This document shows, one piece after another, positions 1-64,000 of a stretch of 64,000 nucleotides of DNA. The notes beneath the pieces were generated by a model. That model was given only the letters and a program-made list of their open reading frames with translations. It was not told the origin of the DNA and searched no databases. The stretch lies in contig NC_015726.1 in NCBI RefSeq assembly GCF_000219215.1, positions 992,001 through 1,056,000 of the forward strand, read 5' to 3'. A program made the position numbers and the translations under genes. The stretch is from Cupriavidus necator N-1 (GTDB taxonomy: Bacteria; Pseudomonadota; Gammaproteobacteria; Burkholderiales; Burkholderiaceae). The first letter of the stretch is position 1. Every line of letters starts with the position of its first letter.

Positions 1-902
1 CCGGCATCAACGACCTGCTCTACCCGATGGTGCGCGGGCGCCTGACCCATATCGGCGAGCGCGCCATCCGCGGCGACAGCTTCGAGGACGGGCGCGCGCG
101 CAACCTGGTCGAGCGCGAATTCAACCTGTCCTATACCGATGCGCTGCCCGAGGGCAACCGCGTGATTGCCGGGCGCTGGTCCAACGGCCCGGACGCCGGC
201 GCTTCGGTGGAAGAGGGCATCGCCAAGACGCTAGGCATCCGGCTTGGCGACACGCTGCGCTTTGACGTGGCCGGCCAGGCGGTGCAGGCCCGCGTGACCT
301 CGCTGCGCAAGCTGGACTGGGGCTCGATGCGCGTCAATTTCTTCGTGATCCTGCCGCCGCAGGCGATGCAGGGGCTGCCGGAGACCTACATCACGTCGTT
401 CCACCTGCCGCCCGCCAGCGCGGCGCTGGGCAACCGGCTGATCGCGGCCTTCCCCAACATCACCGTGGTCAATACCGACCTGATCCTGCGCCAGATCCAG
501 GACATCCTGGACCAGGTGATCGCGGCGGTGGAGTTCCTCTTTGTGTTCACGCTGGCCGCCGGCGTGACCGTGCTGTACGCGGCGCTGTCCGGCGCGCGTG
601 ACGAGCGCATGCGCGACGCGGGCCTGCTCAAGGCGCTGGGCGCCTCGGCCGCGCTGGTGCGCGAGACCCAGTACGCCGAGTTCCTGGTGGTGGGCGGCCT
701 GGCCGGATTCCTGGCCAGCCTGGGCGCGATCGCGGTGGGCTGGGGCCTGTCGCAGTTCGTCTTCGATTTCCCGTACCGCTTCAATGCCTGGATCGTGCCG
801 GTGGGCGTGGTTTCTGGCATGCTGTGCGCTTTTGCCGGCGGCTGGCTGGGCCTGCGCGAAGTGCTGCGCCAGCCCGCGCTGGCGACTTTGCGTGATGCCT
901 GA
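1..902 (+). CDS. FtsX-family ABC transporter permease (C-terminal part)
   Basis: The reading frame is open from the left edge (in-frame codons from base 3), so only about 300 C-terminal residues are present. The N-terminal part is a soluble periplasmic-type domain (GDTLRFDVAG, LDWGSMRVNFFVILPP). It is followed by three hydrophobic helices with the FtsX/MacB core pattern (RDAGLLKALGAS...). This fits the large YbbP-type permeases that work with an ATPase such as YbbA, which would lie outside the window. Substrate unknown; lipid or lipoprotein export is typical of the family. It ends immediately before the globin gene. Confidence 0.85.
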   Translation, partial: GINDLLYPMVRGRLTHIGERAIRGDSFEDGRARNLVEREFNLSYTDALPEGNRVIAGRWSNGPDAGASVEEGIAKTLGIRLGDTLRFDVAGQAVQARVTSLRKLDWGSMRVNFFVILPPQAMQGLPETYITSFHLPPASAALGNRLIAAFPNITVVNTDLILRQIQDILDQVIAAVEFLFVFTLAAGVTVLYAALSGARDERMRDAGLLKALGASAALVRETQYAEFLVVGGLAGFLASLGAIAVGWGLSQFVFDFPYRFNAWIVPVGVVSGMLCAFAGGWLGLREVLRQPALATLRDA

Positions 903-926
903 GTGGCTACGCTGTTTGAGTGTGTG

Positions 927-1343
927 ATGAGTACTGAATCCAACGACAAGCCCGGCACGGCCGAGGTGACTGCATTTGAACTGGTGGGCGGCGAAGCGCG
1001 CGTGCGCGAGCTGGTCGACCGCTTCTACGACCTGATGGACCTGGAGACCCAGTTCGCCGGGCTGCGCGCGCTGCACCCGCCCTCGCTGGAGGGCTCGCGC
1101 GACAAGCTGTTCTGGTTCCTGTGCGGCTGGCTGGGCGGCCCCAACCACTTTATCGAGCGCTTCGGCCATCCGCGCCTGCGCGCGCGCCATATGCCGTTCG
1201 AGATCGGCGTGAGCGAGCGCGACCAGTGGATGCGCTGCATGGCGCTGGCGATGCAGGATATCGGCCTGTCTGAAGACCTGCAGCTGCGCCTGATGCAGGC
1301 CTTCTTCCAGACCGCCGACTGGATGCGCAACGTGGCGCGCTGA
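927..1343 (+). CDS. Truncated hemoglobin, group II-like
   Basis: A 138-residue globin, the usual size for 2-on-2 truncated hemoglobins. It shows the group II pattern: FWFLCGWLGGP in the E/F region, then FGHPRLRARHMPFEIG, which carries the likely proximal heme His (FGHP or RARH), and a final helix with W (RDQWMRC). The family binds O2 or NO and is linked to NO detoxification or redox protection. The frame opens at a GTG at 903, but the ATG at 927 (MSTESND) is the more natural start. The gene follows the permease closely and a DUF924 gene follows 43 bp downstream. Confidence 0.85.
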   Translation: MSTESNDKPGTAEVTAFELVGGEARVRELVDRFYDLMDLETQFAGLRALHPPSLEGSRDKLFWFLCGWLGGPNHFIERFGHPRLRARHMPFEIGVSERDQWMRCMALAMQDIGLSEDLQLRLMQAFFQTADWMRNVAR

Positions 1344-1386
1344 GGCGCCGCTGCTCCTTTCCTTCCACCGAAAGGTTTTCCAGCCC

Positions 1387-1983
1387 ATGACAGACCAACT
1401 GCCTGAAGACGCCCTGCGCTTGCTCGATTTCTGGTTCGGACAGCCCGGTTCCGCCGCCTGGAATACCGAGCGCCCGCAATGGTTCACCAAGTCGGACACC
1501 TTCGATGCGCAGATCCGCACGAACTTCCTGTCCGACTGGCAGGTCGCCTGCGACGGGGCCCCGGACGACTGGTCGGTCACGCCCGAAGGCGCCTGCGCGC
1601 GCGTGGTGCTGCTGGACCAGTTCCCGCGCAACATGTTCCGCAACGATCCGTGCAGCTTTGGCAGCGATGCGCTGGCGCTGGCACTGGCCAGGCGCATCGT
1701 CGCCACCGGCATGGACCGCAAGCTGCCGACGGACTACCACCGCATGTTCTGCTACATGCCGTTCGAGCATTCCGAGGCGCTGGAGGACCAGGATGAGGCG
1801 GTGCGCCTGATGACGCAGCTGCGCGAGGCCAGCGGCGGGGTGGTGGATGTGGTGGAGTGGGCCGGGAAGCACCGCGCGATCATCGCGCGCTTTGGCCGCT
1901 TCCCGCACCGCAATGCGGTGCTGGGCAGGCAGAGCACTGAGCAGGAACTGGCGTTCCTGCGGCAGCCGGGCTCGTCGTTCTGA
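1387..1983 (+). CDS. DUF924 family protein
   Basis: 198 residues with the DUF924 hallmarks: an N-terminal LDFWFG motif, a W.T....FD core, LLDQFPRNMFR in the middle, and YMPFEHSE later. The family is alpha-helical (TPR-like) and of unknown biochemical function. A likely ribosome site (AAAGG) lies 5' of the ATG. It is convergent with the LOG gene, with only 24 bp between the stop codons. Confidence 0.85.
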   Translation: MTDQLPEDALRLLDFWFGQPGSAAWNTERPQWFTKSDTFDAQIRTNFLSDWQVACDGAPDDWSVTPEGACARVVLLDQFPRNMFRNDPCSFGSDALALALARRIVATGMDRKLPTDYHRMFCYMPFEHSEALEDQDEAVRLMTQLREASGGVVDVVEWAGKHRAIIARFGRFPHRNAVLGRQSTEQELAFLRQPGSSF

Positions 1984-2007
1984 ACCAGGCCGGCAGCAGG
2001 GGCGCGC

Positions 2008-2592
2008 TCAGGTCTTGTCGCGCGCCTCTTGCCACTTGTCGACGCGCACGCGCGGCGCGGCCGCCAACTGGCCGAGCAGGCCGGCGGGCGTGTCTGCCAC
2101 ATGCAGCAGGTCGGCATGCACCTGCTTCATGAAGCCTTCCTGCACCGCGTGCGCAAGGAAACCCAGCAGGCCGTCGTAGAACCCGGCGACATTCAGCAGG
2201 CCCACCGGCTTGTCGTGGTAGCCCAGCTGCAGCCAGGTGAAAGTCTCGAACAGCTCTTCGAAGGTGCCCACGCCGCCCGGCATGGCGATAAAGGCATCGG
2301 CACGGTCGGCCATCATCTGCTTGCGCTCGTGCATGTTGCGCACCACGTGCAGCTCGGTCAGGCCGCGGTGGCCGACTTCCTTCTGCATCAGCGCGTCGGG
2401 GATGATGCCGATGGCGCTGCCGCCGTGTTCCATCACGGCGTCGGCGACGATGCCCATCAGGCCCACCTTGCCGCCGCCGTACACCAGCGCCAGGCCGCTT
2501 TCGGCCAGGGTGCGGCCGAGCATGCGCGCGCCTTCGGCGTATTCAGGACGGTTGCCGGGGCTGGACCCGCAATACACGCAGACAGATTTCAC
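2008..2592 (-). CDS. LOG family protein (TIGR00730), probable nucleoside 5'-monophosphate phosphoribohydrolase
   Basis: 194 residues starting KSVCVYCGSSPG, with GGGKVGLMG and the family-defining PGGVGTFEELFE motif that carries catalytic residues. LOG enzymes release the base from cytokinin- or purine-type nucleoside monophosphates. The start is a GTG at 2592 that overlaps the stop of the upstream TetR gene (GTGA, 4 bp), so the two genes are translationally coupled. The frame stays open further upstream, but that part is a shadow of the TetR gene. Confidence 0.88.
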   Translation of the reverse strand: MKSVCVYCGSSPGNRPEYAEGARMLGRTLAESGLALVYGGGKVGLMGIVADAVMEHGGSAIGIIPDALMQKEVGHRGLTELHVVRNMHERKQMMADRADAFIAMPGGVGTFEELFETFTWLQLGYHDKPVGLLNVAGFYDGLLGFLAHAVQEGFMKQVHADLLHVADTPAGLLGQLAAAPRVRVDKWQEARDKT

Positions 2593-3290
2593 TTTGCTTC
2601 CTTTGCCGCGTCGGCTGCGGCCTTGGCTGCCGCGTAGTCGCGCGCCAGCTGGTCGAATGCATCCCGGGCCCGGCCGCGCAGGTAGGGCGCCAGGATCGAG
2701 AAGATGTGGTAGCTCGATCCGTGCAGGTAACCGCGGATCTGCTCGGGGTCGTTGTACTGGCGCGGATGCTGCACGAACTGGAACGACAGCCAGTAGGTGG
2801 CGATCACCACCATGTTGGTGCAGATGGCCTCGACCTGATCGGGCGTGGCTTCCATCTCGCCGTCTTCGATGAACTGCCGGCAGATCTCGTGCGCAAAGCG
2901 CTTCTTCTGCTCGACGATGCGCTTGAAGTTGGTCTCCAGCATCCGGTTGCGCGCCAGCAGGTCGTTGATGTCGCGGTACAGGAAGCGGTAGTTCCACAGG
3001 AACTCGGACATGTACTGCAGGTAGCCCCAGCTTTCGTCCAGCGTGGCCTTGTGGTCGTCCGGCATCTTCAGGCGCCGCTCCATCTCCTGCTCGAAGCGCA
3101 CGAAGATGGAGTTGATGATGTCGTCCTTGTTGCGGAAGTGGTAGTAGAGATTGCCGGGGCTGATCTCCATGGCTTCCGCAATCGTCGTGGTGGTGACGTT
3201 GGGTTCGCCGACTTCGTTGAACAGGCGCAGCGAGACGTCGAGGATGCGGTCCCTGGTGCGGCGGGGGCCGGTTTGCGGTTTCGGTTCCAT
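2589..3290 (-). CDS. TetR/AcrR family transcriptional regulator
   Basis: 233 residues. The N-terminus is a TetR helix-turn-helix: RDRILDVSLRLFNEVG, TTTTIAEAMEISPGNLYYHF, then RNKDDIINSIF. The remainder is a helical ligand domain rich in aromatics (WGYLQYMSEFLWNYRF) and a charged alanine-rich tail. It is coupled by a 4-bp overlap to the LOG-family gene. The 103 bp upstream contain no repeat I can call as its operator. Ligand and targets are unknown. Confidence 0.88.
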   Translation of the reverse strand: MEPKPQTGPRRTRDRILDVSLRLFNEVGEPNVTTTTIAEAMEISPGNLYYHFRNKDDIINSIFVRFEQEMERRLKMPDDHKATLDESWGYLQYMSEFLWNYRFLYRDINDLLARNRMLETNFKRIVEQKKRFAHEICRQFIEDGEMEATPDQVEAICTNMVVIATYWLSFQFVQHPRQYNDPEQIRGYLHGSSYHIFSILAPYLRGRARDAFDQLARDYAAAKAAADAAKEAK

Positions 3291-3393
3291 GGGCGTCCGG
3301 GCGATCGGTGCGATCGGTAAGTCGGGGGGGCAGGGTAGCGATTATAAGCAATCGGCCCGGCCACCCCGTCCGGCATCCCCGGCGAGTGACGGA

Positions 3394-3879
3394 TCAGCCC
3401 GCCAGCGTCCGCACCCAGTGCACCACGTGCGGCCCGGCGATGGCGGCCCAGGTGCCACCGCACAGCACCAGCGCCAGCATCACCGCGGCGCTGCCGAAAT
3501 CCTTGGCGCGCTTGGACAGGTTGTGCCGCTCCAGCGAAATGCGGTCGATCGCCGCCTCGACGCTGGAGTTGAGCAGCTCCACGATCAGCACCACCAGCAG
3601 CGTGGCCAGCAGCAGGATGCGCTCGACCACCCCCACCGGCAGCAGGAACGCCCACGGCGCCAGGATTGCCACCAGCGTCAGCTCCTGGCGGAATGCGCTT
3701 TCCTCGAGCACCGCATAGCGCAGGCCCGACAGCGAATTGATGGCCGCATGCCAGGCGCGCGTCAGGCCGCGATTGCCCTTGTGGGGATTCTGCTCGATCG
3801 AATACTCAGCGCTCTGGACTGCCTGCGGCGGCCTCTGTAGAGGCGGGTCGGACGGCAGTTCCGGATGGGGTTTGGACAT
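3394..3879 (-). CDS. dgkA: Diacylglycerol kinase (DgkA type)
   Basis: 161 residues, longer than the roughly 120 of E. coli DgkA because of a proline-rich N-terminal extension of about 40. Core motifs are present: EESAFRQE near the first helix and ELLNSSVEAAIDRIS followed by KRAKDFGSAAV at the active site, with three hydrophobic segments. It phosphorylates diacylglycerol to phosphatidic acid in the inner membrane. The chosen start (ATG at 3879) lies inside the 3' end of the glycosyltransferase gene, a 74-bp overlap. Together with the two upstream genes it could recycle diacylglycerol made by phospholipid breakdown. Confidence 0.9.
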   Translation of the reverse strand: MSKPHPELPSDPPLQRPPQAVQSAEYSIEQNPHKGNRGLTRAWHAAINSLSGLRYAVLEESAFRQELTLVAILAPWAFLLPVGVVERILLLATLLVVLIVELLNSSVEAAIDRISLERHNLSKRAKDFGSAAVMLALVLCGGTWAAIAGPHVVHWVRTLAG

Positions 3880-4927
3880 GGTTTTGCGGGGCGGATTGGG
3901 CCGCTGCGCTGTCCCGGCCTGGATTGCCGGGAGCGAACGGCCGAAGATGGGCCAGGAACTGCTCGGAGGCGGCGCGCCAGGAGAACCGCTCGGCGTGGGC
4001 ACGGGCCGTGGCGCGGTCGATGCGCAGCGCTTCCAGGCAGGCTTCGCGCAGGTCTTCGTGCATCACGCCGGCGGGGCTGTCGCCCAGCACATCGATCGGG
4101 CCGGTGACCGGATAGGCGGCCACGGGCAGCCCGCTGGCCAGCGCTTCCAGCAGCACCAGCCCGAAGGTGTCGGTGCGGCTCGGGAACACGAACACATCAG
4201 CCGAAGCATACACCCGGGCCAGTTCGGGCTGGCTCAGCACGCCCAGGTAGTTGGCGCCCGGATAGCGCGCGCGCAGCCCCGACAGCGCCGGGCCGTCGCC
4301 GACCACCCACTTGGAGCCGGGCAGGTCCAGCGCCAGGAAGGCCTCGACGTTCTTTTCCACCGCCACGCGGCCCACGTAGAGGAAGATCGGGTGGGCGGTG
4401 TTGAGCACATTGGGACGCTGCAGCGTGAACACGTCCAGGTCCACGCCGCGCGTCCACAGCACGGCGTTGGTGATGCCATAGTGCCGCAGGTCGTCCAGCA
4501 CCACCGGGGTGGGCGCCATCACTGCCCGGGCCGGGCCGTGGAACCAGCGCAGGAAGCGGTACGTCCATGCCAGCGGGATGCCGAAGCGTGCCTGCACATA
4601 TTCCGGAAAGCGCGTGTGGTAGGCCGTGGTGAAGGGCAGCCGGCGGCGGATCGCGTGGCGCCGCGCGGCCAGGCCCAGCGGCCCTTCGGTGGCGATATGC
4701 AGGGCGTCCGGAGCGAAGGCTTCGATGCGGCGCTGCACGCGCGCCGCCGGCAACAGCGACAGGCGGATCTCGGGGTAGGTCGGGCACGGCACGGTGCGGA
4801 ATTCCAGCGGCGTGATCATGTCGACCGTGTGGCCCATGGCCTCCAGTTCGCGGCGGGTGGACTTGAGCGTGCGCACCACGCCGTTGACCTGCGGTTCCCA
4901 GGCATCGGTGACGATCAGGATCTTCAT
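3806..4927 (-). CDS. GT4-type glycosyltransferase, probable glycolipid synthase
   Basis: 373 residues with a GT-B fold. The N-terminus KILIVTDAWEPQVNGVVRTL is typical of MgtA-like glycosyltransferases, and the donor-site region is FPSRTDTFGLVLLEALASG. Related enzymes glycosylate diacylglycerol or phosphatidylinositol lipids. The last 50 or so residues are Ala/Pro/Ser-rich and overlap dgkA. The start is taken at 4927 (MKILIV); an upstream in-frame ATG at 4957 adds ten less conserved residues. It lies between the phosphoesterase and dgkA on the same strand, which suggests a lipid pathway; the acceptor is inferred. Confidence 0.85.
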   Translation of the reverse strand: MKILIVTDAWEPQVNGVVRTLKSTRRELEAMGHTVDMITPLEFRTVPCPTYPEIRLSLLPAARVQRRIEAFAPDALHIATEGPLGLAARRHAIRRRLPFTTAYHTRFPEYVQARFGIPLAWTYRFLRWFHGPARAVMAPTPVVLDDLRHYGITNAVLWTRGVDLDVFTLQRPNVLNTAHPIFLYVGRVAVEKNVEAFLALDLPGSKWVVGDGPALSGLRARYPGANYLGVLSQPELARVYASADVFVFPSRTDTFGLVLLEALASGLPVAAYPVTGPIDVLGDSPAGVMHEDLREACLEALRIDRATARAHAERFSWRAASEQFLAHLRPFAPGNPGRDSAAAQSAPQNHVQTPSGTAVRPASTEAAAGSPER

Positions 4928-4988
4928 GCAGCCTCCTCGGGCGCGGTGGAAGGGCAATGCGGATGGGGCAAAGGGTGGCAGGCCGGAA

Positions 4989-5966
4989 TCAGCCCGCCAC
5001 AGCGGCGCGGCGACGGCGGCGCGTGGCCGGGGCCGGCGCGTCCAGCAGCGTGGTCCAGTAGACGATCTTCAGCTCGCCTTCGATGGTCTCGACGAGCGCC
5101 GACAGGCTTTCGACCCAGTCGCCGTCGTTGCAGTAGAGCTGACCGTTGACCTCGCGGATCTCGGCCTTGTGGATATGGCCGCAGACCACGCCGTCGCAGC
5201 CGCGGCGGCGCGCTTCATCGACCATCGCGCTCTCGAAGGCGCCGATGTAGTTGACCGCGTTCTTGACCTGGTGCTTGAGGAACTGCGACAGCGACCAGTA
5301 CGGGAAGCCCAGGCGCGCGCGCAGCCGGTTGAAGTGGCGGTTCAACGCCAGGATCACCGTGTACAGCGAATCGCCCAGGTAGGCCAGCCAGCGCGCGTGC
5401 TGCACCACGCCGTCGAACAGGTCGCCGTGCACCACCCACAGCCGGCGCCCGGTGGCGGTGACGTGCACCGCTTCTTCGCGCACGGTGATGTCGCCGAAGG
5501 CCATGCCGTCGAACTGGCGCGCGGCCTCGTCGTGGTTGCCGGGCACGTAGATCACTTCAGTGCCCTTGCGCGCCTTGCGCAGCAGCTTCTGCACCACGTC
5601 GTTGTGGCTTTGCGGCCAGTACCAGCCGCGGCGCAGCTGCCAGCCGTCGATGATGTCGCCGACCAGGTAGAGCTGCTCGGACTCGTTGTGCTTGAGGAAG
5701 TCCAGCAGGTAGTTGGCCTGGCATCCGGGCGTGCCCAAGTGGATGTCCGACAGCCAGATGGCGCGGTAGCGCTGGATCGGGTGCGGCTCGGGCGGGTAGG
5801 TCTGCTGCTGTTCGCGCTGGGGCGCCAGCGCGGCGGCATCGAGGGCCGGCGCCATAAAGGCGGTCAGCGGCGCGGCGCTGCCGCTCTCAGGGCTGCGGCG
5901 CAGCCATTGCGTCAGTTGCGCGGTCTTCGACAGATACCCGCGGGCAGATCGGATTGCTTGCACCAT
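4989..5966 (-). CDS. Calcineurin-like metallophosphoesterase (COG2908; LpxH/PlcP-like)
   Basis: 325 residues. After an extension of about 65 residues come all the dimetal phosphoesterase motifs: SDIHLG, GDIIDGW, PGNHD, HGDLFD and CGHIHKAE. COG2908 includes UDP-2,3-diacylglucosamine hydrolase (LpxH) and the PlcP phospholipase C-like enzymes used for lipid remodelling under phosphate starvation. This protein is longer than classical LpxH (about 240), and its neighbours are a glycosyltransferase and dgkA rather than lipid A genes. I therefore favour the PlcP role. A PHO-box-like array lies 44-83 bp upstream of the start. Confidence 0.82.
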   Translation of the reverse strand: MVQAIRSARGYLSKTAQLTQWLRRSPESGSAAPLTAFMAPALDAAALAPQREQQQTYPPEPHPIQRYRAIWLSDIHLGTPGCQANYLLDFLKHNESEQLYLVGDIIDGWQLRRGWYWPQSHNDVVQKLLRKARKGTEVIYVPGNHDEAARQFDGMAFGDITVREEAVHVTATGRRLWVVHGDLFDGVVQHARWLAYLGDSLYTVILALNRHFNRLRARLGFPYWSLSQFLKHQVKNAVNYIGAFESAMVDEARRRGCDGVVCGHIHKAEIREVNGQLYCNDGDWVESLSALVETIEGELKIVYWTTLLDAPAPATRRRRRAAVAG

Positions 5967-6009
5967 GGCAGTCCCGGTTGCGGCGATGGCTGCATTCAGC
6001 CAGCCTGCG

Positions 6010-6049
6010 ATGACGGTGCCGTGACGGAAACATGACTGACATATGAATC
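6010..6049 (-). promoter_or_regulatory. PHO-box-like direct repeat array (PhoB binding)
   Basis: Read on the plus strand, four 7-mers recur at exact 11-bp intervals: ATGACGG (6010-6016), GTGACGG (6021-6027), ATGACTG (6032-6038) and the weaker ATGAATC (6043-6049). The complement of the PHO-box half-site CTGTCAT/C is A/GTGACAG, so the first three each differ at one position. Orientation is toward the minus-strand phosphoesterase at 5966. A poor -10-like CTGAAT lies about 10 bp after the array, as expected for an activator-dependent promoter. Confidence 0.7.
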
Positions 6050-6079
6050 GTGGCGGAAGTGGAACAGCCCGGGCTAGTG

Positions 6080-7060
6080 TCAGTGCCCGCGGGCGGACAG
6101 CTCTGCGAGGGCGTCGAGTACCGCACGCACGGCCGCGGGATGGCGCAGCAGCGTGACGTGGCCAATGCCGGCCAGCGGGATATGCCCGGCGCCATCGAGC
6201 CAGCCGGTGCAGGGCGGCCCGGCGATCGAGTCATGCCAGCTGAAGATCGAGATCATGCGCGCGCGGCGGCGCGGGGTTTCCGCGGCGGCGAGCGCGCGCA
6301 GCCAGGCGCTGCCGCAACGCATCTGGCGCGCATTGGGGCCGCCGCCAAAGCGCGCCAGCGCGCTGCCGTGGTGGGGGCTGCCCAGCGTCACCACGCCGGC
6401 GCAGACGTCTTCGTCGCCCGCCAGCTGCAGCGCGGCGCGCGCGGCCAGGCCGCCCATGCTGTGGCAGACCAGCAGCGGCGGGCGCCCGGCTTCGGCTGTG
6501 ATGCGCCGCATGGCGGCCAGCAGCGCGCGTGCGTAGTCGTCGATATCGCCGAACACCGGCTTGAGCTCGATCCCTTCGCAGCGGTAGCCGGCGGCGGCCA
6601 GCGCCGGCTGCATGTCGAGCCAGATGGCCTGCCCGCAGGCGTAGCCATGCACCAGCAGCACCGGCGGGGCGTCGCGGCCAGGCAGGGCGTCAAGCGGTGC
6701 GGCAAAGGGCGCGTGCGCGCGGAATGGCTGCAGCCAGTCGAACATGCGCAGGACGGCCACGCACTCGGCCGCAAAGCAGCGCAACGCCTCAGGCAGGCGC
6801 AGCGGCCGGCGCGTGGCGGCGAGTTCAACCGGTGGTGCGGGCGGGTGATTGCCGCGCCCGACCCACAGACCGCGCCCGCTCAGGGCGAAAGCGAAGGCAA
6901 TGCCGCAGGCGAAGCTGCCGAGGATGGCCGCCACGCCGGCGGCGACCGCGCCGGGCCATGGCCAGCCGCCCAGCCGCACCAGCCCGGCGGCGATGCCCAG
7001 CGCGGCGGCTGCCTGCAAGGTCACCGCAAGGCGGCGGATGCCGGCAGCCGACAGGCTCAT
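6080..7060 (-). CDS. Alpha/beta-hydrolase, lipase/PGAP1-like
   Basis: 326 residues. An N-terminal membrane region (about residues 1-60, two hydrophobic stretches) precedes an alpha/beta-hydrolase domain. That domain has the oxyanion segment LLVHGYACG, the nucleophile elbow VCHSMGGLAAR and a downstream VVTLGSPHHG typical of lipases. A late His in GIGHVTLL completes the likely triad. The ATG at 7060 overlaps the stop of the RDD gene (ATGA), showing coupling. Substrate unknown; probably a membrane-anchored esterase or lipase. Confidence 0.8.
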   Translation of the reverse strand: MSLSAAGIRRLAVTLQAAAALGIAAGLVRLGGWPWPGAVAAGVAAILGSFACGIAFAFALSGRGLWVGRGNHPPAPPVELAATRRPLRLPEALRCFAAECVAVLRMFDWLQPFRAHAPFAAPLDALPGRDAPPVLLVHGYACGQAIWLDMQPALAAAGYRCEGIELKPVFGDIDDYARALLAAMRRITAEAGRPPLLVCHSMGGLAARAALQLAGDEDVCAGVVTLGSPHHGSALARFGGGPNARQMRCGSAWLRALAAAETPRRRARMISIFSWHDSIAGPPCTGWLDGAGHIPLAGIGHVTLLRHPAAVRAVLDALAELSARGH

Positions 7061-7593
7061 GGCTTGGGCGGGCGCAGGTCGGTCAGCCGCGTGCCGGCCA
7101 GGCGGTCGTGCAGGAACTGGCGGCGCGGATCCAGCCACGCCAGCAGGACCCAGACCAGCAGGCCGGCGCACAGCACCCCTACGAACGGCCCCTTGACCAG
7201 CCCCAGCAGATGGCCGACCGCCGCCGATGGCGGCAGCCACAGCCATGCCAGCACGTAGCGCAGCGCCGCCTGTGGCCAGCGCGGCGGCACGCCGGCAGCG
7301 TTTTCGACGCGCATGCGCCAGGTCTGCATGGCCAGGGTCTGGCCGTTGCGTTGCCAGAACCAGGTGAAATACAGGCCCATCACCAGGAAGCTCCACACCT
7401 GGATCACGAGCGGCCCGTCCACGCCAAGCTTCTGCAGCAGCGGCCGCACCAGCAGGTAGGCCGCGGTCGAGGCGCTCAGCACGCCGAACAGCAGCACGCC
7501 TTCATAGAGCATGCAGGCGATGCGGCGGCGCAAGGGCGGGGCGGCGGGGCGGGCGGCTGCGGCGGGCTTGGGATCGAGGGTGGCAGCGGGCAT
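7057..7593 (-). CDS. RDD family membrane protein
   Basis: 178 residues. RRRIACMLYEGVLLFGV is the first helix with the RDD-type start, a second helix lies near residues 80-100 with TWRMRVENAAG, and LAWLDPRRQFLHDRLAGTRL is the classic RDD C-terminal motif. Family members are small inner-membrane proteins; some act as Na+/H+ antiporters, most are uncharacterised. Followed by a 4-bp-overlapping hydrolase gene. Confidence 0.88.
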   Translation of the reverse strand: MPAATLDPKPAAAARPAAPPLRRRIACMLYEGVLLFGVLSASTAAYLLVRPLLQKLGVDGPLVIQVWSFLVMGLYFTWFWQRNGQTLAMQTWRMRVENAAGVPPRWPQAALRYVLAWLWLPPSAAVGHLLGLVKGPFVGVLCAGLLVWVLLAWLDPRRQFLHDRLAGTRLTDLRPPKP

Positions 7594-7713
7594 GGAAGGC
7601 GAAGAAAGCTGGGCTGGCGCACGGGGGCATGGTGGTGCTGGCGCTGGTCAGTCGGGGCCGGCCTTGCTTCGCTGGCCGGCGTGAGACGGCCATTATGCCA
7701 AATGACTTGGGGA

Positions 7714-8496
7714 TTACTGGCGCATGGTGGGGTCAGAAGCTGCGGCTGCCGCTTCGGTGGCGACCTCGGCTGCGGAGGCGGGTACGCCGAGCGCCGCAGG
7801 CGCCGAGGCGGCCGGGGCCGGGGCGGCGGTCACGGCAGCGGGCGCGGAGGCAGGTTGCGCCTGGGCTTCGCTGGCGGGCTTGCCGGCAGTGTGGCCACTG
7901 TGGCCCGCTGCGGCGCTGGCCGTTTTCGGCTCGCGGTGGAGCTGGCGGCTGGTGTCGCTGGGCAGGCGCTTGCCGCTGGGCAGCGCACTGACAGCGCCAG
8001 GCCGGCGCGGCACGTGATCGGTGGCGGCCAGCTTCTTTTTCTGCTCTTCAGGCAGCTGCTGGTACTTGTCCCAGGCCTCGGCCTTTTTCTCGGCCGGCAG
8101 CGAGCGGGTGATCTGGTAGTTCTCGCGCGCCAGCCGGCGTTGTTGCGGGGTCATCTTGACCCATTCCGACATGCGCGCCTGCAGCCGGGCCTGCTCGGCC
8201 GGGGAGAACTTCGGGTAGCGCTCGGCGATGCGCAGCCATTTGTGGCGGTTCAGCTCCGGCAGGCTGTCCCACAGCGGCTGCAGTGGGGCCAGGATGCGCT
8301 GGTTGACCGGGCTCAGGTCGGCCCAGGCTGGCCGGGCATTGGTTGCCTGCGCGGCGGCAGGCGCTGTCACCGCGGAAGCCCCCTGCGCATGCGCCGCGGG
8401 CGGCAGCAGGCCCCAGCAGGCGGCTGCGCCGGCGCCGGCCAGCAGCGCGGCCAGCCGGCGGCGCAAGGCGTCGGGGTGGAACATTGCACGCGCCAT
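7714..8496 (-). CDS. DUF3106 domain protein, exported
   Basis: 260 residues. The N-terminus (RRRLAALLAGAGAAACWGLLPPAAHAQG) is a signal peptide ending in AHA-Q. The middle (about residues 50-150) holds the DUF3106 helical repeats rich in W, L and R (W..L....Q.IL.PL...W..L). The last 90 residues are low-complexity Ala/Pro/Ser. Function unknown; probably periplasmic. It ends a three-gene unit led by an ECF sigma factor, starting one base after the DUF3619 stop. Confidence 0.82.
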   Translation of the reverse strand: MARAMFHPDALRRRLAALLAGAGAAACWGLLPPAAHAQGASAVTAPAAAQATNARPAWADLSPVNQRILAPLQPLWDSLPELNRHKWLRIAERYPKFSPAEQARLQARMSEWVKMTPQQRRLARENYQITRSLPAEKKAEAWDKYQQLPEEQKKKLAATDHVPRRPGAVSALPSGKRLPSDTSRQLHREPKTASAAAGHSGHTAGKPASEAQAQPASAPAAVTAAPAPAASAPAALGVPASAAEVATEAAAAASDPTMRQ

Positions 8497-8497
8497 G

Positions 8498-8929
8498 CTA
8501 TTGCCCGCGCTTCAGGAATACGTGGAAGCCCTCGTCGGCGTAGGCCGTGGGCGGCAGGTCGTCGAGCAGCATGGCGGCGTCGATATCGGCCAGTTCCTCG
8601 ATGCGCTTCTGCTCCTGCCAGTGATAGATGCCCATCAGGCCGGCGGCCAGCGCCACCAGCGTCCAGATCAGGCTAAGGCGGCGCAGCCAGGCGCCGGCAC
8701 GGTGCAGCGGCGAGCTGTCTTCATCGAACAGCGGGGCGTGCATGCCAGGCATGGCCAGCTGCGGGACCAGCACGGGTGCCTCGGCCTTCTTGCGGGCGAC
8801 CGCCATCCGGCGCGCAGCGGCGAGCCGTTCGGTGATGTCGGTCGGCAGGTCGTCGGTGCCGGCATCAAGTGCCGCCCGAATCTCATGGGCAAACCGGCGT
8901 TCGTGGATTTCTTTGTCGTTTCTGCTCAT
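8498..8929 (-). CDS. DUF3619 family single-pass membrane protein
   Basis: 143 residues: a charged helical N-terminal domain (FAHEIRAALDAGTDDLP, then ITERLAAARRMAVARKK), one transmembrane helix around residues 85-105 (LSLIWTLVALAAGLMGIYHW) and a short C-terminal part (ELADIDAAMLLDDLPP). Its start overlaps the sigma-factor stop by 4 bp (ATGA). A cytoplasmic N-terminal domain plus one helix next to a sigma factor resembles anti-sigma factors, but no known anti-sigma motif is visible. Confidence 0.82.
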   Translation of the reverse strand: MSRNDKEIHERRFAHEIRAALDAGTDDLPTDITERLAAARRMAVARKKAEAPVLVPQLAMPGMHAPLFDEDSSPLHRAGAWLRRLSLIWTLVALAAGLMGIYHWQEQKRIEELADIDAAMLLDDLPPTAYADEGFHVFLKRGQ

Positions 8930-9492
8930 AGTCGGACCCCCCGTGCGCGCAGGGCCTGCGCAAGGGTATGCGTGGCACGGGAACAGTGCGTCTTGACGCT
9001 GCCTTCGGAGCAGCCCATTACGGCGGCGGTTTCGGCGACGTCCATATCTTCCCAGTAACGCATCAGGAACGCCTCGCGTTGACGCGTCGGCAGGCGCTGG
9101 ATTTCCTGCTCGATGATATGCATGACCTGGGCGCGCTCGACCTTGTCGGCGCTGCTTTCGGCCGATTCAGAGCCGGCCTGTGCCTCCAGCGTCTCCAGCA
9201 GGTCATTGTCGTCGCCGTCGCGGTCGGTGCGCAGGCTGGAAAACAGCGAGACCCAGGTGTTGCGCACCTTCTGGCGGCGGAACCAGTCGTGGATAGTGTT
9301 CTGTAGGATGCGCTGGAACAGCGGCGCCAGCTCGGCGGCGCCTTTGTCGCCGTACTTCTCGGCCAGCTTGATCATGGCGTCCTGGACAATATCCAGCGCG
9401 GCCTCGTCGTCGCGGACCGCAAATACGGCCTGCTTGAAGGCGCGGCGCTCGACGCTGGTAAGAAAATCGGACAGTTCCTGGTCGGTGGCCAT
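8926..9492 (-). CDS. ECF-type RNA polymerase sigma factor
   Basis: 188 residues. Region 2 is AALDIVQDAMIKLAEKYG with the downstream IHDWFRRQKVRNTW. Region 4 is LPTRQREAFLMRYWEDMDVAETAAVMGCSEGSVKTHCSRA, a sigma-70 region 4 helix-turn-helix. A long acidic linker (TDRDGDDNDLLETLEAQ) joins them. It heads an overlapping unit with DUF3619 and DUF3106 genes, so it probably controls an envelope-related set; the target promoter is not known. Confidence 0.9.
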   Translation of the reverse strand: MATDQELSDFLTSVERRAFKQAVFAVRDDEAALDIVQDAMIKLAEKYGDKGAAELAPLFQRILQNTIHDWFRRQKVRNTWVSLFSSLRTDRDGDDNDLLETLEAQAGSESAESSADKVERAQVMHIIEQEIQRLPTRQREAFLMRYWEDMDVAETAAVMGCSEGSVKTHCSRATHTLAQALRARGVRL

Positions 9493-9871
9493 TCAGGCGG
9501 TTGCGGCTCGTTGCTGCGGGACAAATGCCCGGTTCTGGTGAATGTGCTGCGTACGACCCGTGGCACATTCAAGGTGCTGCGATGCTAGCAAAAAAACGAC
9601 CCCCTGTACCACCTTGTATTGCAGCAAATACATTGAGGTGCGCAAAAGACCCGCCGCAACTCCGGAAAATCCCTTACGCGCAGGCCAAAAACAACCGTAG
9701 ACCGCGCTGGTGCATTGCAGTATCATCGCCGGTTCACACGACATCAGTGGTTGTCTCATCCGGCCGCTTATGAGGCGGTCTTCCATGTAGACGCGCAACG
9801 CTTGAACCCGTGCCACAAGCCCGGCAGAGAGCATCCAAACAATTTTTTGCCGAAAATTGCAAAGGACTGAA
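9493..9871. other. Divergent intergenic region upstream of ilvB, possible cis-regulatory leader
   Basis: 379 bp between the minus-strand sigma factor gene and ilvB. A candidate ilvB promoter is TAGACC (9698-9703), a 17-bp spacer and TATCAT (9721-9726), which would leave a leader of about 140 nt. The leader contains competing small hairpins (CTCAT/ATGAG around 9755-9773; CCGC/GCGG around 9764-9778). An AT-rich 7-bp stem (CAATTTT/AAAATTG) lies just before the ribosome site. Short reading frames with Val or Ile codons are present but none is convincing. Confidence 0.4.
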
Positions 9872-11635
9872 ATGAACATGCCCAGCGCGGAATTCTCCCA
9901 CGCAGACAGCAATTCATCTGCCGCACCCGAAATGATCGGGGCGGAGATTCTCGTTCACGCACTTGCCGAAGAAGGCGTCGAGTACGTCTGGGGCTACCCC
10001 GGCGGCGCAGTGCTGTATATCTACGACGAGCTCCACAAGCAAACCAAGTTCGAGCACATCCTGGTGCGCCACGAGCAGGCCGCGGTCCATGCCGCAGACG
10101 GCTATGCACGGGCAACCGGCAAGGTGGGCGTGGCGCTGGTGACCTCCGGTCCCGGCGTGACCAATGCCGTCACCGGCATTGCCACCGCGTACCTTGACTC
10201 GATCCCGATGGTGGTGATCACCGGCAACGTGCCGACCCACGCCATTGGCCAGGACGCCTTCCAGGAGTGCGACACCGTCGGCATTACCCGCCCGATCGTC
10301 AAGCACAACTTCCTGGTGAAGGACGTGCGCGACCTCGCCGCGACCATCAAGAAGGCGTTCTTCATTGCCTCGACCGGCCGTCCGGGCCCGGTGGTGGTGG
10401 ACATCCCCAAGGATGTCTCGCGCAATGCCTGCAAGTACGAGTACCCCAAGTCGATCGACATGCGCTCGTACAACCCGGTGAACAAGGGTCACTCGGGCCA
10501 GATCCGCAAGGCCGTGGCGCTGCTGCAGGGCGCCGAGCGTCCGTACATCTACAGCGGCGGCGGCGTGGTGCTGGCCAATGCCAGCGATGAGCTGCGCCAG
10601 CTGGCGGCGCTGACCGGCCACCCGGTGACCAACACGCTGATGGGCCTGGGCGCGTTCCCCGGCACCAGCAAGCAGTTCGTCGGCATGCTTGGCATGCACG
10701 GCACGTATGAAGCCAATATGGCCATGCAGAACTGCGACGTGCTGATCGCCATCGGTGCCCGTTTCGACGACCGCGTGATCGGCAACCCGGCGCACTTCAC
10801 CTCGCAGGCGCGCAAGATCATCCATATCGATATCGACCCGTCGTCGATCTCGAAGCGCGTCAAGGTCGACATCCCTATCGTCGGCAACGTCAAGGACGTG
10901 CTGCAGGAACTGATCGCCCAGATCAAGGCCAGCGACGTCAAGCCCAAGCGCGAGGCGCTTGCCAAATGGTGGGAGCAGATCGAGCAATGGCGCTCGGTGG
11001 ACTGCCTGAAGTACGACCGCAGCTCCGAGATCATCAAGCCGCAGTACGTGGTGGAAAAGATCTGGGAACTGACTCACGGCGATGCCTTCATCTGCTCCGA
11101 TGTCGGCCAGCACCAGATGTGGGCCGCGCAGTTCTACAAGTTCGACGAGCCGCGCCGCTGGATCAACTCCGGCGGCCTGGGCACGATGGGCGTGGGCCTG
11201 CCGTACGCAATGGGCATCAAGAAGGCGTTCCCGGAGAAGGAAGTCGTCACCATCACCGGTGAAGGCTCGATCCAGATGTGCATCCAGGAACTGTCGACCT
11301 GCCTGCAGTACGACACTCCGGTGAAAATCTGCTCGCTGAACAATGGCTACCTGGGCATGGTGCGCCAGTGGCAGGAGATCGAGTACGACAACCGCTACTC
11401 GCACTCCTACATGGACGCGCTGCCCGATTTCGTCAAGCTGGCCGAGGCCTACGGGCACATCGGCATGCGCGTCGAGAAGACGGCCGACGTCGAGCCGGCG
11501 CTGCGCGAAGCGTTCCGCCTGAAGGACCGTACCGTGTTCCTGGACTTCCAGACCGATCCCACCGAAAACGTCTGGCCGATGGTCCAGGCGGGCAAGGGCA
11601 TTTCGGAAATGCTGCTCGGCGCGGAGGACCTGTAA
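9872..11635 (+). CDS. ilvB: Acetolactate synthase, large (catalytic) subunit
   Basis: 587 residues. ThDP-dependent condensation of two pyruvates, or pyruvate plus 2-ketobutyrate, the first common step to Val, Leu and Ile. EYVWGYPGGAVLYIYDEL and VRHEQAAVHAADGYARATG contain the catalytic Glu. The ThDP motif is ITGEGSIQMCIQELSTC ... LNNGYLGMVRQWQ. The frame also opens at TTG 9857, but ATG 9872 sits 5 bp after an AAGGA ribosome site (a second ATG is at 9878). The stop overlaps the ilvH start by one base. Confidence 0.96.
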   Translation: MNMPSAEFSHADSNSSAAPEMIGAEILVHALAEEGVEYVWGYPGGAVLYIYDELHKQTKFEHILVRHEQAAVHAADGYARATGKVGVALVTSGPGVTNAVTGIATAYLDSIPMVVITGNVPTHAIGQDAFQECDTVGITRPIVKHNFLVKDVRDLAATIKKAFFIASTGRPGPVVVDIPKDVSRNACKYEYPKSIDMRSYNPVNKGHSGQIRKAVALLQGAERPYIYSGGGVVLANASDELRQLAALTGHPVTNTLMGLGAFPGTSKQFVGMLGMHGTYEANMAMQNCDVLIAIGARFDDRVIGNPAHFTSQARKIIHIDIDPSSISKRVKVDIPIVGNVKDVLQELIAQIKASDVKPKREALAKWWEQIEQWRSVDCLKYDRSSEIIKPQYVVEKIWELTHGDAFICSDVGQHQMWAAQFYKFDEPRRWINSGGLGTMGVGLPYAMGIKKAFPEKEVVTITGEGSIQMCIQELSTCLQYDTPVKICSLNNGYLGMVRQWQEIEYDNRYSHSYMDALPDFVKLAEAYGHIGMRVEKTADVEPALREAFRLKDRTVFLDFQTDPTENVWPMVQAGKGISEMLLGAEDL

Positions 11636-12126
11636 TGCGACACATCATTTCGGTCCTGCTGGAAAACGAACCGGGCGCGCTGTCGCGCGTGGTGGGCCTG
11701 TTCTCGGCCCGCGGCTATAACATCGAGACGCTGACCGTGGCACCCACCGAGGATGCCTCGCTGTCGCGCATGACCATTGTCACCTCCGGCTCGGATGACG
11801 TGATCGAACAGATCACCAAGCACCTGAACCGCCTGGTGGAAGTGGTCAAGGTGGTCGACCTGACCGAAGGCGCGCACATCGAACGCGAGCTGATGCTCGT
11901 CAAGGTGCGCGCGGTGGGCAAGGAGCGCGAGGAAATGAAGCGCACCGCCGACATCTTCCGCGGCCGCATCATCGATGTTACCGAGAAGACCTACACCATC
12001 GAGCTGACCGGCAACGGCGTCAAGCTCGATGCGTTCCTGGACGCCATCGACCGCACCGCCATCCTGGAGACCGTCCGTACCGGCGGCTCGGGCATCGGCC
12101 GCGGCGAGCGCATCCTGAAGGTCTGA
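11635..12126 (+). CDS. ilvH: Acetolactate synthase, small (regulatory) subunit
   Basis: 163 residues, the short bacterial form. An N-terminal ACT domain (HIISVLLENEPGALSRVVGL ... RGYNIETLTVAPTED) binds valine for feedback inhibition, followed by the C-terminal ALS_ss domain. Starts at the TAATG junction with ilvB, so the two subunits are co-translated. Confidence 0.96.
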   Translation: MRHIISVLLENEPGALSRVVGLFSARGYNIETLTVAPTEDASLSRMTIVTSGSDDVIEQITKHLNRLVEVVKVVDLTEGAHIERELMLVKVRAVGKEREEMKRTADIFRGRIIDVTEKTYTIELTGNGVKLDAFLDAIDRTAILETVRTGGSGIGRGERILKV

Positions 12127-13266
<1,140 letters not shown>

Positions 13267-13513
13267 GCTGCATCGCTGTCTGATGGCCCGCGCCGCACGG
13301 CGGCGGGCCGCACAGCCGTTCAGCGTTCCGTGCCACGCCCTTCTATCATCAGAGGGGAGGCGCGGGACCTGAACGGCTTTTTGTTATGCTTGTCAGACTT
13401 TGGGCAAGGCGTGCATTATCCTGCTCCGCGACCACGGGGCGCCGCCCGATGGTGGCTATCGCCGCCGCCGCGCTGCCTTGCCATGGTCTTGTATCCACCG
13501 ACACCTGTACTGC

Positions 13514-14164
13514 ATGAACTATCCTCATCCGCTGATCGCCCGTGAAGGCTGGCCATTCCTGGCCGGCGCCTTTGTCATCTCGCTGCTGGTGCACGCCAGC
13601 GCGGGCTTCTGGTGGGCGTTGCCGTTGTGGATCATCACGGTATTCGTGCTCCAGTTCTTCCGCGATCCGCCGCGCCCGATCCCGTCGCAGCCCAACGCGG
13701 TGCTGGCCCCCGCAGACGGCCGCATCGTCGTGGTCGAGAAGACCCAGGATCCGTACGCCGGCCGCGAGGCGCTGAAGATCAGCGTCTTCATGAACGTCTT
13801 CAACGTGCACTCGAACCGTGTCTCGGTCGATGGCGCGGTCGAGAAGGTCGAATATTTCCCCGGCAAGTTCGTCAACGCCGACCTGGACAAGGCCTCGGTC
13901 GAGAACGAGCGCAACGCCGTGCTGATCCGGCGTGTTGCGGACGGCCAGCTGGTGACGCTGGTGCAGGTGGCTGGCCTGGTGGCCCGCCGCATCCTGTGCT
14001 ACACCAAGGTGGGCGACAACCTCTCGCGCGGCCAGCGCTACGGCTTTATCCGCTTCGGCTCGCGCGTGGACGTCTACCTGCCGCTCGATGCGCGCCCGCG
14101 CGTGACCATCGGCGAGAAGGTATCGGCCTCGTCGACCATCCTCGCCGAACTCGACGTGAAGTGA
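13514..14164 (+). CDS. psd: Phosphatidylserine decarboxylase, short (PSD-A) type
   Basis: 216 residues. Makes phosphatidylethanolamine from phosphatidylserine at the inner membrane. One N-terminal hydrophobic region ([20 protein letters not shown]...) is followed by [19 protein letters not shown] and [11 protein letters not shown]. Ser183 in RFGSRVD is the predicted self-cleavage site that generates the pyruvoyl cofactor. The start is placed at ATG 13514 (MNYPHPL), where conservation begins; the frame is open 38 codons further upstream. Partner gene pssA follows 25 bp later. Confidence 0.95.
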
Positions 14165-14189
14165 GCGACAGCCTGACCGGAGGACTGTG

Positions 14190-15089
14190 ATGGTTGCCTT
14201 CCATCGACGTAACAAGCGCAGCAGCAACGGCAACGTGACCCACCTGCGGCCGTTCCGCCATAACCAGCTGCGCGGGGCCGACGACGACTTCGACGACGAA
14301 GCCACCGACGACCACGATATCGTCTACCAGCGTCCGCGCCGGCGCGGCATCTACCTGCTGCCCAACGCATTCACCACCGCGGCGCTGTTTGCGGGTTTCT
14401 TCGCCATCGTCCAGGCCATGAACATGCGCTTCGACGCGGCGGCCATCGCCATCTTCGCGGCGATGGTGCTGGACGGCATGGACGGGCGCGTGGCGCGTAT
14501 TACCAATACGCAGAGTGCGTTTGGCGAGCAGTATGACTCGCTGTCGGACATGACCTCGTTTGGCGTTGCGCCGGCGCTGGTGATGTATGAGTGGATCCTG
14601 CATGACCTGGGCAAGTGGGGCTGGATAGCAGCCTTTGTCTACTGCACCTGCGCAGCGCTGCGCCTGGCGCGCTTCAATGCCAATATTGGCGTTGTCGACA
14701 AACGCTTCTTCCAGGGCCTGCCCAGCCCGGCCGCCGCCGCGCTGGTCGCAGGCTTCGTCTGGCTGGTGATCGACAACAAGCTGCCGGTCAAGGAGCTGTG
14801 GATGCCGTGGGTGGCGTTCGGCATTACGCTGTACGCCGGCCTGTCGATGGTGTCCAACGCGCCGTTCTACAGCGGCAAGGCGCTGGACGTGCGCTACCGC
14901 GTGCCGTTCGGCATGATGGTGCTGGTCCTGGTGCTGTTCGTGGTGGTGTCCACCGATCCGCCGGTGGCGCTGTTCGGGCTGTTCGTGGCCTATGCGATCT
15001 CGGGCTATGTGCTATGGGCCTGGCGGGCGATGCACGGCAAGCCGGCCATCGAGAAGAAGCAGCGCGAGAACGGCGGCAAGGCTTCGTAG
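14190..15089 (+). CDS. pssA: CDP-diacylglycerol--serine O-phosphatidyltransferase
   Basis: 299 residues. An acidic N-terminal cytoplasmic tail (about 45 residues) is followed by a multi-helix membrane domain. It contains the CDP-alcohol phosphotransferase signature DGMDGRVARITNTQSAFGEQ with YDSLSDMTSFG, the metal and nucleotide binding aspartates. Makes phosphatidylserine, the substrate of the preceding psd. ATG 14190 is spaced 6 bp from GGAGG; a GTG one codon earlier is less likely. Confidence 0.95.
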   Translation: MVAFHRRNKRSSNGNVTHLRPFRHNQLRGADDDFDDEATDDHDIVYQRPRRRGIYLLPNAFTTAALFAGFFAIVQAMNMRFDAAAIAIFAAMVLDGMDGRVARITNTQSAFGEQYDSLSDMTSFGVAPALVMYEWILHDLGKWGWIAAFVYCTCAALRLARFNANIGVVDKRFFQGLPSPAAAALVAGFVWLVIDNKLPVKELWMPWVAFGITLYAGLSMVSNAPFYSGKALDVRYRVPFGMMVLVLVLFVVVSTDPPVALFGLFVAYAISGYVLWAWRAMHGKPAIEKKQRENGGKAS

Positions 15090-15101
15090 ACGTTTCAGGC
15101 A

Positions 15102-15130
15102 GAAGGGCGCTCAGGCGCCCTTCATGCTTT
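15102..15130 (+). terminator. Probable terminator after pssA
   Basis: Perfect 9-bp stem GAAGGGCGC/GCGCCCTTC with TCAG loop (15102-15123), followed by ATGCTTTT. The T tract is weak, so termination may be partial. Confidence 0.55.
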
Positions 15131-15213
15131 TCCGGATTCACAATTGTTTTCATGCCGCGGCCATCAAGCCGTGGCACTCTGCAGTGTTTTCCACTCACCG
15201 TCAGGAGGATGTC

Positions 15214-15717
15214 ATGGGCATGTTCGACTTCATCAAGGAAGCGGGAGAAAAGCTGTTCGGCACTGGCGAGGCCAAGGCCGCGCAAGAGGCCGCCGCCGCC
15301 GATGCGTCGGCGGAGAAGGTCGATGCCGCCAATCGCGCCGCGGGCGATGCGATCGAGGGCTACATCAGGAAGATGGGCCTTGATGCCACCGGGCTGATGG
15401 TGCAGGTGGACGGCTCGCAGGGGCTGGTCACCGTGTTTGGCGTGGCGCCGGACCAGGCCACGCGCGAGAAGATCATCCTGTGCGCCGGCAACGTCGAGGG
15501 CGTGGACAAGGTCGAGGACAAGATGTCCGTCAACGTCGAGTCCGCGGAATCGAGCTGGCATACCGTGGTCAAGGGCGACACGCTGTGGGCGATCTCCCAG
15601 GCTGCTTACGGCAACGGCGCCGAATACAACAAGATCTTCGAGGCCAACAAGCCGATGCTGAGCCACCCGGACAAGATCTACCCGGGCCAGAAACTGCGCA
15701 TTCCGCCCAAGGGCTGA
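15214..15717 (+). CDS. BON and LysM domain protein (YgaU/Kbp-like)
   Basis: 167 residues. The N-terminal amphipathic stretch GMFDFIKEAGEKLFG is typical of the family. A BON domain spans about residues 45-105 (GLVTVFGVAPDQATREKI ... VEGVDKVEDKMSV). A C-terminal LysM domain (WHTVVKGDTLWAISQAAYG ... KIYPGQKLRIPP) completes it. E. coli Kbp/YgaU of this architecture binds potassium in the cytoplasm. AGGAGG precedes the ATG by 8 bp. Confidence 0.9.
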   Translation: MGMFDFIKEAGEKLFGTGEAKAAQEAAAADASAEKVDAANRAAGDAIEGYIRKMGLDATGLMVQVDGSQGLVTVFGVAPDQATREKIILCAGNVEGVDKVEDKMSVNVESAESSWHTVVKGDTLWAISQAAYGNGAEYNKIFEANKPMLSHPDKIYPGQKLRIPPKG

Positions 15718-15759
15718 TCCGCCGCTGGCGCGTCCGGGCAAAATGGGCTAAACCCTGTA

Positions 15760-15788
15760 TTGCATGGGCGCGCCAACTCGGCTATAGT
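15760..15788 (+). promoter_or_regulatory. leuA operon promoter
   Basis: TTGCAT (15760-15765), 17-bp spacer, TATAGT (15783-15788). The transcript should start near 15795, essentially at the ATG of the leader peptide at 15796. Confidence 0.65.
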
Positions 15789-15795
15789 CGGTGCC

Positions 15796-15876
15796 ATGAT
15801 TTCGCGCCAAGTCCTATTCGCCCGCACCACCCTAGGTGGCCTACTAGGCCATCAGGTCGGGACGCGCGCGCGCTAA
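15796..15876 (+). CDS. leuL: leuA leader peptide (attenuator peptide)
   Basis: A 26-codon frame (MISRQVLFARTTLGGLLGHQ, then six more residues) whose four leucines are all encoded by CTA, at codons 7, 13, 16 and 17. CTA is otherwise scarce in the surrounding CTG-dominated genes. No Shine-Dalgarno site precedes it, and the predicted transcription start coincides with its ATG, so it may be translated from a leaderless RNA. The stop codon lies inside a 10-bp hairpin, and a terminator follows before leuA. This is the classical layout of transcription attenuation by leucyl-tRNA supply. Confidence 0.8.
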   Translation: MISRQVLFARTTLGGLLGHQVGTRAR

Positions 15877-15899
15877 GGACGGACTCACCCCTTAGCGCG
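15869..15899 (+). promoter_or_regulatory. Leader stop-codon hairpin of the leuA attenuator
   Basis: CGCGCTAAGG (15869-15878) is perfectly complementary to CCTTAGCGCG (15890-15899), with an 11-nt loop. The leader TAA (15874-15876) is in the 5' arm, so a ribosome finishing the leader would open or block it. This matches the position of a pause (1:2) hairpin. Confidence 0.65.
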
Positions 15900-15920
15900 A
15901 AATCCGCAAGGAATTTTTCC

Positions 15921-15957
15921 AACGCCCCGGCCTGCTCCATGCACGCCGGGGCGTTTT
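15921..15957 (+). terminator. leuA attenuator terminator
   Basis: Perfect 11-bp stem AACGCCCCGGC/GCCGGGGCGTT (15921-15931 with 15945-15955), 13-nt loop, then TTTT ending at 15957. It lies 94 bp before leuA and after the CTA-rich leader, so it is intrinsic and conditional rather than an operon end. Confidence 0.8.
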
Positions 15958-16050
15958 GCATTCCACAGCCGTGGAGCGCGGAACAGGCGGTAGGCCCCGG
16001 ACGCAGCATGCCGGGGACAGCACACGATAAGCAATCAGGAGCTCCACAAA

Positions 16051-17592
16051 ATGTCTGACAAACTCATCATTTTCGACACCACCTTGCGTGACGGCGAGCA
16101 GTCGCCCGGCGCCTCGATGACCCGCGAGGAAAAGATCCGCATCGCACGCCAGCTGGAACGCCTGAAGGTCGATGTGATCGAGGCCGGTTTCGCGGCGAGC
16201 TCCAACGGCGACTTCGAGGCGATCCGCTCGATCGCGCAGGTAGTCAAGGACTCGACCATCTGCTCGCTGGCTCGTGCCAATGACAAGGACATTGCCCGCG
16301 CCGCCGAGGCGCTCAAGCCTGCCAATTCGTTCCGCATCCACACCTTCATCGCCACGTCCGCGCTGCACATGGAGAAGAAACTGCGCATGACGCCGGACGA
16401 GGTGTATCAGCAGGCCCGCCTGGCGGTGCGCTTTGCGCGCCAGTTCACCGACGATATCGAGTTCTCGCCGGAAGACGGCAGCCGCTCGGACATGGACTTC
16501 CTGTGCCGCGTGCTGGAAGGCGTGATTGCCGAGGGCGCGACCACCATCAACCTGCCGGATACCGTGGGCTATGCGGTGCCGGAAGGCTACGCCGCACTGA
16601 TCCGCTCGGTGCGCGAGCGCATTCCCAACTCGGACAAGGCGATCTGGTCGGTGCACTGCCACAACGACCTGGGCATGGCCGTGGCCAACTCGCTCGCCGC
16701 GGTCAAGATGGCCGGCGCGCGCCAGATCGAATGCACCATCAATGGCCTGGGCGAGCGCGCCGGCAACACCAGCCTGGAAGAAGTGGTGATGGCGGTGAAG
16801 ACCCGCCGCGACTATTTCGACCTGGATGTCGGCGTGGATACCACCCAGATCGTGCCGGCCTCGAAGTTGGTGTCGCAGATCACCGGTTTCGTGGTGCAGC
16901 CGAACAAGGCCGTGGTGGGCGCCAACGCCTTCGCGCATGCCTCGGGCATCCACCAGGATGGCGTGCTCAAGGCGCGCGACACCTACGAGATCATGCGTGC
17001 GGAAGACGTGGGCTGGAGCGCCAACAAGATCGTGCTGGGCAAGCTGTCGGGCCGCAATGCCTTCAAGCAGCGCCTGCAGGAACTGGGCATCGAGCTCGAG
17101 AGCGAGACCGAAGTCAATGCCGCCTTCACCCGCTTCAAGGAACTGGCCGACCAGAAGGCCGAGATCTTCGACGAGGACATCGTCGCCATCGTCTCGAACG
17201 AAGCCCAGCACGATGCCAACGAGCACTTCCGCTTTATCTCGCTGTCGCAGCGCTCCGAGACCGGCGAGCGCCCGCACGCGCGCGTGGTGTTCAGCATGGA
17301 CGGCCAGGAGCAGAGCGGCGAGGGCGAGGGCAACGGCCCAGTCGACGCCACCCTGCATGCGATTGAATCGCGCGTGTCCAGCGGCGCCGAGATGGTGCTC
17401 TATTCGGTGAACGCCATCACCGGCGGCACCGAGGCCCAGGGCGAAGTCACCGTGCGCCTGTCCAAGGCCGGCCGCATCGTCAACGGCGTGGGCACCGACC
17501 CGGATATCGTCGCCGCCTCGGCCAAGGCCTACCTGGCCGCGCTGAACAAGCTGCACGACAAGGCTGTGCAAAAGATCAATCCGCAGATCTGA
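16051..17592 (+). CDS. leuA: 2-isopropylmalate synthase
   Basis: 513 residues, the typical length of the long bacterial LeuA. HMGL-like TIM barrel: [16 protein letters not shown] near the start, [18 protein letters not shown], then [20 protein letters not shown]-terminal LeuA allosteric dimer domain (from about residue 385) binds leucine. Condenses acetyl-CoA with 2-ketoisovalerate, the first committed step to leucine. Preceded by the attenuator at 15796-15957 and followed by a strong terminator. Confidence 0.96.
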
Positions 17593-17645
17593 CCCAGGCC
17601 TCTGCGTAGACGGCGGAAGGCTTACCCGGCCTGAGCGTACGGACC

Positions 17646-17686
17646 AAGCCCGCCATTCCCGACCCGGGGATGGCGGGCTTTTTTTT
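17646..17686 (+). terminator. leuA rho-independent terminator
   Basis: Perfect 11-bp stem AAGCCCGCCAT (17646-17656)/ATGGCGGGCTT (17670-17680), with 8 T ending at 17686. It separates leuA from the convergent lipoprotein gene. Confidence 0.9.
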
Positions 17687-17691
17687 ATGGC

Positions 17692-18219
17692 TCAGTGGCG
17701 GCGATCGTCGGGATCGTACATCGGGTCGGGCGTGATCTGGGTCTGGCGCAGGATGCCGGTGTCGTCGAAATAGAAGTTGTACAACGATGGCCACACGTCT
17801 TCATGGCGGAAGCGGTAGGACCAGACCTCGCGCCGCATCAGCGGGTAGTACTCGACCGGCAGGCGCGTCCTGCCAAAATGCTCGGCCACATCCTGCCTGG
17901 TCCAGGTGCCGACCTGCGCCTTGTACAGTTCCGGCGTAGACAGCACATTGCTGAAGCGGGTCAGGTTGCCGTTGCGGTCGAAGTCCGCGCCATAGGCATA
18001 CTGGCCCAGCGGCTGCTTGGTGTAGATCCAGCGCGAGGTGCCGTCGCGCAACTGGAACACATCGGTGGGCGGCCCGAACGCGGCCTGTACCGCGGCCTGC
18101 GGCTGGCCCACCAGCTTGGTGCCTTCCTGTACCGGCATCAGCGTGGTGCAGGCAGACAGCATGGCGACGCCCAGCGCCAGCATTAGCCGGCGCGCGCCGT
18201 TGGCGATGACAGGATTCAT
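17692..18219 (-). CDS. Putative lipoprotein, SmpA/OmlA-like fold
   Basis: 175 residues. A signal peptide with lipobox LSAC (MLALGVAMLSACTTL) predicts lipidation. GTKLVGQPQAAVQAAFGPPTDVFQLRDG resembles the small OmlA/BamE-type alpha/beta fold in which G.....V....G.P......G..R is typical. Later parts (YYPLMRREVWSYRF, YNFYFDDTGILR) keep the same rhythm, consistent with a second copy. No specific function can be assigned. The frame stays open upstream, but that is antisense to the next gene. Confidence 0.8.
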   Translation of the reverse strand: MNPVIANGARRLMLALGVAMLSACTTLMPVQEGTKLVGQPQAAVQAAFGPPTDVFQLRDGTSRWIYTKQPLGQYAYGADFDRNGNLTRFSNVLSTPELYKAQVGTWTRQDVAEHFGRTRLPVEYYPLMRREVWSYRFRHEDVWPSLYNFYFDDTGILRQTQITPDPMYDPDDRRH

Positions 18220-18423
18220 GGCAGACCTCGGTCGATGCGTGGATAGTGGATACCGCAAGTGTAGTGCGGCCTCCGGCCTTGTGTGCGCCGGGCGCTGCTT
18301 ATTGACGGATCTTCCAGCAACCTGGCGGTTTCCTCGCGGAACTGGCGGCCTATGATCGTGCCCCGGTGGCATTTGCCCGCAACCGGTCGCTGCCGTACTA
18401 TCCAGCGCTTTCCGGGAGAGAAC

Positions 18424-19680
18424 ATGAAGGTTGCAGCACGGTGGCGTGGATGGCTGGGCGGGTTGTTGCTGGTGGCAGCGGCGGGCGCGTCGGCACAAGA
18501 GCCGATCCGGCTGGGCATGATCGACGGGCTGTCCGGCCCGTTTGCCAACGCGGGCGAAGCCGTGACGCGCAACCTGCGCCTGGCGATCGAGCGCATCAAC
18601 GCGCGCGGCGGCGTAAAGACCGCAGAGGGCGCACGGCCCATGGAGCTGGTCACCTTCGACAGCAAGGGCAATGTCGACGAGAGCCTGATCCAGTTGCGGG
18701 CCCTGACCGACAAGCGCATTCCCTTTGTCCTGCAGGGCAACAGTTCGGCCGTGGCCGGCGCGCTGGTGTCGGCCATCAACCGCCACAACGCGCGCCAGCC
18801 CGACGCGCGCGTGCTGTTCCTGAACTACTCGGCGGTCGATCCCAGCCTGACCAACGAGAATTGCAGCTTCTGGCATTTCCGCTTCGACGCCAGCGCCGAC
18901 ATGCGCATGCAGGCGCTGACCGAGGTGATCCGTCAGGATCAGGCGGTGCGCCGCGTCTACCTGATCGACCAGGACTACAGCTTCGGCCACCAGGTGTCGC
19001 GCTCGGCGCGCGAGATGCTGGCGGCGCGCCGGCCGGATATCCAGATCGTGGGCGACGAGTTCCACCCGATCGGCAAGATCAAGGACTTTGCGCCCTATAT
19101 CGCCAAGATCAAGGCGAGCGGGGCGGACGCGGTCATCACCGGCAACTGGGGCAACGACCTGACGCTGATGGTCAAGGCCGCGCGCGAAGGCGGCCTGCAG
19201 GCCAAGTTCTACACCTTCTACGGCAATGGCCTGGGCGCGCCCGCGGCGATGGGCGACGCCGGCGTGGGCCGCGTGCTGGCGGTGGCCGAGTGGCACCCGA
19301 ACGTGGGCGGGGCGGCATCGGACGCCTTCTACCAGCAGTTCCGCGCGCGCTATCCGGAGCCGAAGGACGACTACGTGCACCTGCGCATGCAGATGATGGT
19401 GGAAATGCTGGCGCGCGCGATCGAGCAGGCCGGCTCCACCGATGCGGTCAAGGTGGCGCGCGCGCTGGAGAACATGCGCTACGTCAACCAGTTCCATGAG
19501 GCCACCGTGCGTGCCGACGACCACCAGGTGCTGCAGCCGCTGTACGTGTCGGTGATGGAGCGCCAGGGCGGGGCAGTGCGCTTCGACAACGAGGGCTCGG
19601 GTTATGGCTTCCGTACCGTGCGCAGGCTCAAGGCCGCGCAGACCACGCTGCCGACCACATGCCGGATGGAGCGCCCCTGA
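18424..19680 (+). CDS. Branched-chain amino acid-type ABC transporter substrate-binding protein
   Basis: 418 residues. The signal peptide ends at ASAQE, then PIRLGMIDGLSGPFANAGEA, the entry motif of LivK-like type I periplasmic proteins. VDPSLTNENCSFWHFRFDA and YLIDQDYSFGHQ follow. No permease or ATPase gene is adjacent, so it may act with a distant transporter. The ATG at 18424 starts the signal sequence; the frame is open to 18283 but without conserved sequence. Confidence 0.88.
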   Translation: MKVAARWRGWLGGLLLVAAAGASAQEPIRLGMIDGLSGPFANAGEAVTRNLRLAIERINARGGVKTAEGARPMELVTFDSKGNVDESLIQLRALTDKRIPFVLQGNSSAVAGALVSAINRHNARQPDARVLFLNYSAVDPSLTNENCSFWHFRFDASADMRMQALTEVIRQDQAVRRVYLIDQDYSFGHQVSRSAREMLAARRPDIQIVGDEFHPIGKIKDFAPYIAKIKASGADAVITGNWGNDLTLMVKAAREGGLQAKFYTFYGNGLGAPAAMGDAGVGRVLAVAEWHPNVGGAASDAFYQQFRARYPEPKDDYVHLRMQMMVEMLARAIEQAGSTDAVKVARALENMRYVNQFHEATVRADDHQVLQPLYVSVMERQGGAVRFDNEGSGYGFRTVRRLKAAQTTLPTTCRMERP

Positions 19681-19732
19681 GCGCCAGCGCGCTCGCACGG
19701 GCCCCGTGGTACTCCTGCCGCGGCTTTTCGGC

Positions 19733-19738
19733 TATAAT
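19733..19738 (+). promoter_or_regulatory. rpsO promoter -10 element
   Basis: A perfect TATAAT at 19733-19738, 116 bp upstream of rpsO. The -35 region 17 bp upstream (TACTCC) is poor, so the call rests mainly on the -10 hexamer and position. Confidence 0.5.
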
Positions 19739-19853
19739 CCGCGGCTGTCGTTGTCTGGCCGTTGGTCGGGCGGCGGCGGTAGCCAGTCAAAACATGGCAC
19801 GACGCATGCGGCGCATCCCGCGCTGTAGCGTTCGCAAGTGAAAGGAAATCATC

Positions 19854-20123
19854 ATGGCAGTTGCCGATATCAACAAGTCCGAAGTCATCAAGCAGTTCGC
19901 ACGTGGCGCCAACGACACTGGCAGCCCCGAGGTGCAAGTGGCCCTGCTGACCACCCGCATCAACGAACTGACCCCGCACTTCAAGGCCAACATGAAGGAT
20001 CACCACAGCCGCCGCGGTCTGCTGCGCATGGTGAGCCGCCGTCGCCGCCTGCTGGACTACCTCAAGTCCAACGACGCCGACCGTTACCGCGCCCTGATCG
20101 AAAAGCTGGGCCTGCGCAAGTAA
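19854..20123 (+). CDS. rpsO: 30S ribosomal protein S15
   Basis: 89 residues, the standard length. Contains the S15 rRNA-binding helices, with [38 protein letters not shown] and the C-terminal LIEKLGLRK. Binds 16S rRNA early in 30S assembly. Preceded by an AAAGGAAA ribosome site and followed by pnp, the common rpsO-pnp arrangement. Confidence 0.97.
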
Positions 20124-20180
20124 GGTTGCGCCCGATGGCAGCGCGATTCCAGGGTTTGCACGGTTTCGCGTGAGGCCTCG

Positions 20181-20216
20181 ATGCCTGCTTCAGCAATGCT
20201 GGGGCAGGCATTTTGC
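20181..20216 (+). terminator. rpsO terminator
   Basis: Stem ATGCCTGCTTCAGC/GCTGGGGCAGGCAT (two G-T pairs) with an AAT loop at 20181-20211, then TTTTGCATTT. It separates rpsO from pnp, so pnp is at least partly transcribed from its own signals. Confidence 0.75.
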
Positions 20217-20402
20217 ATTTCTGGCGGGGTGAATCCGCTTTGCCCAGGGATGCAGGCAGTTGATGGAGTGATTTTCGCTTCACGCCGTCCGGCGGACATT
20301 CTGATTCCCGGGCGCCCGTTGCAGCAAGCTGCGCAACGGAGTAAGTTGTTCTTTTTTCTGTTTTCAATACCCCGGACCGGCCAAGGAAACAGGGCTTTGT
20401 GT

Positions 20403-20445
20403 CATTCCAGCGCGGCATCGGCAACGCCAGTGCCGCGCTGGAATG
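20403..20445 (+). repeat. Long perfect hairpin in the pnp leader
   Basis: Fifteen bp at 20403-20417 are the exact reverse complement of 20431-20445. Inner pairs (GGC/GCC) extend the stem to a tiny loop. No T tract follows, so it is not a terminator. It lies about 130 nt upstream of pnp, where E. coli carries the RNase III-cleaved hairpin through which PNPase controls its own mRNA. Confidence 0.6.
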
Positions 20446-20573
20446 GCATAGCACTTCCCTGCGACTGCGACCGGCAACCCGGCAGTTTGCCTGCGGCTGA
20501 GAACGCAGGCGTCGCAGGCCGTGCGCGTGTTATTGCGTGATGGCGCGGCCTGCACGCAAGCCAAGGAATGCAC

Positions 20574-22745
20574 ATGTCCATGTTCAACAAGATCGTCAAG
20601 GAATTCCAGTGGGGCCAGCACACGGTCCGCATGGAAACCGGCGAAATCGCCCGCCAGGCCGGCGGTGCCGTGCTGGTCGATGTGGAAGACACCGTGGTGC
20701 TGGCGACCGTGGTCGCCGCCAAGAGCCCGAAGCCGGGCCAGGACTTCTTCCCGCTGACCGTCGACTACATCGAGAAGACCTACGCGGCCGGCAAGATCCC
20801 CGGCGGCTTCTTCAAGCGTGAAGGCCGTCCGTCGGAAAACGAGACCCTGACCTCGCGCCTGATCGACCGTCCGCTGCGCCCGCTGTTCCCGGAAGGCTTC
20901 TACAACGACGTCCAGGTGGTGATCCACGTGGTGTCGCTGAACCCGGAAGTGCCCGCTGACATTCCCGCGCTGATCGGCGCGTCGGCCGCGCTGGCCGTGT
21001 CGGGCATCCCGTTCAACGGCCCGGTTGGCGCCGCGCGCGTGGGCTACAAGGATGGCCAGTACCTGCTGAACCCGACCCGCTCGCAGCTCGCCACCTCGGA
21101 CCTGGACCTGGTGGTCGCCGGCACCGAGCGCGCCGTGCTGATGGTGGAATCGGAAGCCAACCAGCTGTCGGAAGAAGTGATGCTGGGCGCCGTGGTCTAT
21201 GGCCACGAGCAAATGCAGATCGCGATCAACGCCATCCATGAGCTGGTGCGCGAAGGCGGCAAGCCCGAGTGGGACTGGGCCCCGGCCGCCAAGAACGAGC
21301 CGTTGATCGGCAAGGTCACCGAAGTGGCACTGCCGCTGCTGCAGGAAGCTTATCAACTGCGCCAGAAGTCGGCCCGCAGCCAGAAGCTGAAGGAAGTGAA
21401 CGCCAACGTGGCGGCCGCACTGGCAGCCGCCGGCGTGGAAGCCGACAAGGTGGAAGTCGGCAACATCATGTTCGACCTCGAAGCCAAGATCGTGCGCGGC
21501 CAGGTGCTGGCTGGCGAGCCGCGTATCGACGGCCGCGACACCCGCACGGTGCGCCCGATCGAGATCCGTTCGTCGGTGCTGCCGCGCGCGCACGGCTCGG
21601 CGCTGTTCACCCGTGGTGAAACGCAGGCGCTGGTGGTGGCCACGCTCGGCACCAAGAGCGACGAGCAGATCATCGACGCGCTGGCCGGCGAATACCGCGA
21701 CCGCTTCATGCTCCACTACAACATGCCCCCGTTCGCCACCGGTGAAACCGGCCGCGTGGGCAGCCCGAAGCGCCGCGAAATCGGCCACGGCCGCCTGGCC
21801 AAGCGCGCACTGATCCCGGTGCTGCCGAAGGACGATGAATTCGCCTACACCATCCGCCTGGTTTCGGAAATCACCGAGTCCAACGGCTCGTCGTCGATGG
21901 CTTCGGTCTGCGGCGGCTGCCTGGCTCTGATGGACGCCGGCGTTCCGGTCAAGGCGCACGTGGCCGGCGTGGCCATGGGCCTGATCCTGGAAGGCAACAA
22001 GTTCGCCGTGCTGACCGACATCCTGGGCGATGAAGATCACCTGGGCGACATGGACTTCAAGGTGGCGGGTACCGACAACGGCATCACCGCGCTGCAGATG
22101 GACATCAAGGTCCAGGGCATCACCAAGGAGATCATGCAGGTTGCGCTGGCGCAGGCCCGTGAAGGCCGCCTGCACATCCTGCACAAGATGCAGGAAGCGA
22201 TGGGCCACGCACGCACCGAGCTGTCGGCGCACGCACCGCGCATGATCACCATGAAGATCCATCCGGACAAGATCCGCGAAGTGATCGGCAAGGGCGGCTC
22301 GACCATCCAGGCGCTGACCAAGGAAACCGGCACCACCATCGACATCCAGGAAGACGGCACGATCACGATCGCGTCGACCTCGACCGACGGCATGGCCGAA
22401 GCCAAGCGCCGCATCGAGGGCATCACCGCGGAAGCCGAAGTGGGCAAGATCTACGCCGGTACCGTGCTGAAGCTGCTGGACTTCGGCGCCATCGTCAACA
22501 TCCTGCCGGGCAAGGATGGCCTGCTGCACATCTCGGAAATCGTCAACGAGCGTGTCAAGGACATCAAGGACTGGCTGAAGGAAGGCCAGCATGTCCGCGT
22601 CAAGCTGATCCAGGCTGACGAGAAGGGCCGCCTGCGCCTGTCGCTGAAGGCCGCGCTGGCCGAAGAGGGCGGCAGCATCAGCCCGATCAACGCTGGCGAA
22701 GCCGCCGCGCCGGCCGCTCCGGCCGAAGGCTCGGAACAGCAGTAA
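20574..22745 (+). CDS. pnp: Polyribonucleotide nucleotidyltransferase (PNPase)
   Basis: 723 residues. Two RNase PH-like domains flank a helical linker (second core: [26 protein letters not shown] and [21 protein letters not shown]), then KH ([19 protein letters not shown]) and S1 ([20 protein letters not shown]) domains. Degrades RNA 3' to 5' using phosphate; part of the degradosome in many bacteria. Start at ATG 20574 is 6 bp after AAGGA; ATG 20568 directly abuts that site and is unlikely. Confidence 0.97.
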
Positions 22746-22796
22746 AGTCAGCGGGGCCGGATTGCCCGCAGGTGCCGCCGCAAGGTGGCGCCGCCG

Positions 22797-22830
22797 AAAA
22801 AACGGCTGGACGTTGTCCAGCCGTTTTTTT
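22797..22830 (+). terminator. pnp rho-independent terminator
   Basis: Stem of 15 bp centred on ACGGCTGGAC/GTCCAGCCGT with a GTT loop, flanked by six A and seven T. It is likely to work in both directions. Confidence 0.92.
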
Positions 22831-22929
22831 GTTTACACTGCCGGCAACCCTATCGAGCCACGGCTCACACCGACCCTGGCGCGACGCATCGTCGAGCCGC
22901 GCCAAGACAAGTACAAGGAGCAGAGCAGC

Positions 22930-23934
22930 ATGCAAGCCATCGAGATCCGCGAATACGGTGCCCCCGAAGTCCTCCAGCTGACCGAGCGTCCCGATCCGGT
23001 CGCGGGTGCGGGCGAGGTCCTGATCCGCGTGGCTGCGGCCGGCGTCAACCGTCCGGACGTATTCCAGCGCACCGGCAACTACCCGGTGCCGCCGGGCGCT
23101 TCGGACCTGCCCGGCCTGGAAGTGGCGGGCGTGGTGGTGGGCGGCGACCTGTCGCATGCCGACAACCGCTTCGGCCTGAAGGTGGGCGACCGCGTCTGCG
23201 CGCTGGTGCAGGGCGGCGGTTACGCACAGCTGTGCACGGCGCCGCTGGCGCAGGTCCTGCCCGCGCCGCAAGGCCTGAGCGATGTCGAGGCCGCCGCGCT
23301 GCCGGAAACCTTCTTCACCGTCTGGAGCAATGTGTTCGACCGCGGCTACCTGGGCCAGGGCCCGCGCGGCAAGGATGAGACCCTGCTGATCCAGGGCGGC
23401 TCCAGCGGCATCGGCACGACCGCGATCCAGATCGCCAAGGCGCTGGGCTACAAGGTGTTCGTCACCGCCGGGACCGATGAGAAATGCAAGGCCTGCGAAG
23501 ACCTGGGCGCGGATCGCGCGATCAACTACAAGACGCAGGACTTCGTCGCCGAGGTGGCCGCGCTGACCGGCGGCAAGGGTGTCGACGTGATTCTCGACAT
23601 GGTTGCCGGCCCGTACCTGGCGCGCGAGCTGAAGTGCATTGCCGACGATGGCCGCATCGTCATCATTGCGCTGCTGGGCGGCGCCAAGGCCGAGATCCCG
23701 CTGGGCGATATCCTGCGCCGGCGCATCACCGTGACCGGCTCCACGCTGCGTCCGCGCCCGGCATCGTTCAAGGGCAAGATCGCCGCGGCACTGCATGAGC
23801 AGGTGTGGCCGCTGCTGGCTGCCGGCAACATCAAGCCGGTGATCCACCAGGTGTTCCCGGCCGCGCAGGCGGCCGATGCGCATCGCCTGATGGAGTCGAG
23901 CGAGCATATCGGCAAGATCGTGCTGACCTGGTAA
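22930..23934 (+). CDS. NAD(P)H quinone oxidoreductase, MDR superfamily (PIG3-like)
   Basis: 334 residues. The GroES-like N-terminal half has EIREYGAPEVLQLTERPDP and AAAGVNRPDVFQRTGNYP. The Rossmann half has LIQGGSSGIGTTAIQIAKALG and ends DILRRRITVTGSTLRPR, both typical of the TP53I3/PIG3 quinone reductase group. Catalytic zinc ligands are absent, as expected for zeta-crystallin-like members. Reduces quinones with NADPH. The start is the ATG at 22930. Confidence 0.88.
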   Translation: MQAIEIREYGAPEVLQLTERPDPVAGAGEVLIRVAAAGVNRPDVFQRTGNYPVPPGASDLPGLEVAGVVVGGDLSHADNRFGLKVGDRVCALVQGGGYAQLCTAPLAQVLPAPQGLSDVEAAALPETFFTVWSNVFDRGYLGQGPRGKDETLLIQGGSSGIGTTAIQIAKALGYKVFVTAGTDEKCKACEDLGADRAINYKTQDFVAEVAALTGGKGVDVILDMVAGPYLARELKCIADDGRIVIIALLGGAKAEIPLGDILRRRITVTGSTLRPRPASFKGKIAAALHEQVWPLLAAGNIKPVIHQVFPAAQAADAHRLMESSEHIGKIVLTW

Positions 23935-24048
23935 GTCACATCGACCGTTGCATGTGGCCAATGCTGCCGCCCCCCGCCATCGGGCGGCGGTAGCGCCGTG
24001 CCCCCGCCACAAGCTACAATACCGGGTTTGATTTGGGAGGGGCACTTC

Positions 24049-24786
24049 GTGAGACAAAAGCTCGTCATCGGCAATTGGAAGATGCACGGCAGCCTGGCTG
24101 CAAACGCGGCGCTGCTGGAGGGTATCAAGGCTGGCGCGGCCAAGGCGACGCTGGCGGTCTGCGCGCCGTTCCCCTATCTTGCACAATGCCAGGCGTTGCT
24201 GAATGGCTCGCAGGTGGCCTGGGGCGCACAAGATGTGTCGGCGGAGGCGCGTGGCGCCTTCACCGGTGAAGTCGCGGCATCGATGGTCGGTGAATTTGGT
24301 TGCACTTATGTGCTGGTCGGCCACTCGGAGCGCCGCACCTATCATGGCGAAACCGACCAGACCGTCGCGGCCAAGGCGCTGCGCGCGCTGGAATTCGGCA
24401 TCGTCCCGGTGGTCTGCGTGGGTGAAACGCTGGCCCAGCGCGAGGCGGGCGAAACCGAGGCGGTGGTCGGCAGGCAACTGCAGGCCGTGCTGGACGCGCT
24501 GACGGTGGAGCAGCTGAGCCGCGTGGTGCTGGCCTATGAGCCGGTCTGGGCGATCGGCACCGGCAAGACCGCCACCAGCGAACAGGCGCAGGCGGTGCAC
24601 GCGTTCCTGCGCGGCCAGGTTGTTGCGCGCGATGCGGGCGTGGCCGAGCGCATGGCCATCCTGTACGGCGGCAGCGTCAAGCCGGACAATGCGGCCGAAC
24701 TGTTTTCCATGACCGATATCGACGGGGGCCTGATTGGCGGCGCCTCGCTGAAGTCGGAAGATTTTCTCGCGATCGGCAACGCCTGA
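24049..24786 (+). CDS. tpiA: Triosephosphate isomerase
   Basis: 245 residues from a GTG start at 24049 ([14 protein letters not shown]), 8 bp after GGGAGG. Catalytic elements are Lys and Asn in GNWKMHG, His in VGHSERR, and Glu in [15 protein letters not shown], with the phosphate loop near [11 protein letters not shown]. Interconverts dihydroxyacetone phosphate and glyceraldehyde 3-phosphate. A TACAAT -10-like hexamer lies at 24015-24020. The earlier in-frame ATG at 23998 adds unconserved residues. Confidence 0.95.
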
Positions 24787-24849
24787 ATGCCGGCCGTTCC
24801 GATCGACCGATCAGGCAAGTAACCAGCCAGTAAGGCTTATTTAAATCAA

Positions 24850-25218
24850 ATGGCAATCTTCAAGACTTTGTTGGTGGTGCTGCAGGTGTTGTCGGCGCTG
24901 GGCGTGATTGGCCTGGTGCTGATCCAGCATGGCAAGGGCGCCGATGTCGGCGCGGCATTCGGTTCGGGCGCCTCAGGCAGCCTGTTCGGTGCCACTGGCT
25001 CGGCAAACTTCCTGTCGCGCACCACCGCCGTGCTGGCCACGCTGTTCTTCGTCTGCACGTTGGCACTGACGCTGCTGGGCAACTACAAGCCGGCTGCGTC
25101 GCTGGGCGTGATGGGCGCGGCGCCGGCTTCGGCGCCCGCAGTGGCAGGTGCTTCGGCTCCCGCTGCAGCCGCGGCCGCTGACGCGTCGGCGCCGGCAGCC
25201 CCCGCTGTTCCGAAATAA
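24850..25218 (+). CDS. secG: Preprotein translocase subunit SecG
   Basis: 122 residues. Two transmembrane helices flank the diagnostic LIQHGKGADVGAAFGSGASGSLFGATGSANFL. The C-terminus is Ala/Ser/Pro-rich (about 30 residues), common in betaproteobacterial SecG. Accessory subunit of SecYEG. Followed by tRNA-Leu, the same neighbourhood as secG-leuU in E. coli. Confidence 0.95.
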   Translation: MAIFKTLLVVLQVLSALGVIGLVLIQHGKGADVGAAFGSGASGSLFGATGSANFLSRTTAVLATLFFVCTLALTLLGNYKPAASLGVMGAAPASAPAVAGASAPAAAAAADASAPAAPAVPK

Positions 25219-25264
25219 TCCGTAAGCCTTGCGGCGGATTCCTGAGTTTTTTTGCAGTTGTGCG

Positions 25265-25294
25265 TTGAACAAAGCAAGAAATCTAGGTTAGAAT
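25265..25294 (+). promoter_or_regulatory. tRNA-Leu promoter
   Basis: TTGAAC (25265-25270), 18-bp spacer, TAGAAT (25289-25294). This would give a precursor leader of about 100 nt ahead of the tRNA at 25406, and read-through could feed the nuo operon. Confidence 0.5.
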
Positions 25295-25405
25295 GCAAGG
25301 CTTGAAACGATTCCCCAGCGATGGGTTCCGAGCGAAGACGAAAGCCTCTGCAACGGACCTGAAGGGCCTGAAAACCCGGCGCCAGGCAATATTGTTTCTC
25401 CCCCA

Positions 25406-25490
25406 GCCGACGTGGTGAAATTGGTAGACACGCTATCTTGAGGGGGTAGTGGCGAAAGCTGTGCGAGTTCGAGTCTCGCCGTCGGCACCA
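25406..25490 (+). tRNA. leuU: tRNA-Leu (anticodon GAG)
   Basis: Acceptor arm GCCGACG pairs with CGTCGGC; the D arm is GGTGAAATTGGTAGACAC; the anticodon stem CTATC/GGTAG encloses TTGAGGG, giving GAG. A long variable arm (TGGCGAAAGCTG) marks a class II leucine tRNA, and the T arm is GCGAGTTCGAGTCTCGC. CCA is encoded (25488-25490). It reads CTC and CTT codons. Confidence 0.96.
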
Positions 25491-25656
25491 AACAACTTGA
25501 TCGGAGTCCCTGGCCGGGCAATGCACCCGAGCGTGGGGCTCCGGCAGTCCGCAAGGCGGCGCGCCATGAGGCTTATGGCTTAGCGCCTGGGGTGGGCAAC
25601 AGGACGCCGCTTCAGCTGGTGCTGTTGACAACATTCCAGATAAGGCTGGCCGTACC

Positions 25657-26016
25657 TTGAATCTCGAAGCCTACTTCCCCGTTCTCATCTTCATCATCTT
25701 CGGTGTCGTGCTTGGCGTGGCACTGATGTCGATCGGTCGGATCCTCGGTCCGAACAAGCCCGATCCCGCGAAGCTGTCGCCGTACGAGTGCGGCTTCGAA
25801 GCGTTTGAGGACGCGCGCATGAAGTTCGATGTGCGCTACTACCTCATCGCCATCCTGTTTATCCTGTTCGATCTCGAAACCGCCTTCCTGTTTCCGTGGG
25901 GTGTCGCCCTGCGGGATATCGGCTGGCCGGGGTTCATCGCCATGGGCGTGTTTCTGCTGGAATTCATCGTGGGCTTCGTCTACATCTGGAAAAAGGGCGC
26001 GCTCGATTGGGAGTGA
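25657..26016 (+). CDS. nuoA: NADH-quinone oxidoreductase subunit A
   Basis: 119 residues, three transmembrane helices. Conserved loop [22 protein letters not shown] and [14 protein letters not shown]. Part of the membrane arm at the quinone site. The start appears to be TTG at 25657 ([10 protein letters not shown]); no ATG or GTG fits. Head of the nuoA-N operon, 167 bp after tRNA-Leu. Confidence 0.95.
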
Positions 26017-26022
26017 TGTGAA

Positions 26023-26505
26023 ATGGCAATCGAAGGCGTTCTCAATGAAGGCTTCGTCACGACTACCGCTGACAAGCTGATCAACTGGACCCGCACCGGG
26101 TCGCTGTGGCCGATGACTTTCGGCTTGGCCTGCTGTGCCGTGGAAATGATGCATGCCGGCGCCGCGCGCTACGACATGGACCGCTTCGGTGTGATTTTCC
26201 GCCCGTCGCCGCGCCAGTCGGACGTGATGATTGTGGCCGGCACGCTGTGCAACAAGATGGCCCCCGCGCTGCGCAAGGTCTACGACCAGATGGCGGAACC
26301 GCGCTGGGTGATCTCGATGGGCTCGTGCGCCAATGGCGGCGGCTACTACCACTACTCGTATTCGGTGGTGCGTGGCTGCGATCGCATCGTGCCGGTGGAT
26401 ATCTACGTGCCGGGCTGCCCGCCGACGGCCGAAGCGCTGATCTACGGCGTGATCCAGCTGCAGAACAAGATCAAGCGTACCAACACCATCGCGCGCAAGG
26501 GCTGA
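26023..26505 (+). CDS. nuoB: NADH-quinone oxidoreductase subunit B
   Basis: 160 residues. Ligands for the N2 [4Fe-4S] cluster are all present: the tandem Cys in [10 protein letters not shown], Cys in GSCANGGG and Cys in [11 protein letters not shown]2 passes electrons to ubiquinone in complex I. Starts 6 bp after nuoA. Confidence 0.97.
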
Positions 26506-26506
26506 A

Positions 26507-27103
26507 ATGGCGAAGCTCGACATCCTCAAGGCCGCGCTCGAGAAAGCTCTCGGCAAGCGCGTGCAGAATCTGATCGAGGCGACCGGCGAACTGACGCTGA
26601 TCGTCAAGGCCGACGACTACCTCGAAGTTGCCCGCATCCTGCGTGACGATCCGTCGCTGCGCTTCGAGCAGCTGATCGACCTGTGCGGCGTGGACTATTC
26701 CGAGTACGGCGACGGTGCCTGGGACGGCCTGCGCTTTGCCGCGGTCTCGCAGCTGCTGTCGATTACCCACAACTGGCGCCTGCGCGTGCGCGTGTTTGCC
26801 CCGGACGATGATTTTCCGGTGCTGCCGTCGGTGATCGACGTGTGGAACGGCGTCAACTGGTTCGAGCGCGAAGCTTTTGATTTCTACGGCATCGTCTTCG
26901 ACGGCCATCCTGACCTGCGCCGCATCCTGACCGACTACGGTTTCGTCGGCCATCCGTTCCGCAAGGATTTCCCGGTTTCGGGCTTCGTCGAGATGCGCTA
27001 CGACCCGGAACAGAAGCGGGTCATCTACCAGCCGGTCACGATCGAGCCGCGCGAAATCACCCCGCGCGTGATCCGCGAGGACAACTACGGCGGCTTGCAC
27101 TGA
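26507..27103 (+). CDS. nuoC: NADH-quinone oxidoreductase subunit C
   Basis: 198 residues. 30-kDa subunit signature [29 protein letters not shown], followed by [11 protein letters not shown]. Peripheral-arm subunit that packs against NuoD. Separate from nuoD here, unlike the fused NuoCD of E. coli. Begins 1 bp after the nuoB stop. Confidence 0.97.
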
Positions 27104-27112
27104 TAACGCGCC

Positions 27113-28366
27113 ATGGCAGACATCAAGAACTACACCCTGAACTTCGGCCCGCAACACCCGGCAGCGCACGGCGTGCTGCGCCTGGTGCTGGAGCTGGACG
27201 GCGAAGTCATCCAGCGCGCCGACCCCCATATCGGCCTGCTGCACCGTGCCACTGAAAAGCTGGCCGAGCAGAAGACCTGGATCCAGAACGTGCCGTACAT
27301 GGACCGCCTCGACTATGTGTCGATGATGGTCAACGAGCATGCCTACGTGATGGCAATCGAGCGCCTGCTGGGCCTCGAGGTGCCGGTGCGCGCGCAGTAC
27401 ATCCGCGTGATGTTCGACGAGATCACCCGCCTGCTGAACCACCTGATGTGGATCGGCTCGCACGCGCTGGACGTGGGCGCGATGGCGGTGTTCCTGTACG
27501 CCTTCCGCGAGCGCGAGGACATGTTCGATATGTACGAGGCGGTGTCGGGCGCGCGCATGCACGCGGCCTACTACCGTCCGGGCGGCGTCTATCGCGACCT
27601 GCCTGACACGATGCCGCAATATCGCGCGTCCAAGGTACACAACGAGCGCGCCATCAAGGCCATGAACGAGGCGCGTTCGGGCTCGCTGCTGGACTTCATC
27701 GAGGACTTCACCAACCGGTTCCCGAAGTACGTTGACGAATACGAGACGCTGCTGACCGACAACCGGATCTGGAAGCAGCGCCTGGTGGACATCGGCGTGG
27801 TCAGCCCGGAGCGGGCGCTGCAGATGGGCTTTACCGGCCCGATGCTGCGCGGCTCCGGCATCGAGTGGGACCTGCGCAAGAAGCAGCCGTACGAGGTGTA
27901 CGACAAGCTGGACTTCGACATCCCGGTAGGCGTGGGCGGCGACTGCTACGCGCGCTACCTGGTGCGCGTGGAAGAGATGCGCCAGTCCAACCGCATTATC
28001 AAACAGTGCGTGGAATGGCTGCGCCGCAACCCGGGCCCGGTGATCACCGAGAACCACAAGGTGGCGCCGCCCTCGCGCGTGGACATGAAGTCCAACATGG
28101 AAGAACTGATCCACCACTTCAAGCTCTTCACCGAAGGCATGCACGTGCCCGAAGGCGAAGCGTATGCAGCGGTGGAACACCCGAAGGGCGAGTTCGGCAT
28201 CTACGCGATCTCGGACGGCGCGAACAAGCCGTACCGCCTGAAGATCCGTGCACCTGGCTTCCCCCACCTGGCCGCGCTCGACGAAATGGCCAAGGGACAC
28301 ATGATTGCTGACGCGGTAACGATCATCGGCACGCAAGACATCGTCTTCGGCGAGATCGACCGTTAA
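27113..28366 (+). CDS. nuoD: NADH-quinone oxidoreductase subunit D
   Basis: 417 residues, 49-kDa subunit. [22 protein letters not shown] is the quinone-pocket loop with the conserved His; [16 protein letters not shown] and the final DIVFGEIDR are family-specific. Forms the ubiquinone cavity with NuoB. A 179-bp gap full of hairpins separates it from nuoE. Confidence 0.97.
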
Positions 28367-28380
28367 TCACGGACCGCCGG

Positions 28381-28471
28381 CCCGGACGACGATCCGGGCG
28401 CTTTCCGCGGCGCTCCCCAGGGGAGCGGGTGGAAAACCCGCGGCGGACCGGCAGGGCCTCAGGCCTGCCGG
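28381..28471 (+). repeat. Cluster of hairpins between nuoD and nuoE
   Basis: Consecutive inverted repeats: CCCGGA/TCCGGG (28381-28398); CGCTCCCC/GGGAGCG (about 28411-28427); GCGGGT/ACCCGC (about 28426-28442); CCGGCAGG/CCTGCCGG (28448-28471). No T tract follows any of them. They could act as mRNA processing or stability elements within the operon. Confidence 0.55.
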
Positions 28472-28545
28472 CGGAACGGGCAGCGACGGCTGCAAACCTG
28501 CGGAAGGGAACGCCCAGTGGCGCTGCCTGACGCCGTTTTACTGCA

Positions 28546-29049
28546 ATGACCATGCTATCAGCAGAAGCTCTCAAGGAAATCGATCGCGCGATCGCGAAGT
28601 ATCCGGCCGACCAGAAGCAGTCGGCCGTGATGGCGGCGCTTGCCGTGGCGCAGGGCGAGGTGGGCTGGGTTTCACCCGAAGTCATGCAGTTCGTCGCCAA
28701 CTACCTCGAGATGCCGCCCGTGTGGGTGGAAGAGGTGGCGACCTTCTACAACATGTATGACACCAAGCCGGTGGGCAAATTCAAGCTCGCCGTCTGCACC
28801 AACCTGCCGTGCGCCCTGTCGGGCGGCGAGCGGGCCGGCGAGTACCTGAAGCGCAAGCTCGGGATCGACTACAACGAGACCACCGCTGACGGCTGCTTCA
28901 CCCTGAAAGAGGGCGAGTGCATGGGCGCTTGCGGCGATGCGCCGGTGATGATCGTCAACAATACCCGCATGTGCAGCTGGATGAGCGACGACAAGCTCGA
29001 CGCACTGGTCGACGAGCTCAAGGCCGAGGCTGCCAAGGGGGGCAAGTAA
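28546..29049 (+). CDS. nuoE: NADH-quinone oxidoreductase subunit E
   Basis: 167 residues, thioredoxin-like 24-kDa subunit. The four cysteines of the N1a [2Fe-2S] cluster are in [12 protein letters not shown] and [12 protein letters not shown]. Start taken as ATG 28546 ([11 protein letters not shown]). Forms the NADH dehydrogenase module with NuoF, which follows directly. Confidence 0.95.
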
Positions 29050-29050
29050 C

Positions 29051-30346
29051 ATGACCTGTCTGCACGACCGCCATATCCAGCCGCTGATCCTGGCCGGCCT
29101 GGACGGCAAGAACTGGCACCTGGAAGACTACGTCAAGCGTGGCGGCTACCAGCAACTCAAGCGCATCCTGACCGAGAAGATCCCGCCCGAGCAGGTGATC
29201 GCCGACGTCAAGGCCTCCGGCCTGCGCGGCCGTGGCGGTGCGGGCTTCCCGACCGGCCTGAAGTGGAGCTTCATGCCGCGCACCTTCCCGGGTCAGAAAT
29301 ACCTGGTCTGCAACACCGATGAAGGCGAGCCCGGCACGTTCAAGGACCGCGACATCATCCGCTACAACCCGCATTCGCTCATCGAGGGCATGGCCATCGG
29401 CGCGTATGCGATGGGCATCACCGTGGGCTACAACTACATCCACGGCGAGATCTGGAACGAATACAAGATCTTCGAGGAAGCCCTCGAAGAGGCGCGCGCT
29501 GCCGGCTTCCTGGGTGACAACATCCTGGGTTCGGGCTTTGATTTCCAACTGCACGCGCACCACGGCTACGGCGCCTACATCTGCGGCGAGGAAACCGCGC
29601 TGCTCGAATCGCTGGAAGGCAAGAAAGGCCAGCCGCGCTTCAAGCCGCCGTTCCCGGCCAGCTTCGGCCTGTACGGCAAGCCGACCACCATCAACAACAC
29701 CGAGACCTTCGCCGCGGTGCCGTTCCTGCTGGCCGTCGGCCCCGAGAACTACCTGAAGCTGGGCAAGCCGAACAATGGCGGCACCAAGATCTTCTCGATC
29801 TCGGGCGACGTCGAGCGTCCCGGCAACTACGAGATCCCGCTGGGCACGCCGTTCGCCAAGCTGCTGGAACTCGCCGGCGGCATGCGCGGCGGCAAGCGCA
29901 TCAAGGCGGTGATCCCGGGCGGCTCGTCCGCGCCGGTGGTGCCGGGCGACCTGATGATGGCGTCCGACATGGACTACGACTCGATCGCCAAGGCCGGCTC
30001 GATGCTGGGCTCGGGCGCGGTGATCGTGATGGACGAGACGCGCTGCATGGTCCGCTCGCTGCTGCGCCTGTCGTACTTCTATTTTGAGGAATCGTGCGGC
30101 CAGTGCACGCCGTGCCGCGAAGGCACCGGCTGGCTCTACCGCATGGTCAATCGCATCGAACACGGAGAGGGGCGCCAGGAAGACCTGGACCTGCTCAACA
30201 ACGTCGCGGAAAACATCATGGGCCGCACCATCTGCGCGCTCGGCGATGCCGCGGCGATGCCGGTCCGCGGCATGCTCAAGCACTACTGGAAAGAGTTCGA
30301 ATATCACGTCGAACACAAGCAGTGCATGGTTCCGGCCTACATCTAA
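29051..30346 (+). CDS. nuoF: NADH-quinone oxidoreductase subunit F
   Basis: 431 residues. [16 protein letters not shown] is the NADH/FMN glycine-rich loop and [16 protein letters not shown] belongs to the FMN site. [15 protein letters not shown] plus a distal Cys ([14 protein letters not shown]) bind the N3 [4Fe-4S] cluster. Oxidises NADH and passes electrons to FMN. Confidence 0.97.
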
Positions 30347-30358
30347 GCGTGGCAGAAC

Positions 30359-32725
30359 ATGGTTGAACTAGAGATCGACGGCAAGAAGGTTGAGGTTGCT
30401 GAAGGCAGCCTGGTGATGGAAGCAGCCCGCAAGCTGGGCACCTACATCCCGCACTTCTGCTACCACCGCAAACTGTCCATCGCGGCCAACTGCCGCATGT
30501 GCCTGGTCGAGGTCGAGAAGGCGCCCAAGGCGCTGCCCGCCTGCGCCACGCCCGTGACCCCTGGCATGAAGGTCTTCACCAATTCGGAGAAGGCGGTCAA
30601 GGCGCAGAAGTCCGTGATGGAATTCCTGCTGATCAACCACCCGCTCGACTGCCCGATCTGCGATCAGGGCGGCGAATGCCAGCTGCAGGATCTGGCCGTG
30701 GGCTACGGTGCCTCGGAGTCGCGCTACAAGGAAGAGAAGCGCGTGGTGTTCCACAAGAACGTGGGCCCGCTGATCTCCATGGAGGAGATGACCCGCTGCA
30801 TCCATTGCACCCGCTGCGTGCGCTTCGGCCAGGAAGTGGCCGGCGTGATGGAGCTGGGCATGCTGGGCCGCGGCGAGCATTCGGAAATCACCACCTTCGT
30901 CGGCAAGACCGTCGATTCGGAGCTGTCGGGCAACATGATCGACCTGTGCCCGGTCGGCGCGCTGACCAGCAAGCCGTTCCGTTACTCGGCCCGTACCTGG
31001 GAGCTGGCACGCCGCAAGTCGGTGTCGCCGCACGATGGCCTGGGCGCGAACCTGGTGGTGCAGACCAAGAACCAGCGCGTGATGCGCGTGCTGCCGCTGG
31101 AAAACGAAGACATCAACGAGTGCTGGATCTCCGACAAGGACCGCTTCTCGTATGAAGGCCTGAACAGCGCCGACCGCCTGACCCGCCCGCTGCTGAAGCA
31201 GGGCGGCGAATGGATGGAAACCGACTGGCAGACCGCGCTGGAATACGTGGCCAACGGCCTCGCCAGCATCAAGCGCGATCATGGCGCCGACCAGATCGCC
31301 GCGCTGGCCAGCCCGCACAGCACGCTGGAAGAGCTGTTCCTGCTGGGCAAGCTGATGCGCGGCCTGGGCAGCGACAACGTCGACTTCCGCCTGCGCCAGA
31401 CCGACTTCTCGGCCGCACTGAAGGGCGCGCCGTGGCTGGGCATGCCGGTGGCCGACGTGACCACCCTGCAACGCGTGCTCGTGATCGGCTCGTCGCTGCG
31501 CAAGGATCATCCGCTGCTGGCCTCGCGCCTGCGCCAGGCCACCAAGAAGGGTGCCCGCGTGGCCGTGCTGGGTGCCGGCGGTGAAGACCTGCTGATGCCG
31601 CTGGCCGCCCGCATCGACGTGGCGCCGTCCGGCTGGACCGCGGCGCTCGCCGGCGTGGCCCGTGCCGTGGCTGCCGCCAAGGGCGTTGCTGCCCCGGCCG
31701 GCACTGAAGGATTCGACGGCGGCGAAGCCGCTGGCAAAGTGGCCGAAGCGCTGCTGTCGGGCGAGCGCCGTGCGGTGTTCCTCGGCAACGAGGCGGTGCG
31801 CCATCCGCAGTTCTCGGCGCTGCACGCGCTGGCACAGTGGATCGCCACCGAAACCGGTGCGACCCTGGGCTTCCTGACCGAAGCCGCCAACACCGTCGGC
31901 GGCTATGTCGCCGGCGCGCTGCCCAAGCAGGGCGGCGCCAATGCGCAGGCGATGCTGGACACGCCGCGCAAGGCCTACATCCTGCTGAACACCGAACCCG
32001 AGTTCGACGCCGCCGACCCGCGCAAGGCGCTGGCCGCGCTGGCCCAGGCCGGCACGGTGGTGGTGCTGTCGCCGTTCCGTTCGGAAGCGGCCATGCAGTA
32101 CGCCGACGTGATCCTGCCGGTGACGCCGTTCACGGAAACCGCCGGCACCTTCGTCAACTGCGAAGGCAAGCCGCAGAGCTTCAACGGTGTGGTGCGCGCC
32201 CTGGGCGAATCGCGTCCGGGCTGGAAGGTACTGCGCGTGCTGGGCAACCTGCTGGACGTGGTTGGCTTCGACTATGAAACCGCCGAGTCGGTGCGTGTCG
32301 AAGTGCTGTCGGCCCCGGTCGACGCGCAGCTGGACAACACCACCGACGCGCCGATCCGCGTGGCCGCCGCTGCCGCCAACGGCATCGAACGCATTGCCGA
32401 TGTGCCGATCTACCACGCCGACCCGATCGTGCGCCGCGCCGAGTCGCTGCAGCTGAGCGCTGCCGCGCGCCGCGCCATGCAGATCGCGCTGCCGGCCGAC
32501 CTGTTCGCCAGCCTTGGCATCCAGTCCGGCGATCCGGTGCGGGTCACGCAAGGGCAGGGCAGCGTGGTGCTGCCGGCCGTGCTCGAAGCCACGCTCCCGG
32601 CCAACACCGTGCGCGTGCCGGCGGCAACGCCGGCGGCCATGAGCCTGGGCGCGATGTACGGCACGGTCACCGTAGAGAAGGCCATTGACCTGGCGCCGGC
32701 CACCGGCACCGTGGCCACGGCGTAA
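30359..32725 (+). CDS. nuoG: NADH-quinone oxidoreductase subunit G
   Basis: 788 residues. The N-terminal ferredoxin domain has CRMCLVEVEKAPKALPACATP for [2Fe-2S]; CPICDQGGECQLQD with nearby His/Cys, and CIHCTRCVRF, bind [4Fe-4S] clusters. The remainder is a molybdopterin-oxidoreductase-like fold without a cofactor. Largest peripheral-arm subunit. Confidence 0.96.
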   Translation: MVELEIDGKKVEVAEGSLVMEAARKLGTYIPHFCYHRKLSIAANCRMCLVEVEKAPKALPACATPVTPGMKVFTNSEKAVKAQKSVMEFLLINHPLDCPICDQGGECQLQDLAVGYGASESRYKEEKRVVFHKNVGPLISMEEMTRCIHCTRCVRFGQEVAGVMELGMLGRGEHSEITTFVGKTVDSELSGNMIDLCPVGALTSKPFRYSARTWELARRKSVSPHDGLGANLVVQTKNQRVMRVLPLENEDINECWISDKDRFSYEGLNSADRLTRPLLKQGGEWMETDWQTALEYVANGLASIKRDHGADQIAALASPHSTLEELFLLGKLMRGLGSDNVDFRLRQTDFSAALKGAPWLGMPVADVTTLQRVLVIGSSLRKDHPLLASRLRQATKKGARVAVLGAGGEDLLMPLAARIDVAPSGWTAALAGVARAVAAAKGVAAPAGTEGFDGGEAAGKVAEALLSGERRAVFLGNEAVRHPQFSALHALAQWIATETGATLGFLTEAANTVGGYVAGALPKQGGANAQAMLDTPRKAYILLNTEPEFDAADPRKALAALAQAGTVVVLSPFRSEAAMQYADVILPVTPFTETAGTFVNCEGKPQSFNGVVRALGESRPGWKVLRVLGNLLDVVGFDYETAESVRVEVLSAPVDAQLDNTTDAPIRVAAAAANGIERIADVPIYHADPIVRRAESLQLSAAARRAMQIALPADLFASLGIQSGDPVRVTQGQGSVVLPAVLEATLPANTVRVPAATPAAMSLGAMYGTVTVEKAIDLAPATGTVATA

Positions 32726-32746
32726 GAACAACAGCGAGAACAAGAC

Positions 32747-33811
32747 ATGATTGACTGGATTACCTCGCAAGGACAGGGCCTGCTGGGTGCCTACTGGACA
32801 CCGCTGTGGATCCTGATTCGCGCCGTGATCATCGTGGTGCCGCTGCTGCTGTGCGTGGCTTACCTGATCCTGTGGGAGCGCAAGCTGATCGGCTGGATGC
32901 ACGTCCGTATCGGCCCGAACCGCGTGGGCCCGCTGGGCCTGCTGCAGCCGATCGCCGACGTGCTGAAGCTGCTGCTCAAGGAAGTCATGATGCCCACGCA
33001 GGTCAGCCGGGGCATGTACCTGATTGCCCCGCTGATGGTGCTGATGCCCGCCGTGGCGGTCTGGGCCGTGATTCCGTTCCAGGCCGAAGTGGTGCTGGCG
33101 GATGTGAACGCCGGCCTGCTGTACGTGATGGCGATCAGCTCGGTGGGCGTGTACGGCGTGATCCTGGCCGGCTGGGCCTCGAACTCCAAGTACGCCTTCA
33201 TCGGCGCCATGCGTGCCGCGGCCCAGATGGTGTCGTATGAAATCGCCATGGGCTTTGCGCTGGTGACGGTGCTGATGGTTGCCGGCAGCCTGAACCTGTC
33301 GGCCATCGTCAACGGCCAGAACACCGGCTACTTTGCCGACATGGGCATCAACATCCTGTCGTGGAACTGGCTGCCGCTGCTGCCGATGTTCGCCGTCTAC
33401 TTCATCTCGGGCGTGGCCGAAACCAACCGCCACCCGTTCGACGTGGTGGAAGGGGAGTCGGAAATCGTGGCCGGCCACATGATCGAGTATTCGGGCATGG
33501 GCTTCGCGCTGTTCTTCCTGGCCGAGTACATCAACATGATCATCATCTCGACGATGACCGCGCTGATGTTCCTGGGCGGCTGGGCGCCGCCGGTCGATAG
33601 CGTGCTGACCAACGCGATCCCGGGCTTCTTCTGGCTGGTGATCAAGGTATTCCTGCTGCTGTCCGTCTTCATCTGGATCCGTGCCTCGTTCCCGCGCTAC
33701 CGCTATGACCAGATCATGCGCCTGGGCTGGAAGGTGTTCATCCCCCTGACGGTGGCGTGGCTGATCATCGTGGCGATCTGGATCAAGTCGCCCTGGAACA
33801 TCTGGCACTGA
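32747..33811 (+). CDS. nuoH: NADH-quinone oxidoreductase subunit H
   Basis: 354 residues, eight or more transmembrane helices. [19 protein letters not shown] and [20 protein letters not shown] are the conserved loops that line the quinone channel. Links the peripheral and membrane arms. Confidence 0.97.
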
Positions 33812-33869
33812 ACGGCCAAACGACGGTGCGCGCCGTGGCGCGCACCGTGTGGAAATACTAGGAAGCATC

Positions 33870-34361
33870 ATGCTGCTCGCCATCAAGGACTTCTTCAACA
33901 GCCTGCTCCTGAAGGAACTCTTCAAGGGCATGGCCGTGACCGGCCGCTATCTCTTCGCGCGCAAGATCACCGTCCAGTTCCCGGAAGAGAAAACGCCGAT
34001 CTCGCCGCGCTTCCGTGGCCTGCACGCGCTGCGCCGCTACCCGAACGGGGAAGAGCGCTGCATCGCCTGCAAGCTGTGCGAGGCGGTGTGCCCGGCGCTG
34101 GCCATCACGATCGAGTCCGACGCGCGCGCCGACGGCACGCGCCGCACGACCCGCTATGACATCGACCTGACCAAGTGCATCTTCTGCGGTTTCTGCGAAG
34201 AGGCCTGCCCGGTCGACGCCATCGTGGAAACGCAGATCCTGGAGTACCACGGCGAGAAGCGCGGCGACCTGTACTTCACCAAGGACATGCTGCTGGCAGT
34301 GGGCGACCGCTACGAGCCGCAGATCGCCGCAGCCAAGGCTGCCGACGCGAAGTACCGCTAA
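33870..34361 (+). CDS. nuoI: NADH-quinone oxidoreductase subunit I
   Basis: 163 residues. Two ferredoxin-type [4Fe-4S] motifs (N6a, N6b): [12 protein letters not shown] and [12 protein letters not shown]. Start at ATG 33870, 4 bp after AGGAAG; the GTG at 33849 is less likely. Confidence 0.97.
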
Positions 34362-34405
34362 GCTGAATCACCGGCCGGAAGTCTCGGCCAGAAGTAACGC
34401 CGGTT

Positions 34406-34440
34406 GGCGGCTGCCGCAAGCAGCAGACCTGGCAGCCGCC
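34406..34440 (+). repeat. Hairpin between nuoI and nuoJ
   Basis: GGCGGCTGCC (34406-34415) is the exact complement of GGCAGCCGCC (34431-34440), loop 15 nt, no T tract. It lies in a 198-bp gap of an otherwise tightly packed operon, where I see no gene. Confidence 0.5.
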
Positions 34441-34559
34441 GCCACCGAATTTGAATGCGGTCCCTGCAATGCAAGGGGCCAATGCAAGGATGCCGCAGGA
34501 GCGGGCCACCCGAGGGGATGGCTTGTGCCGGACGGCCCAGAGAGGATCCGATAGGGACC

Positions 34560-35204
34560 ATGGAACTCACGACCACCATCTTCTACGTCTTTGCGCTGGT
34601 GCTGGTGCTCTCCGCACTGAAAGTCATCACTGCGAAGAACCCGGTGCATTCCGCACTGTTCCTCGTGCTGTCGTTCTTCACGGCCGCGGCGATCTGGATG
34701 CTGCTCAAGGCGGAATTCCTCGCCATCCTGCTGGTGCTGGTCTATGTCGGCGCGGTGATGGTGCTGTTCCTGTTCGTGGTGATGATGATCGATATCGACA
34801 TCGAGCACCTGCGGCGGGATTTCTGGACCTACGTGCCGATGGCCTCGGTGGTGGGCGCGCTGATCATCGCCGAGATGGCGATCGTGCTGGTGCGCAACTT
34901 CATCGGCACCACCACGCCGGTGGCCGCCAGCGGTTCGCAGGACCCGGGCTACTCGAACTCCGCCGCGCTCGGCAAGCTGATCTACACCGACTATATCTAC
35001 GCCTTCGAAGTGGCCGGCATCATCCTTCTGGTGGCGATCATCGCCGCCGTGGCGCTGACCCTGCGCCGCCGCAAGGACGTCAAGGCCCAGGACGTATCGG
35101 CGCAGCTGCGCACCCGCCGCGACGACCGCGTGCGCCTGGTGCCGATGCAGTCCGAAGGCCAGACCCAGCAGACGGAAGCCGCGGCTGCCGCCAATAAGAA
35201 CTAA
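34560..35204 (+). CDS. nuoJ: NADH-quinone oxidoreductase subunit J
   Basis: 214 residues, five transmembrane helices with [24 protein letters not shown] and [22 protein letters not shown], the pi-bulge helix region. The C-terminal 45 residues are a charged cytoplasmic tail. The start at 34560 (MELTTTIF) is preferred to an upstream in-frame ATG at 34455 that lacks family similarity. Confidence 0.95.
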
Positions 35205-35220
35205 AGCCCGGAGAAACGCT

Positions 35221-35526
35221 GTGCTCTCTCTCGCTCACTACCTCGTCCTCGCTGCGATCCTGTTCGCGATCAGCATCGTCGGCATCTTCCTGAACCGCAA
35301 GAACGTGATCGTGCTGCTGATGGCGATCGAACTGATGCTGCTTGCGGTGAACATCAACTTCGTCGCCTTCTCGCATTACCTGGGCGACCTGGCTGGTCAG
35401 GTTTTTGTTTTCTTCATCCTCACGGTGGCCGCCGCCGAGTCGGCAATCGGTCTCGCCATCCTGGTTGTGCTGTTCCGCAACCTGGATACGATCAACGTGG
35501 ACGACATGGATACCCTCAAGGGCTGA
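35221..35526 (+). CDS. nuoK: NADH-quinone oxidoreductase subunit K
   Basis: 101 residues from a GTG start. Three helices with buried acidic residues: [23 protein letters not shown] and [19 protein letters not shown], the two conserved proton-channel Glu. GGAG lies 8 bp upstream. Confidence 0.97.
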
Positions 35527-35584
35527 TCCGTGGCGCACTACGTAGATACCCAAGACTCACCGACCGCACACCACTAAGCGTCCT

Positions 35585-37672
35585 ATGGCAACCACGCTCA
35601 ACCCCAACCTGCTGCTTGCGATTGCGCTGGCGCCGCTAGTCGGCTCCGCGATCGCCGGCCTGTTCGGTACCAAGTTCTTCGACCTGTTTTCCTCGGAGTC
35701 GCGCGGCGGCCGGATCGTGGCGCATACGGCCACGATCCTGGGCGTTGCCATTTCCTTCGTGCTGTCGGTGATGGTGCTGCTCGACGTGATGAACGGCGCC
35801 GGCTACAACGGCACCGTCTACGAGTGGATGGCCATCGGCAGCCTGAAGATGGAGGTCGGCTTCCTGGTCGACTCGCTGACCGCGATGATGATGGTCGTGG
35901 TGACCTTCGTCTCGCTGATGGTGCACATCTACACCGTCGGCTACATGGACGGGGACCCCGGCTACAACCGCTTCTTCGCCTACATCTCGCTGTTCACCTT
36001 CTCGATGCTGATGCTGGTGATGAGCAACAACTTCCTGCAGCTGTTCTTCGGCTGGGAAGCGGTGGGCCTGGTGTCGTACCTGCTGATCGGCTTCTGGTAC
36101 ACCCGCCCGACGGCCATCTTCGCCAACCTGAAGGCCTTCCTGGTCAACCGCGTCGGCGATTTCGGCTTTATCCTGGGCATCGGCCTGCTGCTGGCCTACG
36201 CCGGCAGCATGAACTACACCGAAGTGTTCGCCGCGCGCGACCAGCTGGCGACCGTGATCTTCCCGGGCACCGACTGGCTGATGATCACCGTGGCCTGCAT
36301 CTGCCTGTTCATCGGCGCGATGGGCAAGTCGGCGCAGTTCCCGCTGCACGTCTGGCTGCCTGACTCGATGGAAGGCCCGACCCCGATCTCGGCACTGATC
36401 CACGCGGCAACCATGGTGACCGCCGGCATCTTCATGGTCGCGCGCATGTCGCCGCTGTTCGAGCTGTCGGATACCGCACTGTCCTTCGTGCTGGTGATCG
36501 GTGCCATCACGGCGCTGTTCATGGGCTTCCTGGGCATCATCCAGAACGACATCAAGCGCGTGGTCGCGTATTCGACCCTGTCGCAGCTGGGCTACATGAC
36601 TGTGGCGCTGGGCGCTTCGGCCTACTCGGTGGCCGTGTTCCACCTGATGACGCACGCGTTCTTCAAGGCACTGCTGTTCCTGGGCGCCGGTTCGGTCATC
36701 ATCGGCATGCACCACGACCAGGACATCCGCAATATGGGCGGCCTGCGCAAGTACATGCCGATCACCTGGATCACCTCGCTGGTGGGTTCGCTGGCGCTGA
36801 TCGGCACGCCGTTCTTCGCGGGCTTCTACTCCAAGGACTCGATCATCGAGGCCGTGGCCGAGTCGCATATCGCCGGTTCGGGCTTTGCCTACTTCGCCGT
36901 GCTGGCCGGCGTGTTCGTCACCGCGTTCTACTCGTTCCGCATGTACTTCCTGGTCTTCCACGGCAAGGAGCGCTGGGGCCAGAACCATGCCCACCAGCAC
37001 CATGAGGGCGACCACGAGGACGAGGAAGTCACGCTCGACCACCACCATGGCCTGGCCGCCGGCGAGAAGCCGCACGAGTCGCCGTGGGTGGTGACCCTGC
37101 CGCTGGTGCTGCTGGCGATCCCGTCGGTGATCATCGGCGCGATCGCGATCGAGCCGATGCTGTTCGGCAACTTCTTCAAGCACGGCATCGCCTTCAAGGA
37201 CGTGATCTTCGTCGGCGAGAACCACCACGCCATGGCCGAGCTGGAGGAAGCCTTCCACGGCTGGGTGCCGATGGCGCTGCACTCGCTGACCACGCCCGTG
37301 CTGTGGCTGGCCATCGCCGGGGTCGTGCTGTCGTGGTTCTTCTACATGAAGCGCCCGGACATCCCCGAGGCCATCAAGAACCGCTTCTCGGGCCTGTACA
37401 AGCTGCTCGACAACAAGTACTACATGGACGCCATCAACCAGGCCGTGTTCGCCCGCGGCGCACGCTTGCTCGGTACCGGCCTGTGGAAGGGCGGCGACCA
37501 GAGCCTGATCGACGGCCTGTTCGTCAACGGCGCGGCGCGCGTGGTGGCTTCGTTTGCTTCGGCAAGCCGCTACCTGCAGTCGGGCTATATCTACCACTAC
37601 GCATTCGCGATGATCGTCGGCATGCTGGTGCTGCTGACGCTGACGGTCACGGGCGTGATCGGCACCAAGTGA
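35585..37672 (+). CDS. nuoL: NADH-quinone oxidoreductase subunit L
   Basis: 695 residues, antiporter-like proton pump subunit. DSLTAMMMVVVTFVSLMVH, GWEAVGLVSYLLIGFW with the channel Glu, SAQFPLHVWLPDSMEGPTP and ATMVTAGIFMVAR are conserved. A loop at about residues 458-500 is unusually rich in His and acidic residues (NHAHQHHEGDHEDEE, then DHHHG). The long amphipathic lateral helix should be at the C-terminus. Confidence 0.97.
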   Translation: MATTLNPNLLLAIALAPLVGSAIAGLFGTKFFDLFSSESRGGRIVAHTATILGVAISFVLSVMVLLDVMNGAGYNGTVYEWMAIGSLKMEVGFLVDSLTAMMMVVVTFVSLMVHIYTVGYMDGDPGYNRFFAYISLFTFSMLMLVMSNNFLQLFFGWEAVGLVSYLLIGFWYTRPTAIFANLKAFLVNRVGDFGFILGIGLLLAYAGSMNYTEVFAARDQLATVIFPGTDWLMITVACICLFIGAMGKSAQFPLHVWLPDSMEGPTPISALIHAATMVTAGIFMVARMSPLFELSDTALSFVLVIGAITALFMGFLGIIQNDIKRVVAYSTLSQLGYMTVALGASAYSVAVFHLMTHAFFKALLFLGAGSVIIGMHHDQDIRNMGGLRKYMPITWITSLVGSLALIGTPFFAGFYSKDSIIEAVAESHIAGSGFAYFAVLAGVFVTAFYSFRMYFLVFHGKERWGQNHAHQHHEGDHEDEEVTLDHHHGLAAGEKPHESPWVVTLPLVLLAIPSVIIGAIAIEPMLFGNFFKHGIAFKDVIFVGENHHAMAELEEAFHGWVPMALHSLTTPVLWLAIAGVVLSWFFYMKRPDIPEAIKNRFSGLYKLLDNKYYMDAINQAVFARGARLLGTGLWKGGDQSLIDGLFVNGAARVVASFASASRYLQSGYIYHYAFAMIVGMLVLLTLTVTGVIGTK

Positions 37673-37699
37673 TAGGCACCAAGTAAGGAATACATAGAA

Positions 37700-39166
37700 A
37701 TGGTTCTGTCTTTCTCAATCTGGCTGCCTATCTTTTTCGGCCTGCTGATCCTCGCCTTCGGCTCGGACCGGAGTCCGGGCTTCGTGCGGTGGATGTCGCT
37801 GTTCGGCTCGATCGCGAGCTTCGTCGTCACGCTGCCGCTGGTCTTCCGCTTCGACCGCACCACCGCGGCCATGCAGTTCGTCGAGAAGGCGAACTGGATC
37901 GAGCGATTCAATATCAACTACCTGCTTGGGGTTGACGGCATCTCGATGTGGTTCGTGGTGCTGACCGCCTTCATCACGGTGATCGTGGTGATCTCGGCCT
38001 GGGAAGTGATCACCGAGCGTGTGGCGGAATACATGGCCTCGTTCCTGATCCTGTCGGGCCTGATGGTCGGCGTGTTCTGCACGCTGGACGGCATGCTGTT
38101 CTACGTGTTCTTCGAGGCCACGCTGATCCCGATGTACATCATCATCGGCGTCTGGGGCGGCCCGAACCGTGTCTATGCCGCGTTCAAGTTCTTCCTGTAC
38201 ACGCTGGCTGGCTCGCTGCTGACGCTGATCGCACTGCTGTACCTGTACAACAAGACCGGCACCTTCGACATCCTGCAATGGCACCAGGCCAAGCTGTCGA
38301 TGAACGAGCAGATCGCACTGTTCATTGCCTTCTTCGTCGCCTTCGCCGTCAAGGTGCCGATGTGGCCGGTGCACACCTGGCTGCCCGACGCCCACGTGGA
38401 AGCGCCGACTGGCGGTTCGGTGGTGCTGGCCGCCATCATGCTGAAGCTGGGCGCCTACGGTTTCCTGCGGTTCTCGCTGCCGATCGCGCCTGACGCCAGC
38501 CACTACCTGGCCCCGTTCATCATCACCATCTCGCTGATCGCGGTGATCTACATCGGCCTGGTCGCCCTGGTGCAGGCCGACATGAAGAAGCTGGTGGCGT
38601 ACTCGTCGATCGCCCACATGGGCTTCGTCACGCTGGGCTTCTTCATCTTCAGCGACATCGGCGTGGAGGGCGGCATCGTGCAGATGATCTCGCACGGCTT
38701 TATCTCCGGCGCGATGTTCCTTTGCATCGGCGTGCTGTACGACCGCGTTCACTCGCGCCAGATCGCCGACTACGGCGGCGTGGTCAACACCATGCCCAAG
38801 TTCGCCGCGCTGGCAGTGTTCTTCGCCATGGCCAACTGCGGCCTGCCGGCCACCTCGGGCTTCGTCGGCGAATTCATGGTGATCCTGGGCGCGGTCAAGT
38901 TCGACTTCTGGATCGGCCTGCTGGCTGCCACCGCCCTGATCTTCGGCGCCGCCTACTCGCTGTGGATGGTCAAGCGCGTGATCTTCGGCGACGTCGTCCA
39001 CCAGCACGTGCGCGAGCTGGCCGACCTGAACAAGCGTGAGTTCGTCATGCTCGGCCTTCTGGCCATCATGACGCTGTACATGGGCCTGCACCCGAAGCCC
39101 TTTACCGACGTGATGCACGCGTCCGTGGTGAACCTGCTGTCCCACGCGGCACAGTCCAAGCTGTAA
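37700..39166 (+). CDS. nuoM: NADH-quinone oxidoreductase subunit M
   Basis: 488 residues, antiporter-like. GVDGISMWFVVLTAFITVIV, FFEATLIPMYIIIGVWGG with the channel Glu, and VPMWPVHTWLPDAHVEAPTG are diagnostic. Second proton-pumping subunit of the membrane arm. Confidence 0.97.
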   Translation: MVLSFSIWLPIFFGLLILAFGSDRSPGFVRWMSLFGSIASFVVTLPLVFRFDRTTAAMQFVEKANWIERFNINYLLGVDGISMWFVVLTAFITVIVVISAWEVITERVAEYMASFLILSGLMVGVFCTLDGMLFYVFFEATLIPMYIIIGVWGGPNRVYAAFKFFLYTLAGSLLTLIALLYLYNKTGTFDILQWHQAKLSMNEQIALFIAFFVAFAVKVPMWPVHTWLPDAHVEAPTGGSVVLAAIMLKLGAYGFLRFSLPIAPDASHYLAPFIITISLIAVIYIGLVALVQADMKKLVAYSSIAHMGFVTLGFFIFSDIGVEGGIVQMISHGFISGAMFLCIGVLYDRVHSRQIADYGGVVNTMPKFAALAVFFAMANCGLPATSGFVGEFMVILGAVKFDFWIGLLAATALIFGAAYSLWMVKRVIFGDVVHQHVRELADLNKREFVMLGLLAIMTLYMGLHPKPFTDVMHASVVNLLSHAAQSKL

Positions 39167-39184
39167 TCGGGGAGAGAAATCAAC

Positions 39185-40660
39185 ATGCAACCGTCCTCGA
39201 CACTCGGCCCTGTGGCGCCGATCATTTTCCTGGCGATCGCCATCGCTGCGATCAACTGGGTCGACCTTGCGCGCGGCAAGGGCAAGCAAAGCGTTGCCTA
39301 TCCGCTGTCGCTGCTGACCACCCTGGTGCTGACGGTGTGGTTCGGCCTGAACGCCGCCGCCGGCGAGACGCACTACGCGTTCGCCAACCTGGTCGTGATC
39401 GACCCGATGGCCAACGTGCTGTCGGCGTTCTGCGCGGCGGGCCTGTTCGTCACGCTGGTGTACACGCGCCGCTACCTGGCTGAGCGCGACATGTTCGCCG
39501 GCGAGTTCTACATGCTGGCCCTGTTCACGCTGGGCGGCCAGATCGTGATGATCACCGGCAACAACTTCCTGACCCTGTACCTGGGCCTGGAACTGCTGTC
39601 GCTGTCGTCGTACGCACTGGTGGCACTGCGCCGCGAATCGCGCGTGACCTCGGAATCGGCGATGAAGTACTTCGTGCTGGGCGCGCTGGCTTCGGGCTTC
39701 CTGCTGTACGGCATCTCGATGATGTATGGCGCCACCGGTTCGCTGAACCTGGGCGAGGTGTTCCGCGTGGTCGAGTCGGGCCGCGTCAACACCACCATGC
39801 TGGCCTTTGGCGTGGTCTTTATCGTTGCCGGCCTGTCGTTCAAGCTGGGCGCTGCGCCGTTCCACATGTGGATCCCGGACATCTACCAGGGTTCGCCGAC
39901 CGCGGTGACGCTGCTGATCGCCGGCGGCCCCAAGGTTGCTGCTTTCGCGCTGTTCATCCGCGTGCTGGTGGAAGGCCTGCTCCCGCTGGCGAGCGACTGG
40001 CAAATGATGCTGGTGGTGCTGTCGATCATCTCGCTGGCCATCGGCAACCTGACCGCCATCGTGCAGAGCAACCTGAAGCGGATGCTGGCGTACTCGACCA
40101 TCTCGCACATGGGCTTCGTGCTGCTGGGCCTGCTGTCGGGCGTGGTGGCCAACAAGGCTGACGGCGCCGCCGATGCGTACAGCTCGGCGATGTTCTACTC
40201 GGTGACCTACCTGCTGACCACGCTCGGCACCTTCGGCATCATCCTGCTGCGCACCAGTAAGGGCTTCGAGGCCGAGACCCTGGAAGACCTGAAGGGCATG
40301 TCGCGCCGCAACCCGTGGTTTGCCTTCCTGATGCTGGTGATGATGTTCTCGCTGGCCGGCATCCCGCCGACCGTGGGCTTCTATGCCAAGCTGGCGGTGC
40401 TGGATGCGGTGGTCAAGTCAGGCATGACCTGGCTGGCCGTGGTGGCCGTGATGTTCTCGCTGATCGGCGCGTTCTACTACCTGCGCATCGTCAAGCTGAT
40501 GTACTTCGATGCACCGGTGGGCGAAGAGCAGCTGGAAGCGACCTTTGGCCTGCGCTCGATGCTGAGTGTGAATGGCGCCGCGGTCATCCTGCTGGGCATT
40601 TTCCCGGCCGCGCTGATGAACCTGTGCTACCAGGCCATCCGCTCGACGCTGGGTTCCTGA
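39185..40660 (+). CDS. nuoN: NADH-quinone oxidoreductase subunit N
   Basis: 491 residues, antiporter-like. YLGLELLSLSSYALVALRRE with the channel Glu, KLGAAPFHMWIPDIYQGSPT and SLAGIPPTVGFYAKLAVL. Last complex I subunit in the operon; followed after 13 bp by a DUF2818 gene. Confidence 0.97.
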   Translation: MQPSSTLGPVAPIIFLAIAIAAINWVDLARGKGKQSVAYPLSLLTTLVLTVWFGLNAAAGETHYAFANLVVIDPMANVLSAFCAAGLFVTLVYTRRYLAERDMFAGEFYMLALFTLGGQIVMITGNNFLTLYLGLELLSLSSYALVALRRESRVTSESAMKYFVLGALASGFLLYGISMMYGATGSLNLGEVFRVVESGRVNTTMLAFGVVFIVAGLSFKLGAAPFHMWIPDIYQGSPTAVTLLIAGGPKVAAFALFIRVLVEGLLPLASDWQMMLVVLSIISLAIGNLTAIVQSNLKRMLAYSTISHMGFVLLGLLSGVVANKADGAADAYSSAMFYSVTYLLTTLGTFGIILLRTSKGFEAETLEDLKGMSRRNPWFAFLMLVMMFSLAGIPPTVGFYAKLAVLDAVVKSGMTWLAVVAVMFSLIGAFYYLRIVKLMYFDAPVGEEQLEATFGLRSMLSVNGAAVILLGIFPAALMNLCYQAIRSTLGS

Positions 40661-40673
40661 TCCGCCACACCCC

Positions 40674-40982
40674 ATGAGCGCATCCGCAAGCGGCTGGTTT
40701 GTCATCCTGCTGGCACTGATCAGTGCGAACCTGCCGTTTGTGAACCAGCGCCTGTTCGCGCTGATCCCCCTGCGGCAGGCGCGCAAGCCGCTGTGGCTGC
40801 GCCTGCTGGAACTGATCGTCTGGTTCGCGGTGGCCGGCGCCGCCGGCTTTGCTGTGGAGGCCAGCCTTGGCAATGCCTTCCCGCAGGGCTGGCAGTTCTA
40901 CGCCATCACCGCCTGCATGATGCTGGTGTTTGCCTTCCCGGGCTTCACCTGGCAATACCTCGTCAAACACCGCACGGCCTGA
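40674..40982 (+). CDS. DUF2818 family small membrane protein
   Basis: 102 residues, three predicted helices. PFVNQRLFALIPL near the N-terminus and WQFYAITACMMLVFAFPGFTWQYL at the end match the DUF2818 pattern found after nuoN in Burkholderiales. The 13-bp spacing and constant linkage suggest a complex I-associated role, perhaps assembly, but no function is known. Confidence 0.85.
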   Translation: MSASASGWFVILLALISANLPFVNQRLFALIPLRQARKPLWLRLLELIVWFAVAGAAGFAVEASLGNAFPQGWQFYAITACMMLVFAFPGFTWQYLVKHRTA

Positions 40983-41026
40983 AGCCGGTCTTGTCGGCGC
41001 CGGGCCCTGCCTGATCCGGAGCGTCC

Positions 41027-41662
41027 ATGACCGACAAGATCCAACGCGGCACCTCGTCTACCGATGAACCTACCGGGAACGACGACGCACTGAAGGAAGT
41101 GTGCGTCGCCTCGGCCACGGTCCATCGCGGCAAGTTCCTTACCCTCAAGCAAGACATCGTCAGGCTGCCGGACGGCAAGCAGACCGGGCGCGAGTACGTA
41201 GTCCATCCGGGCGCGGTGATGATGATCCCGCTGTTCAATGACGGCACCGTGCTGATGGAGCGCCAGTTCCGCTATCCGATCGGCGAAGTGATGCTGGAAT
41301 TCCCTGCCGGCAAGCTCGATCCGGAAGAGGGCGCGCAGCGCTGCGGCGAACGCGAGCTGCTGGAGGAGACGGGCTACAGCGCGGCGCGCTGGGATTACCT
41401 GACGCGCATCCACCCGGTTATCTCTTATTCCACCGAGTTCATCGACGTCTTCCTGGCGCGCGACCTGACGCACGGCGAGGCGCAGCTCGACGACGGCGAG
41501 TTCCTGGAAACCTTCATCACACCGGTGGGGCAGGTGATCGACTGGGTCCGCAGCGGCCGCATCACCGACGTAAAAACCATCATTGGCGCGTTCTGGCTGG
41601 AAAAAGTGATCTCGGGTGCCTGGCAACCGGGCGAACAGCCGCTGCCGCATTACGCCATATAG
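41027..41662 (+). CDS. NUDIX hydrolase, ADP-ribose pyrophosphatase type
   Basis: 211 residues. Complete Nudix box with the G-x5-E-x7-REL-x-EE-x-G spacing (GKLDPEEGAQRCGERELLEE, then TG). The preceding VIPL/QFRYPIGEVMLEFPAG is typical of the ADP-ribose/NudF group. Probably hydrolyses ADP-ribose to AMP and ribose phosphate. Downstream of the nuo operon, 44 bp after DUF2818. Confidence 0.88.
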   Translation: MTDKIQRGTSSTDEPTGNDDALKEVCVASATVHRGKFLTLKQDIVRLPDGKQTGREYVVHPGAVMMIPLFNDGTVLMERQFRYPIGEVMLEFPAGKLDPEEGAQRCGERELLEETGYSAARWDYLTRIHPVISYSTEFIDVFLARDLTHGEAQLDDGEFLETFITPVGQVIDWVRSGRITDVKTIIGAFWLEKVISGAWQPGEQPLPHYAI

Positions 41663-41705
41663 TGAGTAGTGAGCCGCGTGGATTCTGCGCCATGCGGTTG
41701 TTCAC

Positions 41706-41740
41706 GAACGGTCGTTCTAAAAAATTTAGCACGACCGTTC
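41706..41740 (+). promoter_or_regulatory. TetR-type inverted-repeat operator
   Basis: GAACGGTCGT (41706-41715) and ACGACCGTTC (41731-41740) form a perfect 10-bp inverted repeat with a 15-bp AT-rich spacer. The left arm is itself palindromic (GAACG-GT-CGTTC). The right arm overlaps the -35 of the following promoter, so a bound protein should repress. Confidence 0.6.
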
Positions 41741-41766
41741 ACAAAATTTCGATTCGCGGATAATAT
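41738..41766 (+). promoter_or_regulatory. Sigma-70 promoter of the DUF1178/acyl-CoA dehydrogenase operon
   Basis: TTCACA (41738-41743), exactly 17 bp, TATA-like TAATAT (41761-41766). One of the best promoters in the window. The start of transcription would be near 41773, 18 nt before the DUF1178 ATG. Confidence 0.7.
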
Positions 41767-41790
41767 AGCTTTTGACGGGCTGGAAAGATC

Positions 41791-42237
41791 ATGAAGGTGC
41801 TCGACCTGCGCTGCGCGCATGACCATGGTTTCGAGGGCTGGTTTGCCTCGGAGGAAGATGCGCAGTCGCAAATCTCGCGTGACCTCGTCCAATGCCCGGT
41901 CTGTGGCGACCACGCCGTGACGCGGCTGCCCAGCGCGCCGCGCCTGAACCTGTCGGGCGCGACCGCACGCGAAGGCGGCGCCAGGCCGGCGCAGCCGGCT
42001 GCCGCACCGGCGACACTGCAAGCGCTCTATATGAAGGCAGTGAAGCAGGTGCTGGCACAGACCGAGGACGTTGGCGAGCGCTTTGCCGAAGAGGCAAGGC
42101 GCATGCACTATGACGAGGCGCCGGAACGCGGCATTCGCGGTTCGGCCTCGGCGGAGGAGGTGCAGGCGCTGGCCGAAGAGGGCATCGAGACTTTCCCGCT
42201 CGTGGTGCCGGATGCGCTGAAGCAGACGGCTCACTGA
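41791..42237 (+). CDS. DUF1178 family protein
   Basis: 148 residues. The N-terminus KVLDLRCAHDHGFEGWFASEEDA and the CPVCGDHAV pair resemble a small zinc-ribbon regulator (Cys-His ... Cys-x2-Cys). Later ERFAEEARRMHYDEAPERGIRG(S) is the DUF1178 hallmark. Function unknown. First gene of a probable operon with two acyl-CoA dehydrogenase genes starting 93 bp later. Confidence 0.85.
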   Translation: MKVLDLRCAHDHGFEGWFASEEDAQSQISRDLVQCPVCGDHAVTRLPSAPRLNLSGATAREGGARPAQPAAAPATLQALYMKAVKQVLAQTEDVGERFAEEARRMHYDEAPERGIRGSASAEEVQALAEEGIETFPLVVPDALKQTAH

Positions 42238-42330
42238 ATTGCGTCTTGTGCCCGTTGCTGTCGGCGCTTGACGTGCAGGCAGAACAACCGCCGGCGGCCC
42301 CACGCCAAGCCGGCACCACTGGAGACGGGC

Positions 42331-43533
<1,203 letters not shown>

Positions 43534-43546
43534 GGAGACACGCAAC

Positions 43547-44665
43547 ATGAACTTCAATCTCAGCGACGAACAGAAGCAGCTGGCCGACGCCGTCCGCCGT
43601 TTCATCGACAAGGACTACGGCTTCGAGTCCCGCAAGAAGAACTACGAAAGCGCCGCCGGCTACGGCGGCGCCGCCTGGGGCTCGCTGGTCGAGCTCGGCC
43701 TGACCGCGCTGCCGGTGCCGGAAGCGCAGGGCGGTTTCGCGGGCAAGGCCCTGGACATGATGGTGGTGCAGCAGGAACTGGGCCGCGGCCTGATCGTGGA
43801 GCCGTACCTGGCCACGGTGGTCGGCGCCTACGCCCTGGGCCTGGCCGGTGGCCAGGATGCACTGCTGGAGCAGGTCGCCGGCGGCGAACTGAAGCTGGCC
43901 GTGGCCTTCAACGAGCCGCAGGCGCGCTACGAGCTGAACAACGTGCGCGTCACCGCCCGCGACGGCAAGCTCAGCGGCCGCAAGGTCGTGGTGGTGCATG
44001 GCGGCCAGGCCGACAAGCTGATCGTGTCGGCCCGCAGCAGCGGTGCCGAAGCCGACCGGGATGGCATCTCGCTGTTCCTGGTGGATGCGAAGGGCGCCGG
44101 CGTCAGCATCAAGGACTACCGCACCATCGACAACCTGCGCGCGGCCGACATCACCTTCCAGGATGCCCCCGCGCAACTGCTGGGCGAAGCCGGCAAGGCC
44201 TTCCCGGTGATCGAGCAAGTGGCCGACTACGCCGCCGTGCTGCTGTGCGCCGAGGCCGTGGGCGTGATGGATACGCTCAATGCCGCCACTTTGGAATATG
44301 CCAAGACGCGCCAGCAGTTCGGCCAGCCGATCGCGCGCTTCCAGGCGCTGCAGCACCGCATGGTCGAGATGTTCATCCACGCCGAGCAGTCGCGTTCGAT
44401 AACGCTGCTGGCCGCTGCCCGCTTCGAAGAAGTAACGCCGGAAGAGCGGCGCCGCTATGTCTCCGCCGCCAAGGCGCGCGTGGGGCAGGCAGCGCGCACG
44501 GTCGGCCAGGAGGCGGTGCAGATCCACGGCGGCATGGGCGTGACCAACGAACTGCCGGCCGCGCACATGTTCAAGCGGCTGACGCTGATCAACACGACCT
44601 TCGGTGACGTGGATCACCACCTGGGCAGGTTTGCTGCCCAGCCCGGGTTCCAGGAAGCTGCCTGA
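43547..44665 (+). CDS. Acyl-CoA dehydrogenase (PimD-like small partner)
   Basis: 372 residues, a divergent ACAD. NFNLSDEQKQLADAVRRFI at the N-terminus, a shortened middle domain, then AVGVMDTLNAATLEYAKTRQ, QFGQPIARFQALQHRMVEMF and QIHGGMGVTNELPAAHMFKR at the FAD end. Starts 13 bp after its partner and probably forms a heteromeric enzyme with it. A terminator follows at 44682. Confidence 0.87.
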   Translation: MNFNLSDEQKQLADAVRRFIDKDYGFESRKKNYESAAGYGGAAWGSLVELGLTALPVPEAQGGFAGKALDMMVVQQELGRGLIVEPYLATVVGAYALGLAGGQDALLEQVAGGELKLAVAFNEPQARYELNNVRVTARDGKLSGRKVVVVHGGQADKLIVSARSSGAEADRDGISLFLVDAKGAGVSIKDYRTIDNLRAADITFQDAPAQLLGEAGKAFPVIEQVADYAAVLLCAEAVGVMDTLNAATLEYAKTRQQFGQPIARFQALQHRMVEMFIHAEQSRSITLLAAARFEEVTPEERRRYVSAAKARVGQAARTVGQEAVQIHGGMGVTNELPAAHMFKRLTLINTTFGDVDHHLGRFAAQPGFQEAA

Positions 44666-44681
44666 TCCTGCCCGTCCAGTC

Positions 44682-44714
44682 AAAACCGCGCTGTAGTCCA
44701 GGCGCGGTTTTTTT
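44682..44714 (+). terminator. Terminator after the acyl-CoA dehydrogenase pair
   Basis: Perfect 10-bp stem AAAACCGCGC/GCGCGGTTTT, 10-nt loop, seven T (44708-44714). Confidence 0.88.
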
Positions 44715-44827
44715 CTTTGGAGACCGTTAGGGGCGGGTTCGGCAAATACGGACGCCAGCCCCCGGCGGCCATGCGATCATTGCCTGGACAAAGTGCCCTG
44801 GCGCCAATCACTACAGAGAGACAACCG

Positions 44828-45271
44828 ATGCTGTATTTCGAGGACTTTGAAGTCGGCAGCCGCCGCGAACTGGGTTCGTACCTCGTCACCGAGGAAGAGA
44901 TCCTGGCTTTTGCGCGCCAGTACGATCCGCAGCCGTTCCATATCGACAAGGAGGCCGCTGCCAGGAGCATCTATGGCGGCGTGATATCGAGCGGCTGGAT
45001 GACGTGCTCGATCATGATGCGGCTGCTGGTGCTGAGCAGCACCGGCAAGTCAGCCAGCATGGGCTCGCCTGGTGTGGATGAGATTCGCTGGCTCAAGCCC
45101 GTCTATGCCGGCGACACGCTCAGCGTCGTGCTGAATGTGCTCGATACCCGGCCGTCGCAGTCCAAGCCGGACCGCGGCGTGGTCCACACCCAGTGGGAAG
45201 CCACCAACCAGCGCGGTGAACTGGTCTGCACCGTCAAGGGCATGGGCATGTACGGCCGCCGGCCCGCCTGA
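44828..45271 (+). CDS. MaoC-family hotdog hydratase
   Basis: 147 residues. [23 protein letters not shown] starts the hotdog fold; [20 protein letters not shown] carries the catalytic Asp-His hydratase motif (D..PFH.D). [17 protein letters not shown] follows. Likely hydrates trans-2-enoyl-CoA. It is 34 bp from a second MaoC gene, so the two may act in one pathway with the ACAD pair. Confidence 0.88.
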
Positions 45272-45305
45272 GAACACTCAACCCACCATCGAGGAGACAA
45301 CCGAC

Positions 45306-45782
45306 ATGCGCACCATCGCATCGCTTGAAGAACTGGAAGGCCTGCAGGGCCAGGAAGTCGCGGTCAGCGACTGGATCGAGGTGACCCAGCAGCAGGTCAA
45401 CCAGTTTGCCGATGCCACCGGCGACCACCAGTGGATCCACATCGACGTGGAGCGCGCAAAGAAGGAGTCGCCCTATGGCGGCCCGATCGCCCACGGCTTC
45501 CTGACGCTGTCGCTGCTGCCCAAGTTCATGCACAACGCGCTGCACATGCCATCGAAGATCGGCGTCAACTACGGCCTGAACCGCGTGCGCTTCACGGCGC
45601 CTGTGCCGGTAGGCAGCAAACTGCGGGCACGAATCAAGCTGCTCAAGGTCGATCGGCTCGATCCGCTGCCGAAGTCTCCTGAACTGGTGGGCGCTCAGTC
45701 CACCTGGGAAGTGACGATCGAGCGCGAGGGCAGCGACCGTCCGGTGTGCGTGGCGGAGTCGATTTCGCGCCGATATGGATGA
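45306..45782 (+). CDS. MaoC-family (R)-specific enoyl-CoA hydratase-like
   Basis: 158 residues. Full hydratase 2 motif FADATGDHQWIHIDVERA, then YGGPIAHGFLTLSLLPKFM and RVRFTAPVPVGSKLRARI. Members include NodN-like and PhaJ-like hydratases; PhaJ feeds beta-oxidation intermediates to polyhydroxyalkanoate. A palindromic terminator follows at 45855. Confidence 0.88.
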   Translation: MRTIASLEELEGLQGQEVAVSDWIEVTQQQVNQFADATGDHQWIHIDVERAKKESPYGGPIAHGFLTLSLLPKFMHNALHMPSKIGVNYGLNRVRFTAPVPVGSKLRARIKLLKVDRLDPLPKSPELVGAQSTWEVTIEREGSDRPVCVAESISRRYG

Positions 45783-45854
45783 ACTGCGGCTTGATCCGCG
45801 CCAAGGGTTCTGACGCAGTGCGACAATATGCCACATAGTGTTGTCGCACCCCGA

Positions 45855-45876
45855 AAAGCCGCGCATGCGCGGCTTT
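45855..45876 (+). terminator. Terminator-like palindrome after the MaoC genes
   Basis: AAAGCCGCGC/GCGCGGCTTT separated by AT, followed by CTGCATATT. Good stem, weak T tract. Confidence 0.6.
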
Positions 45877-45904
45877 CTGCATATTCAAAGCCGAATTTGT
45901 GCGC

Positions 45905-45918
45905 TTGACGCCGGTCAA
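45905..45918 (+). promoter_or_regulatory. FNR/NNR-like dyad upstream of cyo
   Basis: TTGACGCCGGTCAA fits the TTGA-N6-TCAA pattern of the FNR family. It lies in the 615-bp gap (45783-46397) before cyoA, about 480 bp from the start codon. The rest of that gap holds a small hairpin (CTTGCC/GGCAAG, 46062-46078) and no gene or clear promoter that I can see. Confidence 0.35.
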
Positions 45919-46397
45919 TGCACGGAAAGCCATTCTCGAGGTCGATTGTCCGATAAAACGGACACTGTGTTTTGTGCCGTTGGGTTTACCCCTAATGTTG
46001 CGTTGCGGTACAGTCGCGCCCACGATGTTTTACGTGTTGCGCTCCCCGGCCGAAAACCGCGCTTGCCATGAAGGCAAGTCCGTCGGGAAGTGCAAAAACC
46101 TCGTATTCCAACGCTACCCGGCCGCTGTACTGAGCCGGGACCGTTCGCGGTTTCGGCCAGGTGCCGCAGCGCCGGCAAGGTCCTACAGGGCCTGCAGCGC
46201 ACGCAGTCAGTTGTCCTTCCGTGTTCATGGCGTTGCAAGGCCGCATGGTCCCTCGGCGATCGATCCGCCGCCCGACCGCAACGCCAGCTAAGGACACGTC
46301 CTTCCGGTTTTCCCTCAGCCCCACGCCTCTTGCGCGAGCATCAGGCGGTTTAGCCGCGCTTTTGCCCGAAGCGCGGTGTAACCAAACCAGTCGTGAC

Positions 46398-47366
46398 ATG
46401 AAGAAACCCATACTGCCGCGTTGGACGCGGTTCCTGCCTTGCCTTGGCCTGCTCCTGCTCGCCGGCTGCAACATGACACTGCTCGACCCGAAAGGGCAGG
46501 TCGGCGTCGACATCAAGAACATCATCCTGATCGCTACGTGGCTCATGCTGCTGGTGGTGCTGCCGGTGATCGTGCTCACGCTGGTGTTCGCCTGGAAGTA
46601 CCGCGCGTCCAATACCTCGGCGCGCTATGAGCCGGACTGGTCGCACTCCACCGCGATCGAAGTGGTGGTATGGCTGATCCCCTGCCTGATCATCATTGCG
46701 CTGGGCATCATCACCTGGAAGTCCTCGCACGATCTGGACCCGTACAAGCCGCTTGAATCCAGCAAGAAGCCGGTCACCGTCGAGGTGGTGGCGCTGAACT
46801 GGAAGTGGCTGTTCATCTATCCGGAACTGAAGATCGCCACGGTCAACCAGATCGCCTTCCCGGTCGACACCCCGGTGAACTTCAAGATCACCTCGGATTC
46901 GATCATGAATTCGTTCTTCATCCCGCAACTGGGCAGCCAGGTGTACGCCATGGCAGGGATGGAGACCAAGCTCCACCTGATCGCCAACGAAGCCGGTTCT
47001 TACGACGGCGTGTCGGCCAACTACAGCGGCGGCGGTTTTTCGGGCATGAAGTTCAAGGCGATGGCCATGTCGAACTACGAGTTCGACCAGTGGGTCGCCA
47101 AGGTTCGCGCCTCGTCCACCGAACTGGGCGTTGAAGGCTACAAGACGCTGGCACAACCCAGCGAGAAGGAGCCGGTCACGTACTACGGCAAGGTGGAAGA
47201 CCAGCTCTTCCGCAACATCCTGCACAAGTACATGGACCACAGCGGCACGGCTGTCGCCGCCGACGGGTTCAAGGGCGGCCCGATCTGCACGTCGCGCAAC
47301 ACCCTCGGTGAAGAGCAGCTGTCGATGACCACGCCGGCCAAGCTGGCGCTGGGCGCGCAATCCTAG
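46398..47366 (+). CDS. cyoA: Cytochrome bo3 ubiquinol oxidase subunit II
   Basis: 322 residues. Lipobox LLAGC at about residue 24, two transmembrane helices, then a cupredoxin domain: [21 protein letters not shown] and [20 protein letters not shown]. The Cu-A ligands of cytochrome c oxidases are absent, so this is a quinol oxidase. Ends with the CyoA C-terminal domain. First gene of cyoABCD. Confidence 0.95.
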
Positions 47367-47374
47367 GAGCAATG

Positions 47375-49348
47375 ATGTTTGGCAAGTTGAGTTTGTCGGC
47401 GATTCCGTTTCATGAGCCGATCATCATGGTCGTTCTGGCCGGCGTCGCCGTGGGCGGGGCCGCGCTGCTAGGCGCGATCACCTATTTCAAGAAGTGGGGC
47501 TACCTCTGGAACGAGTGGTTCACCTCGGTCGACCACAAGAAGATCGGCGTGATGTACTGCCTGGTCGCCCTGATCATGCTGCTGCGCGGCTTTTCCGACG
47601 CGATCATGATGCGCGCCCAGCTGGCGCTCGCCACCAATGGCGCGACCGGCGTGCTGCCGCCTGAGCACTACGACCAGATCTTCACCGCCCACGGCGTGAT
47701 CATGATCTTCTTCGTGGCCATGCCGCTCATGACCGGCCTGATGAACCTGGTCGTGCCGCTGCAGATCGGCGCGCGCGACGTGGCCTTCCCGTTCCTGAAC
47801 ACGCTCTCGTTCTGGCTGTTCGTCGCGGGCGCCATGCTGGTCAATATCTCGCTGGGCGTCGGTGAATTCGCCAAGACCGGCTGGCTGGCCTACCCGCCGC
47901 TGTCGGGCCTGGACTTCAGCCCGGGCGTGGGCGTGGACTACTACCTGTGGAGCTTGCAGATCTCAGGCCTGGGCACGCTGCTGACCGGCGTGAACTTCCT
48001 GGTGACGATCCTGCGCATGCGCGCCCCGGGCATGACCCTGATGCGCATGCCGGTGTTCACCTGGACCGCGCTGTGCACCAACGTGCTGATCGTGGCCGCC
48101 TTCCCGGTGCTGACCGTGACCCTGGCGCTGCTGGGCCTGGACCGCTACCTCGGCATGCACTTCTTCACGAACGATGGTGGCGGCAATGCCATGATGTACG
48201 TGAACCTGATCTGGATCTGGGGCCACCCCGAGGTGTACATCCTGATCCTGCCGGCGTTCGGCATCTTCTCTGAAGTGATCGCCACGTTCTCGGGCAAGAA
48301 GCTGTTCGGCTACAAGGGCATGGTGTACGCGACCGCCGCCATCATGGTGCTGTCGTTCATCGTGTGGCTGCACCACTTCTTCACGATGGGTTCGGGCGCC
48401 AACGTCAACGCGTTCTTCGGCATCACCACCATGATCATCTCCATCCCGACCGGGGTGAAGATCTTCAACTGGCTGTTCACCATGTACCGCGGCCGGGTCC
48501 AGATGACCACGCCGGTGCTGTGGACGCTGGGCTTCATGATCACCTTCGTGATCGGCGGCATGACCGGCGTGCTGATGGCCGTGCCGGCTGCTGACTTCGT
48601 GCTGCACAACAGCCTGTTCCTGATCGCCCACTTCCACAACGTGATCATCGGCGGCGTGCTGTTCGGCTACCTGGCCGGCATCACCTACTGGTGGCCGAAG
48701 GCGTTCGGCTTCAAGCTGAACGAGCGCCTGGGCAAGTACGCCTTCTGGTGCTGGCTGGTGGGCTTCTACTTCGCCTTCATGCCGCTGTACGTGCTGGGCC
48801 TGATGGGCATGACCCGCCGCCTGAACCACACCGACAACCCGGCCTGGACGCCGTGGCTGTACCTGGCCGTGGTCGGCGTGGTGTTCGTGGCGCTGGGCAT
48901 CTTCTTCCAGGTGCTGCAGATCGTGGTGTCGATCCGCGACCGCAAGAAGCTGGCCGACGTGACCGGCGACCCGTGGGGCGGCCGCACCCTGGAGTGGGCC
49001 ACCTCGTCGCCGCCGCCGTTCTACAACTTCGCGCACACCCCTGTGGTGCGTGACCTGGACGCGTTCGCCGACATGAAGGCCCGCGGCGAGACCCTGCCGA
49101 CCGAAGGCTACGAGAAGATCCACATGCCCAAGAACACGGGCGCGGGCTTCATCATCGGCGCCTTCAGCCTGGTGTTCGGCTTTGCCCTGACCTGGCATAT
49201 CTGGTGGATGGCCGCGGTTGGCCTGGTGGGCATGATCTGGGCGTTCATCCACCGCAGCAACGACGACCACATCGACTACTACGTGCCGGCCACCGAGGTC
49301 GAGCAGATCGAAACGCGCCAACTGCAGCGCATTGCTTCGCAAGCCTGA
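47375..49348 (+). CDS. cyoB: Cytochrome bo3 ubiquinol oxidase subunit I
   Basis: 657 residues. [18 protein letters not shown]-type heme loop [36 protein letters not shown] with the Cu-B His and the His-Tyr cross-link, and [17 protein letters not shown] with the heme-axial histidines. Reduces O2 at the heme o3-CuB centre and pumps protons. Two adjacent ATGs exist (47372, 47375); the second is better spaced from AGGAG. Confidence 0.96.
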
Positions 49349-49353
49349 GAACC

Positions 49354-49998
49354 ATGTCGACTCAAGTTCTAGACCGCATCCCCGCGCAGGCAGGCGCCTC
49401 GGCTCACGCCGACGCGCACGGCCATGACCATGCGCACCACGATACCAGTGCCAATACGGTGTATGGCTTCTGGATCTACCTGATGAGCGACTGCATCATC
49501 TTCGCCGGACTGTTCGCGGCTTTCGCCGTGCTGCGCGGCGAGCTGGCAGGCGGCCCGTCGGCGAAGGAGCTGTTCGAGCTCAACTACGTGCTGGTGGAGA
49601 CCTTCATCCTGCTGTTCTCCTCGATCACGTACGGCATGGCGATGATCTCGCTGCAGAACCGCAGCCTGAGCCGCGTGCAGGTGTGGCTCGGCGTCACGTT
49701 CCTGCTGGGCCTGGCCTTCATGGCGATGGAAATCAACGAGTTCCATCACCTGATCGCCGAAGGTGCCGGCCCGGGCCGCAGCGCGTTCCTGTCGTCATTC
49801 TTCACCCTGGTCGGCACCCACGGCCTGCACGTTGCCAGCGGCATGCTGTGGATGATCGTGCTGATGTGGCAACTGTCGAAGAAGGGCATCACCCCGACCC
49901 TGACCAAGCGCCTGACCTGCCTGTCGCTGTTCTGGCACTTCCTGGACGTGGTCTGGATCGGCGTGTTTACCGTGGTCTACCTGATGGGACATCTGTGA
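49354..49998 (+). CDS. cyoC: Cytochrome bo3 ubiquinol oxidase subunit III
   Basis: 214 residues, five helices. [41 protein letters not shown] and [21 protein letters not shown] are conserved. The N-terminal tail is His-rich ([13 protein letters not shown]). The stop overlaps the cyoD start by one base (TGATG). Confidence 0.95.
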
Positions 49999-50366
49999 TG
50001 GCACAACACAACGCACCGGCGGCGCACGGCGCCCACGACTCGCACGATTCGCACGCGGGCCACGACACCCACGCCAGCTTCAAGTCGTACGCGATCGGCT
50101 TCATCCTGGCCGTGATCCTGACCGTGATCCCGTTTAAGCTTGTGATGGACGGCAGCATGGACAAGGGCACCATCCTCTGGATCATCCTCGGCATGGCCGT
50201 GGTCCAGATGCTGGTCCACCTGAAGTACTTCCTGCACCTGGACACGTCGTCTGAGCAGCGCAGCAACGTGATCGCGCTGCTGTTCACCGCGCTGATCCTG
50301 GTGATCGTGGTGGCGGGTTCGCTGTGGATCATGCACAACCTGAACGCCAACATGATGGTGATGTAA
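49998..50366 (+). CDS. cyoD: Cytochrome bo3 ubiquinol oxidase subunit IV
   Basis: 122 residues, three helices (YAIGFILAVILTVIPFKLV; WIILGMAVVQMLVHLKYFLHL; LFTALILVIVVAGSLWIMHNLN). His-rich N-terminus as in CyoC. No cyoE (heme O synthase) follows; a strong terminator ends the operon. Confidence 0.95.
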   Translation: MAQHNAPAAHGAHDSHDSHAGHDTHASFKSYAIGFILAVILTVIPFKLVMDGSMDKGTILWIILGMAVVQMLVHLKYFLHLDTSSEQRSNVIALLFTALILVIVVAGSLWIMHNLNANMMVM

Positions 50367-50393
50367 GGACCCAGCGTCCTGGCATCGAAAGCG

Positions 50394-50419
50394 GGGCCCC
50401 GGAAGGGGCCCTTTTTTTT
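50394..50419 (+). terminator. cyo operon terminator
   Basis: GGGCCCC/GGGGCCC stem with GGAA loop (50394-50411), followed by eight T. Confidence 0.9.
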
Positions 50420-50443
50420 GCCCATGCCAGCCTTGGGGCATGG

Positions 50444-50556
50444 TGCCCGGCCCTGGTGCGGGGCGCGCAGCGCCTGGCGCCTTTCGCATGCCGCCCGCAC
50501 GGAATTGCACCGATGCACGGGAGTGGTGCGCGCGCCGCCCGCACTGCCCTGGTGCG
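50444..50556 (+). promoter_or_regulatory. NtrC-like enhancer sites upstream of urtA
   Basis: NtrC consensus is a 17-bp dyad TGCAC-N7-GTGCA with TGGTGC in the right half. Matches: TGCACGGGAGTGGTGCG (50514-50530) and CGCACTGCCCTGGTGCG (50540-50556); a weaker one at 50444-50460 keeps the right half. They lie about 100-230 bp before the sigma-54 promoter, the usual enhancer range. Confidence 0.6.
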
Positions 50557-50647
50557 GATACGCGATCGCCGGCAGCGGTAGCGCCTGCGCGCCGCGCCAG
50601 CAGGCCGTCTGCCGCCGGCGCGGTGGGTATCAGGCCGTTTGCCTCCA

Positions 50648-50663
50648 TGGCACGCTAGTTGCA
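50648..50663 (+). promoter_or_regulatory. Sigma-54 promoter of the urt-ure cluster
   Basis: TGGCACGCTAGTTGCA is a perfect -24/-12 element (TGGCAC-N5-TTGCA), 56 bp upstream of urtA. Transcription should start near 50675. With the NtrC-like sites upstream, this indicates induction under nitrogen limitation. Confidence 0.85.
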
Positions 50664-50719
50664 GAAGCATCACCCGGGGAGCGTAGTCCCTGACCAACAC
50701 CATAAACGGGAGCTGCAAA

Positions 50720-51976
50720 ATGCAACGACGTGACATGCTGAAGCTGTCGGCGATAGCCGCCGCGGCGATGATCGGTACCAGCCCGCTGGCGCTGGCGCAG
50801 TCCAAGGAGCCGATCAAGGTCGGCATCCTGCATTCGCTGTCCGGCACCATGGCCATTTCGGAGACGTCGCTGAAGGACGTGGCCCTGATGACCATTGATG
50901 AGATCAACAAGAGCGGCGGCGTGCTGGGACGCAAGCTGGAGCCGGTGGTGGTGGACCCGGCCTCGAACTGGCCGCTGTTCGCGGAAAAGGCGCGCCAGCT
51001 GATCACCAAGGACAAGGTCGCAGTGACCTTCGGCTGCTGGACCTCGGTGTCGCGCAAGTCGGTGCTCCCGGTCTATGAGGAACTGAACTCGCTGCTGTTC
51101 TACCCGGTGCAGTATGAAGGCGAAGAGATGTCGAAGAACGTCTTCTACACCGGTGCAGCGCCCAACCAGCAGGCGATCCCGGCGGTGGAATACCTGATGA
51201 GTAAGGAAGGCGGCGGCGCCAAGCGCTTCTACCTGCTGGGCACGGACTACGTCTACCCGCGCACCACCAACAAGATCCTGCGCGCCTTCCTGAAGAGCAA
51301 GGGCGTGGCCGACAAGGACATCGAAGAGGTCTACACCCCGTTCGGCCACAGCGACTACCAGACCATCGTCGCCAATATCAAGAAGTTCTCGCAGGGCGGC
51401 AAGACCGCGGTGATCTCCACTATCAACGGCGACTCCAACGTGCCGTTCTACAAGGAGCTGGGCAACGCCGGGCTGAAGGCCAAGGACGTGCCGGTGGTGG
51501 CGTTCTCGGTGGGTGAAGAGGAACTGCGCGGCATCGATACCAAGCCGCTGGTGGGCCACCTGGCCGCATGGAACTACTTCATGTCGGTCAAGAACCCCGA
51601 GAACGATGCCTTCCGCAAGCAGTGGGCGGCATGGGTCAAGGCCAACAATCTGCCCGGCGGCGACAAACGCGTGACCAACGATCCGATGGAAGCCACCTAC
51701 GTCGGCATTCACATGTGGGCGCAGGCCGTGAAGAAGGCCGGCACCACCGACACCGACAAGGTGCGCGCCGCCATGTACGGCCAGACCTTCAAGGCACCGG
51801 ACGGCTTCACCCTGACCATGGGCGAGAACCACCACCTGTACAAGCCGGTGATGATCGGCGAAGTGAAGGGTGATGGCCAGTTCTCGGTGGTGTGGAAGAC
51901 GCCGAAGGCGGTGCGTGCGCAGCCGTGGAGCCCGTTCATCGCGGGTAATGAAGGCAAGCCGGACAAGGTGATGTAA
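50720..51976 (+). CDS. urtA: Urea ABC transporter, substrate-binding protein
   Basis: 418 residues. An N-terminal twin-arginine-like signal (MQRRDMLKLSAIAAAAMIG) precedes the mature start near ALAQSKEPIKVGILHSLSGT. FGCWTSVSRKSVLPVYEE, LLFYPVQYEGEEMSKNVFYTG and YLLGTDYVYPRTTN are UrtA-specific within the amide-urea binding family. Delivers urea to UrtBC. First gene of urtABCDE. Confidence 0.95.
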   Translation: MQRRDMLKLSAIAAAAMIGTSPLALAQSKEPIKVGILHSLSGTMAISETSLKDVALMTIDEINKSGGVLGRKLEPVVVDPASNWPLFAEKARQLITKDKVAVTFGCWTSVSRKSVLPVYEELNSLLFYPVQYEGEEMSKNVFYTGAAPNQQAIPAVEYLMSKEGGGAKRFYLLGTDYVYPRTTNKILRAFLKSKGVADKDIEEVYTPFGHSDYQTIVANIKKFSQGGKTAVISTINGDSNVPFYKELGNAGLKAKDVPVVAFSVGEEELRGIDTKPLVGHLAAWNYFMSVKNPENDAFRKQWAAWVKANNLPGGDKRVTNDPMEATYVGIHMWAQAVKKAGTTDTDKVRAAMYGQTFKAPDGFTLTMGENHHLYKPVMIGEVKGDGQFSVVWKTPKAVRAQPWSPFIAGNEGKPDKVM

Positions 51977-52102
51977 GCGGACGCCAGTCCGGCCCCTGAC
52001 GATGGCTTCCTTCTCCCGCAAGGCGGGGGAGGGGAGCGCATCGCCCCCTTTCGCACACCCAGAACAACAAGGCGCTGAAGCGCCGCCACTGCGCCAGCCA
52101 CT

Positions 52103-53746
52103 ATGCCCAAACTACTTCCGACAATGGCCATGCCATGGCTGCGCGCCTTGCTGGCGGCGCTGCTGCTGGCGGCTGCGCCGTGGGCCGCGGCGCTGACGCA
52201 GGCCGACCTGAAGCCGCTGGCCGAAGACGATTTCGATGCCAAGACCGCCGCGCTGGCCGCACTAGCCAAGGCACCCCCGGCGGAAGCCGGCCCGATCCTG
52301 AAAGCCTTGCAGGACGACGCGCTGCAATATGCACCATCGGTCGGCATGGTGCGCCAGGACGGCGACAAGACCGTCGATGCCATTACCGGCAAGCCGGTCG
52401 CGGTGAAAGCCGACGAACTGGAGTCCCTGACCCTGAACAACAGCCTGCGTGCGCTGGTCGACAGCGCCGCCAGCAGCCTGCTGCTGCAGTCACCCGACAT
52501 CGCGGTGCGTGCGCAGGCGGTCGCCACGCTGCGCGCCCAGCCGGAAAGCGCCTCGCGCGCCGCGGTCGAAGCCGCGCGCAAGAACGAGGCCGATGCCGGC
52601 CTGCGCACCAGCCTGGACGTGATCTGGGCCAACCTGGTGCTGGCCGAGCCGGCCGATCCGGCAGCGCATGACGCGCGGCTTGAAGCCATCCGCATCCTCG
52701 GCAGCGACAGCAACCCGCAGAGCCGCCAGAAGCTGGCGCCGCTGGTGGAGCGCGACAGTGCCGGCAACTACCGCGAGCCCGATGCCGACGTGCGCCTGGC
52801 CGCGCAGCAGGTGCTGGACACGCTGCGCAGCGACCAGCGCCGCGCCGAGCTGATCGGCAACCTGTTCGCCGGGCTGAGCCTGGGCAGCGTGCTGCTGCTG
52901 GCCGCGCTGGGGCTGGCCATTACCTATGGCCTGATCGGCGTCATCAACATGGCGCACGGTGAATTCCTGATGATCGGCGCCTATGCCACCTACGTGGTGC
53001 AGTCGCTGTTCCGCGCCTACGCGCCGGGTGCGTTCGACTGGTACCTGCCGGCGGCGCTGCCGGCCTCGTTCCTGGCGGCAGCCGTGGTGGGCTTCGTGCT
53101 GGAGCGGCTGGTGCTGCGCCACCTGTACGGCCGCCCGCTGGAAACGCTGCTGGCCACCTTCGGCGTGAGCCTGCTGCTGATGCAGGCAGTGCGCACGCTG
53201 TTCGGCGCGCAGAACGTGGAAGTGGCCAACCCGGCGTGGATGAGCGGCGGCATCGAGTGGATGCCGGGCCTGGTGATTCCCTACAACCGCATCGTCATCA
53301 TCCTGTTCGCGCTGGCGGTGGTGGCGGTGGCGTGGGCGGTGCTGAACCGCACGCGGCTCGGGCTGTTCGTGCGCGCCACCACGCAGAACCGCACCATGGC
53401 GGCCTGCGTCGGCGTGCGCACCTGGAAGGTCGACAGCTACGCCTTTGCCTTTGGCGCCGGCATTGCCGGGCTGGGCGGCTGCGCGCTGTCGCAGATCGGC
53501 AATGTCGGTCCCGACCTGGGCCAGGCCTACATCATCGATTCCTTCATGGTGGTGGTGCTGGGCGGGGTGGGGCAGCTGGCGGGCACCATCGTCGGCGCTT
53601 TCGGGCTGGGCATCATCAACAAGTTCATCGAGCCCTTCTATGGCGCGGTGCTGGCCAAGATCTTTGTCCTGGTGCTGATCGTGCTGTTTATCCAGAAGCG
53701 GCCGCAGGGACTTTTCGCGCTCAAGGGGCGCAGCGCGGAGGCATGA
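52103..53746 (+). CDS. urtB: Urea ABC transporter, permease UrtB
   Basis: 547 residues. A signal sequence and a helical periplasmic extension of about 240 residues (DFDAKTAALAALAKAPP ... QVLDTLRSDQRR) precede a LivH-like membrane domain: GLIGVINMAHGEFLMIGAYATY and ATFGVSLLLMQAVRTLFGAQN. The long extension is normal for proteobacterial UrtB. The ATGA overlap with urtC shows coupling. Confidence 0.95.
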   Translation: MPKLLPTMAMPWLRALLAALLLAAAPWAAALTQADLKPLAEDDFDAKTAALAALAKAPPAEAGPILKALQDDALQYAPSVGMVRQDGDKTVDAITGKPVAVKADELESLTLNNSLRALVDSAASSLLLQSPDIAVRAQAVATLRAQPESASRAAVEAARKNEADAGLRTSLDVIWANLVLAEPADPAAHDARLEAIRILGSDSNPQSRQKLAPLVERDSAGNYREPDADVRLAAQQVLDTLRSDQRRAELIGNLFAGLSLGSVLLLAALGLAITYGLIGVINMAHGEFLMIGAYATYVVQSLFRAYAPGAFDWYLPAALPASFLAAAVVGFVLERLVLRHLYGRPLETLLATFGVSLLLMQAVRTLFGAQNVEVANPAWMSGGIEWMPGLVIPYNRIVIILFALAVVAVAWAVLNRTRLGLFVRATTQNRTMAACVGVRTWKVDSYAFAFGAGIAGLGGCALSQIGNVGPDLGQAYIIDSFMVVVLGGVGQLAGTIVGAFGLGIINKFIEPFYGAVLAKIFVLVLIVLFIQKRPQGLFALKGRSAEA

Positions 53747-54951
53747 TGCAGCGATTCCAATCGAATTCTTCCGCTACCCCGTTCCGGCTTGGCGTGCCTG
53801 AGCGCCAGGCGCTGTTCTCGCGGCGCGGCTGGATGGCGCTGGCGGCGCTGGCGGTGATCGTCGGCATCGGCGTGCCGGTGTGCGCGCTGGTGTTGCCGGA
53901 GGGCCATCCGCTGCACCTGTCGGCCTATGCGCTGACGCTGGTCGGCAAGATCATGTGCTTTGCGCTGGCCGCGATCGCGCTGGACCTGGTGTGGGGCTAC
54001 TGCGGCATCCTGAGCCTGGGCCACGGGCTGTTCTTCGCGCTGGGCGGCTACGCCATGGGCATGTACCTGATGCGGGCGATCGGGCGCGAGGGCGTGTACA
54101 AGAGCGAGCTGCCGGACTTCATGGTGTTTCTCGACTGGAAGGAGCTGCCCTGGTTCTGGCACGGCACTGAGCACCTGGGCTACGCGCTGCTGCTGGTGGT
54201 GCTGGTGCCGGGCGTGCTGGCGTGGCTGTTCGGCTTCTTTGCCTTCCGCTCGCGCATCAAGGGCGTGTACCTGTCGATCATCACGCAGGCGATGACGTAT
54301 GCGGCGATGCTGCTGTTCTTCCGCAACGAGACCGGTTTCGGCGGCAACAACGGCTTCACGGACTTCAAGCGCATTGCCGGCTTTGCGATTGCGGCGCCGC
54401 AGACGCGCACGGCGCTGTTCGTGCTGACCTTCCTGGCGCTGCTGGCGGGCTTCATCGCCTGCCGCTACATCGTCACGTCCAAGCTCGGGCGCGTGGTCAC
54501 CGCAGTGCGCGATGCCGAGATGCGGGTGATGTTCTCCGGCTACAACCCGCTGGGCTACAAGCTGTTCGTGTGGACTTTCTCGGCAGTGCTGTGCGGCATC
54601 GCGGGTGCGCTGTATGTGCCGCAGGTGGGCATCATCAACCCTGGCGAGATGTCGCCCGGCAACTCGATCGAGATGGCGGTGTGGGTTGCCGTGGGCGGGC
54701 GCGGCACGCTGATCGGGCCGGTGATCGGCGCATTCCTGGTCAATGGCGCCAAGACCCTGTTCACCGCCCACTTCGCCGAATACTGGCTGTTCCTGCTGGG
54801 TGCGATGTTCGTGCTGGTGACCTTGTACCTGCCCGATGGCGTGACCGGGCTGTGGAACCGGCTGCGCGAGCGGCGTGCGGCCGCACCGCCAGCCGCTGCA
54901 GACCCTGTTTCCGCGCCTGCCGTGGCAGGCCGCACCGGAGGTGAAGCATGA
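53743..54951 (+). CDS. urtC: Urea ABC transporter, permease UrtC
   Basis: 402 residues, LivM-like. LDLVWGYCGILSLGHGLFFALG, RSRIKGVYLSIITQAMTYA, and PQVGIINPGEMSPGNSIEMA with VAVGGRGTLIGPVIGAFL. Second permease subunit; overlaps urtB and urtD by 4 bp each. Confidence 0.95.
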   Translation: MMQRFQSNSSATPFRLGVPERQALFSRRGWMALAALAVIVGIGVPVCALVLPEGHPLHLSAYALTLVGKIMCFALAAIALDLVWGYCGILSLGHGLFFALGGYAMGMYLMRAIGREGVYKSELPDFMVFLDWKELPWFWHGTEHLGYALLLVVLVPGVLAWLFGFFAFRSRIKGVYLSIITQAMTYAAMLLFFRNETGFGGNNGFTDFKRIAGFAIAAPQTRTALFVLTFLALLAGFIACRYIVTSKLGRVVTAVRDAEMRVMFSGYNPLGYKLFVWTFSAVLCGIAGALYVPQVGIINPGEMSPGNSIEMAVWVAVGGRGTLIGPVIGAFLVNGAKTLFTAHFAEYWLFLLGAMFVLVTLYLPDGVTGLWNRLRERRAAAPPAAADPVSAPAVAGRTGGEA

Positions 54952-55796
54952 ATGCCGCACTCCAGCACGGCCAGGCCGAAAGTGGCGATGCCACCGGCCT
55001 GGGCCGCATTGTCGAGCCTGGCACCATCGATGTCTCGCACGGGCCGATCCTGTACCTGGAAGACCTGACGGTGCAGTTCGACGGCTTCCGCGCGCTGAAC
55101 AAGCTGACCTTGTCGATCGACCATGGCGAGCTGCGCTGCGTGATCGGCCCCAACGGTGCCGGCAAGACCACGATGATGGATGTCATCACCGGCAAGACCG
55201 GGCCGCGCAATGCCAATGTCAGCGGGCGCGTGTTCCTGGGCCAGACCATCGACCTGATGCGGATGACCGAGCCGCGCATCGCGCAGGTGGGCATCGGCCG
55301 CAAGTTCCAGAAGCCGACGGTATTCGAGCAGCACGCGGTGTGGGAGAACCTGGAACTGGCGATGAAGGCCGACAAGCGCTGGTGGTCGTCGCTGCGCGCG
55401 CGGCTGACGGCAGAGGGGCATCGCCGCATCGAGGAAACGCTGGCGCTGACCGGACTGGAGGCCGAGGCCTACCGGCCCGCCGGGCTGCTGTCGCACGGGC
55501 AGAAGCAGCGCCTGGAGATCGGCATGCTGCTGATGCAGCAGCCGCAGCTGCTGTTGCTGGACGAGCCGGTGGCCGGCATGACCGATGAAGAGACCATGCA
55601 GCTGGCGGCGCTGCTCAACGGCCTGCGCGGCAGCTGCTCGATGATGGTGGTCGAGCACGACATGGAGTTCGTCGCCGCGCTCGCAGGCGATGCCGGCCAG
55701 GTCACGGTGCTGGCCGAGGGCAGCGTGCTGGCCGAAGGCACGCTCGACAGCGTCAAGCGCGACGAGCGCGTGATCGAATCCTACCTGGGAAGATAA
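54948..55796 (+). CDS. urtD: Urea ABC transporter, ATPase UrtD
   Basis: 282 residues. Walker A GPNGAGKTT, signature LLSHGQKQRLEIGM, Walker B LLLLDEPVAGMT, and the switch His in VVEHDMEF. The first 40 residues are a variable extension. LivG-type ATPase of the urea importer. Confidence 0.95.
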   Translation: MNAALQHGQAESGDATGLGRIVEPGTIDVSHGPILYLEDLTVQFDGFRALNKLTLSIDHGELRCVIGPNGAGKTTMMDVITGKTGPRNANVSGRVFLGQTIDLMRMTEPRIAQVGIGRKFQKPTVFEQHAVWENLELAMKADKRWWSSLRARLTAEGHRRIEETLALTGLEAEAYRPAGLLSHGQKQRLEIGMLLMQQPQLLLLDEPVAGMTDEETMQLAALLNGLRGSCSMMVVEHDMEFVAALAGDAGQVTVLAEGSVLAEGTLDSVKRDERVIESYLGR

Positions 55797-55798
55797 GC

Positions 55799-56491
55799 AT
55801 GCTGCAGGTCAATGCACTGAACCAGTTCTACGGCGGCAGCCATATCCTGCGCAATGTCAGCTTCGACGTGCCCGCCGGCAAGCTGACCACGCTGCTGGGC
55901 CGCAATGGCGTGGGCAAGAGCACGCTGCTCAAGTGCCTGATGGGCGTGGTGCCCACGCGCAGCGGCAGCATCCAATGGGAAGGGCAGGCGCTGGAGAAGA
56001 AGGCGCCGTATGAACGCGTGTCTGCCGGGCTGGCCTATGTGCCGCAGGGCCGGGAGATCTTCCCGCGGCTGACGGTGGAAGAAAACCTGCTGATCGGCGC
56101 CGCCAGCCGGGCGCGGCCGTCCGGCGTGCCGGACCGGATCTACCAGTTGTTCCCGGTGCTGCGCACCATGCGGCTGCGCCGCGGCGGCGACCTGTCCGGC
56201 GGCCAGCAGCAGCAACTGGCGATCGGGCGCGCGCTGATGAGCGAGCCGGGCCTGCTGATCCTGGACGAGCCCACCGAGGGCATCCAGCCTTCCATCATCC
56301 AGGACATCGGCCGGGCGCTGCGCCTGCTGGTTGACGAGTTCGGCATGACAGTGCTGCTGGTCGAGCAGTACTACGAGTTCGCGCGGCATATTGCCGACCA
56401 CTACGTGGTGATGAGCCGCGGCGAAGTGGTGGCGCGGGGTGCCGGCGCCAGCATGGAGCAGGACGGCGTGCGGGAGCTGATCGCCGTGTAG
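55799..56491 (+). CDS. urtE: Urea ABC transporter, ATPase UrtE
   Basis: 230 residues. Walker A GRNGVGKSTLLKCLMG, signature GGDLSGGQQQQLAIGRAL, Walker B LLILDEPTEGIQPS; LivF-type. Starts 2 bp after urtD. The next gene is ureD, joining uptake to urease. Confidence 0.95.
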   Translation: MLQVNALNQFYGGSHILRNVSFDVPAGKLTTLLGRNGVGKSTLLKCLMGVVPTRSGSIQWEGQALEKKAPYERVSAGLAYVPQGREIFPRLTVEENLLIGAASRARPSGVPDRIYQLFPVLRTMRLRRGGDLSGGQQQQLAIGRALMSEPGLLILDEPTEGIQPSIIQDIGRALRLLVDEFGMTVLLVEQYYEFARHIADHYVVMSRGEVVARGAGASMEQDGVRELIAV

Positions 56492-56614
56492 GGCGGCTGC
56501 GCGGCAGCGCCGGGATTTGTGGGCCATACGCTGCTTCCGCCAAGGCGGACAGCGCGCTATGATTGCTTGCAACTCCCGCCCTCGCGCGCGTCCCCACCGC
56601 CGGCTGTCCTTGCC

Positions 56615-57484
56615 ATGCGCCATCCCGATTTTCCTTCCGCCCTCGCCGTGCCCGCCGCATGGCAGGCCACCCTGCGGCTGCGCTTTGCGCAGCGCGGCGA
56701 ACGCACCGCGCTGACCGAGCGGCGCCACCAGGGGCCGCTGCTGGTGCAGAAGCCGCTGTACCCGGAAGGAGGCATCTGCCATGCGGTGATCCTGCATCCG
56801 CCAGCGGGCGTGGCAGGCGGCGACAGCCTGGATATCGACGTGACAGTGGAGGCTGGCGCGCACGCCGTGCTGGCCACGCCGGGCGCCACCAAGTGGTACA
56901 AGTCGCTTGGCCGCGAGGCGGCGCAGCATGTGCGCCTGTCGGTGGGCGCAGGCGCGCGGCTGGACTGGCTGCCGCAGGAGAACATCGTCTTCGACGACGC
57001 CCGTGCGCGGATTTCGACCGTGCTCGACGTCGCGCCCGGCGGCAGCGCGATCGGCTGGGATGCGGTGGTGCTGGGCCGGCAGGCATCTGGCGAGCAGTGG
57101 GCCAGCGGCGCGCTGTGGCTGGATACCCGCATCGGCGCCGGTGAACGCGCGCTGTGGATCGAACAATCGCATCTTGAGGCCGCGTCGCCACTGCGCACCG
57201 CGGTGGCCGGGCTCGACGGACTCAATGTGCTGGGCACGCTGTGGGCGGTAGGCGAGGGCGCGACGCAGGAACTGGCCGAAGCGCTGGCCGAACAGCTGCC
57301 CTATCGGCCGGAGCTGCGCGCCGGCGTGACCTGCCTGGCCGCCAACGGCCAGTCGATGCTGCTGCTGCGCGTGCTGGGCCGGCAGATGGAAGCCGTGCGC
57401 CACGTCATGGTCGACAGCTGGCAGGCGCTGCGCATGCCGATCCACGGTGTCGCGGCGCGGCCGCTGCGGCTGTGGGCCACGTAG
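56615..57484 (+). CDS. ureD: Urease accessory protein UreD
   Basis: 289 residues. [29 protein letters not shown] and GATKWYKS with [12 protein letters not shown] are UreD hallmarks. Scaffold that joins UreF and UreG to apo-urease for nickel insertion. The frame opens at 56519, but ATG 56615 ([10 protein letters not shown]) suits the family. Confidence 0.93.
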
Positions 57485-57527
57485 GCCGCCAACAGAGACA
57501 ATCGAACCCAAGAACCAGGAACAAGAG

Positions 57528-57830
57528 ATGGAACTGACGCCGCGAGAGAAAGACAAGCTGCTGATCTTCACCGCCGCTCTGCTGGCCGAGCGGCGCAAGG
57601 CACGCGGGCTGAAGCTGAACTACCCGGAAGCGGTGGCGCTGATCACCGCCGCCATCATGGAAGGCGCGCGCGATGGCCGCACCGTGGCCGAGTTGATGCA
57701 TGAGGGCACCACCGTGCTGAGCCGCGAGGACGTGATGGATGGCGTGGCCGAGATGATCCCCGAGATCCAGGTGGAGGCCACTTTTCCGGACGGCACCAAG
57801 CTGGTGACCGTCCACCATCCCATTGTCTGA
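57528..57830 (+). CDS. ureA: Urease gamma subunit
   Basis: 100 residues, the standard length. [40 protein letters not shown] and the final [12 protein letters not shown] are nearly invariant. Part of the (UreABC)3 enzyme. Confidence 0.97.
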
Positions 57831-57884
57831 ACATGACCGTTCCCCGATTTTGACCACGATAACAAGACCAACCCGAGAGCCGAC

Positions 57885-58496
57885 ATGAACCGTACCGCCT
57901 GCCTGCGTCTTGCCCTGGGCACTTCCCTGACCGTTGCCGCCGGCGCCGCCCTGGCACATCCAGGCCACGATGCCGCCACCGTCAGTGCCAGCCTGTGGGC
58001 CGGCCTGGCGCACCCCTTCACCGGCGCCGACCATTTGCTGGCGATGGCGGCGGTGGGCGTGTGGAGCGCCTTGATTGCCCGCTCGGCTGCCGATACGCTG
58101 CGCCTGCCGCTGGCCTTCGTGGCGCTGATGCTGGTGGGGGCTGCAATCGGCCTGTCCGGTGTGGCGCTGCCCGCAGTCGAACCGATGATCGCGGCCTCAT
58201 TGCTGGTGATCGGGTTGCTGCTGGCGCTGCGCGCGAAGCTGCCGGCGTGGGCCGGTACGCTGCTGGTCGGCAGCTTTGCCGTGTTCCACGGCTATGCCCA
58301 CGGGGCCGAACTTCCCGCCACCGCTGGCGCGCTGCCTGCGGTACTCGCATACGTAGGCGGGTTTGCCGCCGCCACCATGGCGCTGCACCTGCTGGGCATC
58401 GGCGCCGGCACGCTGTTGCGCCGCCATGCCGGCTGGCTGGCCCGCGCGGCCGGTGCCGGCGTGGCGCTGTACGGCGCCAGCCTGCTGGTGGCCTGA
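57885..58496 (+). CDS. ureJ: HupE/UreJ family nickel permease-like protein
   Basis: 203 residues. Signal-like N-terminus ending ALAHPGHD, then helices with [21 protein letters not shown] and [16 protein letters not shown], the His-rich motifs of HupE/UreJ thought to bind Ni2+. Set inside the urease operon between ureA and ureB; likely supplies nickel. Confidence 0.9.
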
Positions 58497-58507
58497 GGAG
58501 AATCGCC

Positions 58508-58812
58508 ATGATCCCCGGTGAACTGATGCCCGCCGACGGCGAGATCGAACTGAATGCCGGCCGCACCACGGTCAGCGTGACGGTGGCCAATACCGGCGAC
58601 CGGCCAATCCAGGTCGGCTCGCACTTCCATTTCTACGAGACCAACACCGCGCTCGCGTTCGACCGCGAAGCCGCACGCGGCTTCCGGCTGAATATTGCCG
58701 CCGGCACCGCGGTGCGCTTCGAGCCCGGCCAGACGCGCACGGTGGAACTGGTGGCACTGGACGGCGACCGCATCGTCTACGGCTTCAACGGCAAGATCAT
58801 GGGAGCGCTGTG

Positions 58813-58813
<1 letters not shown>
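58508..58813 (+). CDS. ureB: Urease beta subunit
   Basis: 101 residues. [30 protein letters not shown] and the C-terminal [11 protein letters not shown] are family-defining. Stop overlaps ureC start by one base. Confidence 0.97.
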
Positions 58814-60528
<1,715 letters not shown>

Positions 60529-60557
60529 CTGGCCGGCGCCCGCGCCCCGCATCGCCC

Positions 60558-61181
60558 ATGCTGAAGATCGACAAACTCCTGAGCGCCCCGCACGGCATCG
60601 CGCCCGTGCTGGTGCGCCGCGCGCCCAAGCTGGTCCTGCCCTTCGCCGAACGCAGCAAGAGCCGCCTGCGCGCGGTGCTCGACAACGGCGACGAAGCCGC
60701 GCTGTTCCTGCCGCGCGGCACCGTGCTGCGCGGCGGCGACCTGCTGGTGACTGAAGACGGCAGCTTCGTGGAAGTGCAGGCCGCTACCGAGGCAGTGCTG
60801 GAAGTGCGCGCGCAAGACCCGCATGCGCTGATGCGTGCGGCCTATCACCTCGGCAACCGCCATACGCCGGTGGAGATCGGGCGCGACTACCTGCGGCTGG
60901 AATACGACCCGGTGCTTGCCGACATGCTGCAGCGCCTGGGCGTGCGCGCCGAGCGTGCCGAGCTGCCGTTCGAGCCGGAGGCGGGGGCCTATGGCGGCGG
61001 GCACAAGCATGGGCACGATGCGACGTTTGCGGAGGACTATGCGGCGGCGCAGGCGGTGTTTCATGAGCATCATGGGCACGACCACGGGCATTCGCATGGA
61101 CCTTCGCACGGACATGGTCATTCCCACGATCACGGTGATCCGCACCATGTCCACGATGAGCATTGCGGACACAAGCATTGA
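60558..61181 (+). CDS. ureE: Urease accessory protein UreE (nickel chaperone)
   Basis: 207 residues. N-terminal peptide-binding and C-terminal metal domains ([18 protein letters not shown]). A tail of about 60 residues from residue 148 is very rich in His (GGHKHGHD ... [12 protein letters not shown] ... HDEHCGHKH), a nickel store. Longer than tail-less UreE. Confidence 0.95.
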
Positions 61182-61190
61182 TTGCGTGCC

Positions 61191-61883
61191 ATGACCGGCC
61201 TGCCCCAACTGATCTCGCTGCTACATCTGGCATCGCCATCCCTGCCGATCGGCGGCTTCAGCTATTCACAAGGACTGGAAGCTGCGATCGATTGTGGCAG
61301 CGTGCACGATGCGCCGAGCGCCGAACGCTGGATTCGCGACAACCTGCTGCATGTGCAGGCGCAATGCGAAGCGCCACTGTGGCTGCTGCTGCATCGTCAC
61401 TGGCTGGCCGGCGACGCTGGGCAAGTACGGACGTGGAACGACTGGTTCCGCGCCACGCGCGAGACTTCCGAGTTGCGGCTTGAGACCGAGCAGATGGGCT
61501 GGTCGCTGTCCAGGCTGATTGCGCAGATGGAGTGGGGCGCGCCGGTGCTACGCGAGACGCTGGCGGCGCTGTCACCGGTCTGCCTGCCGACGGCGTTCAC
61601 TGCGGCATGCGTGGCGCTTCAGGTCGAGGCGCGCGATGGCCTCGCCGCCTACTGCTTCAACTGGGCCGAGAACCAGGTCGCCGCGGCGATCAAGGCGGTG
61701 CCGCTGGGCCAGGTGGCGGGGCAGCACATGCTGCGGCGCCTGCACGGCGCGGTGCTCGACACGGTCGATGAAGCCGCGCGCCGCGCCGAAGCCACGCCGC
61801 CGCAACTCTCCACCTTTTCCCCGATGCTGGGCCTGCTTTCCGCGCGCCACGAAACGCAGTACTCCCGGCTGTTCCGATCCTGA
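61191..61883 (+). CDS. ureF: Urease accessory protein UreF
   Basis: 230 residues. [20 protein letters not shown] is the UreF signature; [14 protein letters not shown] and the final [20 protein letters not shown] are typical. Acts with UreD and UreG. The ATG at 61191 is chosen; the frame opens at TTG 61182. Confidence 0.95.
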
Positions 61884-61897
61884 ACTCATACCGCACC

Positions 61898-62527
61898 ATG
61901 ACCCAGGCCCGTACCAAGAAGAACCCTCCGCTGCGCGTCGGCGTCGGCGGCCCGGTTGGCTCCGGCAAGACCACGCTGCTGGAGATGCTGTGCAAGGCGA
62001 TGCGCGACCGCTATGACCTGGTCGCCATCACCAACGACATCTACACCAAGGAAGACCAGCGCCTCCTGACGATCTCCGGCGCGCTGCCGGCGGAACGCAT
62101 CATGGGCGTGGAAACGGGCGGCTGTCCGCACACCGCGATCCGCGAAGACGCCTCGATCAACCTGGAGGCGGTGGACCGCATGCTGGCGCGCTTCCCGGAT
62201 GCTGACGTGGTCTTCATCGAGTCCGGCGGCGACAACCTCGCCGCCACCTTCAGTCCAGAACTTTCTGATTTGACGATCTACGTCATCGACGTAGCCGGCG
62301 GTGAGAAGATTCCGAGAAAGGGTGGGCCGGGCATCACCAAGTCCGACTTGCTGGTGATCAACAAGACGGACCTGGCGCCATACGTCGGGGCATCGCTGGA
62401 AGTGATGGAGAGCGATGCACGCAAGATGCGCGGCGCCCGGCCGTTCGTGATGGGCAGCGTCAAGTCCGGGCAGGGCCTGGACGAGGTGATCCGCTTTATC
62501 GAACGGCAGGGCATGCTGGGCGTCTAG
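61898..62527 (+). CDS. ureG: Urease accessory GTPase UreG
   Basis: 209 residues. P-loop [17 protein letters not shown], Ni-binding [15 protein letters not shown], and [16 protein letters not shown] (GTP-base motif NKTD). SIMIBI GTPase that delivers nickel. Last gene of the urease operon. Confidence 0.97.
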
Positions 62528-62796
62528 TCTTTGTTGTCGCCCTTGGCATCGGATGCGGCGCTGGGGGTGTGAGTCAGCGACGGGCGGAAGCTGCCCTTGC
62601 CCGCCAGCGCCCGTGCCACCGCGGCCATCAGGTTCAGCTCGGGCTCGGTCAGCTCCGCCATATGGCGCACGGTGGCCTCGATCGCCGCGCGCTGGCGGTT
62701 GCCGAAGGGCGCGCGCGATTGTTCCACCTGCAGCTGGCTGGCGTCTTCTTTCTCTGCGCAGGCGAGACCCAGGCTGAATTTGCCGCGGACCGCCAT
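62524..62796 (-). CDS. Hypothetical protein, convergent with ureG
   Basis: 90 residues beginning [20 protein letters not shown], with a helical middle ([20 protein letters not shown]) and a polar tail. Codon third positions are strongly GC, so it looks coding, and its stop overlaps the ureG stop region by four bases. I do not recognise the family. The opposite strand is also open across this stretch. Confidence 0.55.
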
Positions 62797-62901
62797 GAAT
62801 GGTGGGGCTGCCTGCGCGGGGGCCTGCGGCTGTGGTCGCCCGGGCGCGGCTGCCTGCTGCTGGGCGGCGGCGAGCTGTTTGCGCCGGCGCCAGGCGTGCC
62901 G

Positions 62902-63447
62902 ATGCAGGTGCAGGCAATGGTCGACACCATCCTGGTGCGCACCGTGCCGCAAGGGCCTGCCGATGCCTCGCGGCCGGTGGCGCTGCCTGCGGGCGGATGG
63001 CACTGCGCGCTGGGCGGCATTGCCGCGGTCGAGGCCAATGGCGCAGAGGGGATGGCCGGCATGGACGTATTGCCAGCCGAGGTGGTGCGGGCACAGGACC
63101 CGCAGCCGGAGCAGGGCATGCGGCCGGAGTTCATCCGGCTCGACCAGTCAGGCGAAGACTGGGCGCAGCGGCTGCAGGCGCGCGGGCTGCGCTGGGCGCT
63201 GTGCTACCGCGGCGCCATCGGCCTGCACTGGCATGGCGCGCTGGTGCGGGCCGGCGGGGACATGGCCTTCCTGCAGCCCGGCACGCTCTACGCGCCGGAC
63301 CCGCACGAGTCATGCCGGCTGTTGCCGGGCACCGGCCTGCTGTGCTGCTTCGGACCGGGCGATGACGCGGACCTTGGCGTTGCGGCCCGCGGCGGCCGGC
63401 GCGCGGACGGATATGCCGTTGCGTGCCACGCGCTGGCGCCGGCCTGA
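62902..63447 (+). CDS. Hypothetical protein, possible cupin-like fold
   Basis: 181 residues from ATG 62902 (MQVQAMVDTILVRTVPQG). The second half (WALCYRGAIGLHWHGALVRAGG, FLQPGTLYAPDPHESCRL) has a cupin/sensor look with spaced His. GC3 is very high through the whole frame, which remains open upstream to a GTG at 62569 and is coding-like from about 62797 (GGLRLWSPGRGCLLLGGG), so the true start may be further 5'. Family not recognised. Confidence 0.5.
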   Translation: MQVQAMVDTILVRTVPQGPADASRPVALPAGGWHCALGGIAAVEANGAEGMAGMDVLPAEVVRAQDPQPEQGMRPEFIRLDQSGEDWAQRLQARGLRWALCYRGAIGLHWHGALVRAGGDMAFLQPGTLYAPDPHESCRLLPGTGLLCCFGPGDDADLGVAARGGRRADGYAVACHALAPA

Positions 63448-63458
63448 TGCCAGGCGGG

Positions 63459-63484
63459 GCAGCCGGGGCCAGGGTCCCGGCTGC
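63459..63484. terminator. Hairpin between convergent genes
   Basis: GCAGCCGGG (63459-63467) pairs exactly with CCCGGCTGC (63476-63484). No T tract on either side, so termination is uncertain. Confidence 0.35.
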
Positions 63485-63497
63485 TGCAATACCAGGC

Positions 63498-64000
63498 TCA
63501 GTGCCGCTTGTATTGCGTGGCGCCGAACAGCACCTCGCGTGCCTTGTCGTCCTGCAGCGCCTTGCGCGCGCTGGCCAGCACCTCCACGCCGCGCTTGACC
63601 GCGGGGCGCTCTGCGATCTCGTTGAACCAGCGCTTCAGGTGCGGGTAGTCGTCCAGGTCCACGCCCTGGTTCTGCCAGCTGCGCAGCCACGGGAAGGTGG
63701 CGATGTCGGCGATGGTGTACTGCTCGCCGGCCAGGTAGGCGTGCTTTGACAACTGCGTGTCGATCACTCCGTACAGGCGCCTGGCCTCGTTGGTGTAGCG
63801 GTTGACCGCGTACTCGATCTTCTCGGGCGCGTACATGCGGAAGTGGTGCGCCTGGCCCAGCATCGGGCCCACGCCGCCCATCTGGAACATCAGCCACTGC
63901 AGCGCCTCGTACTTGCCGCGCACGTCCTCGGGCAGGAACTTGCCGGTCTTGCCGGCCAGGTAGAGCAGGATGGCGCCCGATTCGAACAGCGAGATCGGCT
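63498..64000 (-). CDS. Glutathione S-transferase (YfcG/Nu-class-like), N-terminus cut by the window edge
   Basis: About 167 C-terminal residues. FESGAILLYLAGKTGKFLP is the end of the thioredoxin-like domain with the glutathione-binding E-S-G-A-I pattern. The helical domain follows: ALQWLMFQMGGVGPMLGQAHHF and GEQYTIADIATFPWLRSW with the N-capping box. Close to disulfide-bond oxidoreductase YfcG. The start codon lies beyond base 64000. Confidence 0.9.
   Translation of the reverse strand, partial: PISLFESGAILLYLAGKTGKFLPEDVRGKYEALQWLMFQMGGVGPMLGQAHHFRMYAPEKIEYAVNRYTNEARRLYGVIDTQLSKHAYLAGEQYTIADIATFPWLRSWQNQGVDLDDYPHLKRWFNEIAERPAVKRGVEVLASARKALQDDKAREVLFGATQYKRH

Follow-up and report, generated by a model that had tools for sequence, protein, structure and literature searches.

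A predicted PhoB-controlled plcP-agt-dgkA unit for membrane lipid remodelling in Cupriavidus necator N-1

Described PlcP-Agt systems and the Cupriavidus locus

PHO-controlled modules that pair a PlcP phosphoesterase with an Agt glycosyltransferase are already known. The PA3219-PA3218 operon of Pseudomonas aeruginosa encodes PlcP and Agt1 and has been linked, through proteomics and expression in E. coli, to the making of glycolipid under Pi stress; a Pho box has been published upstream of PA3219 (PMC8528852, available text). In S. meliloti, PlcP degrades phospholipids under the control of PhoB, and the diacylglycerol that it releases goes to betaine lipid (PMC3972451, available text). Marine heterotrophs carry a Type 2 plcP-agt arrangement with agt downstream of plcP, as here, and have Pho boxes in their plcP clusters; the available text of that account, which describes six plcP arrangements, mentions neither dgkA nor olsB (PMC4796936). 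In Burkholderia sensu lato, olsB has a Pho box, as it does in the source genome studied here, but plcP and agt are absent from the available text of that account (PMC7814305). In P. putida BIRD-1, the diacylglycerol kinase DagK is listed as PHO-dependent together with PlcP and OlsAB, and is not named, in the available text, among the proteins missing in a phoBR mutant (PMC5082522).

Here, we propose that the plcP, agt and dgkA genes of C. necator N-1 (Table 1) are, with high probability, a PhoB-activated operon that would remodel membrane lipids when phosphate is scarce. The locus lies in a 64,000-nucleotide stretch of DNA (the window). An earlier, sequence-only reading had taken it for such a lipid-remodelling module; its observation is confirmed and its interpretation largely supported at the level of sequence, by 50-55% identity to PlcP and Agt1, by a PHO register kept in relatives and by the same register at pstS and olsB. 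PA3219-PA3218 shares the gene order and the upstream Pho box (PMC8528852, available text), and its products are 55% and 53% identical to those encoded here. In P. aeruginosa, however, the unit is followed by cyaB, on the opposite strand, whereas the unit in the source genome has dgkA, and P. aeruginosa has a second glycosyltransferase, PA0842 (same text), where the source genome has none close. The next gene listed after plcP in S. meliloti encodes an MFS transporter, whereas here it encodes the glycosyltransferase. What is extra in the present locus is dgkA, in an arrangement common to many relatives. Our literature search, which did not extend to the B. cenocepacia phosphorus-stress proteome, found no description of the module in Cupriavidus, nor of the dgkA/olsB arrangement. 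As that proteome (cited in the available text of PMC8528852) may list plcP and agt, we claim no priority for Burkholderia.

Table 1. Features of the plcP-agt-dgkA locus, with positions in the window
Feature	Position	Strand	Assignment or remark
plcP (COG2908-type metallophosphoesterase)	4989..5966	minus	predicted phospholipase C-like, diacylglycerol-releasing
agt (GT4 glycosyltransferase, Agt1-like)	3806..4927	minus	predicted diacylglycerol glucosyltransferase
dgkA (prokaryotic diacylglycerol kinase)	3394..3882	minus	start within agt, 77-nt overlap
PHO box of four 7-mers, one every 11 bp	6010..6049	minus	predicted from sequence and register kept in relatives
PHO unit GATTCAT (weak)	6049-6043	minus	
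PHO unit CAGTCAT	6038-6032	minus	
PHO unit CCGTCAC	6027-6021	minus	
PHO unit CCGTCAT	6016-6010	minus	
Extended -10-like element TGG-CTGAAT	5994..6002	minus	10 bp past last PHO unit

Relationships of the phosphoesterase and the glycosyltransferase

The open reading frames and their Pfam domains (Metallophos/Metallophos_2 in plcP, Glyco_transf_4 and Glycos_transf_1 in agt, DAGK_prokar in dgkA) confirm the three minus-strand genes already recognised as encoding a phosphoesterase, a GT4 glycosyltransferase and DgkA. For agt, we chose the ATG at 4927 as the start; the longest open reading frame begins with TTG at 4957. The sequence-only reading had not remarked upon the agt/dgkA overlap. As yardsticks we used a PA3219-type PlcP, a PA3218-type Agt1 and an S. 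meliloti PlcP (L105, which we take to be SMc00171), all equated with the characterised proteins from their gene neighbourhoods. The plcP product is 55% identical over 237 aa to the PA3219-type PlcP, and its identity to the S. meliloti PlcP is 50% over 258 aa. Between these two PlcP yardsticks the identity is 47% (46% in the available text of PMC8528852). The phosphoesterase had been said to have every metal motif, and indeed D74, H76, D104, N144, H145, H180, H264 and H266 are invariant in an alignment of nine PlcP sequences. We predict that the enzyme is of the PlcP type, cleaving phospholipids to diacylglycerol.

The candidate identity as LpxH was rejected. Against the curated LpxH models the plcP product scores 29.3 bits where 190.35 are required and 36.9 bits where 134 are, failing both cut-offs, and it matches the source genome's own LpxH at 26% over 120 aa. 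The earlier reading would have been refuted had plcP been the sole LpxH, and it had named a search for a separate lpxH as a check; one was found at G000:C3:1236176-1236886 (240.7 bits, above the 190.35-bit cut-off), so plcP is not the only LpxH of the genome. This lpxH lies close to cysE-like and cyclophilin genes (named by eye).

The agt product is 53% identical over 327 aa to the PA3218-type Agt1 and is predicted to be a diacylglycerol glycosyltransferase that would make glycolipid, as MGDG and/or GADG. A second close Agt was not found in the source genome, the next match having an E of 7.8e-9. Among 150 genomes of the order, plcP occurs in 77 and an Agt (E<=1e-60) in just 40, so that plcP frequently goes with a different partner or with no partner at all.

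The predicted PHO box and its conservation

Reading of the minus strand upholds the three good 7-mers and weaker fourth described earlier, spaced every 11 bp upstream of plcP. Compared with CTGTCAT, each of the three good units has a mismatch at position 2, and one of them has a second at position 7. A further element, absent from the earlier description, is the -10-like hexamer CTGAAT at 5999-5994, preceded by TGG; it is a poor hexamer (3/6 match to TATAAT), and transcription is predicted to start at about 5987. A sigma-70 scan of 2500-6300 found no better or internal promoter and no -35-like element, a weak negative (0.4 expected in shuffles).

With up to two mismatches, GTCAT-6-GTCAY-6-GTCAT has two overlapping matches in the window, both at the plcP PHO box, against a mean of 0.16 in shuffles (largest 3; two or more matches in 1/100). 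With up to one mismatch, GTCAY-6-GTCAY-6-GTCAY has 12 matches genome-wide versus 2 for the reversed-pattern control, and the plcP PHO box is one of the four places (five rows) where the match is exact. Two PHO units followed by 10 bp and TANNNT occur at three places in the genome (control 0): one precedes an olsB gene of the ornithine-lipid type, another precedes pstS, and the third lies at a different site. The regulators themselves are encoded in a pst-pho row: PhoB scores 346 bits against TIGR02154 (cut-off 296) and PhoR 452 against TIGR02966 (cut-off 334), and both fall below the cut-offs of PRK10161 and PRK11006 (299 bits where 471 are required and 358 where 390 are, respectively). The olsB-like gene, outside the window, is near ppx, ppk1, phoR and phoB; its product scores 166 and 163 bits, under the curated cut-offs of 320 and 350, although its best matches are OlsB models. 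Upstream of olsB, 24 loci have the register in a sample of 30, taken as the best of 45 matches with the source genome's own included. At the best OlsA-like gene (C3:2967394) no PHO box was found, the best triple in 300 bp upstream scoring 11 of 21.

Conservation of the 11-bp repeats in related genomes had been named as a check, and the register is kept where other spacings are not. Among the best 80 of at least 586 confirmed matches, a sample thus skewed to close kin, 78 relatives could be scored (L033 and L077 had too little upstream DNA): the 11-bp register is upstream of plcP in 71, against 0-7 at other spacings, and the remaining 7 miss the PHO box threshold. Some 11-bp signal is seen on the opposite strand of these regions as well (15/78), and a stricter per-locus test, using the strict consensus and composition-matched random sequences, gives p<=0.05 in 50/78. 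Downstream of the box, NNNAAT stands at exactly +10 in 39 of the 71 box-passing relatives of this sample and at +21 (one extra unit) in 23, while any other offset accounts for at most 7. Across the order, in the best 30 of 79 plcP places (the window's own included), 22 loci have the register at plcP and 8 are below the box threshold. Upstream of the PA3219-type gene, this scorer reaches 19 of 21; it gives the plcP of S. meliloti 15 and a Mitsuaria plcP 14, which is under threshold.

Alternative readings, proposed mechanism and implications

Could the phosphoesterase be a second LpxH or another lipid A/LPS enzyme, the glycosyltransferase an envelope polysaccharide enzyme, and the link to phosphate incidental? 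Public records often call such genes LpxH or UDP-2,3-diacylglucosamine diphosphatase (among the matches listed), just as the sequence-only reading had asserted, and, among solved structures, those of LpxH come closest to the PlcP profile (E 8.4e-9). Given the failed LpxH cut-offs, the passing lpxH elsewhere in the genome, GNHD in the plcP product where that LpxH has GNRD, and the conserved PHO register, we find this scarcely credible. It is also very improbable that the direct repeats are the site of another regulator, or part of a constitutive promoter, with a signal other than phosphate. Repeats may be kept for other reasons, and the good units do depart from CTGTCAT, but an identical register and 10-bp spacing recur at pstS in the same genome, no -35-like element was found in the region scanned, and the scorer's high value at the PA3219-type gene falls where a Pho box is published (PMC8528852, available text).

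A more serious rival, though still unlikely in our view, accepts PHO-controlled plcP-agt remodelling and makes dgkA a mere neighbour, a general diacylglycerol kinase with its own expression. Osmoregulated glucan synthesis leaves diacylglycerol, a substrate for such an enzyme. The dgkA product (101 bits against PF01219, cut-off 22.3) is the sole match to that family in the source genome, and so dgkA probably serves a housekeeping function as well. Many Paraburkholderia- and Caballeronia-type loci have agt-dgkA gaps estimated at ~170-370 bp, and in Thiobacillus-type loci where the DNA extends far enough (L068, L071 and L075, for example) no dgkA was found behind agt. On the other side, the overlap with agt here has counterparts in seven Cupriavidus relatives (estimated 73-91 nt), the sigma-70 scan offers dgkA no promoter of its own, weak as that negative is, and DagK of P. 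putida is listed as PHO-dependent, with the qualification given above (PMC5082522). In the best 80 of at least 586 matches, agt is next to plcP in 77 loci, dgkA comes next in 63 and plcP-agt-dgkA-olsB are consecutive in 10; dgkA also follows agt in 12 loci that extend >3.5 kb further and in which neither the TetR nor the LOG neighbour has a match. Because of the 63 and the 10 loci in particular, membership of dgkA in the plcP-agt unit is supported at the level of gene order.

If dgkA does belong to a PHO-controlled unit, how might the operon work? Its anatomy and conservation suggest that PhoB~P would occupy the four 11-bp-spaced half-sites, replacing a -35 element, and bring polymerase to the weak -10, which lies 10 bp beyond them. 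By homology, PlcP would cut head groups from phospholipids, giving a phospho-alcohol and diacylglycerol, and Agt would add a sugar to this diacylglycerol, most likely glucose, since monoglucosyl-DAG is the product of its closest characterised relative. DgkA, whose translation would begin inside the end of agt, would turn surplus diacylglycerol into phosphatidate, and we infer that this recycling could both act as a valve that keeps diacylglycerol from building up and provide a return route once phosphate is back. Counting against a valve, the return of diacylglycerol to phosphatidate costs a phosphate and partly cancels the saving. With the olsB-like gene under a separate predicted PhoB site, ornithine lipids would be a second phosphorus-free substitute.

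We see equal grounds for accepting and for doubting a broader proposal: that Betaproteobacteria have a self-contained PlcP-Agt variant in which dgkA, in one PhoB-driven transcript, acts as a valve on the flux between glycolipid and phosphatidate, and that Polynucleobacter-type freshwater bacteria have their entire phosphorus-free lipid programme (plcP-agt-dgkA-olsB and a divergent OlsA-like gene) at a single locus. If the latter is true, common freshwater heterotrophs would remodel their membranes like marine ones. The linkage of dgkA and olsB offers a simple and testable way into the question of how glycolipid and phospholipid divide the diacylglycerol between them. Genes of this kind, often labelled LpxH in Cupriavidus, Ralstonia, Burkholderia and relatives (labels among the matches listed), probably encode phospholipases of the phosphate-starvation response. 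Under the corrected label, membranes free of phosphorus are predicted for many bacteria of soil and fresh water, among them Cupriavidus, which is grown industrially under nutrient limitation.

Identity of the phosphoesterase and glycosyltransferase

Matches of PlcP, the phosphoesterase, are often annotated as LpxH, as the sequence-only reading had anticipated: UDP-2,3-diacylglucosamine diphosphatase, hydrolase or LpxH is the name of most named matches (120 listed of 8000 scored) and of most annotated plasmid matches. That the protein is itself LpxH is rejected as very unlikely, since it scores far below the LpxH cut-offs and the genome (8.48 Mb, four contigs) has a separate lpxH (240.7 bits), a gene for which that reading had proposed a search. 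Close to this separate lpxH are cysE-like and cyclophilin genes (named by eye).

The characterised proteins used as yardsticks (PA3219/PA3218-type and S. meliloti PlcP) were identified through gene neighbourhood. The PA3219/PA3218-type pair comes from a P. aeruginosa plasmid record, where azoR3 and cyaB flank it. The S. meliloti gene is on a 3.7-Mb record that bears the label pSymB; a LuxR-type regulator stands 2.8 kb away from it and is followed by an acyl-homoserine-lactone synthase. We take these neighbourhoods to carry the locus numbers PA3217, PA3223 and SMc00171 and the names sinR/sinI. The PA3219-type and S. meliloti proteins are 47% identical, the published figure for PA3219 and S. meliloti PlcP being 46% (PMC8528852). 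The window PlcP is 55% identical to the former and 50% to the latter, its closest named relatives among the matches listed being Cupriavidus proteins (90% identity to that of C. necator A5-1). The window Agt, the glycosyltransferase, shares 53% identity with the PA3218-type protein. Because PA3218 expressed in E. coli is reported to yield monoglucosyl-DAG and not the glucuronate lipid (PMC8528852), glucosyl-DAG is, by analogy, the predicted Agt product. In addition, about 64 residues precede the phosphoesterase domain of the window PlcP, a stretch far longer in alignment than in the Pseudomonas, Sinorhizobium and Polynucleobacter proteins and perhaps a membrane-binding helix.

Features of the plcP-agt-dgkA locus, in window coordinates
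Feature	Position	Strand	Remark
Lipase-like (alpha/beta-hydrolase) gene	6080-7009	minus	directly upstream of the PHO box
PHO box	6049 to 6010	minus	7-mers 11 bp apart
plcP	5966-4989	minus	first in transcription order
N-terminal stretch of PlcP	5775-5966	minus	ahead of phosphoesterase domain
agt	4927-3806	minus	second in transcription order; 61-bp gap after plcP
dgkA	3882-3394	minus	start 77 nt inside agt
TetR-type regulator	2589-3290		beyond dgkA
LOG-like gene			beyond dgkA; named by eye

The PHO register ahead of plcP

The 7-mers in 11-bp register claimed upstream of plcP are present, four in number and the first one weak. CTGAAT, with TGG before it, stands 10 bp past the final unit. A scan of 2500-6300 for sigma-70-type promoters found none, as expected if the PHO box stands in for the -35, though even shuffles would yield only 0.4. 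In the same genome, pstS and olsB (starts set where the PstS model begins and at the MRDLPTP methionine, respectively) are preceded by at least two PHO units and, after a 10-bp gap, by TAGAGT or TACATT. Two units, 10 bp and TANNNT occur at 3 places genome-wide: ahead of olsB, ahead of pstS and at C3:3702293. The reversed control has 0 such places, and the plcP hexamer does not match TANNNT.

Conservation of the repeats in relatives, a check suggested along with the original claim, was assessed with a three-unit scorer (maximum 21, threshold 15) on the 300 bp before each plcP match plus the opening 20 bp of that match. The scan covered 78 of the 80 relatives, the most similar of at least 586 confirmed plcP matches, two without upstream DNA being left out. 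Score 15 was reached at 11-bp spacing in 71 of the 78, and at spacings of 8, 9, 10, 12, 13 and 14 in 1, 7, 1, 4, 0 and 1. Inside the plcP gene, as a control, the scorer found 0/78 at 11 bp and never more than 3 whatever the spacing, and the reverse strand of the upstream regions reached 15 at 11 bp in 15/78. NNNAAT lies exactly 10 bp past the best triple in 39 of the 71 passing relatives and 21 bp past it in 23. A stricter per-locus test against random sequence of like composition gave p<=0.05 in 50/78 and p<=0.01 in 34/78. Across the order (best 30 of 79 places, own locus included), 22 reach 15 at 11 bp, and no other spacing brings more than 3 of them to that score. The scorer gave 19 upstream of the PA3219-type gene, PA3219 having a published Pho box (PMC8528852), 15 upstream of S. 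meliloti plcP, and 14 upstream of a Mitsuaria plasmid gene.

Gene order and the place of dgkA

Among the 80 relatives, agt is immediately downstream of plcP in 77 and dgkA follows agt in 63; five of the 17 without dgkA (L069, L072, L073, L076, L080) stop less than 1 kb past the plcP match. An order survey of 150 evenly drawn genomes, own genome included, found plcP (E<=1e-40) in 77 and agt (E<=1e-60) in 40. In 35 of these 40, agt lies 18-168 bp downstream of plcP on the same strand, and in the remaining 5 it is elsewhere, on another contig or the opposite strand. The lipase-like gene is matched in 12/80 relatives (Cupriavidus, Ralstonia, one Burkholderiaceae MAG, Pandoraea and Pigmentiphaga), with no match in the Burkholderia-type loci among the 80.

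Does dgkA belong to the plcP-agt operon? We favour membership, based on the overlap of dgkA with agt in the window, its position between agt and olsB in relatives, and its retention after agt in 12 loci that each extend more than 3.5 kb beyond it yet lack any match to the TetR and LOG genes that lie next to it in the window. In P. putida BIRD-1, DagK is listed as PHO-dependent with PlcP, OlsA and OlsB, though in the portion of that study relied on here it does not figure among the proteins that the phoBR mutant lacks (PMC5082522). Since dgkA is the sole PF01219 match in the genome, a general role for DgkA is likely as well.

olsB and the wider predicted PHO regulon

The genome's phoB and phoR, each over one family cut-off and under another, belong to a pstSCAB-phoU-phoB-phoR row, past which come ppk1, ppx and olsB (identification by eye for pstC, pstA, pstB, phoU, ppk1 and ppx). 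Because the OlsB-like proteins of this genome (166 of 320 bits) and of the Polynucleobacter hirudinilacicola locus L084 (183 of 350 bits) score under the OlsB cut-offs, OlsB is, by sequence, the closest named family for both, with membership uncertified. The register upstream of olsB reaches threshold in 24/30 family loci (best 30 of 45 matches, own included), other spacings giving at most 3. Polynucleobacter-type genomes (G033, G050) account for some of the six loci that fall short, and in G033 olsB is instead part of the plcP row. For Burkholderia sensu lato, Pho boxes ahead of olsB have been described before (PMC7814305).

Besides those before plcP, pstS and olsB, three PHO-like sites were seen in this genome (G000). 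A near-consensus box (TTGTCAT, CTGTCAT, ATGTCAT, 11 bp apart; L005:1501-1527, G000:C1:1298957-1298983) lies 43 bp ahead of the ATG of a gene resembling an EAL-domain protein (by eye), a possible link from phosphate to cyclic-di-GMP; the customary 10-bp distance leads to no -10 here. The C3 match (L115:1501-1532, G000:C3:3702293-3702324) is upstream of a periplasmic-binding-protein-like ORF (by eye), and an exact three-unit match on contig C4 (L009:1501-1527, G000:C4:157239-157265) has no large gene seen right downstream.

The order plcP-agt-dgkA-olsB occurs on one strand in 10/80 relatives (L074, L077, L078, L082-L086, L092, L095), and plcP-agt-olsB in three (L087, L089, L091). L084 (4137-10795) is a compact phosphorus-economy locus: divergent upstream are a PPK2 gene that passes its cut-off and an acyltransferase resembling OlsA (128 bits, under the 300-bit cut-off), and a convergent ppx-like gene (by eye) comes after olsB. 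Its plcP ATG lies about 8 nt past a -10-like hexamer, so that a leaderless transcript is possible. On the Mitsuaria plasmid, plcP adjoins ppk1 and a Ppx/GppA gene.

One published account names Actinobacteria, Gammaproteobacteria and Cyanobacteria as groups that express plcP, and describes freshwater remodelling as apparently weaker than marine (PMC13086504). Our literature search, whose reach did not extend to a B. cenocepacia proteome study, found no paper pairing Cupriavidus with PlcP. Given this outcome, and PHO-controlled PlcP-Agt modules being established (PMC8528852; PMC4796936), the PlcP-Agt module itself is known, and what appears new is the linkage of dgkA to it, together with that of olsB in Polynucleobacter-type loci.
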